From Gemmatimonadaceae bacterium (lineage in GTDB: Bacteria > Gemmatimonadota > Gemmatimonadetes > Gemmatimonadales > Gemmatimonadaceae), in the NCBI GenBank assembly GCA_020853635.1, contig JADYYN010000013.1, positions 31,129-95,128 on the forward strand: DNA of 64,000 nt. The letters run 5' to 3'. The notes beneath the pieces were generated by a model. The model worked only from the letters and a program-made list of their open reading frames with translations, searched no databases and was not told the DNA's origin. Made by a program: the position numbers and the translations under genes. Below are positions 1-64,000 of the stretch, piece after piece (within the stretch, counting starts at the first letter, position 1; the number at the start of each line of letters is the position of its first letter).

Positions 1-561
1 GACACGCCGCCACTGCCGATGCTGCTGCTCATCGCCACGGTGTTCTCGTTGCTCGGGGTGCCGGTGATCACCTTGCTGCCCGTGCTCTCGCGCAATGTCC
101 TCGGGCTCGGCGCCGACGGTTATGGCGCGCTCATGGCCGCGCTCGGTGCGGGTGCGGTGACGGGCGCGCTCGCGATCGCCGCCACCGGCGGTGGACGCGA
201 GACGGGCAAGCTGTTCCGTGTCGCGTCGTTCGCGTTCCCGCTCACGCTGATCGCCACGGCGCTCTCGCGCCAGCCCATCCTCACCGGTGTGATGCTCTTC
301 GGTGTGGGCCTCACCATGATCATCAACAACGCGCTGGTGAACGCGCGACTGCAGGCGCTGGTGCACGACGCGGTGCGCGGACGCGTGCTGTCGCTCTACG
401 TCATGGTGTACGTCGGGAGCTCCCCGATCGGCAGCTTCGTGGGCGGCTGGGTGGCGCGCGTTGCGAACGTCGAGTGGGCGATCGGGGGTGGAGCGCTGTT
501 GATGCTACTCTTCGCGGTCTGGGCGTTCCGACGGGAACCCCGACTTGCCACGACGGACTGA
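1..561 (+). CDS. MFS transporter, C-terminal part (truncated by window start)
   Basis: Frame open from base 1; hydrophobic TM segments (LLLIATVFSLLGVPVITLLPVLSRNVLG...) typical of MFS exporters. Confidence 0.75.
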   Translation, partial: DTPPLPMLLLIATVFSLLGVPVITLLPVLSRNVLGLGADGYGALMAALGAGAVTGALAIAATGGGRETGKLFRVASFAFPLTLIATALSRQPILTGVMLFGVGLTMIINNALVNARLQALVHDAVRGRVLSLYVMVYVGSSPIGSFVGGWVARVANVEWAIGGGALLMLLFAVWAFRREPRLATTD

Positions 562-1967
562 GCGGCCGTACTGCCCGCTCTCGGTGCGCGAGAGCCGTCG
601 ACGCGCCACGAGTGCCTCGAGCACGAGTTCACACGCGACGACCGCGTCCGCGTCCGCCTTCACGTCGAGCCCGGCTGCGGCGACCTCGTCGATCAGACCC
701 GGCACCGCCGCAAAGCCCTGACGCGCGACCACGGCACTCGCCTCGTCACTCACCTGCAGCGCCTGCCCGGCGTCGAACCACATCACGATCTCATCGGCCT
801 CGAGCTGCGGCGCCCGCTCACGCAGTGTTGCATCGGCAGCACGACGGATCAGTTCACGCGCGATCACCGCACCACCGATCAGCTCGCCTTCGTACTCGAG
901 TTCGATCTTTCCCGTGATCGCCGGCAGTGCAGCGTAGATATCAGCGAGACGCGGCACGACTTCCTTCTCGCCCAAGCGCACCGCGCGACGTTCTGCGTTG
1001 GAGATCACGTTCTCGAGCAGTGTGATGGACAAGCGCTGCGACACACCCGAGCGCTGGTCGATCCGCTTCTCCTGTCGCGCCTCGAACGCCACGCGCTCCG
1101 CCACTTCGGCGACCACGGCCGGCAGGCGCAGCGGCAAGCCGTCGCGCTTGAGCCAAGCCTCCTGCGCCGTGATCGACATCGCCAGCGGCACCGCGGACGG
1201 ATAGTGCGTGATGATCTCGCTGCCGATGCGGTCCTTGAGCGGCGTGATGATCTTGCCGCGCGCCGTGTAGTCCTCGGGGTTCGCGGTGAACGCGAGCACC
1301 ACGTCGAGCTGCAGGCGCACCGGATAACCCTTGATCTGCACATCGCCTTCCTGCATCACGTTGAACAGGCCCACCTGCACCTTGCCGGCGAGGTCGGGCA
1401 GTTCGTTCAGCGCGAACAATCCACGATTGGCGCGCGGGAGCATGCCGTAGTGGATCGAGAGCTCGTCGGAGAGCAGATGTCCGCCACGCGCGGCCTTGAT
1501 CGGATCCAAGTCTCCGATGAGATCGGCCACAGTGACATCGGGCGTCGCGAGCTTCTCGACGTAGCGCTGGTCCGGCGTGAGCCACGCGATCGGTGTGTCG
1601 TCACCCGCCTGCGCCACACGATCATGGCCGTACTTGGAGATCGGGCGGAACGGATCGTCGTTGGTCTCGCTGCCGGCGATCACCGGGAGGAACGGATCGA
1701 GCAGCGTGGTGAGTGAGCGCAGGATGCGCGACTTCGCCTGACCGCGAAGGCCGAGCAGGATGAAGTTGTGCCGCGAGAGCAGCGCATTCACGATCTGCGG
1801 CATCACGGTGTCCTCGTAGCCGAGCACGCCCGGGAACAGCGGCTTCCCCTCGGCGAGCTTGGCGAGGAGGTTCGAGCGGATCTCGTCCTTCACGGAGCGC
1901 CCGCGCTTCTCGGCGGCTCCATAGGGAGACTGTCGGAGGGCGCCGAGGGTGCTGGGCAGCGTCTTGG

Positions 1968-1971
<4 letters not shown>
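505..1971 (-). CDS. MoxR/magnesium-chelatase subunit I-like AAA+ ATPase
   Basis: Walker A GLRGQAKS, LNELPDL...GLFNVMQEGDVQIKGYPVRLQLDVVLAFTANPEDYTARG; likely GTG start at 1971 overlapping upstream stop (GTGA). Confidence 0.8.
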
Positions 1972-4091
<2,120 letters not shown>

Positions 4092-4225
4092 GGCGACTTC
4101 CTCAGAGATTCGGAGGCGCAAGCAATCAAGATAGCAGAACGCGCGGCGAGAGAACTGCATTCGCAACTCATTAAGCGGCAAAGAGTTACAAAGCCACTCG
4201 CAGAGCGATTCAATTCCAGCACTCC

Positions 4226-4246
4226 GTACTCAGCCGAGTTGAGTAC
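4226..4246. promoter_or_regulatory. Dyad GTACTCA-N7-TGAGTAC in divergent intergenic region
   Basis: Perfect 7-bp inverted repeat between the molybdopterin oxidoreductase (-) and lipoprotein (+). Confidence 0.35.
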
Positions 4247-4431
4247 AAGCCCAAAACGTTGTACGTACGGTCAGAATGGCCGAATGGTCAGCTCTAAGCT
4301 GTTGTATAGGAACGAGTTACTCCTGCCGAGCCGTTGACCGTACAGTCATTGACCCGTATGTTTCTCCCCCGTGCGAATGGCGCGAACGACTCGCGCGATG
4401 TCGCACCCTCACATCACGGAGAAGCTCCACA

Positions 4432-4626
4432 ATGAAGCGCCTTGCACTTGCTGCTGCTGTCGTTCTGTTCGCCGCCTGCGCCCCGAAGGCCGAAGAGGCC
4501 ACCCCGGCCGCTGATGCCAACGCGATGGCCACCCCGGCCGCGCCGATGACGGATACGGCCTCGATGGCCATGGACACGACCAAGATGGACACGACGGCCA
4601 TGAAGGCCGACACGACCAAGCACTAA
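4432..4626 (+). CDS. Small Met/Asp/Thr-rich putative lipoprotein (64 aa)
   Basis: Signal peptide with lipobox-like LFAAC; MDTTKMDTTAMKADTTKH tail. Confidence 0.65.
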   Translation: MKRLALAAAVVLFAACAPKAEEATPAADANAMATPAAPMTDTASMAMDTTKMDTTAMKADTTKH

Positions 4627-4655
4627 GCTCGGTCTACTTCCTCACGGAAGTCACA

Positions 4656-4683
4656 AACGCGCGACCCGATCGGGTCGCGCGTT
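4656..4683. terminator. 28-bp perfect palindrome AACGCGCGACCCGATCGGGTCGCGCGTT, likely bidirectional terminator
   Basis: Perfect self-complementarity between convergent genes. Confidence 0.7.
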
Positions 4684-4730
4684 CGTCGTTTCTGTCACAG
4701 CGTACTCGTTGAGCGCGCATGCGCCACGTG

Positions 4731-5714
4731 TCACGCGAGCGCTTCGATCACCGCCGACTGCGTGGACTCGGTCGCCGCACCCTCGGCGCGGACGGAGACA
4801 CGAGATCCCACCGCCACTTCGCGCCGAACCATCGCGATCGCCAGTGCGCCGCGCGTCGCAGACATGGCCGTTGAGCGTACATCCCCGACCTCGGCGCCGG
4901 CTTCGTCGAACACGAGTGCACCCACGGGCAGTGATGTCGACGACGTGAGCCGTCGCAACAGTCGGTTCACATGCCCACGGAAGTGGATTCGGGCGACGAC
5001 CTCTTGTCCCGTGTAGCATCCCTTGCTGAACGAGATCGCGCCGAGTGCGTCGAGTGCGGCTTCCTGCGCGAGCGTCTCGTCGTTCATCTCCACGCCCCAG
5101 GCAGGGAGTCCGGCTTCGATGCGGGAGGCCTGCAACGCGGCGTCGTCCGCGCGTGACCAACCCGCCGTCACTAGGGTCGCCTCGAGTGCGTCGATCCGTT
5201 CGCGCGTTCCGATGACATCGAACCCGGGCAACGCGAAGTCCGTGCTGCGCACGATCGTGAGTGCGGACTCACTCGCACCGACGGTGACCACAGCGTGCGC
5301 GCCGAGTGACTCGAATGCACTCGCGTCAAGCGGGAGCGCTCCGTCCCCGCTCGCGGCACACGCTGCCGCGAGCGCACTCGCTGCACCATCGCCGTAGACA
5401 CCCACGCAACCCGTGTGTTCGGTGATCACCGTGTACTTCGCGAGTCTCGGGTTCACGAACTTCTTGATCATCGAGACGAAGCCGTCGCCGGAGCGTGCTT
5501 CGCTGTCGATCAGGAGATCGTCACCGCGATCGAACACGCGCACCACGGCGATCACGCGTCCCTTCACCGTGAGCGCCGCCGCGCGCTGCCCGTGACCTGG
5601 TGTCAGCGCGACCACATCATTGGTGACGAGCCCGCCCACCGCAGCCTTCGCACCGGCGCCACTGAACGTCATGCGCATGCGATCATCGCGACGCGCCAGG
5701 AATCGCGTGCTCAT
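4731..5714 (-). CDS. YgfZ/GcvT-domain folate-binding protein
   Basis: KGCYTGQEVVARIHFRGHVNRLLRRL signature; ATG at 5714 overlaps upstream stop (ATGA). Confidence 0.8.
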   Translation of the reverse strand: MSTRFLARRDDRMRMTFSGAGAKAAVGGLVTNDVVALTPGHGQRAAALTVKGRVIAVVRVFDRGDDLLIDSEARSGDGFVSMIKKFVNPRLAKYTVITEHTGCVGVYGDGAASALAAACAASGDGALPLDASAFESLGAHAVVTVGASESALTIVRSTDFALPGFDVIGTRERIDALEATLVTAGWSRADDAALQASRIEAGLPAWGVEMNDETLAQEAALDALGAISFSKGCYTGQEVVARIHFRGHVNRLLRRLTSSTSLPVGALVFDEAGAEVGDVRSTAMSATRGALAIAMVRREVAVGSRVSVRAEGAATESTQSAVIEALA

Positions 5715-6400
5715 CGCCGGCCTCCGGCACCCACGCCGCTCAGTGCACGCACACGCTCCACGGTGAGGTCGGCGAACTGCTCCACCCAGGCATCGGCCTC
5801 CACCGCTTCGTGCGCGGGGAACGCACCCACGGCGACCACGGGTATACCCGCCTCGTGCGCCGCGCGCACCCCCACCAGATGATCCTCGATCGCCAACGGC
5901 TTGAGCGTCTGTCCCGGGAACAACTGCGCGATCCGAGCGAGTGCGGCCAGCCACGGCGCACGCGATGGTTTGCCCGGCGAGACGTCTTCCACGGCGATGA
6001 TCGGTCGCAGCACACCGGCGATCCCGGCAAGGTCGAGCACGAACTCCACCTCGCGGCGTGACGCGCGCGTCACCAGCGCGACACGGGCATGGGACGCCAA
6101 CGACTCGAGCGTCTCGCGCACGCGCGGTTGAACGGCGATGCCTTTGCCCGCACGCGCGGCGAACGCACGCTCGGCGCGCAATCGTCCCAGCTCCACAGCG
6201 GTCTCATCATCGGCCGCACCGCAGGCACGGCGCAGTCGGCGCACGGCCTCCTCGGTGGTGTAGCCGAGCACCGGGGCGATCGCGTCGTCGGAGGGGAACA
6301 GCGATTCCACCGCGAGTGACTCGCGCAGCGCGTCACGGCGGATGGCGGCGGTGTCGGCGAGCACACCTTCGAACTCGAGCAGCAGCACGGGGACGTCCAT
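5711..6400 (-). CDS. HAD-superfamily protein with variant motif I (EFEG)
   Basis: MDVPVLLLEFEGVLADT...LVTRAS...GKPSRAPW...AIEDHLVGVRAAHEAGIPVVAVG. Confidence 0.8.
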   Translation of the reverse strand: MDVPVLLLEFEGVLADTAAIRRDALRESLAVESLFPSDDAIAPVLGYTTEEAVRRLRRACGAADDETAVELGRLRAERAFAARAGKGIAVQPRVRETLESLASHARVALVTRASRREVEFVLDLAGIAGVLRPIIAVEDVSPGKPSRAPWLAALARIAQLFPGQTLKPLAIEDHLVGVRAAHEAGIPVVAVGAFPAHEAVEADAWVEQFADLTVERVRALSGVGAGGRR

Positions 6401-6408
6401 GCCGAATG

Positions 6409-7731
6409 CTAATCGGCTCGGGCCGCCCGAGCGTAGGCCATGTCGAGCAGTTCCACCGGGTGGCGCGCGACCACTGAGCTACCGGCGAGGACCAATCCCC
6501 CGCCGATCTGCATGAGACACCCCGGGTTTCCCGTGGCCACCACTGTCGCGCCCGACTCAGCGATCCGTGCGAGTTTGGGATCGAGCACCCGCTCGGCGAC
6601 CTCAGGACGCACGAGGTTGAAGATGCCGGCGCTGCCGCAGCACTGATCGCTGTCGGTGAGCGGCACGAGCGTCGTACTCGGCAGCGCCGCAAGCACCCTG
6701 AGCGGAGGAGCGGTGATGCGCTGGGCATGCTGGAGATGGCAAGGCGCGTCGTACGTCACGGTCGTCGTCGCGCGGCCCGGCACCGACGCAGGTTGCCGCG
6801 GCCCCGCCTCGGCGAGCAGTTCGGAGACGTCGCGCACCTTCGCGCCGAATCGATTCGCCCGCGCCGCCCACGCGGGATCGTCAGCGAGCAGATGGCCGTA
6901 CTCACGACACATCGCACCGCAGCCGGCGGAGTTCATCACGATCACATCGGCCCCGCTCTGCTCGAACGCCGCGATGTTGGTGCGGGCGAGTGTGCGCGCG
7001 GTCTCGGGATCACCGGCGTGCGCGTGCAACGCACCACAGCATACTTGATCGCCCGCCTCGCAAAGCTGCCAGCCGTTCACGGCGAGTGTGCGTTCCGTCG
7101 CGCGATTCACATCGGTGAACAGCGACTCCATCACGCAGCCGGTGAGCAACGCAGCGCGCCCGCGGTGCACATCCATATGATGCGTGTCGTCGGTCGATGC
7201 GAGTCGTACCGTCGCGGGATCGTAGCCGGGGGCCACACGCCGGGCCGTGCTCGCCAACATCGCGAACGGCATGCCCATACGTGCCGGCAACACTCGCGCG
7301 ACGAGTCGCGCGAGCCCGGAGGCGCGTACTACGCGTGCCGCCGCGAGCACCGGTCGCAACAACCAGAGCTCCGCGAATACCGACAGGATGAAGCGTGCGA
7401 CGAACGGCAATGGCCGATGCGTCGCCAGCGTCGCGCGCGTGGCTTCGATCAACTCACCATACGGCACCCCGCTCGGGCACGCCGACTCACAGCCGCGGCA
7501 GCCGAGGCATTGGTCGAAGTGCCGGCCGATCGTCGCGTCGTCGGGTGAGATGCTGCCTTCGAGCAAGGCGCCCATCAACAGGAGTCGCCCGCGTGGCGAG
7601 TCGTTCTCGTCGTCGAGCGCGAGGTACGTCGGACACGCGGGCAAGCAGAAGCCACAGTGCACGCAGCGGTCGAGCCCGGCGCGGGCCTCGGCGAGCGGCG
7701 ACTGGGCGATGGGGAGCGCGGTACCGGTCAT
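6409..7731 (-). CDS. glcF: Glycolate oxidase iron-sulfur subunit
   Basis: CVHCGFCLPACPTYL and CLGCRGCESACPSGV 4Fe-4S motifs, CCG repeats; clustered with glcE/glcD. Confidence 0.85.
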   Translation of the reverse strand: MTGTALPIAQSPLAEARAGLDRCVHCGFCLPACPTYLALDDENDSPRGRLLLMGALLEGSISPDDATIGRHFDQCLGCRGCESACPSGVPYGELIEATRATLATHRPLPFVARFILSVFAELWLLRPVLAAARVVRASGLARLVARVLPARMGMPFAMLASTARRVAPGYDPATVRLASTDDTHHMDVHRGRAALLTGCVMESLFTDVNRATERTLAVNGWQLCEAGDQVCCGALHAHAGDPETARTLARTNIAAFEQSGADVIVMNSAGCGAMCREYGHLLADDPAWAARANRFGAKVRDVSELLAEAGPRQPASVPGRATTTVTYDAPCHLQHAQRITAPPLRVLAALPSTTLVPLTDSDQCCGSAGIFNLVRPEVAERVLDPKLARIAESGATVVATGNPGCLMQIGGGLVLAGSSVVARHPVELLDMAYARAARAD

Positions 7732-8618
7732 CGTGCTTCCCCCAACAGGCCGGGGTTCAGGATATGCAGCGGGTCGAAGCGATCACGCAGTTGCCGCGAG
7801 AGGGTGTCCCAGCGCCAGTGCATGGCCGGCGACGGCGGGGCGCACACGCGGCGCAGCACCGACCACGCGTCCGGGTCGAGTGCGTGTACGTGGCCGGAGG
7901 ATGCGAGCGTGGCCCGCATCGCGGCGACGGCGGTGGCGTTACCGCCGAGTCGTACCAACCATCGCGCATCGGCGACGCCAAGTCGTGCGGCGAGGTCCGG
8001 TGTGAGGGCGAATGATGCCAGCGGCGCGACGGGCAGTGTGGGGAATCCCTCGCGCGGCGTGACCGCGAGCGTTTCGTCGACCTGCGGCCGCGGGCGCAAA
8101 CGGAGGTGCGCGCGTGTGATCACCGCGAGGGTCCCCCACGCGCCGACGATCGCACGGGTAAGATCGAAGCCGGCGACGTTCTTCACCACGCGTCCTCCGG
8201 CGACGATCATGCGCGCCGTGCCGTCGACCGCCTCGATGCCCAGCGCCAGATCACGCGGGCGGCCCAGCGTCTCGGCGAAGGGTCCGGTGGTGGCGGTCGC
8301 GAGCGTCGCGCCCACGGTGCCCTCGTCATCACCCCACGCGAGCAGCGGGCACCACTGCCGACGCTCGCGCGTCGCGGCATCGATGTCGGCGAGTGTGGTG
8401 CCGGCCTCGACCGTGATGGTGAGATCGTCCGGGCGGTAGGCGACGATGCCGCGCAGCCGTGCGAGCGAGAGCGTGTCCGATGCGCGCACGGCATGGCCCG
8501 CGTCACTCCAGCGGCCGGCGCCGACGATGCGCAGCGAGCGCGTCGCGTCGTGAGCCTCACGCACGAAGTCGACCACCTCCGCGCCGGTCGTCGGTGCAAA
8601 CACTGTGGGCGTGGACAT
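7728..8618 (-). CDS. glcE: Glycolate oxidase FAD-binding subunit
   Basis: FAD_binding_4-type region (GRPRDLALGIEAVDGTARMIVAGGRVVKNVAGFDLTRAIVGAWGTLAVIT); ATGA overlap with glcD. Confidence 0.8.
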   Translation of the reverse strand: MSTPTVFAPTTGAEVVDFVREAHDATRSLRIVGAGRWSDAGHAVRASDTLSLARLRGIVAYRPDDLTITVEAGTTLADIDAATRERRQWCPLLAWGDDEGTVGATLATATTGPFAETLGRPRDLALGIEAVDGTARMIVAGGRVVKNVAGFDLTRAIVGAWGTLAVITRAHLRLRPRPQVDETLAVTPREGFPTLPVAPLASFALTPDLAARLGVADARWLVRLGGNATAVAAMRATLASSGHVHALDPDAWSVLRRVCAPPSPAMHWRWDTLSRQLRDRFDPLHILNPGLLGEAR

Positions 8619-10051
8619 CACACGCGCGCCGCGGGGGTGGCGTGCCATTCGCGGCAACTGCGGACCGGCACGACCTTGCCAGGATTCGACCGACGCGTGG
8701 GATCGAACACCGAACGCAGCGAGCACATCGCGTCGAGCGTGTCGGGTGTGAACAGAGCTTCCATGTATGGGAGCTTGTCGAGCCCCACGCCGTGTTCGCC
8801 GGTGATGGTGCCACCGGCGTCGATGCAGCGCGTCATGATCTCCTTCATCGCCTTGTGCACACGCGCCGATTCATCGGCGTCGTCGGCATCATAGGGGATG
8901 TTGGGATGCAGGTTGCCGTCGCCCGCGTGGAACACGTTGCAGACCCGCAGCCGATGCTTCACGCCGATGGCCTGGATGTCCTCGAGCAAGTCGGCGAGCG
9001 CCGTGCGCGGCACGACGGCGTCCTGCACCACGAGATGCGGTGCCACGCGCCCCATCGCGCCGAAGGCCTTCTTGCGGCCCAGCCAGAGACGCGTGCGTTC
9101 GGCCGGATCGTGGGCGATGCGCACACTGCGCGCGCCGCTCTCGAGGCAGAGTGCCTCGATGGCGCGCACGTCGTCGTCGAGCCCGGCCGCCGCGCCGTCC
9201 ACTTCGGCGAGCAGCACCGCCGCCGCATCGCGCGGATAGCCCGCCGCGTACACACTCGACTCTACCGCTTCGATGGTCGCTTGATCCATGAGTTCGAGTG
9301 CGGCCGGCACGATGCCCGCGGCGATGATGCGCGATGTCGCGTTCGCAGCCGATCGCACGGACATGAAGTCCGCGAGCAGCGTGATCACACGCTCGGGGTC
9401 CGGCGTGAGTCGCACGGTGACATCGGCCACCACACCGAAGCAGCCTTCACTTCCCACGAACGCCCCGAGCAGGTCGTAGCCCGCTGATGATGCCGACGCC
9501 GATGCTGACGCGTCGCCGCGATCGAGTTGCACCACTTCGCCCGACGGCAGCACCACCGTCGCACGGATCACATGATTGAGCGTCACGCCGTACTTCAGGC
9601 AGTGGGGCCCACCCGCGTTCTCCGCGATGTTCCCGCCGATGGTGCACGCGGTCTGTGACGACGGGTCGGGCGCGTAGTGCAATCGATGTGCAGCGACCGC
9701 GCGCGTGAGTGTCGCGTTCACCACACCGGGCTCGACGGTCGCCGTGCGCGCGACCGGGTCGATCTGGATGATGCGCCGCAGCCGATGCAACGCGAGCAAC
9801 ACGACTCCGTCAGCGAGTGCGCCACCGGAGAGTCCGGTGCCGGCACCGCGCGCGACGTAGGGCGTCCCATCCTCGGCGAGTGCGCGCATCACCGCGATCA
9901 ACTCCTCGCGTGTGCCCGGCATCACGGCAAGTGCGGGCATCACGCGGTGGCCGGGCAGTGCGTCAGAGCGATATGCGAGCAACGACGCCGGACGTGCGAG
10001 CACGTGCGTCGGTCCGACGATCCGCTCGAGTGTCGTCGCGAGTGCGGTCAC
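8618..10051 (-). CDS. glcD: Glycolate oxidase FAD-linked subunit
   Basis: YVARGAGTGLSGGA, NAGGPHCLKYGVTLNHV, GTITGEHGVGLDKLPYM; GTG start. Confidence 0.9.
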   Translation of the reverse strand: MTALATTLERIVGPTHVLARPASLLAYRSDALPGHRVMPALAVMPGTREELIAVMRALAEDGTPYVARGAGTGLSGGALADGVVLLALHRLRRIIQIDPVARTATVEPGVVNATLTRAVAAHRLHYAPDPSSQTACTIGGNIAENAGGPHCLKYGVTLNHVIRATVVLPSGEVVQLDRGDASASASASSAGYDLLGAFVGSEGCFGVVADVTVRLTPDPERVITLLADFMSVRSAANATSRIIAAGIVPAALELMDQATIEAVESSVYAAGYPRDAAAVLLAEVDGAAAGLDDDVRAIEALCLESGARSVRIAHDPAERTRLWLGRKKAFGAMGRVAPHLVVQDAVVPRTALADLLEDIQAIGVKHRLRVCNVFHAGDGNLHPNIPYDADDADESARVHKAMKEIMTRCIDAGGTITGEHGVGLDKLPYMEALFTPDTLDAMCSLRSVFDPTRRSNPGKVVPVRSCREWHATPAARV

Positions 10052-10058
10052 GAGAGGG

Positions 10059-10064
10059 AAAGTA
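10059..10064 (-). promoter_or_regulatory. -10-like TACTTT 7 nt before glcD GTG
   Basis: Spacing compatible with leaderless start. Confidence 0.4.
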
Positions 10065-10065
10065 C

Positions 10066-10103
10066 ACGAAGGGGGCCCGGACGCGAATCCGGACCCCCTT
10101 CGT
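10066..10103 (-). terminator. Strong hairpin ACGAAGGGGGcCCGGA-loop-TCCGGaCCCCCTTCGT
   Basis: 16-bp arms with one mismatch between sigma factor and glcD. Confidence 0.65.
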
Positions 10104-10156
10104 CGTCACCGCGCGATCACCGGGCGCGCGACGACGGCTGTCTCATCCCTACCCGA

Positions 10157-11056
10157 TCAGGTCACCGCCCAGAAGCCGGCGAGCGAACGCCCTTCCGGTG
10201 AGGTGCGAAGCTTGTCGAACGCGCGCTCGCGGATCTGACGGATACGCTCACGGGTCACGCCCATGAGTGCACCGATCTTCTCCAGCGTCATCGCCTCGGC
10301 CCCTTCGTCGAGACCGTAGTACAGGTTGAGGATCTTGCGCTCGCGCGGCGTCAGGTAGTTGCGGAACACCTTGTCGATGCACTCGCGCATGAGCTTGAAA
10401 TCGGTGCGTTCTTCGATCTCGACACCATCGCCACCGGCGAAACGCTCGCCGAGGGTGCAGGCTTCACGATCGGAACGATCCACCGGAGCGTCGAGCGAGA
10501 GTTCGGTGGAGGACATCTGCTTGGAGGCGCGGACCTGCTCGGGCGTCTCATCCAAGAGGCGACCGATCTCGGAGTCGGTCGGGTCGCGCTTGAGGACCTG
10601 GGCCAGCACCGTCTCGGCGCGCGAGAGGCGGATGAGCTGGGAGTTCTGGTTGAGCGGGATGCGCACGGAGCGGGTCTGCTCGGCGAGCGCCTTGAGCACG
10701 GCCTGGCGCACCCACCACACGGCGTACGAGATGAACTTCACGCCTTGGTCGGGATCAAACTTGCGGACCGCCTTGAGCAGGCCCTCGTTGCCGATCGCGA
10801 CGAGCTCGGAGAGATCGAGCCCATGTCCCTGATACTTCTTCACGTAGCTGATCACGAACCGGAGATTCGCCGTGACGAGTCGCTCGGCGGCGGCTTCGTC
10901 GCCCTTCTGGGCCAGGCGTGCGAGTCGACGCTCTTCGGCGGCGTCGGTGATCAGCGGGAGCTTCTGGATGTCGAGCAGGTACTGGTCGAACGCTGAAGAA
11001 GGAGACGAACGGAAGTAGCCCTTGGAACGTGACTCGGTCGCGTGCTGCATACCCAC
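10157..11056 (-). CDS. RpoD/SigA-family RNA polymerase sigma factor
   Basis: Regions 2 to 4: NLRFVISYVKKYQGHGLDLSELVAIGNEGLLKAVRKFDPDQGVKFISYAVWWVRQA; MTLEKIGALMGVTRERIRQIRERAFDKLR. Confidence 0.92.
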   Translation of the reverse strand: MGMQHATESRSKGYFRSSPSSAFDQYLLDIQKLPLITDAAEERRLARLAQKGDEAAAERLVTANLRFVISYVKKYQGHGLDLSELVAIGNEGLLKAVRKFDPDQGVKFISYAVWWVRQAVLKALAEQTRSVRIPLNQNSQLIRLSRAETVLAQVLKRDPTDSEIGRLLDETPEQVRASKQMSSTELSLDAPVDRSDREACTLGERFAGGDGVEIEERTDFKLMRECIDKVFRNYLTPRERKILNLYYGLDEGAEAMTLEKIGALMGVTRERIRQIRERAFDKLRTSPEGRSLAGFWAVT

Positions 11057-11254
11057 CCCATACCCGCGTGTGAAGGGAGGAAGGTGCCCGGGGGGACACC
11101 GCTCGAACGCCTGGGACGTGCTCTCGCGAGAGGCTTCTTCAGCCGACCACCGCCGGGTTTACGAGCCCGACAGACGCAAGGCTACAAGCGGAGTGTTCCA
11201 CTGGTCAACAGCCAAGAACCGTGCCAAAGCGACATCACACCGTTACCAAAGCGC

Positions 11255-11279
11255 CATCTCGTTGATATACAACGAGATG
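11255..11279 (-). terminator. Hairpin CATCTCGTTG-ATATA-CAACGAGATG just downstream of aroB
   Basis: 10-bp perfect stem, 5-nt loop, 7 bp past the aroB stop. Confidence 0.5.
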
Positions 11280-11285
11280 CGATGC

Positions 11286-12380
11286 TCACAAATGTTCGAG
11301 TGCGCGCAGAGCGTCCGCATCCGTTACCCGGATCCCGTATCCGGTTTCGCTGCCGGCCATCTCGCCGAGCGCGCGTGGGAGTGCGTATTCGACGTGTCCA
11401 CCGCGCGATTTCTTGTCGGTGCGCGTCGCGGTGACGATCTCCGCCGGGCTCACATGTTCGGGCAGTCGCACGGGCAATCCGGCGGCATCACACACCGTGG
11501 CGATTGCGTCGGCGAGGCCACGCTCGGCCAAGCGCATGCGTTCGGCGATGATCGCTTCGGCCACCATGCCGATCGCGACCGCCTCGCCGTGCGCCACGCC
11601 GAAGCCGGTCACGTGTTCGATCGCGTGGCCGATGGTGTGACCGAAGTTGAGCACTTTGCGGATGCCCGACTCGCGCTCGTCCTGACGCACGACCTGCACC
11701 TTGATCTCGACCGAGCGCTGTACGAGGCGCAGTGCGGTGTCGTCATCGGGTTCATCACCGTGCAGGATCTGACGCAGGCCGGTGGCGATCCATCCGAAGT
11801 ACGCGGCGTCGGCGATCACACCGTGCTTGATGGCTTCGGCGAGACCGGTGCGCAGTTCTTTGGGTGGGAGCGTGGCGAGCAGTCGCGGGTCGATCACCAC
11901 GAGCGACGGATGATGGAACGCGCCGACGAGGTTCTTGCCGGCGCTGGTGTCGACGCCGGTCTTCCCGCCGATCGACGCATCGATCATCGCGAGCAGAGTA
12001 GACGGCACCTGCACGTAGGGCACGCCACGCAGATAGGTCGCAGCGACGAAGCCCGCGAGATCCCCGGTGACACCGCCGCCGAGTGCGACGACGACGGTGT
12101 CGCGACCGCAGCCCGCCGCGATCATCTGATCGGTGAGCGAGCCCCAGGTCGCGCGGGTCTTGTGCCTCTCGCCAGCCGGGAACGTGAGCAGCAGCGGCGG
12201 GAACTCCGCGGGTGCGAACGCCGCCAGCGCGCGGTCACCGTACAGCGACGCCACGTGCTGGTCCGCGATGATCACCACGCGATGCGCCGGCAACTCCGCG
12301 AGCACCCGCGCGCCGAGTGTGGCGAGTGCACCGGGCGCGATCTCGATCGCTGCGCCGTGGAGCGTCAGCCCGGTCGGCAC
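11286..12380 (-). CDS. aroB: 3-dehydroquinate synthase
   Basis: ALGGGVTGDLAGFVAATYLRGVPYVQVPSTLLAMIDASIGGKTGVD, NFGHTIGHAIE. Confidence 0.95.
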   Translation of the reverse strand: MPTGLTLHGAAIEIAPGALATLGARVLAELPAHRVVIIADQHVASLYGDRALAAFAPAEFPPLLLTFPAGERHKTRATWGSLTDQMIAAGCGRDTVVVALGGGVTGDLAGFVAATYLRGVPYVQVPSTLLAMIDASIGGKTGVDTSAGKNLVGAFHHPSLVVIDPRLLATLPPKELRTGLAEAIKHGVIADAAYFGWIATGLRQILHGDEPDDDTALRLVQRSVEIKVQVVRQDERESGIRKVLNFGHTIGHAIEHVTGFGVAHGEAVAIGMVAEAIIAERMRLAERGLADAIATVCDAAGLPVRLPEHVSPAEIVTATRTDKKSRGGHVEYALPRALGEMAGSETGYGIRVTDADALRALEHL

Positions 12381-12381
12381 G

Positions 12382-12933
12382 TTACCAGGTCACCTCGCCC
12401 GCACCCGCGCGCTTGTTCGCCACACGCGCGAGCACGAACAGAAGGTCCGAGAGCCGATTGAGATAGATGATCACGATCTGCGGGACCTCGGTGTCCGCCT
12501 GCAGATGGATCACCGCGCGTTCGGCGCGGCGGCAGACGGTACGCGCGACGTGCAGCGCGGCGGCCTTGGGTGTGCCACCCGGCAGGATGAAGGCCTTGAG
12601 CGGCTCGAGTTCGCTCTCGCCGTCGTCGATCGCCTGTTCGAGCTGCGCGATGCGGGCGTCGGAGATGCGCGCCTTCATCAACTGCTCCTTCATCTTCTCG
12701 AGATCGGGCGTCGCCAGCAGCGCGCCGAGTGAGAAGAGATCGCGCTGGACCGGGGCGAGCACTTCGTCGATGCGGGGCATCATCTCGACGGAGCGCGCCA
12801 TGCCGATCACGGCGTTGAGTTCGTCGACATCACCGTAGGCGATGACGCGCGGATGGTCCTTGGGCACGCGCCCACCGCCGAACAATCCGGTGTCGCCGTC
12901 GTCGCCGGTCTTCGTGTAGATCTTGAGGGTCAT
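12382..12933 (-). CDS. Cob(I)yrinic acid a,c-diamide/cob(I)alamin adenosyltransferase (PduO type)
   Basis: MTLKIYTKTGDDGDTGLFGGGRVPKDHPRVIAYGDVDELNAVIG, HVARTVCRRAER. Confidence 0.92.
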   Translation of the reverse strand: MTLKIYTKTGDDGDTGLFGGGRVPKDHPRVIAYGDVDELNAVIGMARSVEMMPRIDEVLAPVQRDLFSLGALLATPDLEKMKEQLMKARISDARIAQLEQAIDDGESELEPLKAFILPGGTPKAAALHVARTVCRRAERAVIHLQADTEVPQIVIIYLNRLSDLLFVLARVANKRAGAGEVTW

Positions 12934-12942
12934 GCCCCCAAT

Positions 12943-13956
<1,014 letters not shown>

Positions 13957-14022
13957 GGTCTCTGGAGTATCGGCTGCAGTTGCCCGTTGCTGAGAAGGGC
14001 AGGGACTAGCGATTTTATATGG

Positions 14023-15042
14023 ATGGCAACTCACGACATCCGGGACATCTCGATCATCGGCGCGGGCCCGGCCGGCCTTTTTGCTCTGTTCTACGCTGGC
14101 ATGCGGGGCGCGACCGCGCAAATCATCGACGCGTTGCCCCAGCCCGGCGGACAGCTCGCGGCGCTCTATCCTGAGAAATACATCTTCGACGTGGCGGGTT
14201 TCCCCAAGGTCCTCGCGAAGGACTTGGTGAACTCGCTGGTCCAGCAGGCGGGGCAGTTCGCCCAGCCCGTCCATCTCGGGCAACGGATCATCGGCCTCGA
14301 AGAAGCCGACGGGATCTTCACCTTGGTGACTGAGACGGACCGCTTCCCGTCACGCGCGGTGATCATCGCGGCGGGGATCGGGGCCTTCTCGCCCCGCCGG
14401 CTCCCGCAGGCCTGCGCGGAGCCCTGGTACGGCAAGGGCATCCACGAGATCGTGCTCGAACCCAAGCAGTTCGCCGGGCAGCACGTGGTCATCATCGGCG
14501 GCGGTGACTCGGCGTTCGATTGGGCGCACCAGCTGGAAGGTGTCGCGAAGGGCATCACACTCGTCCATCGGAGTGACCGCTTCCGTGCGCATCAGGCCAC
14601 GGTGGATGCGGTCATGGCGTCGGCGGCTGCGGGCCGGACCGCCGTGCACACCTTCCACGAGCTCGCCGACGTGATCGCAGAGGACGGGAAGATCAAGGCG
14701 CTCGAGCTCAAGGACATCAAGGCGAAGACCACGCGCCGCGTGGACTGTGACGTGGTGTTGCCCATGCTTGGCTTCGTGAGCGACATGGGGCCGCTGCTCG
14801 AGTGGGGGCTCAACATTGAGAAGGACGAGATCGTCGTGTCGCAGACCATGGAGACCGGGCGCCCGGGCATCTGGGCGTCGGGCGACGTGAATACGTATCC
14901 GGGCAAGCTGAAGCTCATCGCGACGGGCTTCGCCGAATCGGCGATCGCCGTGAACCAGGCGGTGCACTGGGTGTACCCAGAGAAGAAGGTCAATCCCGGC
15001 CATTCCTCGAACCTCGCCGTCTTCGGACAGAAGGACGATTGA
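14023..15042 (+). CDS. Ferredoxin/flavodoxin-NADP+ reductase (TrxR-like type)
   Basis: IIGAGPAGLFALFYAGMRGATAQIIDALPQPGGQLAALYPEKYIFDVAGFP, VIIGGGDSAFDWA, WASGDVNTYPGKLKLI. Confidence 0.88.
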   Translation: MATHDIRDISIIGAGPAGLFALFYAGMRGATAQIIDALPQPGGQLAALYPEKYIFDVAGFPKVLAKDLVNSLVQQAGQFAQPVHLGQRIIGLEEADGIFTLVTETDRFPSRAVIIAAGIGAFSPRRLPQACAEPWYGKGIHEIVLEPKQFAGQHVVIIGGGDSAFDWAHQLEGVAKGITLVHRSDRFRAHQATVDAVMASAAAGRTAVHTFHELADVIAEDGKIKALELKDIKAKTTRRVDCDVVLPMLGFVSDMGPLLEWGLNIEKDEIVVSQTMETGRPGIWASGDVNTYPGKLKLIATGFAESAIAVNQAVHWVYPEKKVNPGHSSNLAVFGQKDD

Positions 15043-15046
15043 ACGC

Positions 15047-17308
15047 ATGAACCGGCGCCGTTCCTCCCTCGCGGGACTGGCGCTGCTGCTCGCGGTGGCT
15101 GCGCTCTCCAGCGCGCCGCTCGGTGCCCAAGAGACCCGCTGCGATCGCGGGGACACGCAGGTGCGCACGCTCAAGTTCGAGGGCAACACCGCGTTCAACG
15201 ATGCGACCCTCGCCGCCGGGATCGTCACCACGCCGAGCAGCTGGTTCCGGCGTACCCTGCGCTTCGTGGGCACCAGACACTGTCTCGACCGCGAGGACTT
15301 CCCGTTCGACGCGCGACGGCTCGCGACGTGGTATCGCAACCACGGCTTCACCGACGCGACGGTCGACACCGTGGTGACCCCGGCGGGCCGCAACCGCGTG
15401 GACGTGTTGTTCCGTATCGTGGAAGGTGAGCCGGTCCTCATCGACACGCTGCGGCTGATCGGGCTCGACGGTGTCCCGGAGCGCGCCGAGTTGCAGCGCG
15501 GGCTGCCGGTGCGGGTGGGCGGGCGGTTCGACCGCTACGCCAACAGCGCCATGCGCGACACGCTCACGCGCCGTCTCCGCGACAACGGGTATCCCGACGC
15601 CGAGACGTTCCTCGGCTATGACACGCGGACGTTAGCGCGCACCGCAACGGTGATCTTCACGGTGGTGCCCGGTCCACGTCGTCGGATCGGCTCGATCGTC
15701 TTCACTCGCACCGGACGCGATGGGCAACCCCCCGAGGTCACGGAGCGCTCCGTGCGCCGGCTCGCCGGACTGCATGAAGGTGATCTGTATCGCGAGCGCG
15801 ACCTCGAACGCGCCAAACGCACGCTGTACCAGAGCGAGGCGTTCGCGCAGGTGGAAGTGCAACCCGGTCTCGCGCGCGTGGATTCCACGCTCGCCGTCGA
15901 GGTCGACGTGACGGAGAGCTTCCTGCGCTCGGCGCGACTTGGCGGCGGCTGGGGCACGCTCGACTGCTTCCGCACCACCGGCGAGCTCACCGAGTACAAC
16001 CTGTTCAAGACCGCGACCCGACTCGAACTGCGCGGCCGCGTGTCCAAGATCGGCATGGGCGACCCGCTCGATGGCGCGGAGCAGCTCTGTTCGCGCACCG
16101 CGCGCAACGACCCGTACAGCGTCGATCTCAACTACTACGCGAGTGCGACTCTCAGTCAGCCGTCGTTGCTGCGCGCGAGTTTCGTCCCCACGCTCTCCGT
16201 GTACTCGGAGCGCCGCTCGGAGTACCAGGCGTTCCTGCGCACCACGCCGGTGGGCGCGAGTCTCTCGGCCACCCGCGCATTGCCGCGGCGCACCCATTCG
16301 CTCGGGTACAGCATCGAGCTCGGCCGCACCGAAGCGCAGCCGGCGTTGTTCTGCGCGGTGTTCAACGCCTGTGTGGAAGCGGATCGGAACGCGCTGCAGG
16401 AGTTGCAGCGGCTCGCGGTCTTGAGCGCGGGCTCGAGCTACGAGAGGACGGACGTCGCATCCGACCCGACCCGCGGTGTGACCGGGCGCGCCGAGATCCG
16501 GTATGCGTCTACGTTGACCGGGTCGGCGTCGACCCTGCAGTTCGCGCGCATGTCGGTGGACGGCTCCGTGTATCGACGGCTGGGCAGCGACATCGTGCTC
16601 GCGACGCGTGTGCGCGTGGGCGCCGTGCTCGACAGCCGCTTCTCGTTCAACGCCACGGACAACTTCGTGCCGGCGCAGGAGCGGCTATTCGCCGGTGGCC
16701 CCACGACGGTGCGCGGGTTCCGGCAGAATGAACTCGGTCCGGCGGTCTACATCCCCAGTGACTACGAGATCATCGACGCGGGCAGCGGCGCGGTCCTGCC
16801 GTCGTTCGCCGACGGGGACACGGTCTTCTTCCGCGCAACGGACTCCACGGCACAGCGCACCGTGCCGACCGGCGGCAACGCGCTCGTGGTCGCGAATGTC
16901 GAGCTGCGCCTCGTGAGTCCGTTCCTGCCCGAGTTGCTCAAGTGGACCGTGTTCGCCGATGCCGGATCGGTATGGAACCGCGGTGCGGGGTCGGAGCGGC
17001 TGCGCTTCGGCTCGCTGCGTGTGACGCCGGGCATCGGCATCCGGATCCGCACGCCCATCGGGTATCTGCGCGCGGACGTCGCGTATAACGGCTATCCCCG
17101 CACCGAGGGCGCAGCGTACTTCGATGCGCCGACCAGCGAGGGCGGTTCATTGTACTGCGTGAGCCCGGGCAACACACTGCCGGTGACGCGCCAAGGCGGC
17201 ATCATCTCGCAGGCAGGCGGGTCCTGCCCGGGCAGCTTCAAGCCGCCGAGGAGCTCGAACTTCTTCAGCCGCCTCACGCCGGTGTTCGCCATCGGCCAGG
17301 CGTTCTAG
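15047..17308 (+). CDS. Omp85-family outer membrane protein (BamA/TamA-like)
   Basis: POTRA-like repeats, RLFAGGPTTVRGFRQNELGP motif, C-terminal beta signal ...VFAIGQAF; directly followed by TamB. Confidence 0.85.
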   Translation: MNRRRSSLAGLALLLAVAALSSAPLGAQETRCDRGDTQVRTLKFEGNTAFNDATLAAGIVTTPSSWFRRTLRFVGTRHCLDREDFPFDARRLATWYRNHGFTDATVDTVVTPAGRNRVDVLFRIVEGEPVLIDTLRLIGLDGVPERAELQRGLPVRVGGRFDRYANSAMRDTLTRRLRDNGYPDAETFLGYDTRTLARTATVIFTVVPGPRRRIGSIVFTRTGRDGQPPEVTERSVRRLAGLHEGDLYRERDLERAKRTLYQSEAFAQVEVQPGLARVDSTLAVEVDVTESFLRSARLGGGWGTLDCFRTTGELTEYNLFKTATRLELRGRVSKIGMGDPLDGAEQLCSRTARNDPYSVDLNYYASATLSQPSLLRASFVPTLSVYSERRSEYQAFLRTTPVGASLSATRALPRRTHSLGYSIELGRTEAQPALFCAVFNACVEADRNALQELQRLAVLSAGSSYERTDVASDPTRGVTGRAEIRYASTLTGSASTLQFARMSVDGSVYRRLGSDIVLATRVRVGAVLDSRFSFNATDNFVPAQERLFAGGPTTVRGFRQNELGPAVYIPSDYEIIDAGSGAVLPSFADGDTVFFRATDSTAQRTVPTGGNALVVANVELRLVSPFLPELLKWTVFADAGSVWNRGAGSERLRFGSLRVTPGIGIRIRTPIGYLRADVAYNGYPRTEGAAYFDAPTSEGGSLYCVSPGNTLPVTRQGGIISQAGGSCPGSFKPPRSSNFFSRLTPVFAIGQAF

Positions 17309-17310
17309 CG

Positions 17311-20300
17311 ATGGGTCGCCGCCGCCTCGTCGTGCTCGTGAGCGCGCTCCTGATGCTCGGCATCGGCGGTGTGCTCGTGGGCGTGTTCGTGGGCGCCACG
17401 CAGGGCGAGGAAGGACGCGACTGGATCCGCCGTTTCGCGCAGGCGCAGCTCGCGCGCACCGTGAAGGGCACGTTCCACATCGGGCGGCTCAGCGGCAGCT
17501 TCATCACGGACATCACGATCGACTCGGTGGAGATCCGCGATCCCGATGATTCGCTGTTCGTCGCCACGGGCCCGATCCGCCTGACGTTCGACCCGCGCGA
17601 TCTCATGGACGGTCGCTTGATCGTGCGCACGGCCGAGTTGAATCGCCCGGTGTTCGCGATGCGTCGCGACCAGGCGAACAAATGGACGCACGACAAGATC
17701 TGGCCCAAGCGTGGCGGGCCCAAGGTGCCGCGCTCGCGCACCGCGTTCGGCTCGGTGTTGGTGCTGGAACAGGTGGCGATCAAGGACGCGAGTTTCGCGC
17801 TCTCGATGCCGTGGTCGCCGCCCGACTCGTTGCGCGGTGCGCGGCGCGACAGCGCGATCGCCGTGGCGCTCGCCGATACGATGATGGAGGCACGGCGTCT
17901 GCCGAACGGGTTGTTGCATCGCACCTGGCGTTGGACCGGGTTGAACGTCGATGCACCGCGTCTGCGGCTCGCGTATCCCGACTCGGCGGGACGCCGCTTC
18001 GACGTCGCGTCGCTCGATGTGAACGAGAGCAATCCGCCGTTCCGGTTCCGCGAACTGCGCGGACAGATCCGTTGGGTGGGGGACTCGATCTGGTTCGATC
18101 TCCCGCATTTCCGTCTGCCGGGCTCGCTGGGGCGCGCGGACGGCAAGGTGTGGTGGGGCAACGACCAGCCGATGCACTACCGCGTGCATGTGGTGGGCGA
18201 CTCCGTCTCGCTGTCCGACGTCGCGTGGATCACGCCGTCGTTGCCCACCGAGGGCGGCGGCCGGATGACGCTCGATATCCGCGATGCACGCGGCATCAAG
18301 GACGGGTTCGAGTATGCGATCTCGGACATGGACGTGCGCGCGCACGCCTCGCGCATCCGCGGCCAGATGACCTGGGTCGTGGGTGGTCCGGTGCTGATCC
18401 TGCGCGACGTGGACCTCGAAGGCACGCCGATCGACTTCCAGTTGATCGAGCGGTTCAATACCGCAGCGTTCCCGTATCCGTTCGCCGGGACCATCACGGG
18501 ACGCCTGCGTGGGCGCGGCGGACCCTTGAACCGCTTCGTGGTGGACGAGGCGCGCATCCTGTATCGCGACACGAACGTGCCCGGCGCCGTGGGGCGGGGC
18601 ACGGCGCGCGGGATGCTCGACATCCTCGATCCCGCGAACACGGTGTTCCGTGGATTCACGGTGCAGCTCGACTCGTTCGACCTCCGCACGCCGCAGTTCC
18701 TCAATCCCGACTTCCCGCGCCTCGCCGGCCAGGTGGCCGGGACGGTCGTGCTCGATTCCTCGTGGCTCGACGTCCGCTTTCGCGACGCCGACATCGCGCA
18801 TCGTGATGGCGAGTCGCCGGAGTCGCGGTTCCGAGGCACGGGGCGTCTCACCTCCGGCGAGATCGCGATGTCGTACGACGTCGACATGATCGCGCTGCCG
18901 CTTTCGTTCAGCACGCTCGCGAAGTCCTTCCCCGCGGTTCCGTTGCGCGGGGACTTCAGTGGCATGCTCCGCGCGCGCGGCACACTCGACGATCTCATCG
19001 TCGCGGCCGATCTCTCAGGGGAGAGCGGCCGCATCGAAGCCGACGTGCGCATGGACGCCGCGGCGCCGCGCTACCGCATCACCGGTCGCGCGGCGACGAC
19101 GGCGCTCGACCCGCAGGTCGCATTCGACGACGCACGGTATCCGAGCGGTGAGCTCAGCTCGCGTTACACCTTCGACGTGACGGGCGATTCGCTGGCCGAC
19201 CTCGTCGGCTCCGCGGCGATGTCACTCGACCGCTCGACACTCGACGGGGTGAGGTTCTTCGCGGGTGAAGGCCGGTTGCGGTTCGATGACGGCAAAGCAT
19301 TCGTTGACTCGTTGCGTGTCGAGTCCACCGCACTGGAGTTGAACGGGTCCGGTGCCCTCGGTCTCCACGCCGCACGCAGCGACTCGATGACGTTCAGTGT
19401 GCGCATCGACTCGCTCGGCGGGCTGCGGCGCTGGGTGACGTCGTCGGCGACCGACTCGCTGGACGGTGGCCTATTGGTGAACGGCGTGGCCGCGGGGTGG
19501 GTGCGCGACTTCGGGGTGAACGCCACGCTCGAAGGTGAGGGCTTGTTGGTGGGGAGTTCGACCGTGCGGTTGCTCACGGGCACCGCGCAGCTGAGCACGT
19601 TGCCCGATGCGCCGACCGGCACCATCACCATCGGTGCCGACACCGCGGTGGCTGCGGGCTTCGGCATCACCCGTGCGTTCGCGCGTGCGAACCTCGACGG
19701 GAGCGGCGAGTCCGACCTCGACATGCAGTTCGCCGGACGCAGCGGCACACTCGGCCGCGGTCGTGCGCATATCGCATTCGCCGGCGATACGACGCTGTTC
19801 CGACTCGACTCGTTGGTCCTGGCGACCGGCCTGCAACGATGGGCCCTCACCCGGCCGTCGACCTTCGCGTTCGGTGCACCGGGCTTTGCGGTCGATTCCT
19901 TCGCATTGCGCGGCTCGTCGGGCGCCTTGGTGCGCCTCGCCGGTCGCATGCCGGAGGACGGCGAGCTCGACTTGCGATTCGGCGCGTCGGGCCTGCCGAT
20001 CGCCGACTTGGCGGAACTGCTGCAGGTGACCGGCACACAATCCGGCACGATCCAGCTCGACGGGCATCTCCGGGGCACTCGCAGTGTACCGCGCCTCGAC
20101 GCCACCGGCGCGCTGAGCGAAGCCCTCCTGTGGGGCGTGAAGCTCGACACCCTGCGCGCCAACGTCGATTCTGACGGCAACCTGCTCGACTTCACCGCCA
20201 CGCTCGGAGATGCGGCGCGTCCATCGATGCGCGCCGAGGGGCGTCTGCCGTTCTCGCTCGGGCTCGACGGCAAGGCGATGGGGCTTCGCGATCAGGACCC

Positions 20301-21834
20301 CATTCGCGCCATCGTGCGCTCGGACACGGTGAGCCTGCGCCTCTTCGACGAGTTCATCGCGAAGTCCAATGGCGACCCGGGCAACTTCGCCTTCAATCTC
20401 GACGTCGAAGGCACCTGGCGTCGGCCGCGATTCGACGGCGCCCTCGTGGTCCGCAACGGCAGCCTCCGGGTGACGCCGCTCGGCGATGTGCGCTGGCGCA
20501 ACGTGACGGCGGACATCCAGCTCGCCGGCGACAGCATCGCCATCCGTCGGCTCTCGGCGACGTCGGAGAGCGCGGGGCGCGATGGCCGCGCCTCGGTGGC
20601 CGGTTGGATCCGCGTGGCGGACCGTCTCAATCCGACGTTCGATGTCTCCATCCGTGCGAACACCTTCCATGTGTACAACGAGCGCGGTGTGGCGGACATC
20701 GACCTCTCCGATTCGTTGCGCTTCACGGGGGCGTTGAACAACGCGGTGCTGCGCGGTGCACTCACCGCGGACCGCGCGATCATCTCCATTCCCGAGATCG
20801 CCACCAAGAACGTGATCTCGCTCGAGGAGTTCGATCGGTTCGGCATCCTCGACACCTCGGAAGTGCGCGACTTGGGCTTGGTGACCCGACGGTCGTCGAC
20901 GTTCATCGACAACCTGCAGGTGCGCAACGTGCCCATCCGCATGGGACGCGATGTATGGCTGCGCTCGGCCGAGGCCAACATCAATCGCGGTGGCGCGGTC
21001 TCCATCACGCAGGGTGAGATCACCCGTGGGCGCGATGCGGGACTGCGCCAGCTCGCGCTCACAGGATCGCTGCAGACCGTGCGCGGATCCTACCGCCTGA
21101 ACGTGGGGCCCGTGCAGCGTACGTTCGAAGTGGAGCAGGGCGAGATCCGCTGGTTCGGCGATCCGGACTATGTGACCAACCCGTCGCTCGATATCGCTGC
21201 CCTGCACACGGTGCGGCAGTACAGCAAGTCGGGCTCACAGCCAGATGTCCGCGTGCGCGTGGACCTCGGCGGTACGCTGCTCGAGCCGACCGCCGTGCTC
21301 TCCACTCCAGACTCCGCGCGCGTGAAGAACGCCGACCTCATCAGTTATCTCGTGACCGGCGGTCCGTCGTTCGAGATCGGGGCGCGGAGCGGCGACTACT
21401 ACGCCAACACCACGTACCGCGTGTTGCTCTCGACGTTCAGCTCGGTGTTGGGTGGCAAGCTCTCCGGTGGCGTCTGCGACGACGCACAGCTCTCGACCTC
21501 CGGCGTGGACGGCCTGCAGGGTGGTGGGACGAGTGTGCTCGACGGCACGCGGTTCAACTGTGCCAAGCAGGTCGGTGACAAGGCCTTTGTCCGACTGGAC
21601 GCCGGGCTCTGTCAGGTGGGACAGCTCGCGGGCGGAAAGGCCGGTGCGGCCAGCGCGTTCGCTGAATCAATCGGGCTGAAACTCGACTATCTGCTCGGCA
21701 GCGGGTTCACGGTCTCCGGTGGTGTGGAACCGCCGACCAACGTGTTGCTCTGCACCCAGTCGGTGAACGCTCGCGGCTTCGTCCCCACGCCGCAGCAGTT
21801 CGGTCTCGACCTCTTCCGGGCGTGGCGCTTCTGA
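17311..21834 (+). CDS. TamB-domain translocation/assembly module protein
   Basis: 1507 aa, N-terminal TM anchor, repetitive beta content, C-terminal DUF490-like region ending GLDLFRAWRF. Confidence 0.88.
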   Translation: MGRRRLVVLVSALLMLGIGGVLVGVFVGATQGEEGRDWIRRFAQAQLARTVKGTFHIGRLSGSFITDITIDSVEIRDPDDSLFVATGPIRLTFDPRDLMDGRLIVRTAELNRPVFAMRRDQANKWTHDKIWPKRGGPKVPRSRTAFGSVLVLEQVAIKDASFALSMPWSPPDSLRGARRDSAIAVALADTMMEARRLPNGLLHRTWRWTGLNVDAPRLRLAYPDSAGRRFDVASLDVNESNPPFRFRELRGQIRWVGDSIWFDLPHFRLPGSLGRADGKVWWGNDQPMHYRVHVVGDSVSLSDVAWITPSLPTEGGGRMTLDIRDARGIKDGFEYAISDMDVRAHASRIRGQMTWVVGGPVLILRDVDLEGTPIDFQLIERFNTAAFPYPFAGTITGRLRGRGGPLNRFVVDEARILYRDTNVPGAVGRGTARGMLDILDPANTVFRGFTVQLDSFDLRTPQFLNPDFPRLAGQVAGTVVLDSSWLDVRFRDADIAHRDGESPESRFRGTGRLTSGEIAMSYDVDMIALPLSFSTLAKSFPAVPLRGDFSGMLRARGTLDDLIVAADLSGESGRIEADVRMDAAAPRYRITGRAATTALDPQVAFDDARYPSGELSSRYTFDVTGDSLADLVGSAAMSLDRSTLDGVRFFAGEGRLRFDDGKAFVDSLRVESTALELNGSGALGLHAARSDSMTFSVRIDSLGGLRRWVTSSATDSLDGGLLVNGVAAGWVRDFGVNATLEGEGLLVGSSTVRLLTGTAQLSTLPDAPTGTITIGADTAVAAGFGITRAFARANLDGSGESDLDMQFAGRSGTLGRGRAHIAFAGDTTLFRLDSLVLATGLQRWALTRPSTFAFGAPGFAVDSFALRGSSGALVRLAGRMPEDGELDLRFGASGLPIADLAELLQVTGTQSGTIQLDGHLRGTRSVPRLDATGALSEALLWGVKLDTLRANVDSDGNLLDFTATLGDAARPSMRAEGRLPFSLGLDGKAMGLRDQDPIRAIVRSDTVSLRLFDEFIAKSNGDPGNFAFNLDVEGTWRRPRFDGALVVRNGSLRVTPLGDVRWRNVTADIQLAGDSIAIRRLSATSESAGRDGRASVAGWIRVADRLNPTFDVSIRANTFHVYNERGVADIDLSDSLRFTGALNNAVLRGALTADRAIISIPEIATKNVISLEEFDRFGILDTSEVRDLGLVTRRSSTFIDNLQVRNVPIRMGRDVWLRSAEANINRGGAVSITQGEITRGRDAGLRQLALTGSLQTVRGSYRLNVGPVQRTFEVEQGEIRWFGDPDYVTNPSLDIAALHTVRQYSKSGSQPDVRVRVDLGGTLLEPTAVLSTPDSARVKNADLISYLVTGGPSFEIGARSGDYYANTTYRVLLSTFSSVLGGKLSGGVCDDAQLSTSGVDGLQGGGTSVLDGTRFNCAKQVGDKAFVRLDAGLCQVGQLAGGKAGAASAFAESIGLKLDYLLGSGFTVSGGVEPPTNVLLCTQSVNARGFVPTPQQFGLDLFRAWRF

Positions 21835-23309
21835 GCACCCGCCGTGAGACGCCCACCGGAGCACTGCCCGCTCCGCATCTGCGCGACCTCGTCGCGCTGG
21901 CGTCCGATGCCATCTACGCGTTCGACGTGCAGGGGCTGCTCCTCAGCGCCAACCCCGCGACCGCCGAGTTGCTCGGTGTGCCCATGCGCGAACTCATCGG
22001 ACGGCGGACCATCGGGTTCATCGATCCGGTGGATCATGCGCACGTCGAGCGCCACATCCGTGCGGTGTTCAGCGGAGAGCAGCGTCGCTACGAGTGCACC
22101 GTGCTGCGGCCCGACGGGGCGCGCCGACTCATCTCTGTCGCCAACTCCCCGGTGATCGAGGACGGCGAGGTGCGTGCGGTGCTCGGTGTCGCGCGTGACG
22201 TGACGGAGGAACGCGCGCAGGCGGCCGCACTCGAACGTGCCGAAGCGCGGTACGCGCGGCTCGTGGATGCGGCCAGCGACTCCATCGCGACGCTGGACGA
22301 GGAGGGCAATCTCACGTCGGTGAACCGCGCGCTCGAGGCCGCCGTAGGCAAGCGGCGTGAGGAGCTGATCGGGACGCACTTCGTCGAGCTACTCGACCCG
22401 CTCGAGCGCACCAAGATGTGGCACATGTTCGCTGCGACACTCGCTGGCGAGCGTTTGCGGCGAGAACTGCACTATACGTATCCCGATGGCAGTGTCGGCA
22501 TCTCCACGGTGCTCTCGGCGCCCATCACGGAGCGGGGCCGCGTGACCGGGGTGCTCGCCATCATGCGCGACGTCACCGAGGAGCGACACCTCGTGGAGCA
22601 GGTGGTCCGCCGCGAGAAGCTGGCCGAGCTGGGCGAGCTGGTGGGGGGTGTGGCGCACGAGATCAACACGCCGCTCACCGGTATCCTCGCGTTCGCGCAG
22701 CTGCTCAGGGCGCAGGCGGCCCTCGACGACAACGGGAAGCAGGCGGCCGACACCATTGTGACTGAGGCCAAACGCGCCGCCCGCATCGTGGGCAAGCTCC
22801 TGACCTTCGCCCGGCAGACCCCTCCCGAACGCCTCCCGACCGACATCAATCAGGTGCTTCAGGACACCATCGAACTGCGCCGGTTCGCACTTCGGACGTC
22901 CGGTATCCTATTGGATATCGAACTCGATCCGAAACTCCCAGGGACATGGGCGGATCCGTCCCAGCTCCAGCAGGTGTTCCTGAACCTGTTGGCCAATGCG
23001 GAGCAAGCGGTGATCGACGCCGGCGGCGACCGGCGTATCACTGTGCGCACCCGTCGGGAAGGTGATCTGCTCGTGGTGGCCATCGGGGATTCCGGGCGCG
23101 GCATTGCGCCTGAGCATCTCCCGTACATCTTCAATCCATTCTATACCACGAAGCCACGGGGCATCGGCACGGGTCTCGGCCTGTCCATCTCCGATGGCAT
23201 CATCCGGGAGCACGGCGGGAACCTCCGCGTGCGCTCGGAGCCGGGCCAGGGGGCGCTGTTCGAAGTCCTCCTCCCGCGACTCTCCCCACCCGCGACCGAC
23301 CCCGTCTGA
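21822..23309 (+). CDS. PAS-domain sensor histidine kinase
   Basis: Two PAS domains, HisKA VGGVAHEINTPLTGILAFAQLL, HATPase_c GDSGRGIAPEHLPYIFNPFYTTKPRGIGTGLGLSI; GTG start overlaps tamB stop. Confidence 0.92.
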   Translation: MALLSTRRETPTGALPAPHLRDLVALASDAIYAFDVQGLLLSANPATAELLGVPMRELIGRRTIGFIDPVDHAHVERHIRAVFSGEQRRYECTVLRPDGARRLISVANSPVIEDGEVRAVLGVARDVTEERAQAAALERAEARYARLVDAASDSIATLDEEGNLTSVNRALEAAVGKRREELIGTHFVELLDPLERTKMWHMFAATLAGERLRRELHYTYPDGSVGISTVLSAPITERGRVTGVLAIMRDVTEERHLVEQVVRREKLAELGELVGGVAHEINTPLTGILAFAQLLRAQAALDDNGKQAADTIVTEAKRAARIVGKLLTFARQTPPERLPTDINQVLQDTIELRRFALRTSGILLDIELDPKLPGTWADPSQLQQVFLNLLANAEQAVIDAGGDRRITVRTRREGDLLVVAIGDSGRGIAPEHLPYIFNPFYTTKPRGIGTGLGLSISDGIIREHGGNLRVRSEPGQGALFEVLLPRLSPPATDPV

Positions 23310-23313
23310 CCGC

Positions 23314-24663
23314 ATGGCGAGCATCCTGATCATCGACGACGAAGTCGCGATCGCAACCGCGTTCGCGATGTTCTTCCGTCACGACGGCGCGCATCAGGTC
23401 ACCGAAGCCCACACCGGCGCTGAGGGGATCGAGGCGTACCGTCGGCTGCGTCCGGATCTCGTGCTGCTTGACGTGCGCCTGCCGGACATGACGGGCTTCG
23501 ACGTGCTGAGCGCCATCCGCGATGAGAACCCGGTCGTGATCATGGTCACGGCCTACGGTGACGTGCCGATGGCGGTGGACGCACTGCACAAGGGTGCGGA
23601 GAACTTCCTCACCAAGCCGGTCGACTTGAGCCATCTCTCTGCGGCCGCCGAGCGGGCGCTCGAGAAGGCGCAGCTGCGTCGGTTGAGCCGCTGGCTCACC
23701 ACCAAGCGTGGCGGTGGCCCCGAGGTCGTGTTCGGCTCTTCGAACGAGATGCGCGAACTCGCCGCTCAGGTGGGTCTGCTCGCAGGCAGCGAGCGTACCA
23801 CGGCCCTCGTGCTCGGCGAGAGTGGTGTGGGCAAGGGGCGGCTCGCCGAACTGCTGCACGCGCAGAGCCCGCGCGCCGGCAAGCCGTTCGTCGAAGTGAA
23901 CTGCGCTACGCTGCGACCGGAGTCGCTCGACAGCGAGCTGTTCGGGGTCGAGGCCAGCGCCGCCAACAGCGGGCAGACGGCGCGCGGTGCGTTCGAGATC
24001 GCCGACGGCGGCACGCTCTTCCTTGATGAGATCAGCGACCTCGACCCGGTGCTGCAGCCCAAGTTGCTGCGCGTGCTCGAGGGGAAGGGATTCCGTCGCG
24101 TCGGCGGCAGCGTGGAGATCGCGCCCAACGTGCGGGTGATCGCGGCGTCGTCGAAGGATCTCTCGAGCGAGGTCGCCGCAGGCCGGTTCCGCGAGGATCT
24201 CTATTATCGGCTGGCAGTGATGCCGATCAAGCTCCCGCCGCTGCGCACGCGCAACCGCGAGGATTTCGTGGAGCTGATAGCGAGTGTGCACGACTCGCTC
24301 GCGGCCGACGCGCCGAACGGCCCGAACGCGCTCACCGACGCGGCACTCGATGCGCTGCTCCGCTACAGCTGGCCCGGCAACGTGCGCGAGTTGCGCAATG
24401 TGCTCGAGCGCGCGATGCTCATGGCACGCGGGGAGCCGGCGGTGGACGTCGTGCATCTCCCGCGCGAGGTGCAAGGGGCGAGCGGGGCTGAAGTGATGCA
24501 CCACGAGCCCCGGTCGTTGGCCGAGGTGGAGCGGGCGCACATCGATCGCACGTTGCGGGCGCACGGACACAATCGGACGCACGCGGCGCGCGAACTCGGC
24601 ATCTCGCGTGCGACGTTGATCAAGAAGATCCGCGAGTTCGACCTCGCGGAGCGGCCGCGCTGA
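23314..24663 (+). CDS. NtrC-family response regulator (REC-AAA+-Fis HTH) lacking GAFTGA
   Basis: MASILIIDDE, Walker A GESGVGKG, GGTLFLDEISDL, SWPGNVRELRNVLERA, C-terminal Fis-type HTH. Confidence 0.92.
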   Translation: MASILIIDDEVAIATAFAMFFRHDGAHQVTEAHTGAEGIEAYRRLRPDLVLLDVRLPDMTGFDVLSAIRDENPVVIMVTAYGDVPMAVDALHKGAENFLTKPVDLSHLSAAAERALEKAQLRRLSRWLTTKRGGGPEVVFGSSNEMRELAAQVGLLAGSERTTALVLGESGVGKGRLAELLHAQSPRAGKPFVEVNCATLRPESLDSELFGVEASAANSGQTARGAFEIADGGTLFLDEISDLDPVLQPKLLRVLEGKGFRRVGGSVEIAPNVRVIAASSKDLSSEVAAGRFREDLYYRLAVMPIKLPPLRTRNREDFVELIASVHDSLAADAPNGPNALTDAALDALLRYSWPGNVRELRNVLERAMLMARGEPAVDVVHLPREVQGASGAEVMHHEPRSLAEVERAHIDRTLRAHGHNRTHAARELGISRATLIKKIREFDLAERPR

Positions 24664-24694
24664 CGCGACCGTCGTCCTGCCTGAGGAGGAGCCG

Positions 24695-24877
24695 ATGAGC
24701 GAACGCGATGCGATGGTCTGCCGGGCCTGCGGGAAGGAGGAACGCGCGTCGGAGGGGTATCCCTGCGAGAAGTGCGGCACCTTCATCTGTCAGATCTGCG
24801 TGCTGCGCGGTGTGACGCTCTGCGCGTCCTGCGCCATCATCGAAGACGCCGGCAGCAACGCGCCCGCCGCGTCGTGA
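24695..24877 (+). CDS. 60-aa multi-CxxC zinc-binding-like protein
   Basis: CRAC, CEKC, CQIC, CASC pairs; stop overlaps downstream GTG (GTGA). Confidence 0.65.
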   Translation: MSERDAMVCRACGKEERASEGYPCEKCGTFICQICVLRGVTLCASCAIIEDAGSNAPAAS

Positions 24878-25878
24878 GCGACGCACGCGCCGCCGTGGCG
24901 GCTCCGCTGGATCTTGCCCGCTTCGATCTCGCCGTCGGTCACGCCACCGACGAGAGCGGCGCCACCGGGTGCACTGTGATCCGCGGCGTGCGCGGCGCTC
25001 ATCGCGCGGCGCACGCGGTCATCGGTCGGGCCACTGGGTCGCGTGAGCTGGCGTTGCTCGAGCCCGGACATCTCGTGGAGCGCGTCGATGCGATCCTGCT
25101 CTCCGGCGGCTCTGCATACGGACTCGATGCCGCCGCTGGTGTGATGCGGTGGATGGAGGCGCGCGGTCGCGGCTTCCCCGTAGGTGGCGGCGTGGTGCCG
25201 ATCGTGCCGGCCGCCGTGCTGTTCGACCTCGGGCCGCTGGGGCGATTCGACGCGCGCCCTACGCCGGCGATGGCGGAAGCGGCCTGCGAGTCCGCCACCA
25301 GCACCGGCATCGCCGACGGTGCGGTGGGCGCGGGTGCCGGTCTCACCGTCGGCAAGGTGCTCGGCAAGGCGGGCGCGATGAAGGGCGGGTTCGGTCTCGC
25401 GACGCGTGAGGCGGTGGGATGCGCGGCGGTCGCGATGGTCGCGGTGAACGCGTTCGGTGATGTGCGCGATGCACAGGGCCGGATCATCGCCGGTGCGCGG
25501 CGGCCCGACGGCACCTTCGCGGACACCGAACGTGTGCTGGCCGCCGGTGGACCGGAGCGAGCGTTCGGCGCGGCATCCACTGCGGACTCCGCTGCGGCAC
25601 CCAACACCACGCTTGCCGTCGTTGCGGTGGACGCGAGCTTCTCCAAGGTGGAGTTGCAACAGCTCGCGCGTGCGGCGACCGCCGCCTTTCATCGCCGACT
25701 CGCGCCGGCGGGCTCAAGCTTCGACGGGGACATCGTGTTCGCGCTGTCCCCGCTCGAGGGGCCGAGCGCGCCGCTCATGCAGGCGGAGCGACTGGTCGTG
25801 GATGCGCTCGAGGCCGCGATCGAACGGGCCGTGCGCGTCGCGCGTGGCCGCGACGGCGTGCCCGGCCTCGCCGACTAG
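24874..25878 (+). CDS. P1 family (DmpA-like) peptidase
   Basis: ILLSGGSAYGLDAAAGVMRWME, GAGAGLTVGKVLG, NTTLAVVAVDA, FDGDIVFALSP. Confidence 0.85.
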   Translation: MSDARAAVAAPLDLARFDLAVGHATDESGATGCTVIRGVRGAHRAAHAVIGRATGSRELALLEPGHLVERVDAILLSGGSAYGLDAAAGVMRWMEARGRGFPVGGGVVPIVPAAVLFDLGPLGRFDARPTPAMAEAACESATSTGIADGAVGAGAGLTVGKVLGKAGAMKGGFGLATREAVGCAAVAMVAVNAFGDVRDAQGRIIAGARRPDGTFADTERVLAAGGPERAFGAASTADSAAAPNTTLAVVAVDASFSKVELQQLARAATAAFHRRLAPAGSSFDGDIVFALSPLEGPSAPLMQAERLVVDALEAAIERAVRVARGRDGVPGLAD

Positions 25879-25882
25879 CGCG

Positions 25883-26311
25883 CTACGAGACCATCCCGCC
25901 CACGGGCGCGGGGATGCCGATGTTCCCCGCGCGCACATGCAGCGCGAGTTCCGCACAGAGGTCGCCGTCGAGCGTCACGCGCATCACGTGCGTGCCCACC
26001 TGCTGGATCGGCAGATCGATCGCGGCGATGACCGGCACGTCGAGTTCGGTCGCGCCGGGAGGAGGGGCACCGACTTCGAGCTCGCCCGAGGAACCCCAGA
26101 TCTCGTCGCCGCCGGGATCGACCCAGCTGAGCGCGAGGACGTGGCGGCCCGTGTCGTCGGGGAGCGCCTTGAGTCGCACGATCATCGTCGCGCGCGGGTG
26201 GATGGCCGGTACGGACGCGACCTGGAGTGCGTCGAACACCCCGAGGATGTTGAGCTTCCCCTCTTGGGAGATGTTCGCGGCGTCGGCGAAGAGAGCGAAG
26301 GAGACATGCAT
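25883..26311 (-). CDS. Conserved protein resembling DUF6941 family
   Basis: MHVSFALFADAANISQEGKLNILGVFDAL...HPRATMIVRLKA. Confidence 0.6.
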   Translation of the reverse strand: MHVSFALFADAANISQEGKLNILGVFDALQVASVPAIHPRATMIVRLKALPDDTGRHVLALSWVDPGGDEIWGSSGELEVGAPPPGATELDVPVIAAIDLPIQQVGTHVMRVTLDGDLCAELALHVRAGNIGIPAPVGGMVS

Positions 26312-26412
26312 GATGGAAAGATGGTGGATGGCGACGTGGTGTGGATAGATGGGCGTGGGGAGGTGGATGGTGGCGGGTGGATACCATGTCGTGGCGCGGT
26401 TGGTGCATGGGT

Positions 26413-26418
26413 TATCTT
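26413..26418 (+). promoter_or_regulatory. -10-like TATCTT 6 nt before EamA GTG
   Basis: GGTTATCTTTCTCAG-GTGACC. Confidence 0.45.
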
Positions 26419-26424
26419 TCTCAG

Positions 26425-27324
26425 GTGACCACTGCTGAACACGCCTTGCCGCACGCCCGCCCCGCCTCGCGTGCGACCGAGCTCAGCCTCGTCCTCATGG
26501 CGACGATCTGGGGGATCAACGTCTCGGTCGTGAAGTACGGCACTCAGGTCATGGAACCCCTCGCGTACAACGCGCTGCGCATGACGTTGGGTTGTGCGGT
26601 GCTCATGACGCTCGCGCTCACCCGCGCCGGGCAGCGCGCCAGCAACGCCGATCGTTGGCGGCTCATGGCGCTCGGGGTGCTCGGCCACTGCATCTATCAG
26701 GTACTGTTCATCTCCGGCATCGCGCGCACTCGCGCGGGCACGGCGTCGCTCGTGGTCGCGGCCTCACCGGCTGTAGTGGCGCTCGTGGCGCGCGCGTTCG
26801 GGCATGAAAAGCTCCCCATGCGGGCCATCGCAGGGATCGCGTTGTCGATCAGCGGGGTGTTCCTCGTGCTCGGTGGCACGATCCAGGCGGAGGGTGCATC
26901 GCATCTGGTCGGCGACCTCATGATCCTCTGCGCCGTGGTCTGCTGGGCGTTCTACACCGCCGGGCTCGTGCCGCTCACACAACGCGTGGACGCGGTGCGC
27001 GTCGCCGCGTGGACGCTGCTCGGTGGTACCATCCCGCTCGTCGCGATCGCGAGTCCCGCACTGACCCGCGTCGATTGGTCGTTGATCACGCCGCTCACGT
27101 GGGCGTCCATCGGTTACTCCGGGATCATGGCGATGGTCGTTGCGTATTTGCTCTGGTATCGCGGCGTGCATCGCATCGGTGCGACGCGCACCTCGTTGTT
27201 CGGCAATCTGCAGCCGGTCGTCGCGGTGCTCGTCGCGTGGATCGCCCTCGGTGAGATCCCCACCGTCTGGCAGGGAGCCGGTGCGGCGACGGTGATCGGC
27301 GGACTCTACCTCTCCCGCTCATGA
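26425..27324 (+). CDS. DMT/EamA family transporter
   Basis: ~10 TM segments; LVVAASPAVVALVARAFGHEKL; GTG at 26425 preferred (ATG at 26407 possible). Confidence 0.85.
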   Translation: MTTAEHALPHARPASRATELSLVLMATIWGINVSVVKYGTQVMEPLAYNALRMTLGCAVLMTLALTRAGQRASNADRWRLMALGVLGHCIYQVLFISGIARTRAGTASLVVAASPAVVALVARAFGHEKLPMRAIAGIALSISGVFLVLGGTIQAEGASHLVGDLMILCAVVCWAFYTAGLVPLTQRVDAVRVAAWTLLGGTIPLVAIASPALTRVDWSLITPLTWASIGYSGIMAMVVAYLLWYRGVHRIGATRTSLFGNLQPVVAVLVAWIALGEIPTVWQGAGAATVIGGLYLSRS

Positions 27325-28016
27325 AGACGGTCGTCCTGTTCGACATCGACGGTACGTTGCTCCTCTCCAACAGCGCCGGCCGAGTGGCGATGGAAAACGC
27401 GCTCACGTCGACGTTCGGCGCAGCGGGGCCCAGCAGCTATCGCTACGACGGTAAGACGGACAAACTGATCGTGCGTGAGACGATGCGGCTCGAAGGCTTC
27501 AGTGACGCCGAGATCGATGCTCGCATGGATGAAGTGATCACGAAGTATCTCGCGGGCCTCCGCGAGGAACTCGCCAGCGGGCGCCGCAACGCGTACGCGC
27601 TGCCGGGCATCCATCCACTCGTGGACGCGGTCGAAGCCGCAGACGATCTCGTGCTCGGCCTGCTCACGGGCAATGTCGTCGAAGGCGCCGGGGTCAAACT
27701 CCGCGCGGTGTCGCTCGCGCCCGAGCGCTTCGTGCTGGGCGCGTACGGTTCCGACCATGAGGAGCGGCCGCAACTGCCACCCATCGCGCAGCAGCGCGCC
27801 ATTGCGCACCTCGGCCATCATGTGCCTGGCGAGCGACTGGTGATCATCGGCGATACCCCGGCCGACGTGCACTGCGGCCGGGGCGTCGGCGCGCGGGCGA
27901 TCGGCGTCGCGACCGGTGGGTACAGTGTTGCCGATCTCGAGGCGCATGACCCGTTCGCGACGTTCAGCGACCTCACCGACACCGCACGGGTGCTCGAGGT
28001 GATCCGCGATGCGTGA
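27321..28016 (+). CDS. HAD-superfamily hydrolase
   Basis: Canonical FDIDGTLL motif I, LLTGN motif II, IIGDTPADV motif IV. Confidence 0.88.
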   Translation: MKTVVLFDIDGTLLLSNSAGRVAMENALTSTFGAAGPSSYRYDGKTDKLIVRETMRLEGFSDAEIDARMDEVITKYLAGLREELASGRRNAYALPGIHPLVDAVEAADDLVLGLLTGNVVEGAGVKLRAVSLAPERFVLGAYGSDHEERPQLPPIAQQRAIAHLGHHVPGERLVIIGDTPADVHCGRGVGARAIGVATGGYSVADLEAHDPFATFSDLTDTARVLEVIRDA

Positions 28017-28599
28017 GGTGGAACTCAAGGGCATCGTCGATGATCTCGATGCCGCGCGCGCCGCGGTGCTCGCGGCCGGCGCGACGCGTGTGTATGTCGG
28101 CCGTCTCGAGGACAAACGCTACGACACTCCCGACCGCGCGCTCGCGCTCCGTGACCACGTGCTGCGCCTGCGCGTGTACCGCGCCGGCGAGACACGCGCG
28201 ATGCTCGACTGGAAGGGTCCCACCACCTATGTGGATGGCTACAAGGTCCGCGAGGAGCACAGCACCACCCTCGGCGACGGCGATGAACTCGCGGTGATGC
28301 TCGATCGGCTCGGGTACGTGGTGACCCGAGAAATCGACCGCGAGATCGAGCAGTATGTGGTGTTCGGCGCCACCGTGCGCTTCGAGCGGTATCCGCGTCT
28401 CGATATCCTCGTGGAGGTCGAAGGCGAGCCCCACGCGATCGAGCGCGCGATCACGGCACTCGGCATCGCGCGGGGCCGCTTCACCACGCAGCGTCTGCCG
28501 GACTACGTCCGCGCCTACGAAGCACGCACCGGTGAGCGCGCGGCGATCTGCGACCGCGAACTCACCGGCGACTATCGCTTCTCCGCCACCGATGCCTGA
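28009..28599 (+). CDS. CYTH-domain (class IV adenylate cyclase/ThTPase-like) protein
   Basis: MREVELKGIV N-terminal CYTH ExExK-like, LDWKGP, DRDIEQYVVFGATVRFERYPRLDILVEVEG-type strands. Confidence 0.8.
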   Translation: MREVELKGIVDDLDAARAAVLAAGATRVYVGRLEDKRYDTPDRALALRDHVLRLRVYRAGETRAMLDWKGPTTYVDGYKVREEHSTTLGDGDELAVMLDRLGYVVTREIDREIEQYVVFGATVRFERYPRLDILVEVEGEPHAIERAITALGIARGRFTTQRLPDYVRAYEARTGERAAICDRELTGDYRFSATDA

Positions 28600-29089
28600 G
28601 TTCGAGCTTCCCGAGTTCACGCGCTCCTTGCGCGCGCTCGCGGTGCCGTCGGCACCGGGCTCCGACCATGACGGCGTGTTCCGTCCGCTCATCCAGGCTC
28701 GGACCGCCGCGCACAAGGTGCAGGCGCCGGAGGCCAAGGTCGCGGCGTTCGACGCGGCGCGACTGGAGCGTGAGTGGCGTGAGGCCATCGCCACGTTCGC
28801 CAACGTGCGTCATGCGAAGTCCGCACCCGACCGTCGCGCGTTGGAGGCGGAGTTGAGCGAACTCGCCGCACCGCTGTGGGCGGCACTCAATAGAATGCAG
28901 GCGGCCGGCGCCGTGGTGCGCGCCACGAGCGGTCCTGCGCGCCGCGCCCCGTGGGACGCGTGGGTCGCGACGGTGCAGGAGGTGTTCGACGCCGCCGATG
29001 ATTGGTGGCGTGCCGCACTTCCCGTCCTCGCCGACAGTCGCGGTCGTCAGGGTGCGCTGTGGCGTCGCATCATCGGGCAGGGCTCGTGA
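28592..29089 (+). CDS. Hypothetical protein (165 aa) in coupled operon
   Basis: ATG at 28592 overlaps CYTH stop by 8 bp; stop overlaps acpS GTG. Confidence 0.6.
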   Translation: MPEFELPEFTRSLRALAVPSAPGSDHDGVFRPLIQARTAAHKVQAPEAKVAAFDAARLEREWREAIATFANVRHAKSAPDRRALEAELSELAAPLWAALNRMQAAGAVVRATSGPARRAPWDAWVATVQEVFDAADDWWRAALPVLADSRGRQGALWRRIIGQGS

Positions 29090-29466
29090 TCGTCGGCGTC
29101 GGGTTCGACCTCGTCGCGATCGCTCGCGTGGAGGCGATGCTTGCGCGAAAAGAGCAGCGTGCACTCGACCGCCTCTTCACGGCGCACGAACAGGAGTACG
29201 CACTCTCTCGCGCGCGCCCGGCCATGCATCTCGCCGCACGACTCGCCGCGAAGGAAGCGGTGTTCAAGGCGCTCACCGGATCAGATGAAGCGAAGAAGAT
29301 CGGCTGGCGCGAGGCCGAGGTCCGGCGGGGCGCGGAGGGTCCGCCGTCGCTGCACTTCACCGGCCGTGCGCTCGCACGCGCCGAGGAGCTGGGGGTGCAG
29401 AAGGTCCACCTGACGCTGAGTCATACAGATGACGTCGCAGGCGCGGTGGTGATTCTGGAGCGGTAG
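29086..29466 (+). CDS. acpS: Holo-[acyl-carrier-protein] synthase
   Basis: VIVGVGFDLVAIARVEAML, RLAAKEAVFKALTG, LTLSHTDDVAGAVVI. Confidence 0.92.
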   Translation: MIVGVGFDLVAIARVEAMLARKEQRALDRLFTAHEQEYALSRARPAMHLAARLAAKEAVFKALTGSDEAKKIGWREAEVRRGAEGPPSLHFTGRALARAEELGVQKVHLTLSHTDDVAGAVVILER

Positions 29467-29604
29467 CGTCACCGGTGAAGTACCGAGGGCAGAGGGGTTG
29501 AGCGAAACCGTGCAAACGATTCCGGACGTACGGGTGTCGAACCCCCGTTGGTCCGAATGCGGTTCGTCCCGCTCGTTGCGCGGCGACACCCGCCCCCCTC
29601 ACGG

Positions 29605-32214
29605 ATGGTCTCCTCGATGTTGCGCATTCGCCTCGCCGCGGGCCTCGTTGCCGGCGCGCTGCTCGTCTCGTACCCGACCGATCGGGCGCTGCACGCACAG
29701 TCACGCGGCCCAACAACGGCCATGACTGCAGCGCTGACTGCGGCCACACCCGACCGCATGCGGATTGGTCAGGCGATGCGCACCACGACGCCTCCGACCA
29801 TCGATGGCCGCGCGGGCGACCCCGTCTGGGAGAGTGCGCCTGTCATCCACGAGTTCCTCGAGTACGAGCCGAACACCGGCGCCGAGCCGCGGTTCCGCAC
29901 CGAGATCCGCATTCTGTACGATGACAGGTACTTGTACATCCAGGGTCGGATGTTCGACCCGGCGCCCGATTCCATCATCTCACTGCTCAGCCGTCGCGAT
30001 GTGCGCACGGAGTCGGAGCAGCTCAAGCTGGTCATCGACAGCTATCACGATCGTCGCACGGCCTATCAGTTCATCCTGAACCCGGCCGGCGTGAAGCGTG
30101 ACTTCTATGTGTACAACGACAACGTCGAGGATCCCACGTGGGATGCCGTGTGGGACGGCCACGCGAGCATCGACTCGTTGGGCTGGGTGGCCGAGTTCCG
30201 CATCCCGTTCAGTCAGATGCGCTTCGCCGACCTCGAGTCGCACACCTTCGGCATGATGATCGTGCGTGACATCGCGCGCACTCGTCAGCGTCTGTCGTGG
30301 CCGCTGCTGCGCCGCGACCGGCAGGGCTACATCTCGCAGGGCGGCGACATCGAGGGCATCGGGCGTCTGCCGCAGCCGCGTCGCGTCGAGTTCCTGCCGT
30401 ACACGGTGAGCAAGTCGGCGACGCGGCCGGAAGGGCCGGGCCGCTGGTCGCATCCGTTCGAGCAGACCATCGGCCTGGACCTCAAGTACGGCATCTCGTC
30501 CAATCTCACGCTGGATGCCACGCTCAATCCTGACTTCGGCCAGGTCGAAGCCGATCCGGCCGTGCTCAATCTCACCGCATTCGAACAGTTCTTCGAGGAG
30601 CGTCGTCCGTTCTTCCTCGAGGGTGCGGGCATCTTCGATTTCCGTACATCATGTGGTGACGTCGATGAGGACTGCACGGGGCTCTTCTACTCTCGCCGCA
30701 TCGGTCGTGCACCGCAGTTGAGCGGGCGCTACTTCGACGATGCCAACCCGACCTCGTCGCGCATCCTCGGCGCAGCGAAGCTCTCGGGACGGCTCGCCAG
30801 CGGGCTCAACGTCGGGTTCCTCAATGCGATGTCCGCCGAGGAGACCGGCTCGCTCGGCCGCACCATCGAACCGCAGACGAGCTACACCGTGGCGCGAGTT
30901 CAGCAGGAGTTGAGCAAGGGGCAGGGTGGTGTGGGGTTCATGCTCACGTCGGTCAATCGCTCGCTCGATGCCGATACGCGGGACTTCCTCCGTTCTGATG
31001 CCAACACGGGCGGGGTGGACTTCCGGCACCGGTTCTTCAACAACAACTACGAACTGCACAGCTACGCCGCGCTGAGTCGCGTGAACGGCAGTGCGGCCGC
31101 GATCGCCGCGACCCAGCGTGACGGTGTACACCGCTACCAGCGGCGCGATGACGGTGTCGAGTACGACCCCACGCGCACCTCACTCGGTGGCGACGCGCAG
31201 CGCGTGTCGTTCTCCAAGTTCGGCGGTGGGATCACGCGCTTCCAGACGCTCTACGAGCGGTTCTCGCCCGGCTTCGAGAGCAATGACCTCGGCTTCCAGT
31301 CGCGGGCCGACCAGCAGACGTTCCGCAACTGGTTCGCGCTGCAGTTCCAGCAGCCGACCAAGGCGTACCGTCGGATGTTCGTGAACTTCAACTATCAGCA
31401 GCGCTGGAGTACCGAGGGGCTTCGTACCGACCTCGGCTTCAACACCAATGCGCATATGGAACTGCCCAACACGCACTGGTTGCATGCCGGTACGTCCGGG
31501 CAGCCCGGTGGCTCGTACGATGATCGCGGTGCTCGCGGCGGTCCGGCATTCCGTCGCGCCGCGTCCATCGAAGGGTTCCTCGGCTGGGAAGGCGACCGTC
31601 GCAAAGCGTGGACGCCGACTTTCTTCATGGGGACCTGGCGCGGCGATGAGTGGCGGTCGCGCGGCTGGTGGGTCAACCCCGGCTACCAGTTCCGCGTGTC
31701 CTCGCGCTTCAACGCGGGTCTGTCGGGTCGTATCGCGCACGAGCTCAACGACACGCAGTGGTTCGACAACTTCGGCGACGTCGCCACCGACACGGCGCAC
31801 ATCACCTTCGCCGAGCTCGATCAGTGGACGGTGAGCATCACATCGCGCGTGAACTTCACGGTCACGCCTGCACTCTCCATCCAGCTGTACGCGCAGCCGT
31901 TCGTCTCAGTCGGCGACTTCCGCGAGTGGAAGGAACTCGGCGACGCGCGCTCGTCAGACTACGACACGCGCTTCATTCCGTACGGCGGTGGCGCGGATCC
32001 GGGCGGCTTCAACTTCAAGCAGCTGCGCACCAACACGGTGGTGCGCTGGGAGTATCGCCCGGGCTCGTTGTTGTTCTTCGTGTGGCAACAGGGCCGCGAT
32101 CGCGGGCTCGGAGCGCCGACCGACTTCGACTTCCGCCGCGACATGGGCGACCTGTTCGACCTGCACCCCAACAACACCTTCCTCATCAAGGCGTCGTACT
32201 GGTTCAATCCCTAG
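29605..32214 (+). CDS. DUF5916/CBM9-like outer membrane-associated protein
   Basis: PPTIDGRAGDPVWESAPVIHEFLEYEPNTGAEPRFRTEIRILYDDRYLYI...; FEQFFEERRPFFLEGAGIFDF; beta-barrel-like C-terminus. Confidence 0.82.
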   Translation: MVSSMLRIRLAAGLVAGALLVSYPTDRALHAQSRGPTTAMTAALTAATPDRMRIGQAMRTTTPPTIDGRAGDPVWESAPVIHEFLEYEPNTGAEPRFRTEIRILYDDRYLYIQGRMFDPAPDSIISLLSRRDVRTESEQLKLVIDSYHDRRTAYQFILNPAGVKRDFYVYNDNVEDPTWDAVWDGHASIDSLGWVAEFRIPFSQMRFADLESHTFGMMIVRDIARTRQRLSWPLLRRDRQGYISQGGDIEGIGRLPQPRRVEFLPYTVSKSATRPEGPGRWSHPFEQTIGLDLKYGISSNLTLDATLNPDFGQVEADPAVLNLTAFEQFFEERRPFFLEGAGIFDFRTSCGDVDEDCTGLFYSRRIGRAPQLSGRYFDDANPTSSRILGAAKLSGRLASGLNVGFLNAMSAEETGSLGRTIEPQTSYTVARVQQELSKGQGGVGFMLTSVNRSLDADTRDFLRSDANTGGVDFRHRFFNNNYELHSYAALSRVNGSAAAIAATQRDGVHRYQRRDDGVEYDPTRTSLGGDAQRVSFSKFGGGITRFQTLYERFSPGFESNDLGFQSRADQQTFRNWFALQFQQPTKAYRRMFVNFNYQQRWSTEGLRTDLGFNTNAHMELPNTHWLHAGTSGQPGGSYDDRGARGGPAFRRAASIEGFLGWEGDRRKAWTPTFFMGTWRGDEWRSRGWWVNPGYQFRVSSRFNAGLSGRIAHELNDTQWFDNFGDVATDTAHITFAELDQWTVSITSRVNFTVTPALSIQLYAQPFVSVGDFREWKELGDARSSDYDTRFIPYGGGADPGGFNFKQLRTNTVVRWEYRPGSLLFFVWQQGRDRGLGAPTDFDFRRDMGDLFDLHPNNTFLIKASYWFNP

Positions 32215-33041
32215 GCCTTGGCGAGGATCCCCGGCTGACTCGTCGACGGGCGTGAGCGCATCTGCATCCACACTACGCCCGCGACGACGAAGCCGATCGC
32301 GATCACCTGCGCCATGGTCAGCACGCCGAAGAAACGGTCGTCCTTGGCGCGGAAGAACTCCACGATGAAGCGCTCCACGCCCTGGAGCACGCAGTAGAGG
32401 CCGAACAGCCATCCCATCGCGTGCTTGTGGTCGCGCACGCGCCAGATGATCCAGAACATCAGTAGGCCCATCGCCACTTCGTAGAGCTGCGTGGGGTGCA
32501 CGGCCAACACCTGGTTCATCGGCAGGTCGGCGTACTCCTTGAGCCCGAACTGCTGTGTGAGGTTCGCCACGGTGCTCGGTGGCGCGCCGTCGGGGAATGA
32601 CACGGCGAAGGGGCTGTTCCACGGGCGGCCGTAGTCGTCACCCACCGCCCAGCAGCCGGTGCGACCCACCGCGTAGGCGGCGGCGAGGCCGGGCGCCGCG
32701 GCGTCGGAGATCTTGGCGAATGAGTCCTTCTTCATCAGCACCACGACCACGCTGCCGAGGATGCCGCCGATCAGGCCGCCCCAGAAGACGAACCCCGCAC
32801 GGCTGAAGATCGCCGAGGGGTCGCCGGTGAGGGCCGCGTAGTAGAGCTTCGCGCCCAGCAGTCCGCCGATCACCGCCGCGACGGTGATGTCACCCATGAT
32901 CTCGCTGGACCAACCGCGGCGATCGAGCTCCTCACTCGCGGCCATTTGCCCGATCACGAACGCGAGCAGCATCGCGAGACCGAATCCGGTGATCTGCAGC
33001 GGACCGAAATCGTAGGCGAACGGGATATGAGTCGTCGGCAC
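32211..33041 (-). CDS. lgt: Prolipoprotein diacylglyceryl transferase
   Basis: AAAYAVGRTGCWAVGDDYGRPW, HPTQLYE, GVERFIVEFFR. Confidence 0.92.
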   Translation of the reverse strand: MPTTHIPFAYDFGPLQITGFGLAMLLAFVIGQMAASEELDRRGWSSEIMGDITVAAVIGGLLGAKLYYAALTGDPSAIFSRAGFVFWGGLIGGILGSVVVVLMKKDSFAKISDAAAPGLAAAYAVGRTGCWAVGDDYGRPWNSPFAVSFPDGAPPSTVANLTQQFGLKEYADLPMNQVLAVHPTQLYEVAMGLLMFWIIWRVRDHKHAMGWLFGLYCVLQGVERFIVEFFRAKDDRFFGVLTMAQVIAIGFVVAGVVWMQMRSRPSTSQPGILAKA

Positions 33042-33082
33042 GGAAGGAAAGGCGAGAGAAGGAGAAGGACGCCCTGCGAAAG

Positions 33083-34162
33083 CTACGCGGTCGTTGGCGC
33101 GTCCACGAGCAGTCCAGGCAATGGTAGCCCCGAGTGGGCGTTGAGTTCCGCCCCGTCGCGCTGGCAGATACCATACCGATACAGCGCCGCCGCGCCGATC
33201 ATGGCGGCGTTGTCGGTCGCGAGGCGCGGGGTCGGTGCGTAGACGGTACCGCGGAATGCAGCCGCCGCGGTGGTCATCGCCGCGACGAGTGTCTTGTTGC
33301 AGGCCACGCCACCGCCCAGCACGATGCGTGTGCGCCCATGCGCTTTCGCGGCACGGATGGTCTTGGCCACCAACGTGTCGATGAGGGCATCCTGAAAGCC
33401 CCGCGCGATGTGCGGCGTATCGCGCGTGAGGTCGTCGCTCGCGCGCACGGCCAGCAGCACCGCGGTCTTGAGTCCGCTGAACGAGACATCGTAGTAGTCG
33501 GGATCGCCGACACGTTGACCCCCATGCAGCATGGGACGCGGCAGCTTGAAGCGCGTGGGGTCACCTTCGGCGGCGAGCCGTTCGATGTGTTTTCCACCGG
33601 GGTAGGGCAGACCGAGCAGCTTCGCGGTCTTGTCGAACGCTTCGCCGGCCGCGTCATCGCGCGTCGCGCCGAGCAGTCGATACGAACCCCATGCCGGCAC
33701 ATCGAGCAGCATGGTGTGCCCACCCGAAATGAGCAACGCGGTGAACGGTGGCTCTGCCTCGGGATGTTCGAGAGCCGTGGCGAACAGATGCCCTTCCATA
33801 TGGTGGATGCCGAGCAGCGGCTTGTCGAGCATCGCGGCGAGCGCCTTGGCGTAGCTCACGCCGACCAGCAACGCGCCCACCAACCCGGGCGCGTGCGTCA
33901 CGGCGATCGCGTCGATGTCGTCCCATGTGCGCCCGGCGTCGGTAAGCGCCTGCTGCGTGACCGGCACGACGGCGGTGAGATGTTCACGCGAGGCGATCTC
34001 CGGCACGACGCCACCGAAGATGCGATGCACGTCCTGCGAGAGGATCACCAGCGACTCGAGCTGTGGCGCTTGTGGCGTGCCGCTCACCACCGAGGCGGAG
34101 GTCTCGTCGCAGGAGCTCTCGAGAGCGAGCACACGCAGGGACTCACGCACGGACGCGCCCAC
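33083..34162 (-). CDS. tsaD: tRNA N6-adenosine threonylcarbamoyltransferase
   Basis: LALESSCDETSASVV, VTHAPGLVGALLVGVSYAKALA, HHMEGHLFA, LISGGHTML. Confidence 0.95.
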   Translation of the reverse strand: MGASVRESLRVLALESSCDETSASVVSGTPQAPQLESLVILSQDVHRIFGGVVPEIASREHLTAVVPVTQQALTDAGRTWDDIDAIAVTHAPGLVGALLVGVSYAKALAAMLDKPLLGIHHMEGHLFATALEHPEAEPPFTALLISGGHTMLLDVPAWGSYRLLGATRDDAAGEAFDKTAKLLGLPYPGGKHIERLAAEGDPTRFKLPRPMLHGGQRVGDPDYYDVSFSGLKTAVLLAVRASDDLTRDTPHIARGFQDALIDTLVAKTIRAAKAHGRTRIVLGGGVACNKTLVAAMTTAAAAFRGTVYAPTPRLATDNAAMIGAAALYRYGICQRDGAELNAHSGLPLPGLLVDAPTTA

Positions 34163-34164
34163 GA

Positions 34165-34596
34165 TCAGCGCGCTCCCTCGGTCGCGCGCGGGCGCAGGGA
34201 GAGCTGGAACGACGACGGCCGTACTTCACGCGCGGAGGCTTGCACGCCCACCGGGAACTCCACGTCGCCGGGGCTCAGCGAGACGCGCATGCGGCGCGGT
34301 GACTCTTCGTCGAAGCGCCGGCGCACGACCGGCAGTGAGGCGCGCAGCTTGAGAAGATCACGCAGGCGACCGGTCACGACGACCTGCACCGAGTCCGGAA
34401 TCGACGACGCGGCTTCGATGGCGCCGTCGAAACTCACCGTCATGGGGACGGTGAGGATCACTTCGGTGGTCTCTTCACTGCGCACCACGACCCAGATCAC
34501 CAGTGCCATGACCAGCGCCACCAGCTTGGTGAGCGGTCGTTCGGTGAACGCGGCCACGATCCACGGCCGGCGCGGTGGCACCGGCGTGATGCTCAT
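34165..34596 (-). CDS. YbbR-domain protein (CdaR-like)
   Basis: TERPLTKLVALVMALVIWVVVRSEETTEVILTVPMTV. Confidence 0.75.
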   Translation of the reverse strand: MSITPVPPRRPWIVAAFTERPLTKLVALVMALVIWVVVRSEETTEVILTVPMTVSFDGAIEAASSIPDSVQVVVTGRLRDLLKLRASLPVVRRRFDEESPRRMRVSLSPGDVEFPVGVQASAREVRPSSFQLSLRPRATEGAR

Positions 34597-35168
34597 CCGG
34601 CGGGTTCGGCGAGCAGGCGTTCGATGAAGGCGATGTTGGACGCGCTCGACCAGTCATCCGAGCCGATGATGCGGCGGCGGATGCGACCGTCACGCCCGAC
34701 GATGAACGTCTCGGGCACGCCGGTGGTCTGGTACTGCTGCCGGATCCGCGCGGGCGCGTCGTGGAGGATCTCGAACGTCAGCTTGTACTCGTCGGCGAAC
34801 GCCTGGATCTTCCGTTCCAAGCCGGGGTCATCGATGCTCACGGCCACGATCTTGAGCCCCTTCGCCGCGAGCTGCTCATGCAGGCGCTGCATCGACGGCA
34901 TCTCGATGCGGCACGGGGCGCAGTCGGTCCTCCAGATGTTGAGCAGCACGACACTGCCCTTGTAGTCGTCGATGCTCTTCGCCGCGGTCGCGGCGACGGG
35001 CGCCGTCGCTCCACTCTCAGGCACCGGCACCGCACTGAACCCCGGCGCCTCCGCCCCGATCGCCAGCGGGAACAACTCGTCGCCGAGCTTCACCGAGGCG
35101 AACCACAGGCTGAGCCCGAGCACCGCGACCACACCGCCGATCACCGCCCACTGCGTCCGCGTATTCAT
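34593..35168 (-). CDS. TlpA-family thiol-disulfide oxidoreductase
   Basis: VVLLNIWRTDCAPCRIEMPSMQRLHEQL, GVPETFIVGRDG. Confidence 0.85.
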   Translation of the reverse strand: MNTRTQWAVIGGVVAVLGLSLWFASVKLGDELFPLAIGAEAPGFSAVPVPESGATAPVAATAAKSIDDYKGSVVLLNIWRTDCAPCRIEMPSMQRLHEQLAAKGLKIVAVSIDDPGLERKIQAFADEYKLTFEILHDAPARIRQQYQTTGVPETFIVGRDGRIRRRIIGSDDWSSASNIAFIERLLAEPAG

Positions 35169-35839
35169 GCCGTCTCCGCACATAGCGCCCGCAGCGCCGC
35201 GATCTCGGCCTTGGGATCCTTCGCCGCGAACACCGCATTGCCAGCCACGAACGTATCCGCCCCTGCCCGCCAGCAGGTCTGGATGGTCTCGCGCGCCACG
35301 CCACCGTCCACTTCAAGCAGCGCGTTGCTGTGCGCGGCCGTGAGGATCTCGCGCGCCCGCGCGATCTTCGCCACGGTGTTGTGGATGAACTTCTGCCCGC
35401 CGAATCCCGGGTTCACCGTCATGATCAGCAGCAGATCGAGATCCGACGCGACCTCGCGGATGGTCTCCAACGACGTCGACGGATTGAGCGTCGCGCCCGC
35501 CATCGCACCGAGTTCCTTGATGCGCATGAGCTGCCGGTGCAGGTGCGGCGCCGTCTCCACGTGCACGGTGAGCGTTGCCGCGCCCGCCTTCACGAAGCTC
35601 TCGAAGTACTTCTCAGGCTCCACCACCATCAGGTGCACGTCGAGCGGCAACTTGGTGTAGCGTCGGCAGGTGTCGATGATCTTCTCGCCGAACGTGAGAT
35701 TCGGCACGAACACGCCGTCCATCACGTCCAGATGCAACCAGTCGGCGCCGCCTTCTTCGATGATCGCCAGTTCCTCGCGCAGCCGACCGATGTCAGCCGC
35801 GAGCAACGACGGGGCGATGCGGATCTTCCGCGTGGTCAT
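35165..35839 (-). CDS. rpe: Ribulose-phosphate 3-epimerase
   Basis: IAPSLLAADIGRL, DWLHLDVMDGVFVPNLTFG, MTVNPGFGGQKFI, EVDGGV; ATG at 35839. Confidence 0.95.
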   Translation of the reverse strand: MTTRKIRIAPSLLAADIGRLREELAIIEEGGADWLHLDVMDGVFVPNLTFGEKIIDTCRRYTKLPLDVHLMVVEPEKYFESFVKAGAATLTVHVETAPHLHRQLMRIKELGAMAGATLNPSTSLETIREVASDLDLLLIMTVNPGFGGQKFIHNTVAKIARAREILTAAHSNALLEVDGGVARETIQTCWRAGADTFVAGNAVFAAKDPKAEIAALRALCAETA

Positions 35840-37164
35840 CACCGCACTCCTCGGCGCAGGCGCGCCGCGAATGAGCCGTCCGCCCCGTGACGCTGCGGCA
35901 GCACCCGCAGGCGCCCGGCGTCGAGGACACTCGCCGGCACCGCGCCCTCGGGCGGCGGCTCGAGCGTCCACTCGGGGTGGTCGGCGAGGAAAGACTCCAC
36001 CTGCACATCGTTCTCCTCGGGCTCGAGGGAACAGGTGGAGTAGATGAGCAAGCCACCGGGTTCCACCGCCTGCGCGGCGGCACGCAGGATCGCGCGCTGC
36101 GTGGCAGCCATCACGGCCAAGTCCGACGTACGCAGCCGCCAGCGCGCATCCGGATGGCGACGGAAGGTCCCGGTGCCCGTGCACGGCGCATCCACCAGCA
36201 CCGCGTCGAACGTGCCGAGCGACACTTCGCGTGCGTCGGCGACGACGGCGGTGACGTGATCGAGTTCGAGTCGGTCGATCGTCTCCTGCAGTCGTGTGAG
36301 CCGCGCCTCGGACGAATCGGCGGCCGTAACATAAGACGCGGTGCGCGCGAGTTCGATGGTCTTGCCGCCTGGTGCCGCGCAGAGGTCCGCGACCTTCGCA
36401 CCCGCCGGGATCGCCGCGTACTGCGTCACCAACGTCGCCGCGGGATCCTGTACGAAGCAGCGCCCCTGCTGGAACGCGCCGAGCGAGGTGAGCAGTGTGC
36501 CGGGACCGAGCAGCAGCGAGTCCGCGACGAGCGGCGCCTCGTGCACTTCGACACCGGAGCTCTCGAGCATGGCCTCGAGCTGCTCCCGCACCACGCCCCA
36601 GGGCCGCACGATGAGCGGCGCCTCGCGGTTGTTCGCCTCGAGCAGCGCCCGCGTTTCGTCGGCGCCCCAGCGCGCGACCCAGCGGGCCACGAGCCAGCGC
36701 GGGTGCGAATACTCCACCGCCAGCGCCTCCACCGGATCCGACGGTAGCGCGGCGTCGAGGGCGTCGCGCTCGCGGTCGAGTCGACGCAGGACCGCGTTCA
36801 CGAGTTTGCTGGCGCCCATCCCGTGACGGTGCTTCGCGAGTTCCACCGTCTGCGCGATGGCCGCATACGGCGGCACGCTGCCCATGTGGAAGAGCTGGTA
36901 CGCACCAAGGCGGAGGAGGTCGGCCAGGTCGCCGTCGAGCCGCGCGATTCCACCGCGCACGCGCGGCGCGAGCAGGTGGTCGATGAACCCACGACGCCGC
37001 AGCATGCCCCAGACGAGTTCCTGCGTCCAACGGCGGTCGCGCGCGTCGAGTGCGGATGCGCGGCGATCGAAGGCCGCATCCAACAACATCCCGCCGCGGA
37101 GATCGGCGAGGGTGTCAGCGGCGGCGACGCGGGTGTCGGTGACCATCGAAAGGGAGCTTGGCAT
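35839..37164 (-). CDS. rsmB: 16S rRNA (cytosine-5)-methyltransferase RsmB
   Basis: NusB-like N-terminus, VADLCAAPGGKTIEL, VDAPCTGTGTFRRHPDARW, IYSTCSLEPEEN. Confidence 0.93.
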   Translation of the reverse strand: MPSSLSMVTDTRVAAADTLADLRGGMLLDAAFDRRASALDARDRRWTQELVWGMLRRRGFIDHLLAPRVRGGIARLDGDLADLLRLGAYQLFHMGSVPPYAAIAQTVELAKHRHGMGASKLVNAVLRRLDRERDALDAALPSDPVEALAVEYSHPRWLVARWVARWGADETRALLEANNREAPLIVRPWGVVREQLEAMLESSGVEVHEAPLVADSLLLGPGTLLTSLGAFQQGRCFVQDPAATLVTQYAAIPAGAKVADLCAAPGGKTIELARTASYVTAADSSEARLTRLQETIDRLELDHVTAVVADAREVSLGTFDAVLVDAPCTGTGTFRRHPDARWRLRTSDLAVMAATQRAILRAAAQAVEPGGLLIYSTCSLEPEENDVQVESFLADHPEWTLEPPPEGAVPASVLDAGRLRVLPQRHGADGSFAARLRRGVR

Positions 37165-37172
37165 ACCCCCGA

Positions 37173-37178
37173 AAGATA
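37173..37178 (-). promoter_or_regulatory. -10-like TATCTT 8 nt before rsmB ATG
   Basis: GACTATCTTTCGGGGGT-ATG. Confidence 0.45.
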
Positions 37179-37188
37179 GTCGAGTGGC

Positions 37189-38139
37189 CTAGACCGTATC
37201 GGGCAGCGCCCAGCGGTCCCCGGCGGCCACCCCACGCCCCTGGAACCAGTCGAGGGCGGCCACGCGGCGCTTGCCGGCCGGATGCACGGCCTCCACCGCC
37301 ACCGCCCCGCTGCCGCAGGCGATGATCATGCCCATCTCGCCCACGCTGAGCACCTCGCCGGGGTCGCCGCTCCGGTCGGGAAGTGCACGCGCGCCGAAGA
37401 GCCGCACCTCGCCTTCGCGGACCATGCCCCAGGCGCCGGGCTTCGGGTCGTAGGCGTGGATCGCGCGTACCACGCTCACGGCGTCCTTCCTGAAGTCGAG
37501 CCGTGCGTGCGCACGTTCGATCTTCTCCGCGAAGGTCACCTTGCTCTCGTCTTGCGGCGTCTCGGTGATCTCGCCGATCTCCATGCGCGTCACCGCCTCG
37601 ACGATCGCTTCGGCGCCGAGCATGGAGAGGCGCTCGGTGAGTTCACCACCCGTCTCTCGTTCGTCGATCGGTGTCGGGATCGCGAGCAGCACAGGACCGG
37701 CATCGAGCTTGAGCACCATGCGCATCACGCACACCCCCGTCTCCGCGTCGCCTGAGAGAATCGCCGCCTGAATGGGTGCGGCCCCTCGCCAGCGCGGCAA
37801 CAGAGACGCATGGATGTTGAGCGTGCCCAGTCGTGGCAGGTCGATGACCTCCTGCCGCAGGATATGCCCGTACGCGACGACCACACTGAGATCGGGCTCG
37901 AGGGCGCGCAGCTGCGCGAGGAACTCCTCGCCGCGCGGCCGGTCGGGCTGGAAGACGGGGATGCCCTCTTCGAGCGCGATCTCTTTCACCGGCGACGGCA
38001 CGAGCACCGACCGCGAGCGCCCCTGCGGCCGGTCGGGCTGTGTCACGACGCCCACGACCTCATGCCCCTCGCCGATGAGCGCGAGGAGGGGAGGAGTGGC
38101 GAACTCGGGGGTGCCCCAAAAAAGGATTCGCATAGCCAT
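37189..38139 (-). CDS. fmt: Methionyl-tRNA formyltransferase
   Basis: ILFWGTPEFATPPLLALI, LNIHASLLPRWRGAAPIQAAIL. Confidence 0.95.
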   Translation of the reverse strand: MAMRILFWGTPEFATPPLLALIGEGHEVVGVVTQPDRPQGRSRSVLVPSPVKEIALEEGIPVFQPDRPRGEEFLAQLRALEPDLSVVVAYGHILRQEVIDLPRLGTLNIHASLLPRWRGAAPIQAAILSGDAETGVCVMRMVLKLDAGPVLLAIPTPIDERETGGELTERLSMLGAEAIVEAVTRMEIGEITETPQDESKVTFAEKIERAHARLDFRKDAVSVVRAIHAYDPKPGAWGMVREGEVRLFGARALPDRSGDPGEVLSVGEMGMIIACGSGAVAVEAVHPAGKRRVAALDWFQGRGVAAGDRWALPDTV

Positions 38140-38187
38140 TCAGAATTTACTACAGAGAGGCGTTGTGAGTCGTGAGTGGTGAGCTAT

Positions 38188-38231
38188 AAGTAACGGCGAT
38201 GCGGGAGGCCACCCCCGCATCGCCGTTACTT
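38188..38231 (-). terminator. Perfect 18-bp stem hairpin AAGTAACGGCGATGCGGG / CCCGCATCGCCGTTACTT
   Basis: Inverted repeat with 8-nt loop between def and fmt. Confidence 0.65.
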
Positions 38232-38261
38232 ACAACTCATAACTCATAGCTCACAGCGCCG

Positions 38262-38795
38262 TTACTCGGCTTTTTCCCCAGGCACAAGAATTCGAAGCCC
38301 CGAGGGATACTTCACTTTCTCCTTCTCCCACGCCGCCATCGCCTGCCGCTTCTTCAGGAAGCTCAGGTGATCGATGAACAGCTTTCCATCGAGATGGTCG
38401 ATCTCGTGCTGCATGCACACCGCCATCAGCTCGCGCCCTTCGACCTCGATCTCCTTCCCTTCGAGATCCATCGCGCGGACCTTCACGTACGACGCGCGCT
38501 CCACCCAGCCGAACACGTCGGGGATCGAGAGGCAGCCCTCCTCCCACTTGATCGAGCCCTCACGGGCGATGATCTCCGGATTGATCAACGTGTACATCGC
38601 ATCTTCCACATGCACGATGCACAACCGCTCACTGCGCCCAACCTGCGGCGCCGCGAGGCCGATGCCTTCTGCGGCACGCATGGTCTCGAACATGTCGGCG
38701 ACCAACGTGCGCAGCTCGTCCGTCACCTCGGTGACCGGCTTCGTCTCCTTGCGGAGCAGCGGGTCGCCGAGCACGACGATCGGGAGGATCGCCAT
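38262..38795 (-). CDS. def: Peptide deformylase
   Basis: GIGLAAPQVG, EEGCLSIPD, MQHEIDHLDGKLFID. Confidence 0.95.
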   Translation of the reverse strand: MAILPIVVLGDPLLRKETKPVTEVTDELRTLVADMFETMRAAEGIGLAAPQVGRSERLCIVHVEDAMYTLINPEIIAREGSIKWEEGCLSIPDVFGWVERASYVKVRAMDLEGKEIEVEGRELMAVCMQHEIDHLDGKLFIDHLSFLKKRQAMAAWEKEKVKYPSGLRILVPGEKAE

Positions 38796-39154
38796 CAGGG
38801 GGCGAGCTCTTCGCTGCCGACGGCCGCGATGCGGGCGCGGGTCACGACGAGCTTCGAGTCACCGCTCTTGATCGTGACGTGGTCGTTCAGCGTCGACACG
38901 GTGGAGCCGTCCTTCATCGACGCGGCGATGTGCACCACTTCGCCGACGATGCCGCCGGCGGTGACGACTTGGTCGCCCTTCTTGAGCGCCATCACCTTGG
39001 TCTCGTGGTCCTTGCGCTGCTTGGACTGCGGACGGATCACGAGGAAATAGAAGATCGCGAAGATCGAGCCGAACATGAACAGCGTGCCGAACGGCGAGGG
39101 TCCGGCGGCGGTCTGTCCGGCAGCGGCTTGGGCGAATACGGTCACGAAGGACAT
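38795..39154 (-). CDS. yajC: Preprotein translocase subunit YajC
   Basis: FAIFYFLVIRPQSKQRKDHETKVMALKKGDQVVTAGGIVGEV. Confidence 0.92.
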   Translation of the reverse strand: MSFVTVFAQAAAGQTAAGPSPFGTLFMFGSIFAIFYFLVIRPQSKQRKDHETKVMALKKGDQVVTAGGIVGEVVHIAASMKDGSTVSTLNDHVTIKSGDSKLVVTRARIAAVGSEELAP

Positions 39155-39248
39155 CGGAGGTCGGTCGAGGGGGAATACGGTCGGTGCTAACCCCTAAATC
39201 TACCATGCCCGCCTTCCGCCACCGAGGGGGTTGCCTTCGCTCCGACCC

Positions 39249-40403
39249 CTACCGGATGAGCATCGCGTCGCCGTACGAATAGAACCGGTACCCCTCGCGC
39301 ACGGCCACGTCGTACGCGTGCATGGTGAGGTCGTAGCCGGCCATCGCCGCGACCAGCATGAGCAAGGTGGAGCGGGGGAGATGGAAGTTCGTCACCAGCA
39401 GGTCCGCCCCCCGCGGCCGCACCGGCGGGCGGATGAAGATCGACGTCTCCGCCGAACCCGCACGGAAGCGCCCGTCCGCGCCGATGGCGCTCTCGAGCGT
39501 GCGCAGACTGGTCGTGCCCACCGCGCAGATCCGCCGCCCGGCCGTGCGCGTGGCGTCGAGCAGTGCCGCGGTGGCACTCGGCACGTCGTACCACTCTTCG
39601 TGCATCACATGCTCGGCGGGGTCGTCCACCTCCACCGGTTTGAACGTGCCCGCGCCCACGTGCAGCAACACCTCGGCGCGTTGCACGCCTTGGGCCGTGA
39701 GTGTCGCGAGCAGTTCCGGCGTGAAGTGCAGGCCCGCCGTTGGTGCGGCGACGGAGCCTTCTTCGCGTGCGAAGACGGTCTGGTACCGCTCGACGTCGTT
39801 GGCCGCGTCGGCGCGCGCAATGTACGGTGGCAGCGGGATGTGGCCGTACGTCGCAATGGCTTCGTGCACGAGCACTCGCCGCCGCGCGATCACGGCGGCG
39901 GCGGTGTCTGTCGACAGAGCCGGCGCATCGGTGCTGTCGCGCGACGGAAGCACGTGCAGCGCCACGATGCGCGTGCCGCGCGCCGTGGGATCGAGCACTT
40001 CCACGTCGAAACCCGGCGCGATGTGCACCCGACGACCCGGCTTGAGCTTGTTGCCGGGCTGCACCATCGCTTCCCAGCGCGGCGCTTCATCCGCTGATGC
40101 GGCGCCCCGCGCAGTCGGCGAGGGGAGTTCACGCAACAGGAAGATCTCCGCCGGCGCGCCGGAGTCGCGATGCCCGAGCAAGCGCGCGCGGAACACACGC
40201 GTGGTGTTGAGCACGAGCGCGTCGCCGGCGTCGAGGAATCGCGGCAGCTCGCGGAACACGTGGTGCTCGACCGCGCCCGTCTCGCGGGACACGACCATCA
40301 AGCGACTCTCGTCCCGTCGTGCGACCGGCGTCTGCGCGATACGGTCGGCGGGGAGCGCGAAGTCGTAGTCGGACGTCCGCAGCCCGCGCGTGATGTTCGT
40401 CAC
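39249..40403 (-). CDS. queA: S-adenosylmethionine:tRNA ribosyltransferase-isomerase
   Basis: RTSDYDFALPADRIAQTPVARRDESRLMV, AAPTAGLHFTPELL, LPRSTLLMLVAAMAGYD; start codon uncertain. Confidence 0.93.
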   Translation of the reverse strand: MTNITRGLRTSDYDFALPADRIAQTPVARRDESRLMVVSRETGAVEHHVFRELPRFLDAGDALVLNTTRVFRARLLGHRDSGAPAEIFLLRELPSPTARGAASADEAPRWEAMVQPGNKLKPGRRVHIAPGFDVEVLDPTARGTRIVALHVLPSRDSTDAPALSTDTAAAVIARRRVLVHEAIATYGHIPLPPYIARADAANDVERYQTVFAREEGSVAAPTAGLHFTPELLATLTAQGVQRAEVLLHVGAGTFKPVEVDDPAEHVMHEEWYDVPSATAALLDATRTAGRRICAVGTTSLRTLESAIGADGRFRAGSAETSIFIRPPVRPRGADLLVTNFHLPRSTLLMLVAAMAGYDLTMHAYDVAVREGYRFYSYGDAMLIR

Positions 40404-40444
40404 GTGTGTCTCACGTGTGTCTCACGTGCGGATCACGTCGTTCA
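40401..40444. repeat. Four 11-bp units beginning CACGT (CACGTGTGTCT x2, CACGTGCGGAT, CACGTCGTTCA)
   Basis: Direct reading; fills ruvB-queA intergenic gap. Confidence 0.75.
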
Positions 40445-41473
40445 GAACAGTTCGGGCTGCGTGGCCGGCGGTGCGGCGGGCGGCGGGTAGCCCAGATGAC
40501 GATACGCCTGCGGCGTCGCCATGCGCCCGCGCGGCGTGCGCTGCAGGAAGCCGTTCTGCACGAGGAAAGGCTCGTACACCTCCTCAATGGTGTCCGAGTC
40601 CTCGCCTACCGCGGCACCGATGGTGCTCACGCCCACCGGACCGCCATCGAACTTCTCGATGATCACGCGCAGCAGGCGCGTGTCCATCTCGTCGAGGCCG
40701 AACTCGTCCACGTCGAGCATCGTCAGCGCTTCGCGCGCGACGTCGCGCGAGATGTGTCCGTTGCTCTTCACCTGCGCGAAGTCCCGCACGCGGCGCAGCA
40801 GACGGTTGGCCACACGCGGCGTGCCACGTGCGCGCCGTGCGAGTTCACCCGCACCCTCGCTGTCGATCCCGGCCTGCATCACCGCCGCCGTGCGATGCAC
40901 GATCTCCTCGATCTCGTTCGCCGGATAGTAGTTCATGCGCAGTTCGATCCCGAACCGCGCGCGCAGTGGCGCGGTGATCATCCCCAGACGCGTCGTCGCA
41001 CCGATCAACGTGAACCGCTCGATCGGCATGGTGATCGTCTGCGCCTTCGGTCCCTCGCTGAGGCGGATGTCGATCTTCCAGTCCTCCATCGCGGGATACA
41101 GGAACTCGTCGATCAACGGCTTCAGCCGATGGATCTCGTCGATGAACAGGATATCGCCCGCGCGCAGGTTGGTGAGCGTGCCCACCAGGTCACCCGGCTT
41201 CTCCAGCGCCGGCCCCGACGTGGTGTGGATGTTCACGCCCATCTCGCGCGCGATGAGCTCCGCGAGTGTGGTCTTGCCCAAGCCCGGCGGGCCGAACAAC
41301 AACGTGTGGTCGAGCGGCTCACGACGCGCGGTGGCAGCATCGATGTAGATGCGCAGCGCGTCCTTCACCTTCCCTGGGCCGATGACCTCCGCCAGCCGCT
41401 GCGGACGCAGCGACAGCTCGACCACCGATTCCTCGGGGATCGACTCGGGTGTGGTGATCTCGGCGCGGGACAT
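40442..41473 (-). CDS. ruvB: Holliday junction branch migration ATPase RuvB
   Basis: [50 protein letters not shown]. Confidence 0.96.
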
Positions 41474-41481
41474 GGCAAGGC

Positions 41482-41487
41482 AATCTA
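41482..41487 (-). promoter_or_regulatory. -10-like TAGATT 8 nt before ruvB ATG
   Basis: GAGTAGATTGCCTTGCC-ATG. Confidence 0.4.
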
Positions 41488-41690
41488 CTCGCGCCGCAGT
41501 CTCCGACGGTAGAACGCACGCGGTCGAGCCGCGAACGACCGGCAGACCGCGCGGGTGCGGCTCGCGGTCGGGCGGCCGCGTCGGGCAAACGCAGGTCGAG
41601 GCGGTCCCGGGGGTGGGCGACAGGGCGCGTGGTCCCGGTACAGTGAAAAAGTAACTTGACAGTTTAGAATATCATGGTGAGATTGACCGC

Positions 41691-42854
41691 ATGCCCATCG
41701 CGCGCACTCGACTCGAGCAGACACTCCGGGCGGCGCTCGACCGTCGGCCCGTCGTAGTCCTCACTGGCCCGCGGCAGTGCGGGAAGACGACGCTCGCGCG
41801 GCGCGCGCTCGATCCCCGGTCGCCCAACTACTTCGATCTCGAGGATCCGCGCACGCGCGTGCTGTTCGAACAGCCGATGACCGCCCTCGAGCCGCTCAAG
41901 GGCCTCGTCGTCATCGACGAGGTGAAGCGCGCGCCGGATCTGTTCCCCATCCTGCGCGTGCTCGCTGACCGTCGCCCGCGACCGGCGCGTTTTCTCCTCC
42001 TCGGCAGTGCCTCAGGGGAGCTGCTACGCCAGAGCTCGGAGAGCCTGGCGGGTCGAGTCGAGTATCTCCGCATGGCGGGTTTCACCATCGATGAGGTCGG
42101 CGCGACGAAGTCCGAACTCTTGTGGCGACGTGGCGGATTCCCGGAGTCGTTCCTGGCGCGGACGGAGGAGAAGTCCGTGCGCTGGCGGCGCGCGTTCATC
42201 GACACGTTCGTCGAGCGCGATCTCCCGCAACTCGGGGTGCGCGTCGCCGCGACGGCCATGCGGCGCTTCTGGACGATGGTCGCACACTACCATGGTCAGG
42301 TCTGGAGCCATGCCGATCCGGCGCGAGCCCTCGGTGTGAGCGAGCCAACCGTCCGCAACTACCTCGATCTGCTCACCGACGCGCTGGTCATCCGCCAGCT
42401 CCAGCCCTGGCACGCCAATCTTCGCAAACGTCAGGTGAAATCGCCGAAGGTCTACGTGCGCGACACCGGGCTGCTGCATGAACTCCTCGGCATCGAGACC
42501 CGCGCGGCACTCATGCATCATCCCAAGCTCGGCGCGTCCTGGGAGGGATTCGCGATCGAGCAGGTGCTTGCGACCGAGCCACACAGCGACGCGGCGTTCT
42601 GGGCGACGCACCAGGGCGCGGAGATCGATCTCGTGTTGCAGCGCAGCGGGAGACTCTACGGCGTCGAATGCAAGCGGGTCGATGCCCCGACAATGACGCC
42701 ATCGATCCGGCACGCCCTCGTCGATCTCGGTCTGGAGCGTGTCGCGGTCGTCTATCCCGGGAATCGTCGCTACCCGATCGCTGATCGCGTCGAGGCCGTG
42801 CCGCTGGCCCAACTCGCTGAGCCAGGCTCGCTCTTCGGACGGAGCGGACGGTAG
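41691..42854 (+). CDS. AAA ATPase with C-terminal DUF4143 domain
   Basis: LTGPRQCGKTTLARRAL Walker A; SWEGFAIEQVL...GAEIDLVLQRSGRLYGVECKR nuclease-fold-like C-terminus. Confidence 0.88.
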   Translation: MPIARTRLEQTLRAALDRRPVVVLTGPRQCGKTTLARRALDPRSPNYFDLEDPRTRVLFEQPMTALEPLKGLVVIDEVKRAPDLFPILRVLADRRPRPARFLLLGSASGELLRQSSESLAGRVEYLRMAGFTIDEVGATKSELLWRRGGFPESFLARTEEKSVRWRRAFIDTFVERDLPQLGVRVAATAMRRFWTMVAHYHGQVWSHADPARALGVSEPTVRNYLDLLTDALVIRQLQPWHANLRKRQVKSPKVYVRDTGLLHELLGIETRAALMHHPKLGASWEGFAIEQVLATEPHSDAAFWATHQGAEIDLVLQRSGRLYGVECKRVDAPTMTPSIRHALVDLGLERVAVVYPGNRRYPIADRVEAVPLAQLAEPGSLFGRSGR

Positions 42855-42860
42855 TCGTCG

Positions 42861-43466
42861 CTACTTGCTCACGGCCGCCAACGACCGACGGATGAGATCC
42901 GCCGTGGACTCACCCTTCGGCGCGCCATCCAACGACACGCGCACCGCACGCTCCGCATCGGTCGGCGCATAGCCGAGTGCCACGAGCGCGCGCACCGCGT
43001 CCGCTCCCGGACCTGACGGCGCAGCCGTACGACCACTCGGCGCGGCGGCTTCGACGCCGCTGCCCTCGAGTTTGTCTCGCAGTTCGAGTACCAGACGCTC
43101 CGCGAGTTTCTTCCCCACGCGCGGCACCTGCGTGAGCGTCGCCAGATCGCCATCGCGGATCGCACGCACGAGCCGCTCGCCGGTGAGCGTCGAAAGCAGG
43201 TTCATCGCCAGCGATGGCCCCACACCGGTGGTGCCCATGAGTCGCTGGAACAGTCGACGCTCCTCTGCCGTGACGAATCCGAACAGCAGGAAGGCGTCCT
43301 CGCGCACCACCAGCGCCGTATGCAGCGCGATCTCACCGCCCGCACGCGGCAACGACTCGAGCACCGAGAGCGGGACCAGCACTTCGTAGGCGAGCCCGCC
43401 AGCGGTCATGACTTCGATGCGATCGATCCCGCCGGAGACGAGTGTGCCGTGGATGCGTGCGATCAT
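42861..43466 (-). CDS. ruvA: Holliday junction DNA helicase RuvA
   Basis: MIARIHGTLV..., GTTGVGPSLAMNLLS, PRVGKKLAERLVLELRDK. Confidence 0.94.
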   Translation of the reverse strand: MIARIHGTLVSGGIDRIEVMTAGGLAYEVLVPLSVLESLPRAGGEIALHTALVVREDAFLLFGFVTAEERRLFQRLMGTTGVGPSLAMNLLSTLTGERLVRAIRDGDLATLTQVPRVGKKLAERLVLELRDKLEGSGVEAAAPSGRTAAPSGPGADAVRALVALGYAPTDAERAVRVSLDGAPKGESTADLIRRSLAAVSK

Positions 43467-43978
43467 CGCGTCACTCCGCGCGACGTCGGTCGCGAGGCGA
43501 GCCTCGCCTCGAGCCCCACGCGCATCGCGCACGTCAACGCCGCCGCCACACCATCAGCGGCGTCGGCGGGCTGCGGTGCACTCTTGAGCCGCAGCAACTT
43601 GGTCACCATGAACTGCACCTGGGTCTTGGTTGCACTGCCCGTACCGACGATGGCCTTCTTGATCTCGGCTGGCGGATACTCGTGGATACGCAGTCCCGCC
43701 TCCGCTCCCGCCAACAGGATCACGCCGCGTGCATGGCCGAGGACGATGGTCGTGCGCACGTTGCGCGCATAGAACACGTCCTCCACCGCCATCGCACCGG
43801 GCTGGTGGCGCGCGATCAGCTCGCGCACCCCCTCGCTGATGTCACGCAAACGCTCCGGCAGCGGACGGTCCGCCTTGGTTCGGATCACCCCGCACTCCAC
43901 CAGCGTGGGCTGCGGTCCCACGCGCACCACGCCGTAGCCGGTGACGGCCGTCCCAGGGTCGATTCCGAGGATGAGCAC
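43463..43978 (-). CDS. ruvC: Crossover junction endodeoxyribonuclease RuvC
   Basis: VLILGIDPGTAVTGYG, VEDVFYARNVRTTIVLGHARGVIL; GTG start at 43978. Confidence 0.93.
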   Translation of the reverse strand: MLILGIDPGTAVTGYGVVRVGPQPTLVECGVIRTKADRPLPERLRDISEGVRELIARHQPGAMAVEDVFYARNVRTTIVLGHARGVILLAGAEAGLRIHEYPPAEIKKAIVGTGSATKTQVQFMVTKLLRLKSAPQPADAADGVAAALTCAMRVGLEARLASRPTSRGVTR

Positions 43979-44015
43979 GCGAGACTCCGACCTCAGGCCG
44001 CGCCGGCGGGGAGCA

Positions 44016-44759
44016 TCACTCGGCCGAGAGTTCCGACACGTCCATGTCGAAGTTCGCGTCGACCTTCTGCACGTCATCGAGATCCTCGATCTGCTCGAGG
44101 AGCTTGATCAACTGCTGCGCGTTGGCACCTTCGACCTTCACCGTGCTCTTGGGGATCCACGCGAGCGAGGCTTCAGTCGCGACGAGCCCGGCCTGCTCCA
44201 GTGCACTCTTCACCGCGTGCAGTTCCGACGGCGCCGTGGTGATGGTGAACTGCTCGTCCTCGGCGACGAAGTCCTCGGCGCCGGCCTCGAGCACCTGCTC
44301 CATGACTGCGTCCTCGCCGCGCCCGTTGGCATCGACGAAGATCTGTCCCTTGCGATCGAACATGAAGGCCACCGAGTTCACCGCGCCGAGGTTGCCGCCG
44401 CCGCGTGAGAGCTTGGCCCGGATCTCCGCGACGGTGCGCGTGGGGTTGTCAGTGAGCGCTTGGATCATGAGCGCTACGCCGCCCGGTCCGTAGGCTTCGT
44501 ACAACACCTCGGAGTAGTCCACGCCCTCGAGTTCGCCCGTGCCCTTCTTGATGGCGCGCTCGATGTTCTCCTTGGGGCAGGACTGCGCCTTCGCGTTCTC
44601 GATCGCGGTGCGCAGACGCGGGTTGCCGTCGGGATCGCCGCCGCCGCCCTTGGCCGCCACAGTGATCTCGCGCAGGAGCTTCGTGAACTTGGCACCGCGC
44701 TTGGCGTCAGCGGCGGCCTTGTAGTGCTTGATCTGCTTCCACTTACTATGGCCGGCCAT
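44016..44759 (-). CDS. yebC: YebC/PmpR-family protein
   Basis: MAGHSKWKQIKHYKAAADAKRGAKFTKLLREI. Confidence 0.95.
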   Translation of the reverse strand: MAGHSKWKQIKHYKAAADAKRGAKFTKLLREITVAAKGGGGDPDGNPRLRTAIENAKAQSCPKENIERAIKKGTGELEGVDYSEVLYEAYGPGGVALMIQALTDNPTRTVAEIRAKLSRGGGNLGAVNSVAFMFDRKGQIFVDANGRGEDAVMEQVLEAGAEDFVAEDEQFTITTAPSELHAVKSALEQAGLVATEASLAWIPKSTVKVEGANAQQLIKLLEQIEDLDDVQKVDANFDMDVSELSAE

Positions 44760-44834
44760 AGAACTGCGGATGGGAGAAGGGAGATGGGAGGGACGCCCGC
44801 AAGATATCCCGTTCGGCAGAGTGGGGGAACGGGA

Positions 44835-44863
44835 ACGGGGGGCGCCCTGTGGGCGCCCCCCGT
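44835..44863 (-). terminator. Hairpin ACGGGGGGCGCCC-TGT-GGGCGCCCCCCGT
   Basis: 13-bp perfect stem, 3-nt loop upstream of yebC / downstream of 44896 gene. Confidence 0.75.
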
Positions 44864-44895
44864 CACCAGCCTCGCGTGGTGCGAGTGAAGTCGAC

Positions 44896-45969
44896 TCAGT
44901 TCCAGCGGATGGTCAGGCTGCTGCGCAGGCCCGAGACCTTGGTGCCGGCGCCGGAGCCGATGTCATAGATGTTGCCGGACGAGACACCCACCGCGGGGAT
45001 GAACGTGAAGCTGCCCGCGCCGAAGCGCGCGCGCACACCGGTGTTGAACAGGTTGCCGGCCTTGATGCCGTCCGCCTGCCAGAGGCGCGTCTCGATGTTC
45101 GGCTGCAGCACCACGCCGCCGAGTTCGAAGCTCACGCCCACATTGAAGTTCGCCACGTTCTCCTTCGGCGCGTCGCCGCCGAAGCGCTGGCCTTCCATGC
45201 GGTAGAGGTTCCACACGGAGAAGAACACGTCGGCCTGCTTCACCGGGAAGGTCCACGACCCCGTCGCCATGATGCGGTCGCCGGTGCTGTACGACGTCGT
45301 GTCCTCGGCGATGTCTTCACCGAATGCCGAGTACGAGAGGCCGAACTCCACCTGACCATCGCCCACCGGGCGATCGAGACCGAGCTGGAGGCGGATCTCG
45401 TCGGCCGGCTGGAAGCGGAACTCGCTGCTCGCCACGCTGAACGCGGCGAACTCGGTCGATTTCCGGAAGCTCGTGCCGAGCCCGAGGTTCCAGGTGCCGA
45501 GCGTGCGGGCGTACGCGATGCCGCCAGTGCCGGCCAGACCGTTGCCCATCGAGGAGATGGGATAGTTCAGGAAGTCATTGCCGATCTGTCCGGCGGCTTC
45601 CTGCTGTTCCTCGGGGATGGTGTACTGTCCCGTCGGCAGGTTGAGGCCGATGGTGAAGATCAGCGAGCGCGACGACGGTGTGAAGTTGGCGCGGATCTGC
45701 GTGTCCGTGAGTCCGCTGATCTTGCCTTCGGTCGCACCGGACTCGGCCGTGGAGCTGGCGAAGGCCGACGTGATGTCCATCGAGAAGCGCTCGCTGAACG
45801 GCAGCAGGAGCATGAACGGCATCGCGGTCTGCGAGATCGTCGTCTTCGACGCACCCGAGCCGATGGCGTACGAGGTGAGTTGTGGTGCGAGGATCACGGC
45901 CTTGCCGTCCTGCGCGTCGAGGACGGCGGGCAGCATCGCGAGAGCCAGTGTGGCGAGGCGGAAGCGCAT
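44896..45969 (-). CDS. Secreted outer-membrane beta-barrel-like protein
   Basis: Signal peptide MRFRLATLALAMLPAVLDAQ, alternating beta pattern, ...SLTIRWN C-terminus. Confidence 0.6.
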   Translation of the reverse strand: MRFRLATLALAMLPAVLDAQDGKAVILAPQLTSYAIGSGASKTTISQTAMPFMLLLPFSERFSMDITSAFASSTAESGATEGKISGLTDTQIRANFTPSSRSLIFTIGLNLPTGQYTIPEEQQEAAGQIGNDFLNYPISSMGNGLAGTGGIAYARTLGTWNLGLGTSFRKSTEFAAFSVASSEFRFQPADEIRLQLGLDRPVGDGQVEFGLSYSAFGEDIAEDTTSYSTGDRIMATGSWTFPVKQADVFFSVWNLYRMEGQRFGGDAPKENVANFNVGVSFELGGVVLQPNIETRLWQADGIKAGNLFNTGVRARFGAGSFTFIPAVGVSSGNIYDIGSGAGTKVSGLRSSLTIRWN

Positions 45970-45986
45970 CGGTGTCAGGTCCTCGC

Positions 45987-47321
45987 TCAGGGGCGACGGA
46001 TGATGATGACGACCTGACCCGTGCGGCTGGGCTGGTCGGTGCCGCCGGTGGAGCTGGGGGCGTCACGCTCAGGGAGGTTCGGAGCCGGCCCGCTGCGCTC
46101 CGTGGAGACCACGACGCCCGGCGGGTTCACGCGCTGTGCGATGCGGTCGAGCGTGGCCGGGACCCCGCCGCCGAGCGGTGCCGGATTCCCGACTTGAGCC
46201 GCGCGGACGATGCGGCCTTCATCGCTACCGCCGAAGCTGTTCTCGATCGCGGACGTCGGGACGTTCACCGATGCCTGCGCGGCCTGAGCCGACTGCAGGC
46301 GGGCACCGGCGAGGCTGAAGCTCGGGTCGAGCGAACGGGCGTTCTCGAAGAACCGCGCGGCTTCGTCGAGCCGGCCGGCGTCCGAGGCCTGCAGGCCACG
46401 GCTGAAGGCGAGGAAGGCCTGCAGGTTGTTCGTCGGGCGGCGCTGGATCGCCTGCCGCTGGGCGGGCGTGAGTTGGATCCGCAACTGGTCGAAGAGCGCG
46501 AAGACCACGTTCTTCTCCATGTCGAACAACTGCTCGAGTGTACCCGGCGAGGAAGCAGGTGCGCCGGTGCCGCCTGTCTGCACGTTCACGAGCAGCGCGT
46601 CGAGACGCAGCGTACTCCCCTGCTGGATGATCGTGCCGCTCACGATGCTGCCCGCCTGGATCAGCTTGCCGGCGCGCACGGCGGTCGCCGCATCGACACG
46701 GCCTGACTCTCCGAGTCGGATCTCATCGGCCAGCGCCTGCATGCGGTCGCGCTCCACCACGGTGAGCGAGGGCGCCTTGCTGAGGTCCGAGATCATCAGC
46801 TCGGCCAAGCCTCGCTCCAGCGGAGCGAGCGCGGTATCCGGACCGGTGAAGCGGAGGGGGGGAACGGCGATGGTGTACTGATCGCTGCGGATGTTCGACA
46901 ACCGCGCTTCATTCGCCACCGCCGCCTTCGCGTTGGCGATCGCCTCGCGGCGCGCGAGCGCCGTGAGCCGCCCGCTGATCTCATTGCGCACCTTCCGCGT
47001 CTTGCCCACCTGCAGGTACGTGTTGTACGCCTCGCGCGCGTTCGTGAGGTCACCGACCTCCTCGGACGCGAGACCGGCGTACAGCGAGCTCACCCCGTCC
47101 TTGGGGTCGAGCCGCCGCGCCTGGTCGAGCACGGTGCGCGCATCAGCGTAGCGCTTCGCCTTGTAGTACGCCACGCCGAGCGCACGGAGCGCGGCGACGT
47201 TCTGCGGGTTCTTGGCGCGGGCGGCCTCGAGCTTCGCAATGGGATCGCTGCCCTGAGCCGACGCCGTGGCGACGGTGAGCGCGATGAGCGAGCCAACGAG
47301 GAGGGAACGGACGATTCGCAT
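45987..47321 (-). CDS. Secreted TPR protein with FlgO/CsgG-like region
   Basis: Signal peptide; TPR (YYKAKRYADARTVLDQARRLDP); TIAVPPLRFTGPDTALAPLERGLAELMISDLSKAPSLTVVERDRM. Confidence 0.75.
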   Translation of the reverse strand: MRIVRSLLVGSLIALTVATASAQGSDPIAKLEAARAKNPQNVAALRALGVAYYKAKRYADARTVLDQARRLDPKDGVSSLYAGLASEEVGDLTNAREAYNTYLQVGKTRKVRNEISGRLTALARREAIANAKAAVANEARLSNIRSDQYTIAVPPLRFTGPDTALAPLERGLAELMISDLSKAPSLTVVERDRMQALADEIRLGESGRVDAATAVRAGKLIQAGSIVSGTIIQQGSTLRLDALLVNVQTGGTGAPASSPGTLEQLFDMEKNVVFALFDQLRIQLTPAQRQAIQRRPTNNLQAFLAFSRGLQASDAGRLDEAARFFENARSLDPSFSLAGARLQSAQAAQASVNVPTSAIENSFGGSDEGRIVRAAQVGNPAPLGGGVPATLDRIAQRVNPPGVVVSTERSGPAPNLPERDAPSSTGGTDQPSRTGQVVIIIRRP

Positions 47322-47329
47322 CACATCTC

Positions 47330-48172
47330 CTAGCGATCGGGATCGAGCAGGTCTTCGAAGCGGAGCCACTGCTTGTAGAAATACAGATCGACATACCCGG
47401 TGGTGCCGTTGCGATTCTTCCGCACCAACACCTCGGTCGCACCCTCCACCCCGTTGGCCGGGGCGTACATCTCCTCGCGGTAGATCGCGAGCACCACGTC
47501 GGCGTTCTGCTTCACGGCGCCAGCAGCGCCGAAATCCTCGAGGACCGGGCGCGCATCCGCCCGGGAGCTCCATGCCGGAAGATGCGACGTCACCACCACA
47601 CAGACGTCACGTTCCACCGCCATCGACTTCAAGAAACGTACCGCCGCGGCCAGTTCCTCGTCCTGCGCCCGCGACGTCCCCGCCAGCGCCTGAAGGTTGT
47701 CGAGGATCAGCACCTGGACGTCCAACTCCGCTGTCCGCGCCGCCACGGCATCGAGGCCCGTCGGTAGGACCTCGAACCGGGGGCTTTTGTCACGGAGCCG
47801 CACCGCCGCCGCACCCACGCCCGCCCGCGCGAGATCATCGAGCTTGCCCTGCCGCAGATCGTCGATCCGCGCCCGGCCCTCGATCGCCAGCGCACGCTCC
47901 ATCACGCGCTCGACCGACATCTCGCCGGTCAGAAACGCGACCTTCACCCCGACGTCCGCCATCCGAAGCGCCATCGCCAGCGCCAGCGACGACTTGCCGC
48001 TCCCAACGTCCCCGCCGAGGACCACGAGGTCGCCAGCGCGCACCCCGCCGCCCAACCAGCGGTCGATGCTCGGAAAACCGGTCTGCGACGTGTCCCCTGC
48101 AAGGGATCCGTCCGCCACCAGGTCGATCCGACGCATGACGCGGGAGATCGGGGAAATGTCCGTGGGACGCAA
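47330..48172 (-). CDS. DnaB C-terminal-like (RecA-fold) ATPase, stand-alone
   Basis: TGFPSIDRWLGGGVRAGDLVVLGGDVGSGKSSLALAMALRMA, FLTGEMS, VLILDNLQAL, ADVVLAIYREE...KNRNGTTG; start uncertain (TTG 48172 or ATG 48136). Confidence 0.8.
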   Translation of the reverse strand: MRPTDISPISRVMRRIDLVADGSLAGDTSQTGFPSIDRWLGGGVRAGDLVVLGGDVGSGKSSLALAMALRMADVGVKVAFLTGEMSVERVMERALAIEGRARIDDLRQGKLDDLARAGVGAAAVRLRDKSPRFEVLPTGLDAVAARTAELDVQVLILDNLQALAGTSRAQDEELAAAVRFLKSMAVERDVCVVVTSHLPAWSSRADARPVLEDFGAAGAVKQNADVVLAIYREEMYAPANGVEGATEVLVRKNRNGTTGYVDLYFYKQWLRFEDLLDPDR

Positions 48173-48201
48173 ATCGCCTCTAAGGTAGGGACCGACCAGC
48201 C

Positions 48202-48711
48202 CTAAGCTACCGGCCGGTCGCGGACCCCGGCAAGCACCGGGGCCTCCGCTCGCAGGGCATCGGCGAGGCGGACCAACTCCAAACGTGCGCCCTTGTCGAG
48301 GTGCGGTGAAGTGACCTCGGTCACGGCGGCGAGCGCGTCTGCTGCGCTGTGGCGGTCATCCGCCGCGCTGGTGGCGTAGACCCGCAGCAGCGCCGTGCGC
48401 GCCTTGGCCGGAAGGGTCAGCGCCCCGAGCCACTGCCGGGCCCCTTCGGCGCGGGCCTCACGCGTGGGGCCCGGCAACAGGTGCGGCGAGCGGAGCCCCT
48501 CGACCAACCGCACGGCCATCACCGCCCCCAACAACGACTCGCGCGCACCGCCCAGCGTCGCTCGCGCGGCGCGCGACAACAGCGCGGGGCAGGGGAAGCT
48601 GGCGCGGGCAGGAGCGAACGGCGGCGAGGCGTCTGGCACGGGGTGAAACTGCGACCACGAAGCCTCCGGGCGGAAGGGGCGCGCCTCCGCCACCCGTCTC
48701 GTGCCGGTCAC
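48202..48711 (-). CDS. Hypothetical protein
   Basis: Open frame with GTG start following DnaB-like ATPase region; no recognised domain. Confidence 0.45.
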   Translation of the reverse strand: MTGTRRVAEARPFRPEASWSQFHPVPDASPPFAPARASFPCPALLSRAARATLGGARESLLGAVMAVRLVEGLRSPHLLPGPTREARAEGARQWLGALTLPAKARTALLRVYATSAADDRHSAADALAAVTEVTSPHLDKGARLELVRLADALRAEAPVLAGVRDRPVA

Positions 48712-48769
48712 AATGCCGCCGCGCGGCTGCCGACCGGCGGCCGCGTTGGATGCGACCGCGCCACAAGAC

Positions 48770-48775
48770 TATCTT
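48770..48775 (+). promoter_or_regulatory. -10-like TATCTT 8 nt before 15-aa leader ORF; TTGGAT 18 bp upstream
   Basis: TTGGAT-N18-TATCTT-N8-ATG. Confidence 0.45.
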
Positions 48776-48783
48776 CCGGTCCT

Positions 48784-48831
48784 ATGAACGTCCCGGCGCC
48801 TGAGCGCCCGACCGCCGCCACGCGCCGCTGA
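48784..48831 (+). CDS. Putative 15-aa leader peptide MNVPAPERPTAATRR
   Basis: ATG 8 nt after TATCTT hexamer; TGATG overlap with ABC transporter start. Confidence 0.4.
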   Translation: MNVPAPERPTAATRR

Positions 48832-50708
48832 TGCGCGTCTATCGCCGCCTCCTCCAGTTCCTGCGACCGCATTCGTGGCGGCTCGGCGGGAACGTGGTGT
48901 TCAATGTCATCGCCGCCGTCCTCGACGGTGTGGCGTTCACGCTGCTGATCCCGTTCCTCAACTCGCTCTTCGGGCTCGAGACGAAGATCGCCGAGGGGAT
49001 GGGCTGGCTGACGGTGCTGCAGCAGTGGCTGATCGGGCCGTTCATCGACCCCGCACAGCCCATGCAGTCGCTGCGCGCCGTGATCCTCGTGATCCTCACG
49101 ATGGTCGCGATCAAGAACCTGTTCCTCTGGGCCGGCGGACAGTTCGGCGCGTCGTTGCAGGAGTACATCACGCGGGACCTGCGCGCGACGGTGTTCTCGC
49201 ATATGCAGCGGCTGCCGCTCACGTGGTTCGGCCGCACCAAGACCGGTCAGATCATCTCGCGCATCCTGACCGACACGGAACAGACCAAGATCATCCTCGC
49301 CGAACTGGCGACGCGGACCATCCAGAACCTCGCGACCATCATCGTGACGGTGGTGATCCTGTTCACCATGTCGGTGCGCCTCACGCTGGTCTCGCTGGTC
49401 ATCGCCCCGGTGGTGATGGCGTTACTACAGCCGTTGCTCCGCAAACTGCGCAAGGGGCATCGTCGTCTCCGCAACGAGTACGGCGAGATGACCAGCGTGC
49501 TGCAGGAAGTGGTGAGCGGCATCCGTCTGGTAAAGTCGTTCCGCGGCGAGCCGTATGAGGACCAGCGGTTCATCGGTGCGTCGGTGCGTTACTCAGGCGG
49601 GATGACCCGCATGCAGCGTCTCTCACTGTTGGCCAGTCCGCTCACCGAAGTGCTCGGCACGGTCATCGCCATGGGCGTGTTGTGGATCGGAGCGACGCTT
49701 GTGCTCACCGATCGCACGATGAATGGCACGGACCTCGTCACGTTCATGATCCTCGTGATGCGGCTGCTGCAGCCCATCAAGCAGCTCTCGCAGGCGCCCA
49801 CCGCCGCGCAGCAGTCGCTCGCTGCGGCTGAGCGCTTGCTCGACGTGCTCGACCAACCCACTGAGACGCAGCTGGACAAGGGCACGCGGCAGGTGCAGGG
49901 CCTGCGCGACGGTGTGGCGTTCGACGCTGTGCACTTCGCGTACGGCGACGACGCCGTGCTGAGCGATGTGAGCTTCAGCGCGCGCAAGGGCGAGATCGTC
50001 GCACTCGTCGGCGCCAGTGGCGCGGGCAAGAGCACGTTGGTCGATCTCATCCCGCGGTTCATCGAACCCACCAAGGGCCGCGTGCTCATCGACGGCGTCG
50101 ATTCGCGCGAGATCGAGTTGTCGTCGCTGCGCTCGCTCACCGGCATCGTGAGCCAGGACACGGTGCTCTTCAATGACAGTGTGCGCGCGAACATCGCGTA
50201 CGGCGCGCAGGGCCGCTTCACGCAGGCGCAGATCGAAGCCGCCGCACGTTCGGCCAACGCGCACGAGTTCATCATGGCGCTGCGGCAGGGCTACGACACG
50301 GTGCTCGGCGAACGCGGCACACGACTCTCCGGCGGGCAGCGGCAACGTCTCGCTATCGCGCGCGCGCTGCTCACCGATCCGCCCATCCTCATCCTCGACG
50401 AAGCTACCTCGGCGCTCGACACCGAGAGTGAACGGCTCGTGCAGGAAGCCATCGACCGCCTGCTCGCCGGGCGCACGGTGTTCGTGATCGCGCACCGGCT
50501 CTCCACCATCGTGCACGCCACACAGATCCTCGTGCTCGACAAGGGGCAGGTAGTGGAGCGCGGCACACATGCCGAACTGCTCGCGCGCGGCGGGGCTTAC
50601 GCACGGCTGCACGCGATGCAGGAGCGCGCGCCGGTGAGCCCGCTCATCGAGGAGCCCGAGGTCGAGGTTTCTGAGCTTGAGCGCGACGCCGACGACGTCG
50701 ATGACTGA
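48831..50708 (+). CDS. ABC transporter, fused permease/ATP-binding (MsbA-like)
   Basis: Six-TM permease domain; GASGAGKST Walker A, LSGGQRQRLAIARALLTDPPILILDEATSALD. Confidence 0.92.
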   Translation: MRVYRRLLQFLRPHSWRLGGNVVFNVIAAVLDGVAFTLLIPFLNSLFGLETKIAEGMGWLTVLQQWLIGPFIDPAQPMQSLRAVILVILTMVAIKNLFLWAGGQFGASLQEYITRDLRATVFSHMQRLPLTWFGRTKTGQIISRILTDTEQTKIILAELATRTIQNLATIIVTVVILFTMSVRLTLVSLVIAPVVMALLQPLLRKLRKGHRRLRNEYGEMTSVLQEVVSGIRLVKSFRGEPYEDQRFIGASVRYSGGMTRMQRLSLLASPLTEVLGTVIAMGVLWIGATLVLTDRTMNGTDLVTFMILVMRLLQPIKQLSQAPTAAQQSLAAAERLLDVLDQPTETQLDKGTRQVQGLRDGVAFDAVHFAYGDDAVLSDVSFSARKGEIVALVGASGAGKSTLVDLIPRFIEPTKGRVLIDGVDSREIELSSLRSLTGIVSQDTVLFNDSVRANIAYGAQGRFTQAQIEAAARSANAHEFIMALRQGYDTVLGERGTRLSGGQRQRLAIARALLTDPPILILDEATSALDTESERLVQEAIDRLLAGRTVFVIAHRLSTIVHATQILVLDKGQVVERGTHAELLARGGAYARLHAMQERAPVSPLIEEPEVEVSELERDADDVDD

Positions 50709-51669
50709 GACGCCGGCCACTCCCGCGGCGTCCAAGCCCGAGCGCGACACTGCGAAGCCCACATTCACGCAGTGGGCGGAGTACGCCGCGCTGCGGACCA
50801 TCGCGACGCTGCTGCGGCCGTTCGGCTTCCGCGCGGCGTCGGCCGTCGGGGCGTTCGTAGGCGGACTCGGGTGGCGACCGTTCCGCCTGCGCGCAGCGCA
50901 GGTCGAGCGCACCATCCAAGCGTGCTTCCCCGCGTTCACACCGGCGCGGGTGCGCGACGTCGCGCGCGAGTCGTACCGCGGACTCGGTCGGGTGGCGATG
51001 GAGAGCATCTTCCTCTCGCGCGCCTCGCGCGAGGAGGTCATGGAAGCTTTCGTCGCGCCGCACCAGTACGAGGTGCTCGAACGTGCGTTCGCGCAGGGCA
51101 AGGGTGTGATCCTCGTCGCGGGACACCTCGGCAACTGGGAGTTGAGTGCGGCGTACATGACGGGGCGCGGGCTCCCGATCGATGCGATCGCAATGCACAT
51201 GGCCAACCCGCTCTCCGACGGCTTCTTCAAGCGCACGCGCGAACGGTTCGGTACGCGCGTGATCTTCGATGATCAAGCGGTGCGCGCCATCCCGCGTGCG
51301 CTCAAGGAAGGGCGCGGCATCGGCTTCCTCTCCGACCAGAGTGCGAAGGGCCTCGCGTCGACGTTCATCCCGTTCTTCGGGCGCCCGGCGCGTACGCCGC
51401 GCGGGGCCGCCGTGTTCGCGCTGCGCGGCGACCTCCCCATGGTGTTCGTCGTCGCGCTCCGCCAGCCTGATGGACGCTACCAAGCGCACTTCGAAGAAGT
51501 GCCGCTGGTGAAGACCGGCGATAAGGAACACGACATCGACGCCACGGTGCTGCGCTACACGCAGGTGCTCGAGCGATTGGTGCGCGAGCACCCGGAGCAG
51601 TATTTCTGGCAGCATCGCCGTTGGAAGGGACAGCCCAAGGACACCCCGCCGCACCTCAGGATGCCATGA
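50701..51669 (+). CDS. Lysophospholipid/lauroyl (LpxL-like) acyltransferase
   Basis: VAGHLGNWELSAAYMTGRGLPIDAIA, FLSDQSAKG, QYFWQHRRWK. Confidence 0.88.
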   Translation: MTETPATPAASKPERDTAKPTFTQWAEYAALRTIATLLRPFGFRAASAVGAFVGGLGWRPFRLRAAQVERTIQACFPAFTPARVRDVARESYRGLGRVAMESIFLSRASREEVMEAFVAPHQYEVLERAFAQGKGVILVAGHLGNWELSAAYMTGRGLPIDAIAMHMANPLSDGFFKRTRERFGTRVIFDDQAVRAIPRALKEGRGIGFLSDQSAKGLASTFIPFFGRPARTPRGAAVFALRGDLPMVFVVALRQPDGRYQAHFEEVPLVKTGDKEHDIDATVLRYTQVLERLVREHPEQYFWQHRRWKGQPKDTPPHLRMP

Positions 51670-52826
51670 CCGACAACGTCGCCGAGTTGAGCGCGCTGCG
51701 CGCGCGCGAGTTCCCGTGGGAAGTGCGGGGTGATGCGATCCACTTCGACCACGCCTCCGTGGGTCCGCTGCCGCAGTGCGCGCGTGATGCGCTCGACGCC
51801 TACGGCCTCAAGCGCGCCGAGCCGCATCGATTGGGGATGGATGACTTCTTTCCCGTGCTGGACCGTGCGCGGTCACTCGCAGGCCAGTTGATCGGTGCGA
51901 GCGCCGGCGAGATCGCGCTCACGACCAATACCAGTTGGGGTGTGAACCTTGCGGCCTACACGCTGCCGCTCGGCCCCGGTGACATCGTGCTCGGCAGTCG
52001 CGGTGAGTTTCCGGCGAACGTGTATCCGTGGATGGCGGCGGCGAAGGCGCGTGGGTTCACGTTCGAGATGCTGCCGTTGGCGGGCACGGCGGCGGACGAA
52101 GAGTTGATCCTGCGTCGTATCGCCGAGGATGAGCGCGTGAAGTGTGTGGCGCTGAGTTGGGTGTCGTTCTGGAGCGGTGCGCGCATCGACCTCGCGCGCA
52201 TCGGCGCGGCATGCCGGGCGGCCGAGGTGTGGTTCGCGGTCGATGCCATTCAGGGCCTAGGCCCGCTCACGCTCGATGTGCGCACGATGCCCGTGGATTT
52301 CGTCTCGTGTGGCGCGCAGAAGTGGCTCTGCTCGCCGTGGGGCAGCGGATTCGTGTACGTGCGCGGCGAGCTGATCCCGCAGTTGGAGCCGCCGGCCGCG
52401 GGCTGGCTCGCCCAGGCGAGCTCCGGCGACTTCGGGCGTTTCCTCGACTACGACCCCGCGTGGCACACCGACGCGCGGAAGTTCGAGGTTGGGACTATCC
52501 CGTATCAGGACATCGTGGGGATGAACGAGAGTCTCGCGTTGTTCCTGAGACTGGGCCCCAAGCAGATCGAATCGCACGTGCGTGCGTTGACCACTCGGAT
52601 CATCGAGTGGACGCACAAGCGCCGCGGCGTGAAGCTGCTCACGCCCGAGGCTGCGGCCTCGCGGGCCGGGATCGTGGCGCTGGCGACGAACGACCTCGAC
52701 GGCGACTCCAAGAAGCTGCGTGCGGCGAAGGTGACGCACTCGGTGCGCGAGGGGGCGATCCGGCTGTCGCCGCACTTCCATAACACGATGGAGGAGGTCG
52801 AGGTGGTGTTGGGGGCGCTGGGCTGA
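51666..52826 (+). CDS. Class V aminotransferase-fold PLP enzyme
   Basis: HFDHASVGPLPQCARDAL, LTTNTSWGVNLAAYTLPLGPGDIVL, VDAIQGLGPL, CGAQKWLCSPWGSGFVYV. Confidence 0.88.
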   Translation: MTDNVAELSALRAREFPWEVRGDAIHFDHASVGPLPQCARDALDAYGLKRAEPHRLGMDDFFPVLDRARSLAGQLIGASAGEIALTTNTSWGVNLAAYTLPLGPGDIVLGSRGEFPANVYPWMAAAKARGFTFEMLPLAGTAADEELILRRIAEDERVKCVALSWVSFWSGARIDLARIGAACRAAEVWFAVDAIQGLGPLTLDVRTMPVDFVSCGAQKWLCSPWGSGFVYVRGELIPQLEPPAAGWLAQASSGDFGRFLDYDPAWHTDARKFEVGTIPYQDIVGMNESLALFLRLGPKQIESHVRALTTRIIEWTHKRRGVKLLTPEAAASRAGIVALATNDLDGDSKKLRAAKVTHSVREGAIRLSPHFHNTMEEVEVVLGALG

Positions 52827-52857
52827 GCACCGATGATGAGCCAGGGGCGGCCCCGGT

Positions 52858-52863
52858 TATCTT
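52858..52863 (+). promoter_or_regulatory. -10-like TATCTT 6 nt before prfC GTG
   Basis: GGTTATCTTTCCTCC-GTGACC. Confidence 0.45.
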
Positions 52864-52869
52864 TCCTCC

Positions 52870-54546
52870 GTGACCGCCCCAACCTCCGCTTCCGCCCCCC
52901 TCGACGCCCTCATCGCGCGTCGACGCACCTTCGCGATCATCTCGCATCCTGACGCCGGCAAGACCACGCTGACGGAGAAGCTCCTGCTCTACGGCGGAGC
53001 CATCCATCAGGCCGGCGCGGTGAAGGCGCGTAAGTCGCAACGGCACGCCACCTCCGACTGGATGGCGCTCGAACAGGAGCGCGGTATCTCGGTCACCTCG
53101 TCGGTGCTGCAGTTCGAGTACCACGGCTACCAGGTCAACCTGCTCGACACCCCGGGCCACCAGGACTTCGGCGAAGACACGTACCGCGTGCTCATCGCGG
53201 CCGACAGCGCCGTCATGCTGCTCGACAACCGCAAAGGCGTCGAAGAGCGCACGCGGCAGTTGTTCGACGTCTGCCGCCGTCGCCGCATGCCCATCTTCAC
53301 GGTGGTCAACAAGTGTGACCGCGTGGGTGAGGATCCGCTCAAGCTGGTCAGCGACCTCGAAGCCGAGCTCGGCATCACGGCCGTCGCGGCGCACTGGCCC
53401 ATCCATATGGATACGGCGGAGCAGGGCACGGTCTTTGTGGGGGTCTACGACCGACGCCGCAAGCGTGCGTTCCTGTTCGAGCGCGGCACGCATCACGGTG
53501 CCAAGCGCGTCGAGACGGAGACGGTCGATCTCTCAGGTGCCGATGACCAGAAGCTCGTCGACGCACTCGGCGGCGACGAGGCGGCGGTGAATGCGGTCGC
53601 GAAGCTGGCGCACGATGTCGAGCTGCTCGACATGGCCGGCCACGAGTTCGATGCCGCGGCGATCCTCGCCGGCGAACAGACGCCCGTGTACTTCGCCTCC
53701 GCGATCACCAACTTCGGTGTGGAGCCCTTCCTCGAAGACTTCCTGCCGCTGGCTCCCTCGCCGGTCGCCCGCGACAGCAGCGCGGGGCCGGTGTCACCGG
53801 CGCTCGACGCGTTCACCGGCTTCGTGTTCAAGGTGCAGGCGAACATGGATCCGCGTCACCACGATCGGATCGCGTTCTTGCGGGTGTGTTCCGGGCGCTA
53901 CGCCGCCGGACTCGACGTCACGCACGTGCGCACGGGCAAAGGCTTCAAGCTCGCGCCGCCGCAGCAGTTCCTGGGCCGCGAGCGCGCGTTCGCCGAGGAA
54001 GCGTTGCCGGGCGATGTGGTTGGTGTGCACGATCGCGGCCTGCTGCGGATCGGCGACACGCTCGCGACCAGCGACGCGCCCAAGGACACCGAAGGCAAGC
54101 TGCTCGAGTACGTAGGCATCCCGCGCTTCGCGCCGGAGCACTTCGCGCGCATCATCTCCAAGGACCCGCTGCGTCGCAAGGCGCTCGACAAGGGCCTGCG
54201 TGAACTCACCGAAGAAGGCGCCGCCCAGGTGTTCTTCGCCGAGTCGCACATGGGGCCGGTGCCGATCGTGGGTGCGGTGGGTCTGCTGCAGTTCGATGTG
54301 ATGGTGCATCGGTTGGAGCATGAGTACGGCGCGCCCTGCACCCTAGAGAAGCTGCCGTTCCGGTATCCGCGCTGGGTGACGGGTTCAAAGGCTGCGATCG
54401 AACGGCTGGGGGAGTCGCAGGACCTTTCCTTGTTGTTCGACGCCAAGAACCATCCTGTGATCCTGTTCCGGGATGAGTGGCGGTTGCGGTGGGCCCTGGA
54501 GCGGGCCGAGTCGACGGGGCTCGTGTTCCATGACGCGGCGCCGTAA
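52870..54546 (+). CDS. prfC: Peptide chain release factor 3
   Basis: FAIISHPDAGKTTLTEKLLLYGGAIHQAGAVKARKSQRHATSDWMALEQERGISVTSSVLQF. Confidence 0.94.
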   Translation: MTAPTSASAPLDALIARRRTFAIISHPDAGKTTLTEKLLLYGGAIHQAGAVKARKSQRHATSDWMALEQERGISVTSSVLQFEYHGYQVNLLDTPGHQDFGEDTYRVLIAADSAVMLLDNRKGVEERTRQLFDVCRRRRMPIFTVVNKCDRVGEDPLKLVSDLEAELGITAVAAHWPIHMDTAEQGTVFVGVYDRRRKRAFLFERGTHHGAKRVETETVDLSGADDQKLVDALGGDEAAVNAVAKLAHDVELLDMAGHEFDAAAILAGEQTPVYFASAITNFGVEPFLEDFLPLAPSPVARDSSAGPVSPALDAFTGFVFKVQANMDPRHHDRIAFLRVCSGRYAAGLDVTHVRTGKGFKLAPPQQFLGRERAFAEEALPGDVVGVHDRGLLRIGDTLATSDAPKDTEGKLLEYVGIPRFAPEHFARIISKDPLRRKALDKGLRELTEEGAAQVFFAESHMGPVPIVGAVGLLQFDVMVHRLEHEYGAPCTLEKLPFRYPRWVTGSKAAIERLGESQDLSLLFDAKNHPVILFRDEWRLRWALERAESTGLVFHDAAP

Positions 54547-54551
54547 GGGAA

Positions 54552-54724
54552 CCGCTTCACCACGGGGGCGCAGGGGACACAGGGGAGACAGGGAACGCAG
54601 GGAGCAGCGGGAGAGACGGTCGTTAGTTGAGTTGGAGACTCGGGGGATTCGGACGCCAAGTCCGAGTCCCCCGTTCTTCAGAATCCCGCTCCCCTGTGTC
54701 CCCTGTGACCCTGTGGTGAAACGC
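54552..54724. repeat. Nested inverted repeat: outer CAGGGGACACAGGGGAG-type arms around an inner hairpin
   Basis: TTCACCAC...CAGGGGACACAGGGGAG (54556-54586) vs CTCCCCTGTGTCCCCTG...GTGGTGAA (54689-54720). Confidence 0.7.
54642..54672 (+). terminator. Hairpin GGGGGATTCGGAC-GCCAA-GTCCGAGTCCCCC after prfC
   Basis: 13-bp stem with one G-U pair, 5-nt loop. Confidence 0.7.
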
Positions 54725-54859
54725 GACCCCACGCTGCCCTAAACCCTTTGGCATGCCCCCGCGTACTAACACCAGCCCAGAGCAACCGTCTGACCCATAC
54801 CCGGGTCATACCTCGGTCGACCTCTGCAGTCCGCGATCCCACCCGCATCCGAGCCTGTT

Positions 54860-57800
54860 GTGACGCTTCGTCGTCTGTGTTCCGTCGTCGCACTCTTCAT
54901 TGGTGTCATCGCCCTCGGCGCCAGCCCGCGCATCGCTGCCGCGCAGGACGGCGCGGATATCATCCGCGGCCGGGTCCTTGGGCCTGACAGTCAGCCCGTC
55001 AACGGCGTCATAGTCACGGCGACCTCGGTCAGCGGTAACGTCTCCCGCCGCGCGCGCACTGGGCGCGATGGTCGATTCACCATCGCGTTCCCGGGTGGCG
55101 ACGGCGACTACTTCGTGAGCTATCAGGCCATCGGCTACGCGCCGCGCCGCTTCCAGGTGAAGCGCACCGCCGACCAGGACATCCTCGTGGCCGATGCGCG
55201 CCTCACCATCGCCGCGCAGACCCTCGACACGGTGCAGATCACCGGCGGCGATCGCGCCCGCGTGAACCGAAACGACAACCCGCAGGACATCTCCGGCACC
55301 GAACGCGCGGTGAACACCAGCGCACTCTCGGCCGAACAGCAGGGCGATCTCGCCGCGATGGCGGCTTCCTTGCCCGGTGTGCAGTTCATCCCGGGTGCCG
55401 ATGGCGACCCATCGGGCTTCTCGGTGCTCGGCCTCACGTCCGATCAGAACTCGACGACGCTCAACGGCCTCAACTCCGGCGCTACCAACCTGCCGCGCGA
55501 CGCGGCAGTGTCGAGCTCGCTGGTCACCACGCCGTACGATGTGTCACGCGGCGGATTCAGCGGTGGCCAGTTCAACGTGCGCAGCCGCTCGGGCTCCAAC
55601 TTCCTCACGCGCTCGTCGAGCCTGAACCTCGACGCCCCGGCGCTGCAGTGGACCGATCCCGCGGCGCGTGCACTCAATCAGGAGTACTCGAACCTCTCAC
55701 TCGGCGGCTCGATGAGCGGCCCGATGAAGTTCGACGAGTCGTTCTCTAACCTGTCGTTCCAGCTTGGCCGTCGCGGCAACGACCTCAACACGCTGCTCAA
55801 CACCAACGCGCTCGGTCTGCAGACCGCCGGCATCGCGCAGGACTCCGTGGCGCGCCTGCTCAACATCCTGAATGCGGCGCAGGTCCCCATCGCTGTTGGC
55901 GGTATCCCCAGCGCCCGCAACAACGACAACCTCATCGTGTTCGGCGCGCTCGACTGGGCGCCGCCGTCGTCGCTCACGGGTCAGGCGCTGAACGTCACGT
56001 TCAACGCGAACTTGTCACAGCAGGTCCCCGCAACGGCGCTCACGTCCGCGACGCCGGCCTACTCCGGCGAGCGCATCAACGCGAGCGGCGGCATCCAGAT
56101 GCGGCACACGAGCTTCATCGGGATCTTCCTCAGCGAGACCAACCTCGGCGCGAGTCTGTCGAGCCAGGACGCCGATCCGTACCTGTTCCTGCCGAGTGGT
56201 TCGGTGCTGGTGAACTCCACGTTCGCCGATGGCACGAACGGGGTGAGCAACATCGCGTTCGGCGGCAACCCCAACCTCAACACGCTCAACCACACCAACA
56301 ACATCGGGTTCAACAACCTGTTGTCGTGGTTCAGCGAGAACAATCGGCATCGTCTCAAGCTGACCACCGAGCTGCGGCGCGACGGCTATTCATCGTTGCA
56401 GAACGCGAACCTGCTCGGCACGTTCCGCTACAACTCCCTCGGAGACCTCGAGAACGGCATCCCCGCTTCGTTCTCCCGTTCACTCTCGCCGCGTCTGCGG
56501 TCGGCGTCGCAGTGGATCGCGGGCGCGTCGCTGGGTGATTCGTGGCGCGTGAACCCGAACTTGCAGCTGCAATACGGTGTGCGAGTGGACGGCAACAAGT
56601 TCGAGGACCGTCCGAACTTCAATCCGGTCGTGCTCTCGACGTTCGGCGTGCGCAACGATGAGCTGCCGAACCGCGTGCTGGTGAGCCCGCGCATGGGCTT
56701 CTCCTGGACGTATGGCGATGCACCGCAGATCCCGGGTTTCGAGGGCGCGGTGCGTGGGCCGCGCGCCGTGGTCCGCGGCGGTGTCGGACTCTTCCAGAAC
56801 GCGCCGCAGACGCGACTCACCGGCAACGCGCTCGACCTCACCGGGCTTCCGTCCGGCATCCAGAACCTCTCGTGCGCCGGTACCGCAGCTCCGGTGCCGG
56901 ACTGGGCGACCTACGGCAACGATCCGTCGCAGATCCCCGTGCTGTGCGCCGATGGCACCACTGGTACTGTCTTCTCCAACAGCACGCCGAACGTCTCGCT
57001 GTTCTCCACCGACTACAAGCCGCAGCGCTCACTGCGCTCCAACGTGCAGTGGAACGGGCCCGTCCTCGGGAACCGCTTCTCGGCCACGCTGGAGGTCACG
57101 TACTCGTACAACCAGAACCAGCAGAGCTCGATCGATCTCAACTTCAACGCCACCGAGCGCTTCTCGCTGCCCGAGGAAGACAGCCGACCGGTGTACGTGC
57201 AGACCACCAGCATCGTGCCGCTCAACGGCGCCATCGCCCCGGGTGACAATCGCATCTCCTCGCTGTTCAATCGCGTGACGCAGTCGGTCTCCGACCTCAA
57301 CGGCATGAGCCGTCAGGTGTCGCTGCGTCTCACGCCCACGCGTTTCAGCACGGGCTTCACGTACAGCGCGGCGTATGTCTATTCCAACAACCGCGAACAG
57401 ATCCGCGGCTTCCAGAACACCGGGGGTGATCCGCGCCTCGTGGAGTGGACGCGCAGCAGCTTCGATACCCGTCACCAGATCAGCTACAACCTCGGCTACA
57501 ACTTCTTCGACGCCGTGCGCGTGAACTGGTCGGGCAGCTTCCGCTCAGGGAATCCGTACACACCGGTGGTCTCCGGCGACGTGAACGGCGACGGTTACAA
57601 CAACGACCGCGCGTTCATCTTCGACCCGAACACCGCGACCGATCCGGCCGTGGCGGGCGCGATGCAGGCGTTGTTGAACAGCACCAGCGGCAGCGCGAAG
57701 GAGTGCCTGCGCGCGCAGATGGGCCGCATCGCCGGCCGCAACAGCTGCGAGGGCCCGTGGACGCAGTCGGCGGTGCTCTCGATGTCCTTCAATCCGCTCA

Positions 57801-58600
57801 AGTTCCGTCTGCCGCAGCGTGCCACGCTCTCGGTGAACATCGCCAACCCGCTCGCGGCTGCCGACATGCTCATCAATGGCGAGAACAACACCAAGGGCTG
57901 GGGCCAGGCCCGCACGCCGGATGCCGCGCTGCTCTACGTTCGCGGATTCAACCCGGCGACGCAGACCTTCCGATACGATGTGAATCAGCGCTTCGGCAAT
58001 ATCGACCCGCGACTCTCGGCCATCCGCGCCCCGGTCGCCGTGACCGTGCAGATGCGCTTCGACCTCGGGCCGACGCGTGAGCGGCAGTTGCTCATTCAGG
58101 CGCTCGACCGCGGCCGCACGACCACCGGCAGCAAGGCGCGTGAGCCGCAGCTGCGCGCGCAGTACGGCAACGCCGGGCTCCCGAACCCCATGGCCACCAT
58201 CCTGCGCCAGGCCGACACGCTCGACCTGCAGTCCGCGCAGGCCGACAGCCTGGCGACCATGAACCGCTGGTACCTCATCCGCCTCGATTCCATCTGGTCG
58301 CCGCTCACCAAGGAACTCGCGGCGCTGCCGGACAACTACAATCGCGAGCAGGTGTACGAGAAGTACACCAAGGCGCGTCAGGGCTCGGTGGACCTCCTCA
58401 TCAAGCTCGCCCCGCGCATGAACGCGCTCCTCTCGAAGGAACAGAAGCGCAAGCTTCCGGCCTTCATCGCCAGCTACCTCGATCTCCGCTATCTCGCGTC
58501 CATCCGGAACGGCACCGCCGGTACCGGGTTCGGTTTGCCGGGTGGATTCACGCCGGGCGCGATCGGTGGTGGCGGTGGTGCCGTCACCATCCGGAGATAG
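54860..58600 (+). CDS. TonB-dependent receptor-like protein with N-terminal carboxypeptidase-regulatory domain and C-terminal helical extension
   Basis: Signal peptide; IIRGRVLGPDSQPVNGVIVTATSVSG; plug/barrel features; terminal strand-like AVTVQMRFDLGP followed by ~170 extra residues. Confidence 0.85.
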   Translation: MTLRRLCSVVALFIGVIALGASPRIAAAQDGADIIRGRVLGPDSQPVNGVIVTATSVSGNVSRRARTGRDGRFTIAFPGGDGDYFVSYQAIGYAPRRFQVKRTADQDILVADARLTIAAQTLDTVQITGGDRARVNRNDNPQDISGTERAVNTSALSAEQQGDLAAMAASLPGVQFIPGADGDPSGFSVLGLTSDQNSTTLNGLNSGATNLPRDAAVSSSLVTTPYDVSRGGFSGGQFNVRSRSGSNFLTRSSSLNLDAPALQWTDPAARALNQEYSNLSLGGSMSGPMKFDESFSNLSFQLGRRGNDLNTLLNTNALGLQTAGIAQDSVARLLNILNAAQVPIAVGGIPSARNNDNLIVFGALDWAPPSSLTGQALNVTFNANLSQQVPATALTSATPAYSGERINASGGIQMRHTSFIGIFLSETNLGASLSSQDADPYLFLPSGSVLVNSTFADGTNGVSNIAFGGNPNLNTLNHTNNIGFNNLLSWFSENNRHRLKLTTELRRDGYSSLQNANLLGTFRYNSLGDLENGIPASFSRSLSPRLRSASQWIAGASLGDSWRVNPNLQLQYGVRVDGNKFEDRPNFNPVVLSTFGVRNDELPNRVLVSPRMGFSWTYGDAPQIPGFEGAVRGPRAVVRGGVGLFQNAPQTRLTGNALDLTGLPSGIQNLSCAGTAAPVPDWATYGNDPSQIPVLCADGTTGTVFSNSTPNVSLFSTDYKPQRSLRSNVQWNGPVLGNRFSATLEVTYSYNQNQQSSIDLNFNATERFSLPEEDSRPVYVQTTSIVPLNGAIAPGDNRISSLFNRVTQSVSDLNGMSRQVSLRLTPTRFSTGFTYSAAYVYSNNREQIRGFQNTGGDPRLVEWTRSSFDTRHQISYNLGYNFFDAVRVNWSGSFRSGNPYTPVVSGDVNGDGYNNDRAFIFDPNTATDPAVAGAMQALLNSTSGSAKECLRAQMGRIAGRNSCEGPWTQSAVLSMSFNPLKFRLPQRATLSVNIANPLAAADMLINGENNTKGWGQARTPDAALLYVRGFNPATQTFRYDVNQRFGNIDPRLSAIRAPVAVTVQMRFDLGPTRERQLLIQALDRGRTTTGSKAREPQLRAQYGNAGLPNPMATILRQADTLDLQSAQADSLATMNRWYLIRLDSIWSPLTKELAALPDNYNREQVYEKYTKARQGSVDLLIKLAPRMNALLSKEQKRKLPAFIASYLDLRYLASIRNGTAGTGFGLPGGFTPGAIGGGGGAVTIRR

Positions 58601-58678
58601 TGCAGCCGCGGCATCCGCAGTACATGTGACATCGTTGCTCCAGTCCCGCTCTCCGTACGCCTTCTCTCAGGACCTCCG

Positions 58679-60118
58679 ATGATTCGTCATCTCCGTGCAT
58701 CGCTCCCGCTCGCCACGCTGCTCGCAGTAGTGGCGTTGCCGGTCGCCGCGCAATCCAAACTCCCGCCGGTGCGGCAACTCCCGAACCCCACGGCGCGCAC
58801 CACCGAACCGCTCTCCGCCGTCTCGGCCGCCGTGCCGCTTCCCGGTGGCAAGGTGCTCGTGAACGACGTGCTCCAGCGGCGCGTCGTCATGTTCGATTCG
58901 GCGCTGACCATGATGTCCGTCGTCGCCGACTCCACCAGCGCGACCGCGAACGCCTACGGTGCGCGTGGTGGTGGCCTGCTCGGTTATCATGGCGACTCGG
59001 CACTGTTCATCGACCCCGTCTCGCTCTCCATGATGGTCGTGAATCCGGCGGGCGAGCTCACCACCGTGCGCGCCGTGCCGCGCGCGGCCGAGATCAATCT
59101 CGTGGTCGGCGGTGCCGGCGGACGGTCCGGGTTCGGACCTGATGGCCGACTCTACTATCGCAGTCAGAACCGTCCGCGGCAGGCAGGGCGCGGCGCGCGG
59201 CCCACGGCGGGCAACTTCGTCATGCCCGAGCTGCCGGACTCCGCACCGATCCTCGCGGTCAACCTCTCCTCGCGAAAGGTCGATACCGTCGCGGCGGTGA
59301 AGATCCCCAAGATCGACATCAAGGTCTCGCAAGGCGTCGACGGGCAGATGAGCATCCAGACGCGCATGAATCCGCTGCCGATGCTCGACGATTGGGCCTT
59401 GCTCAGCGACGGCACCATCGCGGTGGTGCGCGGGCATGACTTCCACGTCGATTGGATCGCGCCGGACGGCAACGTCACCTCGTCGCCCAAGCTGCCGTTC
59501 GAGTGGCAGCGTCTGTCCGATGACGACAAGCAGATGGTCGTGGACAGCGCACGTGAAGCGATCGAGAAGCAACGCGCCGAAGCGCAGCGGCTCATGGACG
59601 GCGCGGGCGGACCTGCCGCGTTCATCCAGGGCGGCGGTGGCGAGCGCATGATGGTCGGTGCGTTCGGTGGAGGCGGGGGCGGCGGCGCTCCGCCGCAGCG
59701 TGGTCAGGGTGGTCAGGGTGGTCAAGGTGGCGGCGCGCAGGCGGCGCAGGGTGCCCAAGGTGCGCAGGGCGGCCAGCGTGGTGGTGGCCAGGGCGGCGGT
59801 CCCGGCGGCCCCGGCGGCGGCTTCCGCATCCCCAACGTGAACATGGTCCCCGCGAACGAACTGCCGGACTACCGTCCGCCGTTCGGCCAGCAGTCCGCGC
59901 TCGGCGATCTCGAGGGCAACCTCTGGGTGCGCACGACCGCCCCCGGCGAGAAGGGCGGCGTGTTGTACTACGTCATCGCGCGCAACAACGAGATCATCGA
60001 CCGCATCGAGCTGCCGCAGGGCCGCATCCTCGCGGGCTTCGGAAAGAACGGGCTGCTCTACACCGGTTTCCGTGACGCCGAGGGCAAGGCGTACCTCGAA
60101 GTCACGCGCTGGAAGTAG
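58679..60118 (+). CDS. Secreted beta-propeller-like protein with Gly/Gln-rich insert
   Basis: Signal peptide; GGGGGGAPPQRGQGGQGGQGGGAQAAQGAQGAQGGQRGGGQGGGPGGPGGG. Confidence 0.65.
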   Translation: MIRHLRASLPLATLLAVVALPVAAQSKLPPVRQLPNPTARTTEPLSAVSAAVPLPGGKVLVNDVLQRRVVMFDSALTMMSVVADSTSATANAYGARGGGLLGYHGDSALFIDPVSLSMMVVNPAGELTTVRAVPRAAEINLVVGGAGGRSGFGPDGRLYYRSQNRPRQAGRGARPTAGNFVMPELPDSAPILAVNLSSRKVDTVAAVKIPKIDIKVSQGVDGQMSIQTRMNPLPMLDDWALLSDGTIAVVRGHDFHVDWIAPDGNVTSSPKLPFEWQRLSDDDKQMVVDSAREAIEKQRAEAQRLMDGAGGPAAFIQGGGGERMMVGAFGGGGGGGAPPQRGQGGQGGQGGGAQAAQGAQGAQGGQRGGGQGGGPGGPGGGFRIPNVNMVPANELPDYRPPFGQQSALGDLEGNLWVRTTAPGEKGGVLYYVIARNNEIIDRIELPQGRILAGFGKNGLLYTGFRDAEGKAYLEVTRWK

Positions 60119-60129
60119 TCGAACAACGG

Positions 60130-60175
60130 GCCAGAGCGAGGGCGTTGCGAGCGATCGCGGTGCCCTCGTTCTGGC
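60130..60175 (+). terminator. Hairpin GCCAGAGCGAGGGC...GCCCTCGTTCTGGC, T6 run shortly downstream
   Basis: 14-bp stem with one mismatch; TTTTTT at ~60185. Confidence 0.7.
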
Positions 60176-60246
60176 ATCTCTGACCTTTTTTGTCCCCTTC
60201 ACTTGTGCGTCCCCCAAGTTGCGGATTACACTACAGGTGTAGCCGT

Positions 60247-60261
60247 TGAGAACCATTCTCA
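60247..60261. promoter_or_regulatory. Fur-box-like dyad TGAGAACCATTCTCA upstream of feoA
   Basis: TGAGAA-N3-TTCTCA perfect inverted repeat ~33 bp before feoA ATG. Confidence 0.6.
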
Positions 60262-60293
60262 TCGAAAGAACGCACGTCTCATCTTCAATAGAG

Positions 60294-60563
60294 ATGACCA
60301 CCCCCACTTCGCGCGAACTCCCGGTCTGCACCTGCCCCCTCGGCGACTCCGAGATGGGCAGTGAATCGACCGTCGTCGCGATCGAATGTGGGGAGAACGA
60401 GGCCTGCCGACTCCGCGCCCTCGGCCTCTATGAAGGGGCGCAGGTCTCAGTGGTCGGGAAGCGCCACTGCCTCCTCGTCGATGTGAACGGCACGCGCCTC
60501 GCGCTCGGTGCTGACCTCGCCGAAGGAATCACGGTCCGACCGCAGGGTCGCGCCGCGCACTGA
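60294..60563 (+). CDS. feoA: FeoA-domain protein
   Basis: ACRLRALGLYEGAQVSVVGKRHCLLVDVNGTRLALGADLAEGITV; adjacent feoB. Confidence 0.88.
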   Translation: MTTPTSRELPVCTCPLGDSEMGSESTVVAIECGENEACRLRALGLYEGAQVSVVGKRHCLLVDVNGTRLALGADLAEGITVRPQGRAAH

Positions 60564-60564
60564 C

Positions 60565-62702
<2,138 letters not shown>

Positions 62703-62703
<1 letters not shown>

Positions 62704-62831
62704 TGACGACCGATACCATCGTCGCACTTGCGATCGTGGCGGCGGCGGTCGCGTTCCTTGTCCGGCGTGCGGTGCGGCAGGCGCGCGCGCGGAAGGCACA
62801 GGGTCCGGGCTGCGACAACTGCGGGCACTGA
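62703..62831 (+). CDS. FeoB-associated Cys-rich small membrane protein (42 aa)
   Basis: MTTDTIVALAIVAAAVAFLVRRAVRQARARKAQGPGCDNCGH. Confidence 0.75.
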
Positions 62832-62851
62832 AGCACTGCGGGACCTGAACG

Positions 62852-62871
62852 GCGCGCCGTCAGCGGCGCGC
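62852..62871. terminator. Hairpin GCGCGCCG-TCAG-CGGCGCGC between convergent feo and marR genes
   Basis: 8-bp perfect stem, 4-nt loop. Confidence 0.55.
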
Positions 62872-62878
62872 GGGACGA

Positions 62879-63523
62879 TCATTCCGCGGCCCACCGATGC
62901 CATTGCGACTCGTCCGCGTCCGCGGGGTCGTGCTCAGAGCAGTCGAGTCGCAGGTCGCTCGCGGCAAGTGGCGCGTCGAGCAGCCGGCAACGATACGGTG
63001 CGGCGCGACGCTGTCGAGCGGCGCGCGGCGCGAAGAAGACGCAGGTCGGGCACATGCGGGCGGGGGGTGTCTCTCCACGCTCCCCGAGGGTGTACATGAC
63101 CTTGGCCAACGCCCGCAGAAGCGTCCCGCGTTCGTCGGCTGAGAGCGCGCGTACCGCGTCCTGAACGAAGGCCGGTCCGGATTCGAACTCCGTTGCTGCG
63201 CGGCGACCCTCGTCAGTGAGGTGCACCGTCGTCGCGCGGCCGTCTTGCAGGTCTCGCGCTCGGCGCACTAGGCCTTTCGCTTCCAGTGTTCCAACCGCGT
63301 CGCTCGCGGTCGGTAACGACACCGCGAGTGAGGCGGCGAGCGCGCTCGGCCGAAGCGGCCCGGTGCGGGCCGCCAGCAGTGCGAGGATACCCGCCTGTGT
63401 CGGTGAGAGGTTCCGTCCGCTGCCGGTGCGCCACGTGTCGGCGCGCAACGAAAGGCCGACGGTCGTGAGCCCGAAGGCGATCTGTCGGACCAGTGGGTCA
63501 GGGGTGTCGCGGCGGCTTGCCAT
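62879..63523 (-). CDS. MarR-family regulator with C-terminal four-cysteine cluster
   Basis: wHTH LRPSALAASLAVSLPTASDAVGTLEAKGLVRRARDLQDGRATTVHLTDEG; MCPTCVFF...YRCRLLDAPL...LRLDCSEH. Confidence 0.85.
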   Translation of the reverse strand: MASRRDTPDPLVRQIAFGLTTVGLSLRADTWRTGSGRNLSPTQAGILALLAARTGPLRPSALAASLAVSLPTASDAVGTLEAKGLVRRARDLQDGRATTVHLTDEGRRAATEFESGPAFVQDAVRALSADERGTLLRALAKVMYTLGERGETPPARMCPTCVFFAPRAARQRRAAPYRCRLLDAPLAASDLRLDCSEHDPADADESQWHRWAAE

Positions 63524-63534
63524 TGACGGAAAGC

Positions 63535-63547
63535 TAAGGACTCCTTA
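63535..63547. promoter_or_regulatory. Palindrome TAAGGA-C-TCCTTA (putative operator 1)
   Basis: Perfect dyad in divergent region. Confidence 0.6.
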
Positions 63548-63563
63548 CTGTATCACCAAGTAC

Positions 63564-63576
63564 TTAGGAGTCCTAA
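63564..63576. promoter_or_regulatory. Palindrome TTAGGA-G-TCCTAA (putative operator 2)
   Basis: Perfect dyad, centre 29 bp from operator 1. Confidence 0.6.
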
Positions 63577-63596
63577 TCATCTCTCAGGAGCGACCC

Positions 63597-64000
63597 ATGC
63601 CCCACCTGTCCGCCAAGGTCCTCGTCACCGCAACGGCGTTGCTGCTGGCTGGCGGTACCGTAGGCATCATCCACGCCCGCCAGTCCCGGGATGGCATCAC
63701 CTCGGCCGCCAACGATGCGCGTAGTACCTCCGGAGTCACGCGTCTGGAGTCGTTCGATCTCGTATGGACCAACGTCGAGCGTCGCGGGACACACCTAGTG
63801 TTCACGGAACGGGTGGCGAGTGCCGCGGGTGCGGTGCGCCCTACTCGCGGCGGTGGGCTCGCCGGCAGTTCCGTGTTCAGCTACGTGTGGCCCGTGAGCC
63901 TCGACCCTTCCGCCGTCGGCTTCGAAGGGAAGTCGGGCATCCTCGCGCTGGCCGCCACCGCGCATCCGGACTTTGACGACACGCCGAAGTACGACGAGAA
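63597..64000 (+). CDS. Secreted protein, N-terminal part (truncated by window end)
   Basis: Open frame from ATG 63597 (MPHLSAKVLVTATALLLAGGTVGIIHARQSRDG...) with no stop to 64000; not in supplied ORF track. Confidence 0.6.
   Translation, partial: MPHLSAKVLVTATALLLAGGTVGIIHARQSRDGITSAANDARSTSGVTRLESFDLVWTNVERRGTHLVFTERVASAAGAVRPTRGGGLAGSSVFSYVWPVSLDPSAVGFEGKSGILALAATAHPDFDDTPKYDE

Follow-up and report, generated by a model that had tools for sequence, protein, structure and literature searches.

A HAD-like protein encoded beside the glycolate oxidase genes in a 64,000-nt stretch of Gemmatimonadaceae DNA (the whole of which we call the window) appears to be a pseudophosphatase. We give a probability of about 0.6 to the conclusion that it has been kept for a noncatalytic binding role, probably one linked to YgfZ and to Fe-S proteins. 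The protein, P0001, has a phosphatase fold, essential catalytic residues have been lost, and the gene is under purifying selection. Judged from the sequences, a lack of catalytic activity is highly probable; the YgfZ-linked role, which is suggested by linkage and conservation, is tentative, at a little under even odds.

The gene lies on the minus strand, a point missing from the original description, and runs from 6400 to 5711 with an ATG start and a TGA stop; its open reading frame encodes 229 amino acids. The protein matched the HAD_2 profile (9.5e-14), and its AF2 model (mean pLDDT, 93.6) has the β-phosphoglucomutase (bPGM)/CbbY fold. Foldseek matched the model to bPGM, CbbY, and a Bacteroides pyrophosphatase with TM scores of about 0.7 to 0.78; the bPGM T16A structure 6h8y was among the matches. 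With a Rossmannoid core, a helical C1 cap, and the profile match, the protein belongs to subfamily I of the HAD superfamily. Its best sequence relative in the PDB was CbbY, a xylulose-1,5-bisphosphate phosphatase of the same fold (PDB 4uar and 4uat; profile, 2.9e-20), and bPGM of L. lactis shares both the fold and the cap type. PHROG 8468, a phage HAD-superfamily hydrolase, matched P0001 with an E-value of 1.4e-17, which was better than Pfam's.

Motif I of catalytic HADs is D-x-D-x-(T/V), in which the Asp residues are the nucleophile and the acid/base (PMC6278635). The window protein has no such motif: at 6365 to 6376 (minus strand) the codons GAG TTC GAA GGT encode E9-F10-E11-G12 in the place of the canonical D-x-D-G, at the position and with the codons originally predicted. 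In contrast, CbbY has D8-V-D10-G, and in bPGM, which has no E-x-E, the nucleophile is D8 and the acid/base is D10; a cap-helix His of CbbY is also Arg in the window protein. The other HAD gene of the window (27321 to 28016, plus strand), which had been named as an internal control, does read FDIDGT. Motifs II to IV are present, as had been claimed: the motif II region LVTRAS (6059 to 6076) keeps Thr111, followed by the family-typical Arg112; GKPSRAPW contains the motif III Lys144 (5969 to 5971); and AIEDHL contains the motif IV acids Glu172-Asp173 (5882 to 5887), all on the minus strand. A sequencing error had been thought unlikely, and we could rule it out because all 17 of 17 species of the window's genus share E-x-E.

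We compared 87 positional orthologs from 20 genera of the family (f1, treated here as Gemmatimonadaceae), 85 of which were readable and scored, with 24 orthologs from two sister families (f2 and f3) of the same order. The first motif I position, position 9, was Glu in 65 of the family orthologs, Ala in 12, and Asp in 8, with 2 unread; the second, position 11, was Glu in 59, Asp in 24, and His in 2, and so was acidic in 83 of 85. The commonest motif I strings were EFEG (22), ELEG (12), AFDG (7), EVEG (5), and EFDG (5). Aligning orthologs was the check originally proposed for EFEG, and it showed that Glu at position 9 is typical of the family while EFEG itself is one of several variants. DFDG, which had been named as contrary evidence, was found in no ortholog. 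Eight kept the first Asp, and four of these, in genus g20, kept both (DFDD) and were without Lys144 and the motif IV acids.

The complete catalytic set (both motif I Asp residues, the Ser/Thr, the Lys, and the Asp) occurred together in 0 of the 87 family orthologs. This result strongly favors the pseudoenzyme among the options first offered, which were a pseudoenzyme, a binding protein, or an enzyme with altered chemistry. At least one of Thr/Ser111, Lys144, and Asp173 was lost in 44 of 85 orthologs; Lys144 was gone in 35 of 85 and the motif IV acids in many. Near motifs III and IV, the alignment is less reliable for g37, g38, and g4, the genera that diverge most and that have insertions there. 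E-x-(E/D) together with intact motifs II to IV was present in 40 of the 85 tree rows, including the window protein, and E-x-E was stable in genera g1, g13, and g2.

In every readable row, the orthologs from the sister families had D-x-N-G; their motifs II to IV were intact and their catalytic sites invariant. Ordinary HAD paralogs from related genomes had DxDG in 25 of 25 cases. The residue after the motif II Thr is Arg in the family (VTR) versus Gly in the sister families (VSG). A scan of genomes for E-x-E with one degenerate pattern, by which the result is biased, gave 144 pattern matches and 17 relatives, all in Gemmatimonadota; a search of plasmids for the D-x-N type gave no match. The strictly conserved D-x-N-G HADs that occupy the same slot in the sister families (loci L028, L026, L029, L030, and L107 to L126) are natural counterparts of the D10N mutants of CbbY and bPGM, and structures exist of the CbbY mutant with bound substrate (4uat and 4uau). 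Because the D10N variant of bPGM cannot protonate the leaving group (PMC11283535), the sister clade is, by analogy, probably slowed or altered too. However, the rest of its active site is tightly conserved, and thus the whole clade need not be inactive.

In a tree that included ordinary HADs, the E-type and N-type proteins formed one clade (96/94) apart from the 25 DxDG paralogs, CbbY, and TM1254, which rules out replacement by an unrelated gene in this slot; each type was also one clade by itself (100/99). Parsimony on a tree for which the catalytic columns had been removed from the alignment gave E9, E11, T17, R21, D65, R112, K144, E172, and D173 at the root of the family. The minimum numbers of changes inside the family, with possible reversals counted, were 4 at position 111, 5 at 144, 5 at 172, and 8 at 173. 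Since the root had E-x-E with intact motifs III and IV, the changes in motif I came first, on the stem branch, and decay of the other motifs followed, more than once. Because the N-type has a derived state of its own, the common ancestor of the two types could have been either D-x-D or D-x-N. In some genera the gene itself is gone: in genomes G076, G022, G069, and G061 (genera g5, g7, g44, and g36; loci L182 to L185), glcF directly adjoins ygfZ and the HAD gene is cleanly missing. In another genome (G160, locus L188) glcF and ygfZ are separated by ∼680 nt in which no HAD match was detected; this gap may hold either some other gene or a strongly degenerate HAD copy.

Where the gene is present, it is maintained, as indicated by Nei-Gojobori dN/dS values of 0.07 to 0.30 in all 15 close pairs (0.07 to 0.23 in the degenerate g20 pairs), and these values rule out a pseudogene. 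By genus-weighted entropy, the two most conserved sites were R21 (6338 to 6340, minus strand), which is invariant in the family (85/85) and His in the sister families, and D65 (6206 to 6208, minus strand), which was found in 84 of 85 orthologs. The hinge/cap residue T17 (6350 to 6352, minus strand; 83/85) was also among the most conserved. In contrast, K144, E172, and D173 ranked 85th, 49th, and 82nd of 229. Thus, the constraint now lies on a cap/hinge patch and no longer on the chemistry. In an alignment made by eye, we take T17 and R21 to be equivalent to bPGM T16 and H20, at the hinge beside D10. R21 may form a salt bridge with either the acid at position 11 or D65.

These results suggest how a HAD subfamily I fold could have given up the Asp-phosphate reaction. 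At the reconstructed family root, both motif I positions are Glu and are joined by Arg21 and Arg112; the Lys and acids of motifs III and IV were then lost in several lineages and the whole gene in some genera. By established HAD chemistry, the carboxylate of Glu9 would reach one methylene too far into the phosphate/Mg2+ site to be a nucleophile, and with the nucleophile Asp missing, no Asp-phosphate chemistry is predicted. The fold and the cap/hinge patch (T17, R21, D65, and an acid at position 11) are retained, so binding, as a regulator or partner, is the protein's most likely mode of action. Its most likely partner is YgfZ, whose gene accompanies the HAD gene at all loci examined, and the pair would serve Fe-S proteins, GlcF among them. 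Pseudophosphatases as such are already known, and so, in general, are HAD proteins whose motif I has changed. STYX and MK-STYX are similar in that a phosphatase fold is kept under selection with its catalytic residues replaced; however, they have Cys-based PTP/DUSP folds, whereas the protein described here has a bacterial HAD fold and is encoded in a metabolic/Fe-S gene cluster.

The order of genes on the minus strand is glcD (8618 to 10051; PRK11230, 7.7e-137), glcE (7728 to 8726; PRK11282, 5.7e-45), glcF, which encodes the Fe-S subunit of glycolate oxidase (6409 to 7731; PRK11274, 8.6e-90), the HAD gene, and ygfZ (4731 to 5714; COG0354; TIGR03317, 4e-25), and the same order recurs in further genera of f1 and in both sister families. 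YgfZ is a folate-binding Fe-S cluster assembly or repair protein; it binds tetrahydrofolate and supports Fe-S enzymes (PMC8593673), and COG0354 genes frequently cluster with genes for Fe-S proteins (PMC3223725). Its motif KGC[YF]xGQE was found in 112 of 113 locus copies. The stop codon of the HAD gene and the start codon of ygfZ overlap as ATGA (5711 to 5714), as they do in some relatives, and the two genes are likely to be translationally coupled. In all 104 of the 104 loci with enough flanking sequence, ygfZ was directly downstream of the HAD gene on the same strand; removing nine loci that had been chosen partly by position left 95 of 95. Gene order by itself is no proof of partnership, and the persistence of ygfZ without the HAD gene in several genera counts against it.

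The linkage to glcF was looser. In 88 of 103 loci this gene lay no more than 600 nt upstream; among the remaining 15, it was 0.8 to 2.2 kb away in ten and was not within the stretch in five. The HAD protein could instead regulate glycolate oxidase (GlcDEF) itself or assist its assembly, sensing glycolate or 2-phosphoglycolate, as the place of its gene between glcF and ygfZ would allow. The window's genome bin also contains two RuBisCO large-subunit genes of different types (G000:C215:4788-5711, L218, and G000:C92:37544-38437, L219), each with a phosphoribulokinase gene 1 to 2 kb downstream, so that 2-phosphoglycolate could arise; type I and type II RuBisCO have been reported in Gemmatimonadota metagenome-assembled genomes (PMC10581226). 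However, the HAD gene stays with ygfZ where no GlcF was found at the cutoff (G070 and G034) or GlcF is more than 10 kb distant (G107 and G087), and glcF persists without the HAD gene in several genera, which leaves this explanation doubtful. The original prediction also tied the protein to 2-phosphoglycolate or glycolate metabolism, and that tie proved weak. The glycolate neighborhood and the subfamily I fold suggest Gph, but the protein scored 46.7 bits against PGP_bact (TIGR01449), for which the cutoff is 180, and it does not have the motif I; a better PGP-like HAD with DLDGT is encoded elsewhere in the genome (G000:C239; 105 bits, also under the cutoff). A role as 2-phosphoglycolate phosphatase is thus unsupported and unlikely.

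A different possibility is that the protein is still an enzyme, with Glu9 as nucleophile or base, or as a Mg2+ ligand for direct attack by water, Glu11 as acid/base, and a phosphorylated or other anionic metabolite as substrate. Weak or altered activity is possible in the 40 of 85 orthologs that combine E-x-(E/D) with intact Thr, Lys, and Glu-Asp; position 11 is nearly always acidic, and E-x-E is both the reconstructed ancestral state and stable in three genera. However, 12 orthologs have Ala at the first position, purifying selection persists in lineages where the Lys and Asp are gone, and to our knowledge no HAD has a Glu nucleophile. On balance we consider this unlikely, and we consider it very unlikely that a concerted change of E9, E11, and R21 at the family base produced a working glutamate-based center in those orthologs, about half of the family, whose motifs II to IV are intact; if it did, such an enzyme would be the first of the HADs to carry Glu in place of the nucleophile. 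At the other extreme, a decaying and functionless gene held only by the operon structure would agree with the repeated loss of motifs and the complete loss of the gene in several genera. Such decay is extremely unlikely given the low dN/dS values in every pair, the intact reading frames, and the persistence of R21 and D65 across 20 genera.

In a collection of open-access papers, we found no precedent for a HAD pseudophosphatase, a Glu nucleophile, or a HAD-YgfZ operon, and no family-wide E-x-E HAD in the glcF-ygfZ slot. If the protein is a pseudophosphatase, this one conserved chromosomal slot holds a natural stepwise series of a phosphatase losing catalysis under selection: from D-x-D in ordinary HADs to D-x-N in the sister families, E-x-E at the family root, A-x-D or E-x-H with loss of the Lys and acids, and finally loss of the gene. 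The protein is also a candidate companion for Fe-S maintenance of the YgfZ/IBA57 type, one that seems not to have been described before, with the near-invariant R21 and D65 as targets for mutation. The profile-based labels given to such genes, HAD hydrolase or weak phosphoglycolate phosphatase, are probably wrong.

The sequence TTAG-N-ATTC, which includes the stop codon of glcF, lies at 6398 to 6412 on the minus strand, 6 to 8 nt upstream of the ATG of the HAD gene. Most of the genus's 17 species keep this element despite variation in the codon that precedes the stop, and it looks like a TANNNT −10 box that could give HAD-ygfZ its own promoter and a leaderless transcript.
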